64,000 bases of DNA. It comes from Mesaphorura yosii (Eukaryota; Arthropoda; Collembola; Poduromorpha; Tullbergiidae). The notes beneath the pieces were generated by a model. That model worked only from the letters and a program-made list of their open reading frames with translations, had not been told where the DNA came from and searched no databases. This document shows, piece by piece, positions 1-64,000 of this stretch. Position 1 is the first letter of the stretch; each line of letters opens with the position of its first letter. The position numbers were made by a program, and so were the translations under genes. The stretch spans positions 310,001-374,000 of the forward strand of contig WIXG01000019.1 of the NCBI GenBank assembly GCA_009869945.1, read 5' to 3'.

Positions 1-170
1 TGTCTTGCATTCGATTTGAGAAGCTTTTATTCAATTTCGAAACGGCGCGACGCGGCGTGACAAAGATTTTAATGCATATCACAGTTATCGCGTTCTTTAT
101 TTAATTTTGACCGAAATCTTAATGATTGTCATCAATCTGACATGAAATCATTCAAATCATCTTGTTAAAG

Positions 171-5536
<5,366 letters not shown>

Positions 5537-8500
5537 TGGATAAAACTTTTCCTACACTTTTCCTACAAGTATTTGCATCTCTCTTTCTTCAAATTATTGT
5601 CTCCGTAGTCATTACACACGTTACATGTATTTGTAAGCCTCCTTATTTCTGGCTCGAGGAGCAGGAGGCCAGACACGTCTTTTGTTGAGGGATGAACTGG
5701 CTTACGATTTGTCACGAGTTTAGGCTGCTTCGTAGCTATAGACTGTCTTGGTTCAGGTGGACAAATCTCCACTTTACGTGTGTAGCGTAGTTCTAAGACC
5801 AACTTATTTCTATGCATCTTCACGTTTAGGGTTCGAGTTTTAATTCCATGTGTAGAATTTTAGGGTTACGCTAAAGTTAAAGTGACGACACGGCTTCAGA
5901 AATCGTTGACAATCTGCTTGTGTTAATGTTAACAATTAAGGTAGCATTTCGAGAGCTTATGTTTGGCTGTGCCGTAGAATAATTGTGTATATCCTTAATT
6001 AACCTTAATTTCACTGTTCAGCCCTTGTGTTTAGAAATCGCCGAGTGTTTCTCTCCCGCCTGTCGTTCAGCATCCAACCTGTCTACTTAATCAGTCGCAA
6101 AAACCACATAGTTTCCGTTTATCGTCACACTGCTATTTCTGAATTAGGAATTCGAGGTCTCAAGTCAGATTCGTTTAATTCTTCTGTCTTGAATTCTCCT
6201 GGCCGCCTCAGGCAAGGTGCTATCGTTATTTCATTATTTTAGACCCGCAATTTTAAGTTCTTACTTCCCAAAGCGATGGACATCAAGTTTTCAATTTTCC
6301 TAAACCAATGACGTGAATAATCGAGCTTTTGACACTCTTCTGCGTGATCAATGCGTTTGTGCAGGTTTCGAGGCGATCTTGCCAGAGAAACTTTCATATT
6401 CAATGGTGCTATAAGTCAGCGTAGCTTGAAAGAGATATTTGCCAGATTTTTATTTTGCTTTTTAATTATAATTACCCCTAATTTGTTTTAGATTAGTGAA
6501 GACTACACCAAAACTCCTAGAAACTCATGTGACGTGTTCGCACCTTCTGCGAAGTGCGAGTGAAGAGCTTTATGGATGAAATTTTAATCTGTTTATTGTT
6601 TGGCAGTGGAATTGCAGTATTTTTGTTTCCCAAAATGAGCAGAGATTCGAAACGAGCTGCTTTGAGTTTCTCCAGACTAATACTTTTTAGTTGGGCGTGT
6701 AGATAAAGTCTGTCACATCAAAGCAAAACTGCCAGTCTGAAGCATTGCATTTTTAATCGTTTAACGACCGTTGTTGGTTAAATTCAGTCGTTGACCACAT
6801 TTAATTTTGGCGTCATTTTGCGAGTCTGTGGTTTTTCGGGGGGGGGGGGACTTTCATTCACTCGTTGAGTTTTAATGACGTTGTTGTATGTTCACTAGTT
6901 GACTAGTTAGACTAGCATGCGTAGACAGCAGCCAAATGTCCAACTTTAAATATGGAGAACGATTCCGATGTTATTTTTAATGGAGAAAGTTTAAGCGTAG
7001 TGCGTGCGTGATTAGACGCGTGACGATATTCGATATTTATTACGGTTTTAAACTGCGTTTGTAAGAGTGAAGTTTCTCTAACTTTGTAAGCTAAATGTTT
7101 GCGATTGACGATTGCAGTTACGCGGCGGCTAAAAGTTAATTGTTCGAAATTACATAATGTTTTTGTGTGCAAAGTGCAATTCTTTAATTTATAACTTGGT
7201 TCATGCTTTGAGTCTTATCCGTGGCAGCTTTTCTTCTTTGTTATTTCTTGAACTCGATTTGAATGTTTGCAACGCCAAATCGGCCGTTTGTTTGTTCGAA
7301 GACGCACAATTTCCTATTCAAAATTTGACTGATGATTGAGTTTGAATCGGATTTGGTAAATTAAATGCTTGCAGTGGCCTCAGTACACTTGTTTCAGTTT
7401 TCTGTATTTAACGACGTCCCACCACTGCACTGGAGACTTCCTAACTGTAACCACAATTTAATTGTTGGCTCGGCTCTTAATTTATTAGACAGCTCTTTGC
7501 ATTTAAACTTCCAGCTAAAGGTTCCAGCAGATCAACGCGTTTCTACAAATCTCAGATTTTTGGTGCGGGAGGGTGAAAGTGAATGCTGATTTATTTTATT
7601 TTAACGACTTAATTTGTGTGCGGAGTCTTTATAGCGAGCAAAAAAGATTGTAAGCTAAGGATAATTTATTGAGGGAGAATTGCACGCGTTGAATTGCGTA
7701 ATGTTTAACGGTTAAGTGAAAATGTGCTTAAGCATGAGGATCATATAAACTTTAAGGATCGTAGAAGCAGAAGTTTGTGTGTTTTCCGAAGGAGAAGCAA
7801 CCAAGCTGTTGTTAATTCGAATGCGTGGCTAAAATTATGGAGTAAATTACGACTAAGGCAGTTAATGTGCGTGTATGTACTTTAACTACACTTTTGTTCG
7901 TACATGAACCCACGAAACACAATTTATTAATTTACTCGTGACGCGTCGTGTGTTCCCTGTCATTATGCTAAGCGTACATACACGTAAAGAAAGAAGGTTA
8001 GACTAGAAGAAAGAGTTCACCTAATTGTATACAAATATAAATTTAAAAATAAAAGTATCGATTTTTAAATCGTGGTCATCATTTATTATTCGAATTCTTC
8101 TTAAATGCATTGACCACTTGGCCAATTTTAAGTGTTGTATGCATGAAATTATCGAAAAAATTAACCGAGACCAGAAAAAAATTACTCACCGTCGAAATTT
8201 CTTCATTGCAATTCTTTATTCGACCATTTTGTAAGTTTGAAACAGGCAAATGCATGAATAATGAGCTTTATTTAATTTTACATTCTGGTCAAAATGAAGA
8301 AGGAGCAGGTAATTAAGATATGTGTTGCAAAGTTTACAGATAAATGCACTATACTAAGATATTTTGCAGATTGCAGTGCAGTGCAGAGATTTTATATTTT
8401 CTGAAAGATCTTGACAGATCAATGAAGAATTATTTGCGCCTCATAAGAGTCCCAGTTGCAGTACCGAGTTAAGGAAGCATACAGTTTAGTGTTTGGGGTA

Positions 8501-8702
8501 TTCCATTGCTAGAATTGGCAAGACAAAGACAGTCTCACCCTTAACAAGACTTTCAACGTTTCAACATTCAGCTCTCAACGTCCACCGGTAACAAACTTAA
8601 GCTTACTTGCATTGCACTGGAATGCAATGCAACGTTAAAAAATTACAAATTACAGGCATCCGTAACATTTACACGGTTCATTCAGCTCCTCTTAATCAGT
8701 AA
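5537..8702. other. Gs alpha 3' flank / intergenic
   Basis: About 3.2 kb of mostly AT-rich, non-coding sequence between two genes; the Gs gene runs into it and SPTLC2 ends at its right edge. It probably includes the Gs 3' UTR. A run of eleven G lies near 6839-6849, and a perfect 10-base hairpin sits at 8607-8632. No open frame looks like protein. Confidence 0.55.
8607..8632. repeat. Perfect 10-bp inverted repeat (hairpin)
   Basis: TTGCATTGCA at 8607-8616 is followed, after a six-base loop, by its exact reverse complement at 8623-8632. It lies about 70 bases beyond the SPTLC2 stop codon, so it would be in that gene's 3' UTR and could fold in the RNA. The function is unknown. Confidence 0.6.
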
Positions 8703-11016
8703 TTAGTACGGGATGACTTCTTTGCTCCGCACCTTCCTCGACATGCGAAGGAAGGTTTCTTCACCGAGTTCCTCGAAGCAGGCGAGGACGTAGTCGATCA
8801 TTTCTTTGGTGTGGTGCGCATTCATGCAGCAGCGGATGCGGCCCTCCGTCACGGGCGACGCGGGGTAGCCCACCATCACAGCCGCGATGTTCCTCTCCCT
8901 CATGAAGTCCACGACGTAGCGCAGCGTGCCCACAGTGATGGTGATGGGCACGACGGGAGAGTCCAGGTCGCCCGAAATCATGTACCCCAGCTGCTCCAGA
9001 CGGAGCCGAAAGTAGCGAGTATTTCTGGAGCAAGAAAGCAAGAAAGGTGAATTGTAAGAATTAATGACGTTAACGGCGGATGTTCGTAGAAGTTTTGACC
9101 GCACTCTCACCTTGCCAGAGACCCAACTCGTTCTTGCCCCTCTATTGTGTAATTCAAGTGCTTGACTCCTTCTAAAATGAACTTGGCCGTCGCCGAGGGC
9201 AGTGCGGCTCCGTACGCGTGCGCAATTGACCGCTCCCGCAGGACGTCGATGAGTATTTTTGACCCACAAATGTACCCTCCGATGCAGCCAAACGATTTTG
9301 CAAATGTGCCCATTAAAATATCAACTTTTTTGGGATCCACGTTGAAGTGCTGAGTGACGCCTCGGCCGTTGGCTCCGACCGCTCCCATGCAATGAGCTGG
9401 AGGGAAACACCACAACCACAATTAATTATCATCGTAATGGAAAACTTATTAAGAAATTAGGAAATCATGAAATTACCTTCGTCCAAGTATAAATATGCTC
9501 CATACTTCTCTTTTATGCGAATAATCTCGGGCAGATGTGCCATAGAGCCATGCATGCTGTAAACTCCCTCCACGACAATGAAAATTTTCTTCCACGGTTT
9601 CCTTTGCAGGTGGGCAGTTATGATAGCGGAACGAATTCGTGCTTCAAGGTCCTTCATGTCTGATTTCAATTAAAACTCACATCAATTCACCGTGATACGT
9701 CAATCATTCTTGGAATAGATGAAAGTCTCACCGTTGTGATTAAATACTACGATTTTGGCCCGAGAAAGGCGAATTCCAAGGATTAATGACGAGTGATTAA
9801 ACTGATCACTTAATACTAAGCATTCGGAATCCATGAGTGAAGGAATGTTTAACGAGTTTGTTGCAAATCCCATCCCAAAAGTCAAGGCGTCCTCAACTAT
9901 CAATTAAAAAAATAGCATTGGTTACTTCCGACTGGGATCGATCAAAGTCGAATATGCGACTACAACAAATTATTCGCCACCAACCTCCGATGAATTTAGC
10001 CAACTCTTCTTCCAGTTCCTTGTGAACGACAGTGGTACCGATTTCAGTGCGAATTGAAGCATGTCCGAGACCAAACGTATGTATTGTGTCTAAGACTGGA
10101 GGTATGCAGGGGCTGCTTGAGTGTGAGAGATTTAAGTAATTGTATGACCCCAGATTGATGCACTCTCTCGTCCGATCCGTCACCCTAAGAAAAGGTTGCT
10201 TAGACTTAGACGAGAGCATAATGCATAATTTTGGCTCGGCTCGGCCGGCGCTTACTTGATGCTCCATCCTTGCGAGTCTGACTCTCTTTCGAAGACGTCC
10301 ATCGTCGGTCCCGGTGCCGAACGAATGGGGTTAAACATGGCTGACCAAACACGTCGAATCAGATGGTTTCTGTAGTATAGCTCGAACCAAGTGTACAGCG
10401 GGACGTAACCCTGCAAGGTCATCAAAGGTTATCAGTTCAGTAGTCCATGACTCATACTGATGTTATCAATTATGAACGTTTAACGAACGTCACTCACCTC
10501 GCGACCTTTCTCAATCCTGACGCGCACTCGAAAGATCTCGTTAAGCAGAGCCACGAATCCCAGGCTCACGAGTGTGAAGCACGATAACACGTATGCAAAC
10601 ACTGAAAAGTGAGATAAGAGCTGTTGCACGTTGCATTCTCTTCTGGTTTGAAGAATAAGATAAGATAAGAGTTAGAGTTGGAATGCGTGCTGCATGCTCA
10701 CCTGGGTACGCTTCCTCCGCTTCCGTGTGGACACTCTGGCGCTGGCAGTGCCCCTGCTCCTTCTGCAGCGGCGTCTCCTGGCAGACATCCTCCTCGCTCG
10801 TATTCTCCCCGAGAAACTCCTTCAGAATCCCGGCGGCCTTCTTGACGGGGACCGCAACGCTCTTGTCCAAATTGGCGACAGCGTCGATGTTCGGTATAAA
10901 ACATACCTGCAAAGCACCGACACACAGAACTTAGCGAACGAACTGCTACTGCGAGGTATTTCGGATGTCTGCGAATGGCTCACCTTGTCCGGTGATATGA
11001 AACTCGGCATACTCAT
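8703..11016 (-). CDS. SPTLC2: Serine palmitoyltransferase, large catalytic subunit (SPTLC2-like)
   Basis: PLP-dependent alpha-oxoamine synthase that condenses serine with palmitoyl-CoA, the first step of sphingolipid synthesis at the ER. Nine exons (minus strand): 11016-10984, 10906-10702, 10601-10498, 10410-10256, 10184-9985, 9896-9732, 9659-9477, 9396-9111, 9024-8703; 550 residues, close to human SPTLC2. An N-terminal membrane helix lies at about residues 80-103, followed by GYVPLY and the INLGSYNYL motif, GMGFATNS, the PLP aspartate region YLDEAH, and the Schiff-base lysine in GTFAKSFG (about Lys382). The presence of that lysine separates it from the inactive SPTLC1 partner. The start ATG has a good context (CCACCATGA). 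The ATG at 11014-11016 is the first in frame with exon 2. Confidence 0.96.
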
Positions 11017-12960
11017 GGTGGATTTGAAATTCGATGACTTCAGCGGCCAACTTGTGGGGTCGAAGCGCGGACGTCTATGTTCACTGCAACTGCAGCAGCG
11101 GCGGCAGCGCCAAGCCGACTGAAGTTGAATAACGATCTTCCGCTCTTCAAGCTTCAACCAAACTGAAAAGACTGCAGTACCGCGTACCGCAATAAGCGCT
11201 TTCGGTTCCGTATCCTGTATCCAATGAAGTGATTGCAGTCGGTTCTGAATCTGTCAACTCGGTTCCCAATTTTTCCTTGCGAGTGCAACGCTTCTCCTTT
11301 CAACAGTCAGCAAAAGAATGATGAGTTTCCCGAGAAATTCGTCCGTCGACTGGTTAGCTGGCGACGCTCGCTCGCTGCCTCAAGACAAGTAGACAAGACT
11401 GCACGCATGCGGTGGGAATGTGAGTCGGTGAGTCATTCACCAAAGAGTCTCACCCACTACTCAAATATCAAATACGTAAGTGCTGGGCAGCAGCGATAGC
11501 GACAGAGCGCGGCTTTAGTTTTACGAGACAAGGCTGCGAGACGCGAGATGCAGTTGGTTTTGGCTTACTTCACAACTTCACACTTGAAAACGAGGTACAA
11601 ACGGCAACTCCGAGACAAGAGACGACCCTCCCTGCAAAAACAGAGAACACAACAATGAGAGGCTTGAAGCGGTCACAGATTAACGGTCAAGATGAAGGTC
11701 AGCGTGTGAAGAATGTGAAGATGTGAGGGTGGCCTTAGTAAGACACTTAAGCTTCAGTTTAAGAGCTCTTGGCGTTGATAGTTCGGTGTAAATTCGTTAG
11801 TAGTAATTTGCAATGACAATCGTTAAGAACTTAATGACCAGAGTTACCTAATCTTGTCTGTCCTCAACGGGAATTATAATTATGTTCTTGAGTCTGGCTA
11901 GCACGAAGCACTGCACTACTGGACGAAATGAGAATTGAGATTCTACTGGAGTTCGAGTTGGAGTGCAACGAAGAAATATGTACGCCACTCTACGCTACAG
12001 AATTTCGTCCGAGTAATACGAGACGAGCTTACGAGTAAATTAATTTGAATTTTTTAGTATTTGCGGCGTAAAGTTATTCGCATTCTCAATACTCAACTCG
12101 CTGACGTGCCACACCACGCCACAGTCACAGACACGCCATGCATATAAAGCTGGAATTGGAAACGTGATCCAAGGCATGTCAGCTTAATTTTCTGTCAGAA
12201 ATGTGCGGGCACAAATGCGAAATGCAGTAGTTTCATCGAGAACGCGGTCGTGTCGCGTCGGCGTGCTTTGCTTAATAAGCTTCGGCCGGCAGGCTTCAAG
12301 GGAGCGCCTCGCTATTCGCATTTCAACAAATCGAAGTTAACAGGTAAAGAAGAATAATAAAATATTACTTTGGGTTGCGTGCAAGCGTGCGGTGCGGTTT
12401 TTTGCCCACGCTAATTCGTGTTTCCCATTCACATTCGCGAATTTTGAATTCTCGTCTCTCTTCGTCGAGTCGAGTTACGAGCTTCCTCTGTGTAGCCTTC
12501 TTTCCAGCGTTCTTGATAGTTATTGCTTTTTGCCATTTGCAAGGAGAATTACGATTACGACATGTCTTGCAAAAAATTATGCCGACTATCACTACATCAT
12601 GTAACCAAGCACGCCACCGCATTGCTGCCCAGTCAGTCAATTTAATACGAATTTGCAAAATTCGTGCTGAGTGCAGAGGAAGAAGCTAAAAGTGGATTGT
12701 GAAACAGCACTTGAGCTGCATTTCAATCATTTCAGCCTCAGCATTTTTGGGCCTGACACGGCTTGTGATGATCTTAGAAGCAGGCAAAGTAGACCCGCCG
12801 GGCCGGACTGTTAGCTGTTATGTTAACTAGAAGTCATTACTGTTTAACGATTTACTACGCTACGCTCCGCTCGGCTCTGCCCTGCCGTTTGATTTAGCTA
12901 CGATGGCGTGAGTCACTCAAACTAACATAACTCGACCCGTTGAGTTTTTGTTTATAAAAC
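11017..12960. other. Intergenic, upstream of SPTLC2
   Basis: Upstream region of the minus-strand SPTLC2 gene. It must contain that gene's promoter and 5' UTR, but no clear TATA box or other gene is visible. Short open frames on both strands lack domain features and splice partners. Confidence 0.5.
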
Positions 12961-12965
12961 CGTGG
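12961..12965. repeat. Target-site duplication, left copy (CGTGG)
   Basis: CGTGG directly abuts the left inverted terminus; the same five bases directly abut the right terminus at 13607-13611. Five bases and GC-rich fits Transib insertion preference. Confidence 0.8.
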
Positions 12966-13606
12966 CACAGTGGGACAGGGATGGGTGCAAAAGCGCAAAA
13001 AAGGGTCAATCGAATTTTGGTGTTCTACTAATGTTTATCATTTCTACATTCCCCTGGCCGTCGATGGTGAAATTTTTACATTTTTATGTTCACACATGGG
13101 AGTTAACGGTCAGTTGAAATTTTAATCTTACATTGATGCTTATGGGACTTCACAAAGTTCACTGTATTGGCTTAACTTAGCACAGCTAGGAAAAACCAAG
13201 AGTGTCATTTCAGAGTATAGGTAGTGGACTAGCATAATCCATCCCACCGCGTCCCCCCGCCAAACTCTGCAGGAGATATTAAGGCCGAAGTATATGAAGC
13301 AAGTGTGCGTGTTTTTGGATGCGTTGAGTCGTGCATTGAATAAAAAGCGCTGCGATGGCAAGAATAGCTTCACTTCAACGTGATTTTACGAATGGACACA
13401 AAAATTCGATGCCTACGGAAAGTTGGGTTACCTAGTTTTAACCATTCAACCTTGTGCTCGGCTAATATTACCTGCTTCAGCGACTCAAGTTGTAATATCA
13501 TACCCTCAGCTTAAAAATGTGAATTTTAGTCGAAAAACACTAATTTAAAATGTTTCGAGGCGAATTATAATTTATGCGCTTTTTCACCCTTCCCTGTCCC
13601 ACTGTG
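12966..13606. mobile_element. Non-autonomous Transib-like DNA element (MITE)
   Basis: A 641-base element bounded by 32-base terminal inverted repeats (12966-12997 and 13575-13606, 30 of 32 bases identical). Each end begins with CACAGTG. It is flanked by a 5-base target duplication, CGTGG, at 12961-12965 and 13607-13611. Five-base GC-rich duplications together with CACWRTG-type ends are the hallmark of the Transib superfamily, the relatives of RAG1, and CACAGTG is the consensus heptamer of V(D)J recombination signals. No transposase is encoded inside, so it would be mobilised in trans. The assignment to Transib is inferred from the ends and duplication length only; the interior matches nothing I recognise. 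Confidence 0.85.
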
Positions 13607-13611
13607 CGTGG

Positions 13612-15410
13612 GCTCAATTTCATACTCGCGGTGGTGTTCCATTTAGGATTCTATAAATATACAGTCTGCTCTGCCGCCTGCGTGCCTGCTCCGCATATTT
13701 TAGGATGCTGACACGTCTCAAATTCATGCGAACTGCCAAAGCGTCTGCGTCCAATAGCAAAATGCAAAAATGAGAGAAGAGAAGAGATCGGATCAGAATG
13801 GGAATCGGATTTGGCAAGGCAATGTCCTCTGCCTGCGATTTGCAATTTGCCAGTTGTGGTTAATAGTACGATTGGAGGCGCTGCGCTGATTCGTTCAGTC
13901 ACTGCCACTGCGGGTTCAACAGAACACAAATTAATTGGAAACCGCAACCAGCAGCCTAGCAGCCAGTGATAGAAGAACCAAGCCAGAAGCCATCAGCTAG
14001 CTATCACTAAATAAACTGACTGACAGGGCCAAAGTATGAGCATGATTCACGTGATGAGCAAGCAGAAGGAGGATTATCTTCTAATTAGTGCAATTTACCG
14101 TAAATGACGATGACGAATTGTACTGTTGGATCTTCGATCAGGCGAGGCTGAAAGTTCTCGGCTGGCAATTTTCTTTCTTGTCAGACGTTGCCTGTCATTA
14201 ATCTCGTTGCTGTTGCTAACCCCAATCAGACCAGATCAGTGAAAGCGCACGAGGCGATTCAGTTTCAGATTGAGCAGCTGCAGATTTTAGTCTCAATCAG
14301 CCAGTGTCATTAAATTCTTCAGCTTCACCAAACGCAAACGTCCAACCACACAACGTAACGGAACACGGCACCAGCAACTATTAAACTAAACCACTCCTAA
14401 TCAATCCCCAATCCAGACTGAAGCTAGCAGCTATTTTTTACAGACACAGAATAGACAGTAGCACAAAGACCTGAGAGCACTGAGCCGTATAGAACTTAGA
14501 ACAAGTTACTGCTTTCTTGGCACTGCACGCCAGACCACACCACTGAGACCACCACCAATAGCTCAGAGTTCCAACTTAACTTGGCTTCAACTGCCTTATT
14601 TGTAATACACAGCGAAAGAATGTAAAAAGGAGTTGGCCGGCCGGCTTGGATTTGGACACGAAATGAGAGCACCAGCACGAGTGCGTACCGTCGAAACCTC
14701 AACCCTGTCCTGCCCAAACCTCCCCGTCGGTTGAATCACGCTAAATCTGTTCTTGTAGCTCGTAGTGCAGTGATAAAAACTGGTTCTTACAAGCGTGCGA
14801 TTTGGATTACGACTACGACTACGATATCATCATTCCTATTCTTGCGATGTAGTTTTGTACTCCTACTCACAACTAAATGGACAGGCAGACAATGGCAATG
14901 GGAATTATGAATTAAACAGATGCCCAGATACTTTAGTCATGATGATCTACTTTGCTCTTGCCCAGCTTTTGCTGCGCTGCTGGTTGTTAACAGATGTATG
15001 CAAATTATGACGATTAGTTGAGTTAGCAAGTGCGTCAGTGTCAGTCATTCGAGCAGAGAAGAGCAGATCACAGCGCAGATGGCTCAGGACAGGAAAAATC
15101 ACTGTGAATGAGGAATATTTGCCGGTTCATGACTCAGGCGAGGTCAGGTCTTTGTTTACCGGACAGATGAGATCCGGAAACAGCAAATTACGCTGTCAGT
15201 CACACGCATTCGCATTTGCATTTGAAAATTGTGACTTCCGTTCGTTGTTTGTGTTTGCTTTGACAATTGACACTAGCATTAGCATCTGTCTAATTTACGT
15301 GAAACCTCTCCTGGGCTTAGATAATGCGTATAAACACGGCTGAACGGTTGTTATTTACTCAAATTATGGCCCCACTTCTAAAATAATACAACTATAACTG
15401 TGTTTATTGG
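13612..15410. other. Intergenic, no gene seen
   Basis: About 1.8 kb between the Transib-like element and the uncharacterised minus-strand gene's 3' end. Open frames are short and lack domain character. Nothing supportable was found. Confidence 0.5.
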
Positions 15411-17221
15411 CTAACTGAGCAAACTGGGACCAGATTGGCCACTGTTCGTGGAGGTGGCTTCGGCTGCAGGCGAAGGCGAGGCGGAGGCCCCTTGTGTTTG
15501 GCCTGCTTTCTTCTCCCTGGCGACCATCACCGAAAGCAGCGACTGGTCCGAGCATTTGCTGCAAAGAAAGCAAATAAGAGTCGCCAGAGTCAAAGAGTCG
15601 ATGTTAACAAGAATTGGAGATCGACTTACTGCAAGCTGAGTTCGGTTCGATGGATGATGACGGGCACTTTCCTGAGCACGTCGGGATAGCGCGTCATGAG
15701 GAAGTCCTCCGCCTGAAACTGCTGCGTCCCCTTCAGCACGGCAACTGCATTCGGCTGGCAGTTCTTGACGACCCGCTTCACGACTTCGTCGCAGGGCCGA
15801 ATGGGGAGCTGAAGGCCGTCGAGCAGTTGCACGTAGCAGAGTTGGGCCATGGCCATCACCTCCATCAGTTGCGTCACAGCAAACTTGCCCGTGTTGACGA
15901 TGGCGTAGACGTACGCCTCCGTTCGGCGGAGGACGGTGATCACCTTAGGCTCGTCGACGGCGAAGAAATCAGCGTACTTGCGCGGGCCGCCGCCAGTTTC
16001 GGCCAACGGCGAAATAACCGTCAGCGCTTTGGCCATGCTGTCCAAGGCGGCCACGACACTCGAGCGCCTGAGGAGCGAACAACTTCGCGAAGTGCTGCCC
16101 GTCAAGAAGCAGAGAATTGGCTTCAGGAGTCTCCTCAGTTTGACGAGCGACAAGGTTACGGCAAGCAGGGCGTCGGTCACTAGTTGCAGGCGGCGCTCGT
16201 ACGAGAGCGAATTGAGGAGGTCCCACTTGCGCTTGGCCGTCGTGCGCGTATAAATGGCCAGCCGATCAAAGGCAAAGTCACGCTGAATGCGACTTCCTCG
16301 GAGCAGCGACTCCCGAATCGATTTCGGGATGGTGACGTTCTGCGACTTGACGCGAGCTCCTTCGACACCCTTGCTCATCATCGCCGATATGCGCTTGGCG
16401 CTCGTGCTCGGGTCGATGTCGATGGTTTCGAGCAGAGGCCTCGACCCCGGTGCGCCGTTCTCCTCCGATCCGAATATCGCGCGTTTCATTTCGCCAAGGC
16501 GCGCGGTTCCTATGTCAGCCATCGTCTTCAGCGGAGACAACAGATTTTGCACGAATTCTCCAGTCAGCACCGCCTCGTAAACGACTTTTGCGTACAGCTC
16601 ATTTAGTTTGGCGACGTCGTCCTTCGCGTGCGCATTAGGCGGCTCCGTTAATTCTGCTTTGAAATCCTGCAACGAGAAGGTGAGGAGCCAGAGCTGCCCC
16701 GACAGGTGGTTGAGGGTGCCCGCCTTCTCCGAAAAGATTGGAAACTGCAGCTCTTCATAAAGGGTTTCGTAGAGCAGCATGATTTTCCTCCACGACAGGG
16801 CAATCTGCCTGAACAAGCCGAAGTACGTGCGCCTGAGGCGAGTGTAGCCCAAATTGTCGACGAATGTCTGCAGTCTGGAGCGAGGCTTCGGGAGTTTGAG
16901 GATGGACGCGAGCTCGTGCTGTGGGTGGTTCTCCTCACCTGTGCCACCGTCGTCTTCGTCCTCCTTCGCCTTTTGCGGGCCCCTGTCGATGAATTCCTGG
17001 TCGCTGGTGTCCGACCACAGCGAAATCCTGCGGCTAGTCGTCGGTCGCACCACCGGCTTCTGGAACCCAAATGAAACCATCCGCACCGTTTCGTTAATGC
17101 TCACGCGCCGCCCTCCGCCAGGAATGCTCGTTCGACGTGGGTGGCTCGATGGGTAGGCATCGAGAGCGGGAGTTGGACTACTGGAAGACAATATATATTG
17201 TCCGGTCGTCTCTAAACTCAT
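15411..17221 (-). CDS. Uncharacterised 579-residue protein
   Basis: Two exons, 17221-15630 and 15558-15411, joined in phase across a 71-base intron. I do not recognise a family. The first ~110 residues are low-complexity, rich in Ser/Pro/Arg and acidic stretches. Residues from about 120 on look like an all-helical soluble fold with regularly spaced leucines and aromatics (for example YTRLRRTYFGLF, LSWRKIMLLYETLYEEL). A Ser/Ala/Gly-rich tail of about 40 residues is encoded by exon 2. No signal peptide and no clear membrane span are seen. One very long first exon is unusual next to its intron-rich neighbours. The sustained frame, consistent splice phase and conserved-looking hydrophobic pattern support a real gene. 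It is divergent from MPND, with about 1 kb between the starts. Confidence 0.8.
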
Positions 17222-18270
17222 CTTCCGTTCTTCTTGTGAAATTACAATCAGTAGTTTCTGAAAACAACAACGGGGAATTTTCTACATTTACATTTTCATT
17301 TGGGCTCTGCCAGGAGTCCTGGAACTTCGAACGCGTGCGTGTGTGCGTCTGCTTCGTCTCATAGCAATGAAGATGATACACAGAAAAGAAAACTAATGAC
17401 ACGACGCTTTCATTTCTTTCATTTCGCTACCGTGTCCGTGCCCTTGTGTGTGGTATGCGAGCAATAAATTGCACTTAGTCCGAAGCGCAAGCGAATAATA
17501 AGAAAGTGAGATGCGAGATGAATTCGATCCCTACGCTGCTATTGTGTACTGAGTACTGAGTACAGACATCATCTTAACTCTACCGAGCGCGAGCCAGGCG
17601 GTTTCACGCTGAACGGACCGAGCCGTGCATTCACTTTCATTACCCAAATTCAAAAAAATCTTGTCAATCAAAAGTTGCATATTGCAACGCAAACGCAGGC
17701 CAGGGCAGGCAGACAAGCTTTGGTTGAGATAACTCGCTCGCGCTCAAGCCTCCCTGCAGTTGACTCTACGCTCGCTCATTCGTTACCTGCATCTCTTCGC
17801 GCATTCTGCCTGTGCCTGCACTCTTGTAAACTACCTCCTCCGCCAAAATTGATAAATATCACTGATACGGATCAGAAGATCTACTTTGAATTGGATAAGC
17901 ACGTGTGGAAACAGTTACTGCAAGCCGCTGTCATCGCTCAAGTGCCGGCAATCGTTGCTAAAGGAAGAATTTTAGAAATTAACGAAAGACGACAGTGAAA
18001 TAGGTACGGTAACGATTAACGAAGACATGCGCGATACCCCGCTGGATCGAAGGATCTCCCTGGTTTGCACAGATAACAAGGTCAGAGAACTTACCTACTA
18101 AGAACTTGTTCAGTTATGACAGTGCCGCGTAAAACTGAAGATTCGGTGTATTTCTAGTGCCCGTGACTTAATAATTCAAAAGATGTAACTTAGGATCCCG
18201 GTAGAGACCAGCGAAAGATTATACAACTTGAATCGACCGGCAACTGAAAAGACAATTACATCTTAGGATA
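17222..18270. other. Divergent intergenic region
   Basis: About 1 kb between the start of the uncharacterised minus-strand gene and the start of MPND. It should hold both promoters; no further coding potential is evident. Confidence 0.45.
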
Positions 18271-21059
18271 ATGGAGGCGGAAACTGAAACTCAGGTTGAA
18301 GACAACGTCCCCGTCCAGGCACCGACAGCGGAGCCCGAGCCCAGTGACACCACTGAGACCACTGCCGATGTGCAGCAGGATAACGTCCCTGATAAAACCG
18401 AAACCGAGCTCGAAGCCTCGGGCTCAATTGATTCGAAGGAGGACGATCAGAGGGAACGGGCCAGCGTTCTGAAGCTGCACAGTTCGAGAAACAGCAACAA
18501 ATCACCTGTACTTACGTCGAATAATTCGATGACCGGTGCCGGTGCGCCAGCAGAAGATTGTGAAATGAGGAATCTGGAGGAATACGAACCTGGAAGCTCG
18601 TCCCTCACCACGCCGCTGTCGTCGTCGGACCAGGAACAGACGCCGAGATCATCGGTATGTATGCCTGAATTTTTACTTAATTTCGAACTAAGACCAATAA
18701 TGCCACCAGTTGGGGTCTCATGTACGAGTTGTCGATTTGTTGGGCCTTGCGCCCTGGTTTTTGTTTTGGTGTCACGCCTGGCACACCTGCAATTAGCAAT
18801 TGTTACCAAGTGATTGATCTGTGCGGATACGGGCATTGCACGACCATTTGAGGCGATTATCTGATGTGCCTTTTTCTGCCTTTCTGCTTACAGAGTGAAG
18901 CTGATGGTGGTGACGGCGAGAAGAGCGAGAAGGGGGAAGGAACGACCGACCATGGCCACAAGAATAATTCAGCAGGCGCCTTGAACAACAACAATGGCGT
19001 TGTGCACAACTTTTCCGGGACAAACATCTCCAAGCGCAGTGTCACGCTTCAAATGTTGCTGGCAGCCGGCATTCTTAAGCCTGGTGATGGAACAATGAGC
19101 CTGGAGTATCACGTAAGGACTGTTGTTTAGAATTGTCAATTATGTGGGCTGATCGATAATGAATTCTTGCCATTGCCATTTACTACTCGCAGGGCCAAAA
19201 ATTTATGGGTGACCTGCTAGAAAATGGGCAGATTCGGTCGCAAGAAACGTCACAAGAATTTTCCTCGCCTTCAGCCTGGGCCACGGCTTGCAAACAAATC
19301 ATCAACCCGGAGAAGCACTCGCGGAAGTCAGGATGCGGCTGGGCATCTATCAAGCATCGAAGTAAGCAACGGATGAGGATAAGAAGGAAGAACCTTCTTT
19401 AATATTGTGGTACTACGCAACGAGTGCAAACATGTAAACGGTGATTAACTCTTTGTAGACTTGAAGCTCGACTACTACAAAACAGTCTGGTTCAAGCGAC
19501 TCCGCGAAGGGTCCATTGACATAAAGCACATTTCCAACGGAGCCTCCTCGTCTTCGAGCGAGACTGAAGACGACGAATCCCAATTTTGTGTTCTGAAATT
19601 TGGGGAGCACTTTGAGAAAAGTCCGAGTTTCCTCTCTGCGCAACAAATGGGAGCAAAAGTAAGTGACGTTGACTTATTGCTTATTGTTGAAAAGAAGAAA
19701 ACTAAATCGTGGCGGATTTTTCAGATTCTGATCTCGTGCACGGATTTCAAAGCTTTAGATCGCCTCCAGCCATTTCACGTGCAAGTCTCGACCGAAGCAC
19801 TTGCGTTAGCAGACTTGCACTGCAACATGGTCAACAGCGAATGTCTCGGCTACATTTCTGGACGCTGGAACGGAGACCAAAATTGTAAGGCATAATCATC
19901 ATTGGGCTTAATGAACAGGGGATCATTTCGAGGGCTTTAACTCGATTCAGGTTTACGAATGGAGGCGGTTCATCCCACGCGAATCCTCGTCCCTCACTCC
20001 AGCTCCTCCGAATGTGATATGGAGCGAAATAGAGTGGCCCTAGACATCCACAAGCTGGGCCACGACGTGGTGGGCTGGTACCATTCACACCCGAAGGCGC
20101 CTCCTTACCCGACCAAGGACGACGTGGCGAAGCAGCTAGACTATCAGGTCATGATGAAGGGCGCGTCGGAGTCTGCGTACATTCCTTGCGTCGGCGTTAT
20201 CATCTCACCGATCTGCTATACGAGTCAGGATGGATCCAAGAAATCTCAGATGCAGTTGTACTGGGTTTTGCCGCCTCCTGACAATCGTCCACTGGAAATG
20301 GGGCGCCCGATGAAGATTGATTATGAAGCATACTCCGACAACAACTTTAGCCCACCGAAATTGCTTTCTGATATTGTAAGCCTTCAAATCCGTACTCAAT
20401 TCGCAGGGTATGATCATATTTTCGCCCTTTTCGATTGTAGAATACCGTCTTGAATTATTACAAGGAAGAAAAGTCACAAATTGACTTGAACGACTTGACC
20501 ATTGGAAAATTCGAACGATTGAAGGTATGCAGGTCATTCCTGATTAACTTGGTTGCGATGGTACTCGTATATTTAATGCTCAATGCATCTACAGGAATCG
20601 TTGTCCTCGAATATACCTGAATTGAGAGGAAACGACAAATTCTGGACGGACTTGAAGGATCTGTTCTCATCTCCCATTTCCATTGCAACTGCACCTTCGC
20701 CAAAATTGAGCTCGCCTGCCCCCAAGATTCCCAAAGTGGACGACGCAGATGCGGAGCCGGAGCCCGGGTCGGCTGCTTCTTCAGACGGTGGCGGTGAGCG
20801 AAACCACCACGAGACGTCAAACAACTCCGCCGCGGGTTCGTGCCCCTCCTCCCCGGAACCAGAACCAGACCAAGCGAGGGATACGGTCTGTTCCGCCTCT
20901 TCGTCCAAATCCAGACACGGGCACGGGTGTGTTCCTGCGGACGCGGACCTCGAAGCTTCGGCTCCCGAGCCGAACGCGGATGAGACGTCAAACGCGGTAG
21001 CTTCTCCGGCTTCAAAAGCCGACTCGGAGCCTCAGCCTGAGCCAATGGAAGTTGCCTAG
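18271..21059 (+). CDS. MPND: MPN domain-containing protein (RAMA + JAMM)
   Basis: Predicted zinc metalloprotease of the JAMM/MPN+ class, orthologous in layout to animal MPND, which reads methylated DNA through its RAMA domain. Eight exons: 18271-18654, 18894-19112, 19193-19361, 19459-19658, 19725-19884, 19951-20375, 20441-20524, 20595-21059; 701 residues. The N-terminus is acidic and disordered; the RAMA domain runs from about SVTLQMLLAAGIL through WFKRL; the MPN domain includes LVPHSS, then GWYHSHP with His422 and His424 and Asp435 at the expected spacing. The usual Ser of the JAMM motif is Thr here. A candidate activating Glu lies in NSECLGYISG. The C-terminal ~150 residues are Glu/Pro/Ser-rich. 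Human MPND is shorter; the extra length is in the disordered ends. A poly(A) signal lies at 21421. Confidence 0.93.
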
Positions 21060-21420
21060 AAAACTTTAATCCCTTGAGATTTGGGAAGACTCAAATTGAA
21101 CTGTACATACTTCACAGGGCAGAAAGTATACAAGATAGTATTATTTGTTAACTTATGACATTGTGCAACTATACTCGTTACGAATGATCTGAGACAAACG
21201 ACCAGCTAAGCCAGCAAACTGCTTTCTGTACCATAAAATAGGAAAAGAAGAATGCTATTTTAAGGAGGCTTAGCCATATTTTAGCACACAAATGTATTAA
21301 TTTTAATTACGCGATCAGCAACCTATCAACATCAGCTGTTCATGAATGTACATAGTTTTGGTAACTCAAGTTAGATTTTAGTGCGAGTGAAGGAAGTGTT
21401 TTAGCAATTTTGTATTTTAC

Positions 21421-21426
21421 AATAAA
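21421..21426 (+). terminator. Poly(A) signal AATAAA (MPND)
   Basis: AATAAA 362 bases after the MPND stop codon and upstream of the TMTC4 start; the likely 3' end signal of MPND. Confidence 0.6.
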
Positions 21427-21760
21427 AGCATGAAGAGAGGGACTCAACATTTAAGCAGAATCTGAAGTTATTCAGCCCATTTCATTCACAGTACGCGGAA
21501 GAATTGCAACGCTGCACACGGCTGTTTTTCTTTGCTTTTGCACTCCTGCCCCGCAACAATGGGCTCAGGCTCAGAGAATCGCCGAGCAGACGCATCGCAT
21601 CGAAAATCGAATCACATGTTTCTCCTTCAATCTTTCCTGAGTCGCGGCCGGAATGCAAACAACACGAAAACTTCAAATTTGGACGCAGCTAGAAAAATAC
21701 CGGTGCAAGTGAAACATGTCACAAACTGATGTAATGTCAGTTCAACGTTACTGATCTTGG

Positions 21761-24569
21761 ATGAAGGGTGAAGAGAAGATGTCGCCTGCAAGTTTCGGAC
21801 ACAAGCACCATCATCACAAAGTTCGTCGAAGGCTAGTGATTCTGTTCATTCTGGGGAGCGCATCAGTTTTGCCAACGCTGTGGGGCACTTTCATCTTTGA
21901 CGACGGGGAAGCCATTGCCAAGAACGAAGACGTCATCGCCAAGGACAAGAGCACCATCGTACAAATACTCCGGCATGATTTCTGGGGAGCCAAACTATCG
22001 CATCCGCAGTCACACAAATCGTATCGCCCGTTGACGACTTTGACGTACAGGTAAAGTAAAGCCAAAGCCAAGATACAGAAATACAGATTTAAGCTGCAGA
22101 AATCATGAATCAATTTTAATCTGGACTTGCAGACTCGACTTTCAGCTATGGGGACACAGAGATCTCGCATACAACATGCGGCTGATCGACCTTCTTATCC
22201 ACGGAGTCAACTGCAGCCTCGTCTACCTGTTCCTCAGAAAATGCGTCTCATCCTCGTCTCCGCCAGCGCCAGCCGCACAGGAGGCCACCGGGGTCGTTCA
22301 GAGTCTGAACGCCAATGCCAACGGCAGCGCCGGCATTCCTCGCAAATCAAGCCAACAAGGAAGACAAGAATCGAATCCGCGTATCAGCAAGGATGAAGTT
22401 TGCTTCTGGGCGTCCGTCCTCTTTGCCGTGCACCCGATTCACGTGGAGCCCGTCGGCACACTCGTCGGTCGCGCAGATTTGCTATCGGCGCTCACTTTCC
22501 TGCTCGCGTACGTGCTGATCTCTGAGGAACCAAGCATGAGCACAACAATTCAACTGGTGACGGTCGGGATTATTGGGTCGCTGTTTAAGGAAAACACGAT
22601 CGTGATACTCGTAAGCAGTCATAAATTACAATGCGAAGCCCTTACATTACATTACATTAAGTACCAGACCTGTCTAAAAGCGTGTCAACCTGACAGGATG
22701 ACATTTTAGAATGAATTTTATGAGTATAAGGAAACGGCTTCTTCAATCGCAGGTATTTTACATTGGCATTCACATCCTGAAACTGAAAACATTCCGAAGC
22801 ATTAAACCCAGCGCCTTAGCTTATCACGCCTTGACACTCTTGGCTGGCTTCCTCTTCGTTCAATGGCGTCTGTGGTTCCAAAACGGACCTCCAGTCTTCC
22901 AGCCTTGTGATAATCCTGCCGTATTTGCAGCGAGGAACTTCACGAAGGTATGCGGCTCTTCCCCATCCTTGTTTCGACCCATTCAGACTTGGTTCTTGGT
23001 TGATGTCAGATTTCTAGCGTCGTCTACATTTGGTTATTCAACGCTTTCCTTTTGGTTTGCCCGATGTGGCTCTGCTACGACTGGTCGATGGGCTGCATCG
23101 CATTGATAGAATCTCCACTCGACGTCAGATTTGGTATAATAGTGCTCGCGATTGGAGCCGCCGCAATATTTCTGTACAAATCACGTCGGTCCAAGTACGT
23201 TCTGCATTTCTGTTTATTCCCAAAGCTGATTAAGCTTCCGCATGACGAAATTGACGCATCGGTTAATCGTTACTCGCTGCTCTTTCGCCAGGATAATTCT
23301 GATCTCCGTATTTATCTCGGCATCCACCTTCCTCCCGTCCTCCAATCTGCTGGTCACGGTTGGATTCGTCATTGCTGAAAGAAACCTGTATCTGGTTTCA
23401 ATCGGATTCTGCCTGCTCACTGCACACACCTTCACAGCCAAAAACAGACTGCCGTTTCTGGTGTTTGTGGCTGTCCTGTTTTTCTCGCGATCTGTGCACC
23501 GATCAGTTCAGTGGACTTCACAAGACAAACTCTTCAATGCTGGGCTTCAAGTAAGCTGGGAAATAGAATTTGAGCTCCGTCAGTTGACGCGTGTTCTGTT
23601 CTGATTTTATGCTGCCACTCACTGCCTTGCAGGTTTGTCCACGAAACGCGAAGATTCATTACAACCTCGGCACAATTTACGGCGAAGCAGGGAACACGTC
23701 CCTTGCTATTCGAGCGTACAGAAAAGCAATTCATCTTCGACCTGACTATTACCAGTCCATGAATAATCTTGGCAACATTCTCAGGACGTCTGGCAGACTG
23801 GACGAAGCTGAGTACTGGCTGAGGCATGCCGTCCAAACGAAGTAAGTCAAAATTGACACTGCCCGTCCAAAGGCATTTGACGTCTACTGTTCATTCTGAG
23901 CAAATCCGTGCTACTTTCTTGCAGGGAGGATTTTCCTCCGGCTTGGATGAATCTCGGCATTGTTCTCAGTCACAAAAATCCAAGTGAAGCTTTAAAATGC
24001 TATAAGCGAGCTTTGCAGCTTCGAAGGCGGTATCCAGATTGTGAGTACAACCTCGGCAATTTGGTAAGTAAACTAGCGCCACGTCGTGAACTTGAACCAC
24101 TTAAAGAAGCTAGTTTTATCTTGTGATCCAGTACTTGGACCTAGGCAAGTCGGACTTAGCCTTGGAGTCTTGGAAAAAAGCCATCAGCCTGAACCCCAAG
24201 CACACGCAAGCCTGGATCAACCTCGTGGTTCTTCTCGACCAGCAGGAGAAACTGACTGAAGCTCAGGAGTGGGGCCTGAAAGCCCTCAAGTTCATGCGTG
24301 ACGACGACACGCTGCAGTTTGTGCTTGGAAATGTCGCTGGAAAGCTGAAGCAGTACAATCACGCCGAGAAGCACTTTAAGACAGCCATTGAGATTTGTTT
24401 GCTAAGGGAGAAACCCGTTCCCGCGAAGTACTGGGCGAATTTGGGCGTGCTTTTCCATCGCTGGGGAAAGAGTCTGGACGCAGTAAAGTATTATGAAGAG
24501 GCTTTAAGACTGGATCCGACGCTCGAGTCGGCCAAGAAGAATTTAGACATGTTGACCTTTCGCGAGTGA
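21761..24569 (+). CDS. TMTC4: TMTC4: transmembrane and TPR protein O-mannosyltransferase
   Basis: ER membrane protein of the TMTC family, which O-mannosylates cadherins. Exons: 21761-22050, 22133-22610, 22753-22947, 23010-23194, 23292-23550, 23633-23841, 23925-24063, 24132-24569; 730 residues (human 741). After the first membrane helix comes the luminal FIFDDGEAI with the DD pair typical of GT-C enzymes, then HDFWG, SHKSYRPLT, VHPIHVEPVGTLVGRADLL, and CYDWSMGCIAL, all characteristic of TMTC4 rather than TMTC1-3. From residue ~470 tandem TPRs follow (KIHYNLGTIYGEAGN, AMNNLGN-type repeats). A Ser/Asn-rich insertion lies at about residues 133-170 in a loop. Two ATGs are near the start; the first, 21761, is used but 21779 is possible. 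A poly(A) signal is at 24623. Confidence 0.95.
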
Positions 24570-24622
24570 TACATACTACAGGAATTGTGGGATTACTCGT
24601 TCCAATACTTTTTTATGTGTTT

Positions 24623-24628
24623 AATAAA
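24623..24628 (+). terminator. Poly(A) signal AATAAA (TMTC4)
   Basis: AATAAA 54 bases after the TMTC4 stop codon. Confidence 0.65.
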
Positions 24629-25046
24629 AGTTTCGCATTGCTGTTTTAATTCTTATCCGGGCAGTACTTCAGAACCAACTCCCTACGTAAAGCCAAAGAA
24701 AAACAAAGACCACACACGTGAATCTCACACACGATCGAATTTTTGCACTCACCCTTCATGAGTTGTGAGTTGAGTTGTGTCCAACGACGGACCAGTGTTC
24801 TTGGAAACGCAATGCAACGGTTCGGAAGAAGCACAACACCTCTGCGAAAAACATTGGGCAAGCAGGGCGAGAGCACAACAAAACTCATTCGCCCAATCAA
24901 TCTATCAATTTTGAGAATTTTGAGCCTGCACTGCATTGCTTGGTCTTTGAGAACGAACTCACTTGCGTCTGCCTGCTGATGAGTTTCCTCTTGGAACAAT
25001 CTCGCCCTCGTCTTGGACCTCGACTGATCGCAATCACAAGTTTGCA

Positions 25047-26285
25047 ATGGCACTCTTGACAACTTACTCGGAGACTGTACGCCTGAAGTACAAAACCAAC
25101 TTTTGTTCGCTCGGGACACTTTTCAACGCATTCATTTTGATGCTGGCGTTGATCGTGCCTTATCTCATTTGTTATCGAACTCAAGGTAACCACGCACGTA
25201 TTTACCTTTTCTACTCGCACGAAAATCCTAAAGAGTCGTCGTTCTTGAAGGATTCTGGGTGAAACTGGAGCAAGTTCACGAGCAGCCCGTCATTCAATTC
25301 AAGCACGAGGCAATGCTCATTCTGGAGACGACACAGCTGAACCGGGGACCGGAGACGCTCATCTGGACAACTCTGCCAGGACTGTACACAATGCTCCCCA
25401 AGAAAGTGACGCCATTCGTCATGGTAAGAAGCCTCTCTCGACTTGGTTTGCATTTGCATCGCTCGTACGATGAGAGTTGAGGCATTCGCACTTTGACTTT
25501 CTGCAATTGCAATTGCTTTCAGTCGAGAGAAGGCGATGACAACATGGACCGGATTAAAGAATACCTCGACATTGAAATCTCGATCCCCGTCTCAAATACG
25601 ACCACCGTTCACGGTGCCCACCTCCTTCTCGTGTTCGATTACCGGATTTACGTAAGTTTTCTCGGTCTGGAATCTAGACCTGAGGTTCGTATTAATTCTG
25701 ATTCTCTGCCCTTTAATTCCTGCAGAGGTACGCCACCCTGCAAATGGAATCTCTCATCTACGCTGGCTACAGCACCGGTGTCAAGGGAAATCGTTTCGAA
25801 TTCTTCGGCGACATCGCCCTCGTTCAGAAACAGCCTCTCTGGACTCGCGTTCGGGACGAGCGATACAACGTGCCCGTCCTCCCAAGAAACAGCGTCACAA
25901 TGAGCGATTATTCGTTGACAAAGATTCTCAGTGATTACAGCATGCAAAATGGTAGGCAATTCATTGCTTCAGAAACTACAACAGATTCGTTAATGCTTTT
26001 TACTGTTTTTTTTTTACTGCAGTGAGCACAAAGCTGACGAATGAGTACAAGTTATGGCTGGACACTCCATCGGGAAGTGACGACTTTGTGGTGAAAGGTC
26101 GGGTTTATTACCCGGAGCAGACGTACGAGTGCTGGGCTGGGTTTTGGAACACACTCAAGTGGGCATGGATTCAGTATATCGCAGTGTTCCTCGTCGTGGG
26201 ACTCATTCTCAAGAAATTCCAGCGATGCGTCTACAAAGCAAACTTCTTTGAGACGTACCTCAAAAGGCCTTGGGATCAGAAATAA
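25047..26285 (+). CDS. TMEM231: TMEM231, ciliary transition-zone protein
   Basis: Member of the MKS/B9 complex that forms the diffusion barrier at the base of cilia. Exons: 25047-25185, 25251-25423, 25523-25651, 25726-25951, 26023-26285; 309 residues, as in other animals. Layout is typical: a short cytosolic N-terminus, a membrane helix (about 22-43), a large luminal domain, and a second membrane helix near residues 262-284 (WIQYIAVFLVVGLIL). Recognised motifs include YSETVRLKYKTNFCS at the start, LLLVFDYRI in the middle and YYPEQTYECWAGFWNTLKWAWIQY before the final helix is split here as YYPEQTYEC and GFWNTLKWAWIQY. In arthropods it implies ciliated sensory neurons or sperm. It is convergent with TIMM21, the two stops being 191 bases apart. 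Confidence 0.93.
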
Positions 26286-26409
26286 TTGCCAGTATCAGTA
26301 TTGAGCTAAATTGGCATTCTTTAAGCTCTTACTGTTTAGAGCAGTTTAACAGTTTATTTCAAAAATTGGACAGCACTTTTTAAGCGATCTACTTTATATT
26401 TCGTATATG

Positions 26410-26415
26410 AATAAA
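26410..26415 (+). terminator. Poly(A) signal AATAAA (TMEM231)
   Basis: AATAAA 125 bases after the TMEM231 stop, 61 bases before the opposed TIMM21 stop, so the two 3' UTRs probably meet or overlap. Confidence 0.6.
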
Positions 26416-26475
26416 TCTTGTACATTGTAATTAAATCAATATTTCAACATTTTTAAGGGCAGGCAGGAGGCACGT

Positions 26476-27607
26476 TCATGTGTCGATTGTGATTCTTCTG
26501 GGTGGGTAGCCATCCACGTCCACGACTAGGTAACTGTACTCGTACTTTCCATTCACGTTCTAGAAGAGATACGAATCATCAAACGTTCAGCGTACAACTT
26601 CCAATGTCAAGAGTACAATGAAGGAAGTTCCAGTAGACTTACGCCCTTCTTTTCCACGTGCACTGTCGCCTTATTAAACTTGCCTTCCAGATAGAATCTC
26701 ATACGCAGGATTTTGGTCTCCCCATGCAGAAATTGCTGATGTCTGCAAAACAAGACCAATAATTGTCAGATGAGTCAAGCAAAGAGGCTATCCCCTATCC
26801 CTGACTGGCCTGGCTCAGTCGACTTACGCAACATGACGCCTCCATCCTCTCCTAGTCTCCTCCCCGTAGCACTTGATTGGAGCTCCTAGGACATCCTGCA
26901 CCTCTTCGTTAGCTTTACATAACTTAAATGACTTGGTATAAATATTGTTCGGGCTGTCTTCAGAGAAAAGCTCTGAAAGAATGAAATATCCCATCGCGCA
27001 CGTGACTGCGATTCCGAGGAGTATCACGCCGCCGTAGGTAGCAGTCTTAGCGTTTTCCTTAACTGCAAATCAGAATAATGAGAAAATTGCCTCTTCAGAC
27101 GTGCTAAATAATGCACAAGAAAGTTAAGTTTTGATTACCTTTTTCACCCACTGAAAGTGTAACATGTCCGTCCCCGCGACCTTCTTGTTTCGAAATGGCC
27201 TTCGACGTGGAGCCACCAGTCTTGGATTTGCCATCAGTCGGGGAAGGTGTGCCAGTAGAAATCGAGAATGCCCTGACCAGCCTGACATCAGAGAAATTCA
27301 CTTCCTTCACTAACCCCAACGAGTTGGTGTGTCCGATTCCTTTTCTGCGATCGTGATAAGTTGAACCACACGCCCAGTAGGTTCGCCTGCTGTGTTGCAC
27401 CTGCGCCTTTCCAATCTCGGTGGCCTCATGCCTTTGGTTTGGGAAGTTTCGAACCAGCAGTGCCACCGTCGACAAATGTGACACGTTCTTCAAGTATTGT
27501 TGGAGGTGCTTTGATAATTGCGACGATCTCCACCGTACGTTGAAATTGCAAGAACTACAGGGACCGGTGGTACTGTGCAGCAAAACACGAACTTCTGTCA
27601 GCAACAT
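26476..27607 (-). CDS. TIMM21: TIMM21, mitochondrial inner-membrane import subunit
   Basis: Component of the TIM23 translocase that links it to the respiratory chain. Exons (minus): 27607-27139, 27062-26828, 26742-26643, 26559-26476; 295 residues. The long N-terminal part (about 165 residues) is rich in Arg, Ser, Gln and His and acts as presequence plus matrix segment. One membrane helix follows (GVILLGIAVTCAMGYFIL), then the conserved intermembrane-space domain: LFSEDSPNNIY, the motif GEETRRGWRRHVA, and a C-terminal strand ending YLVVDVDGYPPRR. The GE.TRRG.R.HV motif is diagnostic of Tim21. The exact N-terminal start is less certain than the rest; an upstream intron cannot be excluded. Confidence 0.92.
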
Positions 27608-30498
<2,891 letters not shown>

Positions 30499-31409
30499 TA
30501 GGTCGATGCTCAGGATATGAAATGCAATTTGGAAACGTCCATCAGTTCAGCTGGTCATCCACGTCTTCAAAATCAAGGTCAAGGTAGTTGTATTCCCGAC
30601 GGGATATAGATTCTCTCCATTCTCACATTCTCACCTTTACAACTTGCTAATCTTCAAATCCTCTTCGCCACGGGCATATCACTTTATCCCTAGCCCATTC
30701 AACCAACTGTCGTCACCACTGCTGATTTATTCCACGGCGAACTGACCTTCGCAAGTATTTTAATCGCCACCTTCAAAAATACGTAACGTAAATTGTAAAA
30801 GTATTCAAATCTATTCAGCAACAGCTTTAATACGTAGAAGCAGCGATTTTATGCGTCCCGTGTGATTATAATTTCTAACTTATTTTTTATACTTTACGTT
30901 ATGACTGAATTGAACATAGATTGATGATGATTTACCTGAAGGAGACTGCCAATGTGAGCAAGCCTTAGGAAGAGAATTAAACTGCGATGATGAGATTGAG
31001 AAGAGTTTATCACTTGCTAAATGCTAATTCTTACGTTACGTATTTATTTATTTTGTGACCACACAATTCGATTAGAAGTATATTACGTTTACATGCAATA
31101 CTACAATAATTAAGATTGTATTAATTGTTGATTCTGTGATACGAAGGAATTATTTAGTTCCATCGACTCGTAGTACTTATAATTATTGTACAAGAATTAC
31201 AGCTTCATTATTTTGTTTTCAGTCAATTGAAGCTATTCAAACTTTAAAAAGCTTCGACGCTCTTTGAATTCTCTATGCAAATGAATTTTACAAGCTAATA
31301 TATTCAAAGTTACCTTTTCATCTAACTCGCGTTGTTGAGATGGTTGCTGATTGCCAACAATAATGATCGTGTCAATAATCATGTCTTCATCGTTTGGATC
31401 CGTAAACAT

Positions 31410-31547
31410 GGGGGGTTCGGCCGAGCCCGATGTCAAATTCTGTCATGAAATTCATGAATCGTCATTCATCCAGATCTTTTAGCACACAACAAAATAAATC
31501 ATATTCAAAATTAAAGTTGCACTCCTTCGCTTAGCGTTTCAGCCGCC
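31410..31547. promoter_or_regulatory. Putative bidirectional promoter
   Basis: Only 138 bases separate the start codon of the interleaved minus-strand gene (ATG at 31409) from the start codon of SLC66A2 copy B (ATG at 31548). If both starts are right, the two genes share this short region. No TATA box is obvious. The true transcription starts may lie further out if there are 5' UTR introns. Confidence 0.35.
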
Positions 31548-32505
31548 ATGGTCATCGCCACCGCCGCCTCAATTCTCACGTCCTTCGAAGGTCTTTCCAT
31601 CTTGGTCGTCCGCCTCTTCATCATTTTCGGAGGTACGCTCGCGTTCATTCCACAGTACCTGCACATCAACGCGACGGACAACTCGGATGGCTTCTCGAAT
31701 TACGTCTCGCTGGCGCTCATCTCCGCAAGCTGCATTAAAATGTGCTACTGGTTCAGACGCGCGTATGACACGGCGCTCTTTGCTCAGTCGATCGTCAACA
31801 TTGCGACCATGCTGGCCATGCTCGATCTTCGCGTGCGAATCATGAATCGAACGCACTTCATCAGGGATGAGGAACGGCGGAGTCTTTTCAGTCAGTCTTC
31901 CAGCTCTTTTAATCACGCCATATGGCGGCATGGCACGGGCAGACGTGGTGTTGATGACTGAATTCCTTGTAGATGGAAATCTGAGCTACTTTTGGGACTG
32001 GACCGACATGCTATCTTACGTCCAGGCGATCATGCTCTTTATTCTCGCCCTCATCTTCCTCCTCATTCTGTGCGGCGACGTCCCACTCGTCCTGGATCTC
32101 CTTGCGTACGTGGCTGCTGCGGCCGAGACGGCAATGACGATGCCCCAGCTCATCGCCAACTACCGGAGAAAGTCTACGCAAGGCCTCAGCCGAGCAATGG
32201 TATCCGTTTGGATTGGAGCAGACGTGGCGAAGTTGGGCTACCTCGCAATGAACGACGTGCTATTTGCGTGGGTCCTGTGTGGAATTCTTCAGCTAGTCGT
32301 CGACATCGTCATCGGCCTCCAAATTCAGTACTACGGAGACGGGCCCTTATTCCCAGGCGGCGGCGGCTCAGGATCAGGAGTATCTGGCTTCGGCTTTGGC
32401 TCCAACTCTGGCCACGCTCTACCCCGTGCCAACCACGCCCATCAGCATGACCGTGACCGCCATGATGCTCACGACACGCACGACACTCAAGAGCACGAAT
32501 CATAA
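31548..32505 (+). CDS. PQ-loop transporter, SLC66A2 type, copy B (tandem paralogue)
   Basis: Second PQ-loop protein, also 291 residues, in only two exons (31548-31890, 31973-32505; 82-base intron). It retains FGGTLAFIPQYLHI, DGFSNYVSLALISA, YFWDWTDMLSYVQA, AMTMPQLIANYRRKSTQG and IGADVAKLGYL, so both PQ dipeptides are intact. The single intron falls in the same linker as the long intron of copy A, while the two other introns of copy A are absent. The tail is Gly/Ser-rich then His/Asp-rich, which copy A lacks. The ATG has an excellent context (GCCGCCATGG). Clear divergence from copy A makes this an old duplication, and the tail suggests a changed partner or metal binding (inference). Confidence 0.9.
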
Positions 32506-33466
32506 CGCAATCAAAATTCGCGTGGCGTGGGCCTGATCTCCGCAAATTCAAAATTGTCACCAAAATTCAACCAATTGGACTTTTCATACGTTTTATTACA
32601 GAATAAGTTCACAGTACACGTTTTACACTCACGTTTTACGACACAATGAATAAAATACACCAAACTGACCAAGACTCGACTCTGACTGTTCGATCATTCT
32701 TTCAAGCGCCTTCACAAAATATTTCATTTCGATTTTTCGATTGTCTCCGACGAGCTACAAAAATATTGGACACTGGATATGCGACTACCCATTTAGCCAT
32801 CGCCGCTATAGGTTTCTTTTATATAATTCTTTTAAACACGTAGACTTGATAAATATTCTAGACGATTACAAGATTAAGATTACCTTCCACAGACTATGTT
32901 TTGAACAACAACTCGATTAACCAATGATAATGAGCTGTGTGATAGTTGGTGGTTTGGAATTTGCGAATTCACCATCAGCGTTCACTCTCGTTGCAATTAA
33001 TTTTGGCTTGTCTGACTTAAACCACAAACATGTATCACATTACGCTTGTACACTCAGGGTTACTACTCGGTGTAGGATTGAAGGAGCACCATTCTCTTAG
33101 GAATCGGGGAATCAGGAATCAGGAGTACATTATCGTTATCAGTTCACCTTACGACCTAAACGTACGCGTACTTGACACGTGTCACTTTCAGTGTTTGACT
33201 GAACTCGTTAATCGATAATCGATCGATGTTAACTTGAGATTAAAGAACGAAGTAACGTTTGTAAAATAAACTGTCCAAACTTAAGAATAACAAAATGACG
33301 ACAAGTCTAAATTTACTTCACTTTCAAACTGAACGCCAACTAAACTAAAACCCTGCTTCTTTACTGAGCATACTCACTGAAAATGACAACTAACTTAATA
33401 TGGAGTGTAAAGTAAGGAACAAAAGGAATTCGCTCTTGGCTTGCGCGTAGCCTCTGCGCTTTAGCT
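32506..33466. other. Convergent intergenic region
   Basis: About 960 bases between the stop of SLC66A2 copy B and the stop of the HTH/coiled-coil gene. It should hold both 3' UTRs. AT-rich; nothing else recognised. Confidence 0.45.
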
Positions 33467-34618
33467 TTAGTTGACGCTGGTGATGTAGCACATGTGACAG
33501 CTTAACGGATGCTGTGGACAGTTGTTAGGATGGTGCAACTCGTTTGCCATCGCTGCTTGAAATGCCTTCAGATCGTCCTCAACGCTCTTCTCCAAACGAA
33601 TTGCTATTTCGTCGACACCATCGCCCTCAGCCCTCGGGATGTTCTGCAGGAGAAAGAAAAATGCAATCCGTTCAACCAAGAATTCAGCAAAGCAACTTAA
33701 GGAGTATTAACTTACCAATCCTCTCATGACTGCGTCGACACCAGCGTTCAGGCGAACAACTTCCGGATTTTGCCCTTCCTCGTTCGCAGTTTCAACTTGT
33801 TTCTGCTGTGCCACTGCCGCCGATCTAGGAGCGAGCTCCATTTTTGGAATCGGAGTTGGAATTGGTTCGACCCCAGACATGCTCTCGTCGTCCATCGACA
33901 TAGTGCTCTCAAACATTTCTTGTTTCTCTAAAGGGTGAAGTAAGAATGCATTAGGAGCATGTATTAAGAGTGTTTTAAAAGAAAAGTTGTGCTTACGAAT
34001 GATGTATTGTTCCATAGAAGCCATTGAGTTCATGCAGTGTCCAAAGCCAAGAACCGCCTGTCTGTTGCTGTTGTCCATGTGGCCAGTGACGTTAGGAGTG
34101 GAATTGTTCCCAGCCCCATCGTTCTGAAGTTTTCTTTGTAAATCAGCGATTTTCTCTTTCAATCTGCGGATCTCTGCCCCGAGAGCACTCCTCTTCTTCT
34201 CGGTGTCTGCGAAGAGGAGAAGCCTCGTTAGAAGTCATGCTTGATCAATCAATCATGCTGAGATGTAGGAGCTAATCAATATCGAACCTTGTTTTATGCG
34301 ATGGACAGCCGCTTTGTTGACTCCAAGCTCGGTTGACAAACTGCGTATGGATCTTGATGGGTCCTTTTTCAAAGCTGCCTGAACAAGAGCAACTTTCTCC
34401 TCTGTTCTTGATGACTTTGGTCGTCCACTTCTTGACAAGTCAGCCACTGATCCAGTTTCGTCAAACTTCTTGTTCAGTGCAGCAATCGTTTTCCGTGAGG
34501 GCGGATCAGTGCCAAATTCTTTCTTCCATGCCTTTTGTATGTGTGTTGCCTTCTCGTACATGGAGTACAAACGCACTAAGCGAATGCGCTCCTCCAAACT
34601 CAGCCGCGTCAATGGCAT
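33467..34618 (-). CDS. Transposase-type HTH plus coiled-coil protein
   Basis: Four exons (minus): 34618-34288, 34206-33997, 33927-33716, 33643-33467; 309 residues, all phases consistent. Residues ~5-110 form a bipartite helix-turn-helix of the type at the N-terminus of Tc1/mariner-IS630 transposases (DUF4817-like): SLEERIRLVRLY, then ETGSVADLSRSGRPKSSRT (the linker between the two HTH units) and SIRSLSTELGVNKAAVHRIK. Exon 2 then encodes a short charged coiled coil (EIRRLKEKIADLQRKLQ) instead of a DDE catalytic domain. The rest is acidic/low-complexity and ends with a Cys/His-containing tail (NCPQHPLSCHMC). No terminal inverted repeats of a transposon surround it. It is likely a DNA-binding protein of transposon origin; its target is unknown. 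Confidence 0.78.
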
Positions 34619-34821
34619 TTTAAGTGTGCTGTGCCTTTAAATCGACAAGAAGGGTAATTATTTTTGGTATTGTCTAACCAGGAATGTGTCCCCTTCTTTA
34701 GAATGCTACTTCCCCTCAGAAAAATAAAAAATTTATAAATGTTCTGAGCTTGGTAATTCAGCACCGAAATATCAAAGAAAGCACGACGGTTGAGATTCGA
34801 AAATGAGTTTAAATGTGAGAT

Positions 34822-34961
34822 CCTCACTCCTGACGGAAAGCAAATCAGTTCTTCGTTTACTCAGACTTAAGACTCATCTGCGCATTTCTACCGAGATTGA
34901 AAACTAAGCTACAATTTATTAAATAAAATATGGCGACTTCCTTCCGTCAGGAGAGCGAGAG
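34822..34961. repeat. Short inverted repeat upstream of the HTH gene
   Basis: TCCTGACGGAA near 34830 recurs inverted (TTCCGTCAGGA) near 34943-34955, about 110 bases apart, about 210-340 bases upstream of the HTH gene start. It could be a paired binding site or chance. Confidence 0.35.
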
Positions 34962-36980
34962 TGAGATGAAATGAATCTGCTTACTTCGATGGAGTCAACA
35001 AGCCGAGATTGCCTTCAGGCCGAGGTGAACTAATTCAAAGTATCCAAAACGTGGTTCTGCGATGGGTAAATGTTGTAATGTTCGTCTGGAAACTGAGGAG
35101 TTGCTGTGCGATGCCGTCGATGTTGAAGGTTGTGCTCAGAAACTCGGATACAGGTGCACGATTTGTACGCTCCTACCCTTAAACTCCAATTCAAATTATT
35201 TTGACTGCCCTCCGTCAAAGTCCCTCACTGAAACTGCTTCGTCTCACGAATTAATTAATTATATGTTAAATTTATTCTAATCCCATCCGCTGTTAATGGT
35301 TCTGGTTAACGTCTTCTTTTTACGTTAATGGTACATTTAGCAGAGCAGCAACTTTGTCCGTGTATTTCCTACACACTTCATCGTGTTGTTGGTAGAAAAG
35401 TTGGTAGTAACTTTCGCGAATAAAGTATACAAAAGACCGAGTACAATTGGGACGACTTGTATCAGGTTCATTCGTTAGATGCTGCACGGTGCTCGTTCTC
35501 CTTAGCAGAAAGCAGGGGCAGCAGCATTAACTACGTAAACTGAAATCTTCGAGTTGGTTGGCTGCTCTCAGCCGGTTGCCTGGCTGCGGGTGCCCTGCAC
35601 CTTCAGCGCACTAATCACTCGCACTCCGTGTAGTTGACTCCACTTTTTCAGCAGGAAGCGCGTGGAAATATGAAAGGTTAATACGGCTGGGCCAAGCTAC
35701 CGGGCTCCAAGAACCTAATTTTGATACGTTCCACGAGTCTTATTTTTAATTTCCAGTCTTCTTCATCGATCATGCTTTATTTACGAGATGAACTTCAGAT
35801 TGATTTCTCTGACACTGACAACGTGCGTGGGCAACGCAAGCTGGACTCTGTCGCATCAAAATAATTGTTATTTTGTTTACTGACTTGTCTTCCAGGTGCA
35901 CATTTTCACCTGGAACAGATCTGAACCTAAAATTAAAGAGAAAAACATGCAGGCGTATCGCATAACCGGTTAAAGCCAAAAGGCGAAAGATGTGCGACAT
36001 CAAAACCAGCGAAGTCACAAATTCGCGGAAGCGTAGAGCCAGAAACTAGAAATTGAAGCGAAAAACTGTAAAATTCATGGCTTGATGACTTCTTCAACCA
36101 TCCGACTCGGATCAATACAGCCGGCACATGTCAAGGACGTGCATTGTCCCACAGAAATAAAGAAAGTACATCAATGACTGGAAAGGCTGTTCGGTGCTCC
36201 GTTTCTATTATTAATTCAATCACCTCGTCTCGTCTACGTGACGCGTGCGTGGCTTGATAGCATAAAACTGAAACCCGATGAAACTAACCTTTTCAAACTG
36301 CCGATTGCCAGGCAACTCACTTAAATGTCAAATGGCTAAAAGTCACCACTTAAACTTGCTAAGGCGAAGGGGCGAACTGAGAACCATGACCCTGAATAAT
36401 TCTATCTACGGCGCACCATAGCGCAGTGACACCAAAGATAATTAAAAGTCTATACATGGCATCAAGATAAAATTGAAACATTTAAATTGCCATTAAATGC
36501 TTGCCCGACTGTACTTCAATGGATTTACGCGCTGCACGCTGTGCTATGATTAGTCGTACAATTACTGATTTCATGAGTTGATGAAGTCTCTGGACACCTG
36601 CAAACGTAAATGTTTACCTCGCACGCGACCTTCACGTGATCCGTCGTTGTCCAGTGCGAGTAAGGTGAGAAGGAATGATTGTGATTAATCGTTCATGACT
36701 TGATGCTAAACATTTCTTGCTGGCTCGCTAGTCACGAGTTTTACGACCTTGAACTTCAGACTCGACAAACCGCGAAGGCCATCACGTACACGCTGTCACG
36801 TATCCGTGGTGGTGTCAGTATTTAGTATTTATTTTGCATAACCACGACATGGCATAGGCATTTCAAGAGTGCCAAATCATTGTACTTGACTTATATCGTT
36901 CCAGGAGTTTCCCAGTAACCAATAAACGGCTACGGCCGGGCCGGTCTTGTGTCTTGTCTAGCTACCACTCTGCTCTAAAC
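34962..36980. other. Intergenic, upstream of GST
   Basis: About 2 kb with no convincing coding sequence between the HTH gene and the GST promoter. A small perfect hairpin (CCAGGTG / CACCTGG, eight-base loop) lies near 35894-35915. Open frames are short and unsupported. Confidence 0.45.
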
Positions 36981-36982
36981 AA

Positions 36983-37015
36983 TATAAATACAGACTCACC
37001 AAACCCTTCTTCATC
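36983..37015 (+). promoter_or_regulatory. Core promoter of the omega GST (TATA + initiator)
   Basis: TATAAATA at 36983-36990 is followed about 30 bases later by TCATC near 37011, an arthropod-like initiator. This would start transcription about 10 bases before the first ATG at 37025, giving a very short 5' UTR. Confidence 0.6.
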
Positions 37016-37024
37016 GCGCATTCA

Positions 37025-38385
37025 ATGCTTCCACGAATCGGAGTCTATGCAAGAGTGACAAGTGCTGCAAGAATAAGAACTGGAACTGGAACTACTTTTG
37101 TGTCTGTCAAATCCCTGAATCTGAACACCCACCGAAATAATTACTCCAGTGCCTATCGTACGCAAAACATTAGTCAACAGTTTGCCAACAATCGTCCCTT
37201 AAGCGCATTAAGCAATTCTCTTCCTTTAATTGAGTACACCAAGTCCGCTACGGAGATTTTGATCACTGAAATGAACTCAAAACATTTGCTTACCGGTAAG
37301 TCTTGTGATGCCGCATAAAACTTTGCGCGAGTCCTGTGACTGGATTGTATTATCTTTGCCCGCAGGCTCGCCCTATCCTCCGCTGAAGAATGGACTACTA
37401 CGCTTCTACAACATGAGATTTTGCCCGTACGCCCAAAGATCGCTGCTCGTCGCGTACGCGAAAGGAGTGCCGTAAGTGGCTGATGATAAGAATCCATTGT
37501 AGATTACGATTAGACTACTAACTTCTCTGTTCTTGATCATTGACCGCAGACTGGACATTGTCAACGTGGATTTGAAGGAGAAGCCAGAATGGCTGTTTGA
37601 GAAGAATCCAGACGCAAAGGTTCCGACCATCGAAACGACGCAAGGGAGCCTGTACGAAAGCCTTCTCGTCTCGGACTATCTGGACGAAGTTTACCCGAAC
37701 CGGCCTCTCTACTCGAAAGATGCATTCAAAAAGACACTCGACAGAATTTGGATCGAGCAGATTCCAAAGGTACTTTCGACAGTGCAGTGCAGGGAACTGT
37801 TTGACAAACTTATTTACGCAATTTATCTGCATTTCAGGTGACGACTCCTTACTACAGAATCTTCTTTGCCAAAGGCGATGAGGAGAAGATCAAGGAAGGT
37901 TTGAAGCAGCTAGTGGAGGGGCTCGAATTGTTTGAGAAGGAACTGGAAAGGAGGGGAACTCTGTTTTTTGCTGGTGTGTTTAGCCTTTCGTATCTGAAAC
38001 CATTTCTTGTTAACTTAGGAGGAAGTTCATTGTGGCTCTTTGATTGTATTAGGCAACGAAGCTCCGGGAATGCTTGATTACATGTTTTGGCCATGGATGG
38101 AACGAATGCCAGTCCTCAAGCTGGCTCTGCCCAACGCTCTGGACTATGAGGCTCAAAAGGTGAAGAATCCGGCACTGGTAAGATTCCTAACGCTATAGTT
38201 TGGCCCACGAGCTCTAACATCAACTTAGTTTCAATTTGTCCTTGATTCTGCAGGAGAAGTGGAGGCAGGCGATGAAGAACGATGCGGCTGTTCAGGCAAT
38301 CTACATCTCGCCAGAAAATCATCACCTGTTCATGAAGTCCTTTGCGCATGACCCAAAACCAAATTACGATCTCCTCGCTGAATGA
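37025..38385 (+). CDS. GSTO1: Glutathione S-transferase, omega class
   Basis: Thiol transferase/dehydroascorbate reductase of the omega class. Exons: 37025-37295, 37366-37471, 37550-37769, 37838-37973, 38053-38177, 38254-38385; 329 residues from the first ATG or 247 from the in-frame ATG at 37271. The shorter form has the usual omega length. The active-site Cys is in RFCPYAQR (Cys110 in the long form); the thioredoxin fold continues with KVPTIET and YESLLVSDYLDE (glutathione-binding ES), then the helical C-domain, LDYMFWPWMERM and a typical tail. The extra 82 residues at the N-terminus are Arg/Thr/Ser/Asn-rich with few acidic residues, like a mitochondrial leader. A TATA box 42 bases upstream of 37025 supports use of the long start. 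Confidence 0.94.
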
Positions 38386-39340
38386 GTCAACCGCAGCGCA
38401 GCAGCGCCAAAATCTCCGATGCATTCGGGACACGAGTACTTAAGAGGATGAATCAACGCAGTCTGAAGCTTGATTAGAATTGTCTTGGAATATCGTAGCC
38501 ATGCATATCGCCGTGCTTCTTTTGTCGTAAATCGTAAATACAATTTATTAACTGTCGCTAAAAGTGAAGATTTGAACGTGACAATAATCACAGGCTAGGT
38601 TACAAGCCGACTGAATCAAAAGGATAAAAAGCAATGGTGAGGCTAAGTATTAGTATCGAGATTTGATTACTGTCTTGTAAGCATTGTGGCAGACGTTTTT
38701 ACGCTAGCATATGGCTTCCATTGTGATTTTCTCCATGCAATAATCACTAGTTTAGCTTTAAAAATGCAATTAAATATAAATGAAATGCTCGTGTCTCTTA
38801 CCCAAGGGCCAAGACTAATCTCTTATTCAAAAGTCGTATTCTTAAGAAATTCAGAAACTGGAAATGGCTTCAAGGTTAAAGAAAGATTTGGCATGGCAGG
38901 CTGTTTGGTATTCTCACCGGTATGACATCTCAATTCAATTGGTCCTGTCTCTGCATCCAGCCTGAGTTACCTAAGTCCACTTAACCCGACTTTGTGCCAG
39001 TTAAACCCAATTTATCCACTCGTGTCAGTCAATCAGCTCATAGTTGATACTTCCAATCTGTGGAATCCGTTTAGTGGGTCAGGTCAGGCCAGGTGGGCTC
39101 AACATTTTTCAGGACGACTAATCACTGGTCAAGTAAATACGATTTTGATTTGCAAACATGCTGGTTGTGCACTGCATTCAGGTCAGTTCACAAATCAATT
39201 CGGTTCACAAACTCGCATTTATCGAAGATAAGACTCAAAGAATTATAAATGTTCATGAGCTCGCTTTACCGAATGAACTCGAATAATTTACAATTCCAAG
39301 ATAGCTTGGAGCACGAGCTCATGATGCGTTGTCCTACTTC
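38386..39340. other. Intergenic
   Basis: About 950 bases between the GST stop and the promoter of the chitin-binding gene. No supportable gene; a short GGTCAGGTCAGG repeat is at about 39075. Confidence 0.45.
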
Positions 39341-39348
39341 TGGCTCTC

Positions 39349-39383
39349 TTTAAAAGGATATCCGCCGAAAAAGATCCCAGTTC
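39349..39383 (+). promoter_or_regulatory. Core promoter of the chitin-binding gene
   Basis: TTTAAAAG at 39349-39356 lies 30 bases upstream of CCAGTTC (A at 39379), a fit to the arthropod initiator. The gene's ATG at 39432 would be about 53 bases downstream. Confidence 0.5.
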
Positions 39384-39431
39384 CTAGTTCGGCACGAAGA
39401 GAAGAGAGACTCCGAGGCGAATCCTGCAAAA

Positions 39432-39959
39432 ATGAAACTGCTCGCATTGATTTTCGTCTTGTTCGCCCCACTCTGCGTTGCACGATCATTTCAGACGCTG
39501 TCGCAAATCTACCCGCTCTGCAAAGACGGACCGTACCCGAACCTCCTCATTGATCCGGGCAATCAGTTGGACCTGCGGCCGAATCAGTACATTGTTTGCG
39601 CGACGAGGTACTACCCGTTCATCTTCAACTGCAGCGATGGCCTAGAGTTCAACTGGAGCAGCCTCACGTGCGATTTTCCGCAGAGCGTGAGGCTGAGTCA
39701 GTCGCAAGGGCCAGTCTTCTACCCGTTTCCGGTGCACACGAAGCCCTACATTCCACCCGAGGAAGTGCAGTACCATTGGCCAACAACAGCAAGGCCGGCA
39801 CAGGGAGCAGCTGCGCGCCCGACAGGAGAGGATCCTGACAAGCCGATGCAGCGACCATTTCCTGGCGACTTGGACATGGACCCCGAAGACCCCGTGCACC
39901 GCCCCTTCGCCGAGGCCGCAGAATTTCCTGTCCTCAGACCAAGGCCACGACGGACTTGA
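39432..39959 (+). CDS. Secreted protein with chitin-binding (CBM14/peritrophin-A-like) domain
   Basis: Single-exon gene, 175 residues. A signal peptide is clear (MKLLALIFVLFAPLCVA, cleavage near residue 18). Residues ~28-82 resemble a peritrophin-A domain: LCKDG, IVCATRYYPFIFNCSDGLEFNWSS split here as IVCATRYYPF and NCSDGLEFNW, then LTCDFP, with aromatic residues in the chitin-binding positions. Only four cysteines are seen rather than six, so one disulphide may be missing and the domain is divergent. The tail (from ~85) is Pro/Arg/Asp-rich with repeated RPFPGD, HRPFAE-like units. Likely an extracellular cuticle or gut-lining protein. AATAAA lies at 40038-40043, about 80 bases after the stop. 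Confidence 0.82.
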   Translation: MKLLALIFVLFAPLCVARSFQTLSQIYPLCKDGPYPNLLIDPGNQLDLRPNQYIVCATRYYPFIFNCSDGLEFNWSSLTCDFPQSVRLSQSQGPVFYPFPVHTKPYIPPEEVQYHWPTTARPAQGAAARPTGEDPDKPMQRPFPGDLDMDPEDPVHRPFAEAAEFPVLRPRPRRT

Positions 39960-40037
39960 ACCAAATATGCTAGCCGCTAGCTTCATTTTAACTTAAGTTT
40001 AGAGCACTGCCACAAATTGCCATTGTAAAATGTTGTA

Positions 40038-40043
40038 AATAAA
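40038..40043 (+). terminator. Poly(A) signal AATAAA (chitin-binding gene)
   Basis: AATAAA 79 bases after the stop codon. Confidence 0.6.
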
Positions 40044-41499
40044 TTGGACATGTGTATGTGATTGGGAGGTGACTTCTGAGTCGATTTTGCCACTCTTTCG
40101 TTCAGCCTTAATCGAGTCTCGACACCTACAATTTATGAATTGTAATTCGGGGTCAGTTCAGACGAACTCAGAGTCCTCGTCCTCAATTCGGTGTCCTTGC
40201 GACTTTCAGACCGGTATTGCACTTGATTATTGCGTGTTTACGTTAAATGCTGCACGTGCACGCGAAAGGGAGGAAGCCGATGTGTTCGTTTCTGCCATCG
40301 CATCGCCGGCTCGGTTGGGCGAGCATATTTAATTATTCACACTTGCCCAATTTCATAAGCAGCAATATTTGTTCTGGTTCCATCCCGTCCATCTCCATCG
40401 CCCGTTCAACGTGCCGTGGAGACCATGTTGTCGCATACTCAAGGCTGTTGGAGTTGAAACCAAGTTCAGTTTCATTCTGCTCTGCTCGACTTTGACTCTA
40501 CAGACTTCTCTGTACTTCTTCGATTAAATTAATTATTCATTATTCACGTCCGAGAGGCATGAGTCGTTCGTTCATCAATTTGAAGAAGTACTGGGCCAGT
40601 TTTCCTCGTGATGTGATTGGAATCACGCATCATTCAGATGAGAAATGAAATAAGGAAAGTCTCACAAGGAAACAATACGCGATTAAACACAATTTATTGC
40701 AAGTACAATTTAGAGGCAGCTTTGATGTCAATTCTTTAGAGCTCTTAACTCAACTGTTCGAGTTACGGCAGAGTTGAAACGGTTGCGGCTCTTATTTCCT
40801 GTTCACATGCACACAGACTGGCTCGATGCAACTCGAAGCTCAGAATCAAAAACATTCAAATCCAACCAGCTGTAAGAACTCGCTCACTCGCTCATTTAAC
40901 ATTTGCTGACAACGTCACATCGCAATTCACGACTGCCACATTTCAGACTAATTAATGCACCTCGTTTTGAGAGAGTCGAGCAGTCTAGAGTAGTGAGATT
41001 CGATTTTTAATCCGGACACCGACTCTGGAGACTCTGGACAAGTGGATTGACAGAGTATTATGGAACGACGCATTAATTGGTTGGTAAGTTCTTGACTTGT
41101 TAATTTAATCTGGCAGAATTCTTTTGTACTCGTGACCTGAAGTTTTAGCACGCGTTCGGCTTTACCTTTTGCTTTTATTTATGCAAGCAATTACACGTTA
41201 CACCAAAATAACTTCCGGAGCTTCCTTCCGGCTTCAGTCTCGGTCTCATTGCTTCCAATGCCATTTGTGCCAACTGGCTATAATTATTTAGGTGATACTT
41301 GTGCCTCACATTTCATAATGTTCATAATTTTGCTTTATGTTTTACAGCAGGAGCATCTGTAATCTACTGCTTAACGTTGGCCGAACTACTTCACTTCCGA
41401 AAATTGCCTGCTACTGCTAGTACGGAACAACAGTGACTGTGATATATGAAGGATGAAATGGACCTCATTGTTTCTCAAAATGAAAGATTCAGGACTCAA
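40044..41499. other. Intergenic, upstream of EFR3
   Basis: About 1.45 kb without supportable coding sequence between the chitin-binding gene and the EFR3 promoter. Mixed AT-rich sequence, no repeats recognised. Confidence 0.45.
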
Positions 41500-41530
41500 T
41501 TTATAAGCAAACTTGCATGTCAGCTCAGTT
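41500..41530 (+). promoter_or_regulatory. EFR3 upstream core promoter (TATA + TCAGTT initiator)
   Basis: TTTATAAG at 41500-41507 and TCAGTT at 41525-41530 are spaced about 27 bases (T of TATA to the initiator A), the optimal arrangement. The short first coding exon begins 32 bases downstream, at 41559. Confidence 0.6.
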
Positions 41531-41558
41531 CGGCCTAAGCAGCTTCACATAAACAAAT

Positions 41559-44500
41559 ATGGTCAGAAGAGGTGAGTTAATTGAGATTGTCACTCTACTT
41601 TTGTTACTGTTGGCCGGTCAGTCGTCATCATCATGCTGGTCACGCTTAGAAAAGTCGAATTGGTAGGAGTGATTTGGACTCAGTAGACTTAATGATTGGC
41701 CATTGCCGGTTTTTTCGCAAATTGAATTAGAACAAAGTGCGAACTTGAAACCTGTGGATTGTCCCTGACTGTCAGATGTTGGTAGAGATCGATAGGCATA
41801 TGCATGCTCCGCTCGGTTGAGGATGTGTGCAGAAAGAGGTTAGATCGATAAAGCTCTTCTAGGCGCACATGTAGGAAATGTAGGTTATGCTCACGCTAGA
41901 GTTCAAATATTTCATGACAGTCAGTACTTCATCTGCAGCATATTGCCAGGCAAAGAGTGGCCGAGATTTAAAACGGGAGAATCCAAGTGAATGCATGCGC
42001 AAGTACCTCCAACTTCCACTCAATGTCCAATAACACAACAACTTGCCAACTCCGGGCAGGGCCTCGAATGAGGAGAACAATAGGGCAGGCGGTCAGATGA
42101 GTTGGCTCCAATTAAATTGTGTGCAGCAACTCGGCCAGACTAGAATTGTATTAAAAATGAAGCGTGAGAGAAATAAAAATCCTCTTGCTAAAAGCTAAAG
42201 CAAAGTTCAGAATGATCAGTCTAAGAATCGCAGCAACAGCAACAATGTAGTCAAGTGTCAGCACATTTATCGTGGTTAGGTAGTTCTTTTTCGTGGTCAA
42301 AATGATGACCACGCTGATCAAGTTTTGTTGCTGCTGTTTTGACGATCCGGAAGAGATCATTGAATCCCTTCGTTTTAAATGCACCAGCCCGGACTGTAAG
42401 TTGGAAATTATTCTTGCGGGTTAAAGCACTCTTTTGGCGTTGAAACAATCAAAATTAGTATAAGTTAACTAATCTGGCTGTTCCTTTCAGGTTGTTGTGG
42501 TTTTTGTGCCCCGCGCTACAAGCGACTGGTGGACAGCGTCTTCCCGAGAGATCCGAAGGTAAGTGGCTGCTAGAAATCCTGTTGAAATACTTGACTTGAG
42601 CTTCCAACTTATCACGAAATTATTGTACTTCTTGTTTAGGACGGGCTGGTTAAATCCAACATGGAAAAGCTGACATTCTACGTTTTGTCCTCTCCTGAGA
42701 AATTGGACCGAGTCGGCGAGTACTTGTATCATAAACTGAGCCGTGATATTTATCGTAGAAGAAATGGGTAAATTAAAACTCCTCGAAGCTGAAACTGATT
42801 TGAAGACGGCACGGAGACACCAAACCTTTTAATTTTGACCTGCAGATTAGTAGTGATTGGAGTCGAAACAATGGACCAACTTCTTCAAGCATGCCATTCT
42901 CAGACATTAAATCTCTTCGTGGAAAGTTTCTTAAAAATGGTACAAAAACTTTTAGAATCGGTCGATCCAAATCTTCAGATTTTAGCAACTCAATCGGTAA
43001 GTGAAATGCCTGTAATTTGTGCTCACCGCTGGTCGCTAGTGTTAAAATGTGAAAATTCAACTGCCTGTTTTCTTGTAGTTTGTGAAATTTTCCAACATCG
43101 AAGAGGACACTCCATCTTATCATCGCCGTTACGACTTTTTTGTTTCCAAATTCGCCTCGATGTCACATAATAATTCCAATAACGACGAGCTCAGAAGTGC
43201 AATTCGTGCAGCTGGAGTCCTTGGCCTAAAGGTAAAAAACGCACGAAGCCAATAAAGTATGATGATAAGCCCTGGGTTAAATGAGTCGTTGATTTATTGC
43301 CATTTCAGTGCGTCGTAAGGAAAACTGTAACTGACGATTTAGTGGAGAATATTTGGGATCCGGCTCACATGGAGAAAATTATTCCTTCATTGCTTTTCAA
43401 TATGGAGCAAGGAAGGTAAGGCTTAATGCAGACAGCAGACTCTAGCTTTTACTCTTTTAAACTTGAAACTTTATTTCGCAGGCAAAGTTTGTTCGGTGCT
43501 GATGAAAACGACAGACAAGACGACGACTTTTCCGAGGCGCCGAGAGTAGCTGAAAGCTGCATGCGAGATTTGGTCAACAAGGCCACTTTTGGTCACGTGA
43601 GGAGCTTTGTTCGACCAGTTCTACAGTACGTCGACCTACTTTATGAACGAAGTGCCGACTTTAATGATTGATGAACAATTTGTGCTTGCAGCCACTTTGA
43701 TGTGTTCGAGTTGTGGGTTCCTAATGATTTTGCCGTGCACACCTTCAGAGTGATTATGTTTTCGATTCAAGTAAGAGTTTTACTCGGCGAGCATTAATAC
43801 GATTGCAGAACTAATCCGTGTTTGTGTGATTTCTTCATTGCAGTCTCAGTATTCCTATGCAGTTATTGAGACACTAATGAGTCACTTGGACCAGCACAAT
43901 GAGAAGTCAAGTGCGAAAATCCGAACGAGCATGGCAGACGTCTTGGCCAAAATCATCGACATCGCAGCGGGTGAAAGCGTTGGTATGTAAAATGACCAAA
44001 GCAAATGTGATGACAGCTGAATCGAGAAATTTAATCGGTCTGCTCATTGCTTAGGCCCTTCGGTTTTGGAGATTGTCAATTCGATTGTGCAGCATCTTCA
44101 GATATCAACCAAGCAAGAAGGTTGCGACGCTGATGAGATTGCGTACAGAGAAACATTGATTGCCGCGCTAGGCGAATACGTGACTCATCTGCCTGATTAT
44201 CAAAAAATTGAAATTATGAAGTTCATAATGCAGAAGGTACCGTCCGGTTCCGACAAATCTCAGGCGCATCGTCTCCTGCAAAATATGCTCCTGAAATCAC
44301 TTTTAATGGTGAGCCAGCTACAAAAAGCAAAGCAAAGTTAAGCAAATGCAATGGTTCGTGTGAATAATTAAAGAATTTATTCAGGTTGGGTCGAAATACC
44401 ACACTACGTACTTAAGCACTACTTTTCCAATGTCATTCCTCCAACCGCTGTTGACTCTGAGTCAAGACGATGACCCTGATTTACGGCTGCTAGTTCAAAA

Positions 44501-45757
44501 CATTCTGCACACACTAATTGATCGTCACCAGAACAGAGAAAGACTCCTCTCACCCTCGTAAGCGTTGAACATCTTCCTTTTACTTATGCTGAAAAATTGA
44601 ATTTGGATTAATTTCCTGCAATTAACCAATTATTAGACTCAAACTGGAAGCTATAATGCGCGAACCATGCACACGAACAGACATCTTGTTTGCCAAGAAG
44701 AATGGAGGCGAAATATTTCAGCACCTGCACTCGAGCCTGGAGAAGAAGAACAACGCGATCAACAACATGAACGCAGTCTACACGACAATCGCTCTCTTCT
44801 GTGTGGAACTCTTTTGCGAGGAAACACTCTTCGACTTCATACGACTGGTTCTGAGTTTTCAAGAGCTGGCCGTGACTTCCACGATTCTGTCTCCTACACA
44901 AAAGATTCATTTGCATGTGATTTCTCTTTCGCTGATTTCCCTAATTGCTCAATTTCTTCCGGTACTCAAAAATTACGTCAACTCGGTAAGCGCTCGAATT
45001 GAGCTCACTGCGTGTTTGACCCAAACTCCTTTCTCACGTCCTCTTGCTCTTTCTTTTCAGATAACCAACGCAAGACGCGAGCACGCAATCCATTTGCTGC
45101 CTCCCCTGAAAGTGAAGTACGAAGTCTACGAACCGTCTCAAAACATTCACGACGCTTGCAAGCTGAACTACGCGAGCATTGCTGACGTGCTGAAGGAGGA
45201 TGGGATCGAAGAGACGAACAAGGGGTCTTACTACTTGTTTCCTCGTCATTCCTGGGTGGACGCACAAGCTGGAAGCGCAACAGACATAAATTCGATCAGC
45301 GTGGACATCGACTCGGGTGCCTCGACGCCGGTGCAGGCCAAATCGCCCGAAGAAATCATGACAGTGGAAGATTTGAAGAAGCTGCTGAACGAGTCTCCGG
45401 ATATTCGAAAAGAAATCGAAAGCCAAAGAAGAAAAGAGGCCTTAACTGCCTTCAAAACTATTACATTCGGCGACTTGGTGGCGAAAGCTTCTGCAAAGGT
45501 ACTTCAAAAGTTCGGGCTGCTTGCCCTGCTTAATCTCAATAATAATTTGATTTCCGTTCCTCATTTCTCGCAATTTGCAGGGTGGGAATTTGCAGTGCAA
45601 GCTGTCTGAAATATTCACTCGGACGTCTGCGCCCAGCTCAGCCGAGAGCCCGAGTAGTATTAAATCCATCCAGCACACAGCGCCCACCTTAAACACCCAC
45701 GCAGCTGTGAATGGAAATAACAATAAAATCCAGTTTCCAGACATGTTCGCGCTCTAG
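41559..45757 (+). CDS. EFR3: EFR3 / Rolling blackout, PI4KA membrane anchor
   Basis: Peripheral plasma-membrane protein that recruits the PI4KIII-alpha/TTC7 complex (Drosophila rolling blackout). Common exons: 42491-42558, 42640-42767, 42846-42996, 43079-43231, 43309-43415, 43482-43625, 43692-43770, 43844-43982, 44055-44308, 44385-44557, 44637-44985, 45061-45498, 45581-45757. Two first exons fit in phase: 41559-41571, giving MVRRGCCGFCAPRYK as in canonical EFR3 (790 residues), and 42302-42395, giving MMTTLIKFCCCCFDD and a second Cys cluster (817 residues). Recognised blocks: RYKRLVDSVFPRDPKDG, EKLTFYVLSSPEKLDR, FVKFSNIEEDTPSYHRRYDF split here as FVKFSNIEEDT and PSYHRRYDFF, VVRKTVTDDL, PSLLFNM, and the C-terminal QFPDMF. 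Alpha-helical ARM/HEAT fold. N-terminal cysteines are the palmitoylation sites in the family. Confidence 0.95.
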
Positions 45758-47208
45758 CAAGCTGATTGCCCCGTAGTTTGTTGTTTGTAGATTAATACAA
45801 AGATTTTATATGTGTTCTGTGTTCTAAAACGTACTAACCCGTGCTCTGCCAAGTATGGAGACAGAAAGAAAGCCGAATTGTCATAGTGTAAATTGTAAAT
45901 CACAAAGTATATTTATCAAATCACAAATCTTGTACGTATCTGATTTCAATCTCAGTTCTCAATTAATTGTAGTTAATTGCTAAACATGTAATTCTTTTGT
46001 TTGTTGTAACCCGTGAACGTGAAGGAGAAGGAAAACGAAATGTCGTCTGTCCAAATAATAAGAAGCATACTCAGCAACCTATGCAATGTTTAGTGCGAAG
46101 AAAGTTTTAACACGTAGTATCTACAGGTAGTAAGTGATTAGCCCATTAACCAGGTAGCCATTTGCATCAAAAGTGTGTCGAACCACTGATTAACTGAATA
46201 CATTTTAATTGTACCTGAATACCCAAAGCGAATATTCTCTGACAAAAGACAAGAATAAAAGCAACCGGTCATCGGTAATTCTTCCTGGGAGCTCAAATCT
46301 CAAGCTCGATTGCTTTTACTGATTCACACTTGTATAATGTTTCAGAAAAGAAAAGCCCTGTCACGCATTTTTCTTGTAAAAGGTTAATGAAATACAGAAT
46401 CTTTAAAGTACTGCATGGACTGCAGAGCAGAGTTGAGAATTTACCAACGCACTAACATTTATCTGGTCTAAATTTAGATTTTGTCATCTCATCTTCTCGA
46501 GCCCAGCCCAGCACTCGAACACGCTACCCGGAATGTTATTCCTGGCTCCTGTCGCTTCGTTTCGTTTCTGAATTGTAATGAAACCAAATAAACATGGCTT
46601 TTGGTTTGGTTGTTTGGTAGAATGCATTTACCATTCTCGTACTCACATCGCATCTTCGCATCATACCCGGCTTTGGTATTTCGTATATTTGGTTTCGATG
46701 TTCAATGAGATGATCTTTTGCCACTTTTGCAGTGATTCGGAGCAAAAGACAGGCGGAGCGGAGACGGCCGCGACAAAAATATACCTCAAAACTCAAGGAG
46801 TTCACGATTTGCTTGCTTAAGCATCATTTCTGCAGTCCAGTCTGAGCGTCCTGAATTCCTTCGATCAATTGTAAGTCAAGCCGTAGCTGTAGTAAGTTTT
46901 ATTACCCATTGTCAGAAACTGTGATAACTGCAGTTAAAATTTATTCTACTTTGTGGCCTTTGTAATCGTGCGGCGAGGTGCGACTATGACGCAGCACAGG
47001 AGCAGTAGAATAGCCTTAATACACTGCTTGATTAGTAGTTTGATATAAATAGCGATTACGTGCTGCGCTGCGTTGCGTTGTTCTTGCTCGAGACGAGGTG
47101 AAGCGACAGAAAGTTTCATCTGCCATGTTTTCTTCGGTTGGCTGTGGCTGCGAATTTGCTTGATTCCTTCGGCCCACGACCTCGACTAGCGACTCGAACG
47201 AGACAAGA
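45758..47208. other. Intergenic, EFR3 3' flank and HOIL-1 promoter region
   Basis: About 1.45 kb between EFR3 and the giant RBR ligase. AT-rich EFR3 3' UTR at the left; promoter of the next gene at the right. No gene recognised. Confidence 0.45.
47044..47051 (+). promoter_or_regulatory. TATA box of the RBR ligase gene
   Basis: TATAAATA, 158 bases upstream of the chosen start codon. No strong initiator is visible 30 bases downstream. Confidence 0.45.
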
Positions 47209-50200
47209 ATGATTTTAAGCTATCGAAAGCGAGCCACTTCCCCCTCAGCAGACTGCCAAATCATCCCGAATCCGGGCATTCGTGTTCAAGCGAGAGCGGC
47301 GGCAGAAGACTCAGCTCAAGTACTTCAGATCAAGAATGAGACTCCATCGACGGTGGGGGTGCAGGCGCGAGCCAGCCCTTCAAAGGCTCGCAGGAACACG
47401 CCCTTCGCCTCCTTCTTCCAGAATTTGTTCGTGGCAAACACAAGCTCGAATGTGAACGCCAATAGAGGTCCCACGGGAGGCTCCTCCACTCAGGAATGGG
47501 ATCCGAGTTCCAGGAAAGACGAACCAGGCTGTTCGTCGAAGAATCGCTCGGAAGGTCGAGATCAAGACACAGACGCGAGACGAGACAGTTCTTACCACAA
47601 CGAAGCGTACGTCTTCTCTTCGCCGTCGCCGAGCTGCTCCAGCTCGGCCGAGAGCATCAACACCGTCCTTAGCACAAACAGCTTTGCATTTGTGCACCCG
47701 AAAAAGTACGGCGGCAAAAAGCGGCACGGAAAGCGGATCCCGATCGACATCGACGGTGATGAGTCGCCCCGAGAGCCCGTGCCCGTCAAACTTAAAGTGC
47801 AGCATGCGCAGCCGCTTCCAAACAGCAGGCGGAAGAAACTCAGCACTCTCAGTCGACTAGGCATGAAGATCGGACTGAAGTCGAAGTATAACCTGCAGTC
47901 GTGTGAGTCGCTCCAGAGCGCTACAGCAGCAGGCTCGAGATCAGGCTCGATCAGACGAGTGAATGAGAAAGGCTACGTCGAAGGCGGACACGACGGGAAA
48001 GACAAAGACACGGGCAGGGGCCAATCGAGTAAGCGACGGGCTCCGTTGCCTCCGTCAGCGTCTGCACACGGACACCGCCAGGCGGGTTCATCCAGGAACT
48101 TCCGCTTGCCACCAGCTCCTTCGGCTTCAGCAGTGCTCCACAACTACAACAACCACACCCACAACCATCATGAGTCGGTGCAATTGAAGTCTGTGACGAG
48201 CCTCGGCTCCTTTGACAGATTGCCCCCAACGCCCAAGTCGAAGCCGACGTCGGGCTCCGATCACTCCGGCCCAATTTCAAATAGTCCTGCAGTCCAGTCG
48301 CAGACACAGCAGCCTCAGCACAGGCGGTACCACAGCGACGGGCATCACGGTCACGCACATGCGCACGGACACGTTGCGGGAGGGAGCCGTTCATCAGCTT
48401 CTGCCGCACGCGTGTATCACCATGTCCGCGGGAAGCGGAAGGCGCCTGTGCCGCCAGTCAGACTCACCACAGTCACTAAAACGGTGGCGTCCGAGGACGA
48501 AAGAATCATTCAAAGCATCTTGAACGTCAAACCGCCAGCTGCAGCTGCGACTCTGCCGGTGGCGGCGGATGAGGCCAAAGGTAACATTGGCGCATCTTCT
48601 CCTACTGCCGCGTGCAGATATCCGTGGCGGAATCAAAACAGTAACAGCAGTCGCCTCCGTCTCGGTCTCGGTTGCAGTCCGAATATGGCAACCACAGCCA
48701 CGGCCACTCCAGCAGCAGGTCCTCGACAACAACAGCAACTCGAATCACTCGAAGAGTCTAGTTTGCATTCTCCGAAGACAAACACACGCACACGCACGAT
48801 CGACGATGCAGCATCTGCATCACAGACACATTCCCAGGCGCAACCACGCAAGAGTGCCATCACGGCGACCTTGGGCTGTTATGAGTCATTTGAAGAGGAC
48901 GATGATGACGATGAGCACGGCCACTTGTCCACCAATTCGCTGCTCGTGCACGAAAAGAGGCAGAACGAGCAAGTTCGCTCTCAGTTGACGAAGGCGAATG
49001 GTTTGTCCAACAACGGCGTAAATTGTGCGTCTCCCTCTTCGACTTCGTCTGCCGTGCCGGCATTGCCGTCGACATCGAAAACGACGACGACGTCCACGTC
49101 GAAGATGTCATTTTCCTTCTTCAAGAGGAACACTGATAAGGAAAACGGCCGTGCTCAGCACGCAACTGCAGCTAGTTCGACCGTGCCAACGACACATTCG
49201 CAAGCAAGCAACAGCAACGCCGTTTCGCAGAATCAGATTGCAGAAACAAATCCAACTACGACTCCAAGTTTAGCTGGAGTTACAGTTGTCAAGTTGGCAC
49301 CACGGCCATGGTACAAACGAAGCTCCAAAGACAAGGCCAACACGACAGGCTGTGTCACAACGGGCGCGGGCAGTGTCACTCCAAACAGAGCCAAACCGTC
49401 GATTTCAGTGCTGACAAACATTTCAGAGTTGGACCGCCAAGCAGCCGAGATTGTCGAAGAGAAGCGACGGAGGTCCGCCATTGAACAGAACGAGTCGGCC
49501 AAGAAACTAATTTCCATGTTCAACAGAGCATTCTCAGCTCAAAGTCCATCATCGTCGAAGGATCAGGACCTAAGTCCAAGCTCAAGCAGTGCTCAAAGTA
49601 CGAATTCAAATTATGCGAATGCAGTCACGCTGCCCAGCGGCGCTGGAAGTTCTGGTGCTGGACCGCCTTCGGGAGGTCTCGACGAAAGGAAGAAACTGGC
49701 CATCGTTCAACCGCAGGCCAACACAAACTACAAAGCACAGACTCGTCCGGTCAGCACTCCGACGACTCCATCGATGCTGGTGGGGAACTCAATTTTGGGG
49801 CCACGACCGCCGGGAATTCTGGGAGCGGAAACTTCTGCGTCTTCTTCCACTGCAGACTGGTCCTGTCCACGGTGCACACTACAAAATGCCCACTGGAGAT
49901 CATTTTGCGACGCCTGCCACTTCCGGCAAGGATCGACCCTCGTTCATTCGATTGCCTCAATGTTTGAGGCGAGTGGTCAGAATCAGACGCCTGAAAGGCG
50001 AGGATCTGGCACCGAAAGGAGCTCCACCACCTCTCGTCCACCAGCAGAAGACCAGGCAGCTGGGCAATCAGTTGCAATTGCAACAGCGGCTCAGTCAGCC
50101 ACAACTACTTGCTCAACAAGTCAGACAACAAATGCCAACACAACTGCTCCAGGCTCGTCAATGGAGCTCCCACCTGAAAACTTACTCTGCCACACGAAGG

Positions 50201-53200
50201 ACAAGTCTGAAAAAGACAAGAAACTCGACGGAATCAAACTGCACGCAGACGATCCGGAAGTTGAGGAGCTCGATCTGGAAAAGCTGCGTGAAGCCCGACT
50301 CGCTTTCTTTGCAAGGCACAAAGTTTCTTCACCGCCGACTGCCACAGCCACGGCCTCGTCTGTCACCTCCACAAATACAAAGTTGAGTAGTGGTAGCCAA
50401 AAATCAGCAGTCGTCGATAATTTGAAGAAAAAACCGAGCAAATTTCCAGTCACAATTTGCAACAGTAACGACTTGAACCAGTTTTTGCCACGCGACAGAG
50501 CTGACGCTGACCCTGAAAGGCAACGCGAAAACGACAATTCGGGTTCCGCAGAAGAAAGCGAAGAGGATTATCCTGCGTCTACCGCCTTCAGCACTCCGAA
50601 ATGGAAGCCGTTCAGTCCGCAGAAAAAGACTTGTCTTGACCCAACCTACGAAAACTGGCATTTGAAACTCTCTGAACTTGACATCGACGGCGATGGCGAT
50701 GATGACGACACCGTCGCCGTCACCGCCAATTTCAATCAGTCGACTAGAAATTCAGCCTTCATTCGAAATATCAGCAGCGAAATTAAAGACCAGCTTGATT
50801 ATTTTGACAGACTCAAGTCACAACTGAGACGACAACGATCTCCGGGTGACGGTCTCGACGACAGTGAATTCTCGGAGTCGGACGCTTCGACGGTGATCGA
50901 CGCAGCAAACTTCGACGTGATCATGGAAAATCGAAGACTGAGACAGTTGCAGTTGGAAGAGAGAAGAGGTCCACAGCTGCACTTTGGGGCGGCGACAGGC
51001 AGCTCAAGTGCCAGCGCCAGGCGCCGAATTTCATTGGGCGATCCAATTCCAAACTCGAATTCGCCTCCAAGTTCCAGTCGCCCCTTCCTGCATCGAAATG
51101 GTGCTGGACCGACAACAGCGCCTGTGTCTTCCTCTGGGCATTCTTCTTACAGAAGCTTTGAAAGAAGAGATCACGACGACCGACATCGTTTTCAGGAGTT
51201 TCGTGAAAACGAAAGCCGACCTAGATCGCATTCACACCAGCCTCAGCCTGCCTTCTACCACAGAAATGGAGTCCAGGCACAGGTACAGGCTTCCGGATCA
51301 GAAAGAAGACAGCAAAACAGGGCACTCGGTCAGTTTAACACTCCCTTGACAAATTGCTTCAGCAAATCTGCTGGAGTTAACAAATCTTTCGCCTTTTGCC
51401 TTCAGAGCACTCAGCAAGCGCCATCAGCAAGCAGTTGCGAAAGTTGGAGTGGGCCATCAACGTCGGTGACCATAAATTGGCAGCGTCTCTGGCGCATGAC
51501 CTCGCAATTCTCAAAGCAAGCTGCAATAAAGTTCCTGAGGAACGAACTTCACAGCCACACCCAATCACGTAAGTCTCTGTCGTTGTCGTGCGTAATTGCA
51601 GGATACGGAAGTTGAAGTCGATTTATTGCACACGTTGTCGGTTTCTAGAATCCGAGTCTACGTCGAGGACCGTTTCATGCAACAGGGACCGTTTCAAGTT
51701 CCGGTAAATGCAGTCTAATCTTCTTAGCCTAGCCAGTCCTAAAGGCCCGGGCTTCTTGTCCTTGAAATTCATGATTTTTTTTTCTTCAGGTGACGGCGGC
51801 CACGACCGTGCACGAGCTCAAGTCAAAAATTGAACGCGACTGGGGAATTCCTGTCCTTTTCCAGAAATGGATTCTGGGAAGAAAAATTGCTGAAGACGAG
51901 GGACAAACGCTGGCCGCCTACGAAGTGGTCCATGATTCGATGGCCTTCCTGTATCTCGTGACTCCGAACAACGGAAAGTCCCAAGAGAAGGACGGAGGCA
52001 GCAGCAGCAGCAGTGAAGATTCGGTGCAAATTATGGCAATTACACATCTCGCGAAATCTCCACCCGTCTCGAGAAAAATCTCGCCAGAAGTCGCCATTGC
52101 TTCGAAAGATGACAGAGGCACAAAAGAGGTGGCTGCTGGAAGTGCAAGTTGTACTCTTTCCGAGCCCGATAAGATCAGCACTTCACTCGCGGTCAAGCAC
52201 GAGTCTGCTTCAGCGAAAACTGCTCAAAATCTTCCCAAAGCCGAGCCGGAGCCGCCCAGCACATCGCCAATGGTCTCGGCTCCTTCCGGTGGCAACAATA
52301 GCCAACAAGAAACAACGACAACGGCTAGTGTAGGAGTTCCAAAATCTAACAAAACTGTCACTTCCAAGTACATCGAGTCCATTAGGCAGACGAACTCTGA
52401 GGAGCCACCGCTCTCTCCAGAAAACTCAATTTTGAAGCAAAACATTCACGGAGAGAAAGTGGGCAAGGCAAAACAGGTGCCGGTGACGAGTCCGCAGCAG
52501 CCGCCGTTGAGTCCTTCAACGAGGCGAAAACTTACACAAAAAGATACTACAAAAGATCAGGTTCGACGGAGCGCAGTAAGAGTGGAAAGATTGCTGGAGA
52601 CGAGCACTGAATTGTCAAGGAAAGCCAACAGCCAAGCAATTCAAAGGCAGCAACAACCAATTCAGACAGCAGCAACAGGCGGCGCAAAGAATGTTGGAGC
52701 CGAACTCCCCGAAACAAGCAGTGAAGAAACCCGGCGTGAGCGTGCCAAGGCCAACGAAATTCGACATACAAAGCCAAATTTCAGTCCTGTCTTGAAACAT
52801 GAGCTTCCCACACTAAATCCGAAAACAGGAACCGGGACTGCTTCTATGCCAAGTGTGGAGGTTCAGGCGGTGGTGATGCCTCTGTCAAGTTTCAATGAGA
52901 AACCACTGGTGGGTCAGAGCCAGAGAAAAGCTGCCACCCAAGGGCGCGTGGAGCCGGTTCAGGCAGCGCCGGTTATTCGTCCCCTCGTCAAAAGCCCTGG
53001 CGCTGAGCTTGCGCCCAAACATTCGAACGGAGCTCCTCATATTCAAGTACAAGGCCCCTTGAACAAGGACCCCGAGCCACAATCACCAGAACAAGTCAAT
53101 AACGCCGATGGCAAATCGAAATCCAGGAATCGTTGGAATCCACAACCACAAGCTTCAAGTAGCAAAAACGTGGAGGTGCTGGACCAGATCCTGATCAGGA

Positions 53201-54503
53201 GGAAGGATTCAGACGCAATCGATATAAATCTGCAAGTTCAGGAGACTGCGGCAAAGAGTGTTGGCTCAAGTCTAAGTTCTCCGTCAGGAGCTGCGGCTGC
53301 TGGCGGTGCCACGATCCCCGACAAGGAGGTACACACAAGAAATTCCTCATTGATCTCTCTTTTGAGTTTGCTATTTATTCACTTTTCTGAGTTTCCAACT
53401 GGCGCCGTGTCTTTTTAATTCAGGACAACACTGAAACCTACCGAAAAATGCTCCAGCTAATGGAAAATGAAGACTGTGTCCGGAACACGGAGGAGCTGGA
53501 CTGTCCAGTGTGCTTCAGCAGAGTTGGCGTTGGCGACGGAGTGACGCTACGAGATTGCCTCCATTGTTTCTGCAGGTAAACTTCAGTCTTTCCTCTTGTC
53601 TGTATTGCTCAGCACCAGAACATTTGAATTATCGTTGCTTTTTGCTTTTTGGCCCCTGACAGGGAATGCCTCGCTGGCACAATTCAGTACTCCGACGAGC
53701 CGCAGGTCAAGTGCCCCTTCCGGGATGCTAGCTACTCATGTGAAAGCTTTCTCCAGGAGAGAGAAATCAAAGGCGTAAGTTTCAAAGTTTCATACAGACA
53801 AGCGGATAAATGGGTAGTTTCTCCAGGAAATTATTTTGTCTTCGCAGCTTGTGTCGCCGACAATGTTCGAAAGGCACCTTGCGCAAGCCGTGAAGCTGGC
53901 CGAGAACAAGATTGCAAATACGTTTCACTGCAAAACGAATGACTGCACGGGCTGGTGCATCTTTGAAGATGATGTCAACGTGTTCAAATGTCCCGTGTGT
54001 CGAAAAAGCAACTGCCTCACATGTCAAGCGATCCACGAGGGAAAAAACTGCCAGGAATACCAGCGCGAGTTGGCAATTAACGCAGAGACTGACGAAGGGG
54101 CAAAGAGTTCTCGGATAATGCTGGAGGTAATCATTCAATTGTTGAGGACTACAACTATTTGCTAAATGTGGGTCGATGCCTTGTTCTTGTTTTGTCTAGA
54201 AAATGATACAGCGTGGCGAGGCACTGGAGTGTCCAGCGTGTCACGTTGTGCTCCTGAAGAAGTGGGGCTGTGACTGGGTTCGATGCTCATACTGCAAGAC
54301 TGAAATCTGCTGGGTAACGAAGTCCTTCCGATGGGGCAAAAATGTACGGAGTCAAATGTCCTCATAAGATTGTGCCCCGAACAGTCTGACCTTCTGAAAC
54401 TAAGAATTGTGATTACTTGCAGGGCAAAGGTGACACTTCCGGCGGCTGCCGCTGTGGAGTGAATGGAGTCAAGTGCCATCCAAAGTGTACTTACTGCCAC
54501 TAG
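47209..54503 (+). CDS. RBCK1: HOIL-1/RBCK1-like RBR E3 ubiquitin ligase, giant form
   Basis: Component of linear-ubiquitin-type signalling. Exons: 47209-51328, 51406-51568, 51649-51703, 51790-53328, 53424-53575, 53663-53774, 53848-54126, 54200-54343, 54423-54503; 2214 residues (human HOIL-1 510). Residues 1-880 are disordered, Ser/Thr/Gln/His-rich, with PLPP and PVPPV motifs. An NZF zinc finger lies at ~883-907 (WSCPRCTL...FCDACHF). Exon 2 encodes a helix like the HOIL-1/SHARPIN LTM ([20 protein letters not shown]), followed by the UBL (~1428-1500: [15 protein letters not shown]). After a 460-residue linker comes RING1-IBR-RING2 (~1978-2214). RING2 matches HOIL-1: catalytic Cys2164 in [23 protein letters not shown] and a CHPKCTYCH end. 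Order is NZF-LTM-UBL-RBR; human is LTM-UBL-NZF-RBR. Confidence 0.93.
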
Positions 54504-54587
54504 TGCAATATTGTGTAATACTGTGTTTATAACACGTAAGAGTACGCTCGATAAGCAGTTTATCAGCTAAGCCACGTATAAAAGGAA

Positions 54588-54593
54588 AATAAA
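54588..54593 (+). terminator. Poly(A) signal AATAAA (RBR ligase)
   Basis: AATAAA 85 bases after the stop codon of the HOIL-1-like gene. Confidence 0.65.
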
Positions 54594-55363
54594 GCATTCA
54601 GCATTTGTTGATCTTCTCTTAGTTGATATCAGAAAAATGTTTATAAATAAGTTTAATCTCGGTCGCTGCGTTCTTTAATTCTGAGACTGAATTGAGATTG
54701 TCTTCGTTGTCATCTCGAGTCTTGGCTGCATAAGCATAAAGACGAAGCTCGGATTTGAAGATTATGACTTATCTCTGCTATCATTCATTCATTTTACAAG
54801 GGTAATCGCAGCACGCAATGTAAAATGCCAATACCTTTCATTATTCAGCGTTGTGATTCCGTTGGCGGGCAGGAATTAGCATGATCGATCGTGCCAAGTC
54901 CTTTATTGTCGAGTTTTACATTTTAATGATTCTACCAGTTGCAGTTCTCAGGATTTCTTATTTTAGATATTTAGTTGACACAAGCTCACCTCAAGCTGTG
55001 CGCCGGTTCTCTGCGTCAAGATTGAGATTCAACTGGATCTACGATTTAACTTGGTGCTGGGCTCAGTTTGTAGCATTTCGACGCAACGGCCACAGGCGCA
55101 TGTGGTGTGGGGTTTCTAGCTGCCTTCGACGACTCCACGTGAATCAGAAGTAGTCCCTTTCACAAGGACGTAATTACTAACTGGGGTGTCTCATCTCAAA
55201 AGCGATATACACAGATTTTAATGTAAGCATCTTTCTCATATCGTCTTCCGTTGCTGACATGGCGTAAACTCTTAACGACCTCTTATTCATTGCATTGCAG
55301 GCTTTAGCAGAAATTGTGTCTTCCATCATTTGCCAATTCAACTACATAAATTTGGAATCAACA
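54594..55363. other. Intergenic / OSER1 5' region
   Basis: About 770 bases between the RBR ligase and OSER1. An acceptor-like TTGCATTGCAG at about 55300 suggests a 5' UTR intron of OSER1. A 90-codon open frame at 54881-55153 has no domain or splice partner and is probably not coding. Confidence 0.4.
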
Positions 55364-56157
55364 ATGTCGAAACTTCGAATCGGGCAACTTCCTTCATTGA
55401 TGAAAGAAAGACAGCGCAGCTTGGATTCGATTTGCTCATCAACTGATCTGATGTTTCCTGATTTCTGGCGCAAAACGCTATCGAACCCGATCAGTGGACA
55501 CAAAGATGCAAAGAACTTTGCGAGGAAGAAATTACTGAATGAAATTCTGAGACCAGCAAAGCTCAAATTTCCCCTGATGTCCGCATCCGCATCTGAGGCG
55601 GAAGGGGAGACCAACGCAAATAATTCAGCAAGCTGGTTGTCAACTGTTCCAAGCCCAAATATTGAATCTGTGCCTCCCGCTGCGCCGTTCGATCCTCGAC
55701 TGAAAGGAATGTCTTCGTCTGGGGTTGTCGCATTGCCTGACTTCAGTAGCTTATCAAATAGAAATTCGTCTCTCGCAACTCTCTTCCGGTCAACAGAACA
55801 CAGCGCGCCCGCTCTCGTATGTTCCGAAACAAGCTAAAGGGAAAGTTTGGTTCGCTGAAGGATTATCGCACATTGAGAAACGCTTTGCCGCCGATTCCTG
55901 GAGTGGACATTGACAAAGACGACCAATTCGCCAGCAACAATTCGTCAACAGAGACGTCACTGACGGAACTGCAACCAGGGTCCTCTTCGTCGAACGTTCA
56001 GCCTGTCCCTCCTCGACAGAGCTGTTCACAGCAAGCGCTGATGGAGACGAGCACTGGCTCCGACGATATCACGATTGATGAGTTGGCAAGCTACTTGGAC
56101 GTCCTTGTTCATATTCCTAAAAAGATGAGTCCAATGGCGGAGATGATGTACACATGA
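55364..56157 (+). CDS. OSER1: Oxidative stress-responsive serine-rich protein 1 (OSER1) homologue
   Basis: Ser-rich, largely disordered protein of the OSER1 family, an oxidative-stress factor downstream of FOXO. Identity rests on the C-terminus: DDITIDELASYLD, then HIPKKMSPMAEMMYT, which matches the end of vertebrate OSER1 (YIPKKMSHMAEMMYT). The N-terminal part contains an SVPPAAPFDPR-like motif that corresponds to SVPPLAPERR in human. The frame changes between 55816 and 55861; the model used is a 44-base intron (55817-55860, GT-AG, phase 0), giving 249 residues. An alternative intron from about 55719 to 55803 also keeps frame. The start at 55364 is the first ATG after an acceptor site. Confidence 0.82.
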
Positions 56158-56378
56158 AGTAGTCACTTTCTTTTGCCTTTCTTAATTCATCTGTACTACA
56201 CGATCGAACGAATTCTTCATTAGAACTGTACAATCTGAAGTTTACTAATAAATGGAATCCATAATTAGTTGAGGTCCAATTTCTGAAACATGATTGAATT
56301 GAGTCTTGGTTTTTGGTTTGTTTGGAAATTGGGAACCTTTGCCAAGCAAATTGAGGCAAAACGACCAGCAGAACACAC

Positions 56379-57146
56379 ATGAGCACATGTCAGGTTAGTC
56401 AAGGATGCAACAGAAAGGAGAAAGAAAGTCCAGCAGGCAGAAGCTGGTTCAGTTTCCTTGGGAGGACCGCTATCATTGCCAGCATCTTGTACGCTGTCGT
56501 TTTGATTATATTAAATTTACATAAAATTCAGATTAAACTCACTACCATCACAATGAAGACGGTCATAAAATCTGAGCATTTGCCGAGTGACGCGACTGGA
56601 AATGAAGAATCTGAAGATAAAGGAAGAGTTCCAATTCGAATCAAGGTCAATTCTGAGTTTAGTGAAATGGTTGCGCCACAAATATTTCACAATAGTGTGC
56701 ACCCTTTCTTTCTGGGAATTGCATGGGCCTATATGGTGACAGAATGGCCGCCGTCAGTGCAGGGTTCAAGATGGCGGATATTAGTGCACAACCCGAAGGT
56801 GATGGTGGATGGGTGCACGATCTGGTTCATGAGAGACACTGATTTGCAACAACCCCCTGGAGCTCGTCAAAGTCGTCAGCACCGGTACTCTGTGTCCCTA
56901 GCAACCACCATTATTCAATACGACGGCAACCTTGAAGTCCAGATGATGGAGCCGGGGAGTGGAAAACGCTATAAGTAAGGGCTCTTCATTGTCATACGTG
57001 AAATTTATGACGGTACAGTGAAAATATTCATTCATTTGATTCTTTTCGTGAATTATGCTTGATTTTATAGAATATTATTTTCAACTTGTCAATTGGCCAA
57101 CGATCTCCGACTTCATCTGGTGGGACTTGGGTTCCAATCCCTCTAA
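56379..57146 (+). CDS. Unidentified single-pass membrane protein
   Basis: Two exons, 56379-56974 and 57071-57146, 223 residues, phases consistent. A short Cys/Lys-containing cytosolic N-terminus is followed by one membrane helix (about residues 28-46, TAIIASILYAVVLIILNL) and then a soluble domain of about 175 residues with beta character (RVPIRIKVNSEF, RWRILVHNPKVMVDGCTIWFM in two parts: RWRILVHNPK and VDGCTIWFM, YSVSLATTIIQYDG). The topology suggests a type II signal-anchor protein with a luminal or extracellular domain. I do not recognise the family. It is convergent with ARFGEF (stops 392 bases apart). Confidence 0.7.
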
Positions 57147-57537
57147 ATCATCCTTCACGTGAACTCGCCTGCAAGAGACTGAAGCGAACGAAAGACTGGA
57201 CGAAAGACTCAAAGGGATTGGCATGATTCTCATAAAGTAGGTATAGTTAAAAGCACCGCATTTATTTCTACTTTTTAATAAATTAAAAATCAATAAAACT
57301 GGCAAAAATTGGTATATAAATATTTACATATCAGAAATCTTCGAATATTTTTTAATTATTGTAAATCGCGTTTGAAATGTCATTAAATAAATTATATGAA
57401 TTCAATTAGTAGTTTTGTAAAGCATTCGCTAATTCAGTACACGAAACGTGGAGATACAAATCAATCTATTCCACTATCAATCGAGTGATCGGGTACCGGT
57501 TCCGTCTATCCATCAAATCGCTTGGTGTGTATTCATT

Positions 57538-64000
<6,463 letters not shown>

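Follow-up and report, generated by a model that had tools for sequence, protein, structure and literature searches.

The window analyzed here, a stretch of 64,000 nucleotides of the Mesaphorura yosii genome, contains a short element whose ends start with the heptamer of the recombination signal sequence (RSS) used in V(D)J recombination. This locus raises the question of whether the element belongs to the Transib superfamily, how far the resemblance of its ends to an RSS extends and what these ends share with related elements of the same genome.

Structure of the element

The element, called C19 below, occupies positions 12966-13606 of the window (641 bp, + strand, left being the end with the conserved block described further on). 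The initial annotation had described inverted ends identical at 30 of 32 positions, starting with CACAGTG and with CGTGG on both flanks, and all of this was confirmed at these positions. Over 36 bp the two ends agree at 33 of 36 positions, giving a left terminal inverted repeat at 12966-13001 (+) and a right one at 13571-13606 (-). The heptamer is exactly CACAGTG at both ends, at 12966-12972 on the left and read inward from 13606 on the right, and the 5-bp target-site duplications CGTGG lie at 12961-12965 and 13607-13611 (no strand assigned). To place this pair in its context the whole window was scanned for pairs of inverted 32-mers matching at 28 or more positions, with outer ends no more than about 3 kb apart. 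The nine overlapping register hits obtained all correspond to C19, which is thus the sole inverted pair of such quality in the window, and three windows with bases shuffled in 200-bp blocks gave none. The 641-bp body was said to carry no transposase, and indeed there is no long reading frame in C19, the single stop-to-stop stretch of at least 55 codons being 81 codons long. Nothing was found in the window with Rfam (at gathering scores) or by scanning for tRNAs.

Copies and related elements in the genome

We searched the 93.0 Mb genome (1127 contigs) with C19, labelling each element by its contig, and obtained 16 matches including C19 itself. Other copies therefore exist, among them a second complete one in opposite orientation, C56, which is 92.8% identical and has its own 5-bp duplication, CAATG. 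Partial copies at 89-93% identity were found in C448 (575 bp) and C503 (161 bp), both cut off where their contig ends, and in C794 (189 bp, beginning with its contig), right-part matches at 92% in C87 and C765, a fragment at 81% in C1071 and three weaker matches at 71-72% in C643, C232 and C362. The five further matches are inverted ends matching each other. Since several copies are truncated by a contig end, the assembly seemingly breaks at these repeats and the counts are lower bounds. Lacking coding capacity and accompanied by one further complete copy and several partial ones, C19 has the make-up of a non-autonomous, MITE-like element. Its copy number is low for a MITE, which is normal given that one or a few copies are typical of autonomous Transibs according to PMC4411706.

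The high similarity of the two ends had been taken as a sign of recent activity. This is not indicated by the copies: C56, the closest full copy, is identical to C19 in 594 of 640 aligned bases and differs at the other 46 (about 7%), and the family appears not to be freshly active. C19 is probably immobile now. As a separate observation, GGGACAGGG is found at both ends of the window copy and GGGCTAGGG at both ends of C56:93299-93939, which suggests that both ends within a copy change in concert.

A search with the end pattern, allowing up to three mismatches, identified 31 places in the genome (one for the reversed control). Both ends are present in eight elements, four of 641 bp (C19, C56, C87 and C765) and four longer ones (C4, 937 bp; C103, 1074 bp; C381, 1070 bp; C161, 1201 bp). 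Related ends elsewhere in the genome start with CACTATG or CACTGTG. A further Transib-like family with the ends CACTATGGGATAAGG was also observed in C643 (L046), at two places in C362 (L048 and L067), in C232 (L047) and in C93 (L066); the C643 element measures 663 bp and is flanked by the duplication CACAG, and a C362 element measures 674 bp and has no duplication.

Target sites

Clean 5-bp duplications flank three of the 11 two-ended elements considered here (C19, CGTGG; C56, CAATG; C643). In five others the duplication is a near match or has another length: GCATCT is present twice around C381 (6 bp), four of five bases match around C103 and C765, and C161 has a 4-bp duplication. The fifth, C4:109315-110251 (L022), has CTCGG on both sides, one base off each tip, so that its duplication seems shifted. 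The remaining three (C87, C362 and C906) have none. We also examined the 5-mers that precede 28 ends, taking one end per element and leaving out C331 and C232 because their heptamer is altered. These 5-mers are 61% GC, with C as first base in 17 of 28 (binomial P 1.5e-5, assuming 45% GC) and G as last base in 20 of 28 (P 5e-8 under the same assumption). The same C-first, G-last preference is seen in fly Transibs, hopper and transib2 of D. melanogaster being reported to make 5-bp duplications at the target motif CCANTGG (PMC3276498). Both the GC-leaning 5-bp duplication and the CAC-type heptamer at the terminal repeats that characterize Transibs were thus found. No empty site was found in the M. 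yosii assembly itself, in which the flanks of C19 are single-copy.

Transposase and superfamily assignment

C19 has no transposase of its own, so its membership of a superfamily rests on its ends, its duplications and a chain of shared DNA that runs through two hybrid elements. The first link of this chain is C884, which starts with CACTATGGGACAGGGTTGGG and bears transposase exons whose translations match the HzTransib transposase (Helicoverpa zea; PDB 6pqn_A) with E-values of 1.6e-18, 7.1e-22 and 1.7e-11; no Pfam model scored above cut-off for these three fragments. The hybrids, C87:202656-203296 and C765:3956-4596, match C884 over their first 293 bp (94%) and 292 bp (91%), respectively, and from about position 268-271 onward they match C19 at about 92%, in a part that corresponds to 13233-13606 (+) of the window. 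The junction of the two lineages lies near a sequence that both have in common. C87 and C765 agree with each other at 593 of 641 positions without any gap and lie on different contigs, which suggests that the hybrid itself moved or was duplicated. Since they share DNA with both C19 and C884, the hybrids tie the window element to a transposase-bearing Transib. Among the copies found, no transposase-bearing one shares the whole length of C19.

Most of a transposase is also found in C906, a 3203-bp element with the ends CACAGTG and CACTGTG, of which 324 residues match 6pqn_A at 1e-49 and whose left end resembles C19 at positions 23-111 (71%). The catalytic residues of HzTransib are D126, D225 and E436 (PMC6941560). 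By our own counting from these residues on the alignments, the context of the first catalytic Asp, WGFDG in HzTransib, reads WGFYG in C906, whereas C884 lacks the exon that bears this residue; both elements therefore differ from HzTransib, as does C19 with no transposase at all. Further transposase fragments were found in C815, C580, C940 and C629. None of the six was shown to be complete and intact, which gives no support to recent activity either, and C906 comes nearest to it; an intact transposase could be hidden by the exon-wise search and the broken assembly. In addition, part of C103 and of C381 can be aligned, at 72-75%, with the C-terminal transposase region of C884 and C906, although a PDB search with the translation of this part alone gave no significant match (best E 0.19). 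The RAG1 Pfam model had no match in the genome, but it had none in 14 control genomes either.

The transposase that characterizes Transib and the RAG1 core was thus found outside C19 itself, in C884 (through the hybrids) and in C906, and the transposase encoded by the elements joined by shared DNA is that of Transib and not of another superfamily. The assignment to a RAGL or ProtoRAG-type transposon instead of a Transib is highly improbable, although CACTATG is the ProtoRAG heptamer as given in PMC8289069, the 5-bp duplications would fit and one C884 exon matches RAG1L (6b40_A, 1.9e-5). This same exon has a much stronger match to HzTransib (1.7e-11), and for the other exons the E-values were meaningful with HzTransib only. 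It is just as improbable that C19 is a non-autonomous member of some other superfamily whose ends are of the CAC type, for instance CMC (CACTA, Mirage, Chapaev): the related ends CACTATG and CACTGTG do recall CACTA-type ends by eye, but the cleanest duplications (C19, C56 and C643) are 5 bp long and not 2-4 bp as in CMC elements, and the transposase of the linked elements is that of Transib. The table in PMC9033116 likewise gives duplications of 2-4 bp for CACTA elements and of 5 bp for those of Transib.

The proposal of a non-autonomous Transib with CACAGTG ends is thus supported by the copies, the duplications and the transposase in linked elements, and we assign C19 with high confidence to the Transib superfamily as a non-autonomous, MITE-like member. 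Its ends, copies, duplications and target preference, and the DNA that it shares with a transposase-bearing Transib, are direct observations. It would have arisen by internal deletion, with the transposase supplied by another Transib, presumably of the C884 or C906 type. This transposase would pair both ends and cut just outside CACAGTG, possibly by way of hairpins, as reported for HzTransib and RAG, and cut-and-paste insertion into a 5-bp target would then leave the flanking duplication.

As an element C19 is ordinary, a Transib family with the exact RSS heptamer at both ends. The Transib-N elements, that is, the non-autonomous Transib families, are what we take to be the closest known kind. 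They have in common with C19 a CAC-type heptamer, symmetric ends, 5-bp duplications, CANTG-like targets and relatives with a Transib transposase. C19 differs from them by the exact CACAGTG at both ends, the hybrids with another Transib lineage and a left-end block at about 264 bp. A named family for C19 may already exist in Repbase or Dfam.

Resemblance to the recombination signal sequence

CACAGTG is the RSS consensus heptamer (PMC8289069). The initial annotation had further pointed to a nonamer at the left end, and GCAAAAAAG does follow the heptamer of C19 after a 22-base spacer, matching ACAAAAACC at 6 of 9 positions. The position and the count stand, but not their significance, the match being near chance: P is 0.107 when spacers of 11-13 and 22-24 bases are allowed and 0.055 for spacers of 20-22. 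With spacers of 11-13 or 22-24 bases, twelve ends match at 5-6 of 9 positions, as do shuffled sequences in 6-42% of trials. When only spacers 20-22 are considered, all 12 ends match best at 22, though at just 4-6 of 9 positions, and shuffles equal the ends in 4-56% of trials (5.5% for C19 left, 4.4% for C503). Because the ends are related and match at only 4-6 of 9 positions, this uniform spacer gives no independent support, and the nonamer pattern at spacer 22 would be a weak hint at most. A 12/23 pair was not found in C19, the exact spacer of 12 bases giving 3 and 4 of 9 matches and that of 23 giving 5 and 3 of 9. C19 therefore carries a heptamer identical to that of the V(D)J RSS and differs from it by a near-chance nonamer and symmetric ends. 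This fits the account in PMC8289069, where the ends of most Transib families are described as symmetric, with a heptamer but hardly any nonamer or none; a figure legend in PMC8355894 mentions nonamer-like sequences at symmetric spacers of 20-22 bp in Transibs.

A conserved region at the left end

Beyond the known kind, the conserved left end of C19 offers one modest lead. The left ends of five lineages (C19, C884, C103, C906 and C643/C362) can be aligned almost without gaps over some 290 bp (the C643 row begins two bases inside the tip), whereas the right ends align with many more gaps. In C19 this non-coding region, nearly collinear with the four other lineages, spans 12966-13257 (+). Ungapped identity at positions 41-292 is 37-60% at best offsets of -2 to +2, as compared with 26% for shuffles, the weakest pair being C103 with C906 (37%). 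Even when shuffles were allowed the best of 25 offsets, 0 of 200 reached the real identity in each of the 10 pairs. A neighbouring offset is nearly as good in some pairs, so small indels exist. A coding origin of the collinear region was rejected, since stops are present in all six frames in 10 of 10 copies tested.

The left region is closed by a 29-bp block, CTACCAAAATCCWTCCCACSSCGTCCCCC, which lies at 13229-13257 (+) in C19, 263 bp from the left tip and with two mismatches to the pattern. Allowing up to three mismatches, the block pattern occurs 18 times in the genome (0 for the reversed control), including three new places, C447, C93 and C362:141-169, each with a CAC-heptamer end 257-263 bp away. 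The distance from block to tip could be measured in 16 of the 18, C331 having lost its tip and C448 reaching the contig end first; all lie at 257-266 bp and 14 at 263-266 bp, counting C232, whose first base is G instead of C. These 16 copies share ancestry, so that the independent comparison is of about five lineages in one genome. Weaker forms of the block are found in C884 (264 bp, four mismatches) and C906 (262 bp, eight mismatches). By eye the block might pass for the terminal repeat in inverted form, but the local score did not support this: it was ordinary in three of five lineages, and in the remaining two about 5% of shuffles attained it.

In both C906 and C940 the left region precedes the transposase frame, the ATG of C906 following the block by about 305 bp. 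The plainest reading is therefore a mere promoter or leader of the transposase, kept in deletion derivatives with no role in movement, and it is towards this reading that we lean, slightly. Against it, elements without a full transposase retain the block, all eight two-ended elements found by their ends alone bearing it. Such retention may however be passive in deletion derivatives, and in C545 the block has decayed (seven mismatches). Variation within families (counted without C447) is slightly lower in the block in three of them (A, 5.6% versus 7.5-10.1%; B, 4.5% versus 5.9-7.9%; C, 3.4% versus 6.0-7.5%) and higher in the fourth (D, 11.5% versus 6.8-10.0%), which is compatible with a promoter or leader and does not decide the role of the block.

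More tentatively, the left 290 bp or so, of near-fixed length and with a GC-rich block at its end, might be a second cis-acting module for movement, an idea that we regard as rather unlikely. Such a module would conceivably serve in the pairing of the ends or in telling left from right, which we put forward with equal reserve. It would then resemble the internal recognition or enhancer sites known in P elements and Sleeping Beauty. If true, the module would set two similar ends apart with no need of a 12/23 spacer rule, and would bear on how RAG-related transposases distinguish their ends, near the origin of that rule. No internal Transib motif was found in the literature examined, to which the founding paper (PMC1131882) and Repbase do not belong, and we do not claim that such a motif is unreported.

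Other features of the window

An open frame at 34253-34636 (-) encodes a DUF4817 helix-turn-helix domain (PF16087, E 2.9e-8), which is frequent among transposon-related proteins. Two PQ-loop membrane-protein frames (PF04193, E 8.5e-12 and 1.3e-4) are found about 3 kb apart at 28426-28830 and 31515-31961 (+) and are perhaps a tandem pair.
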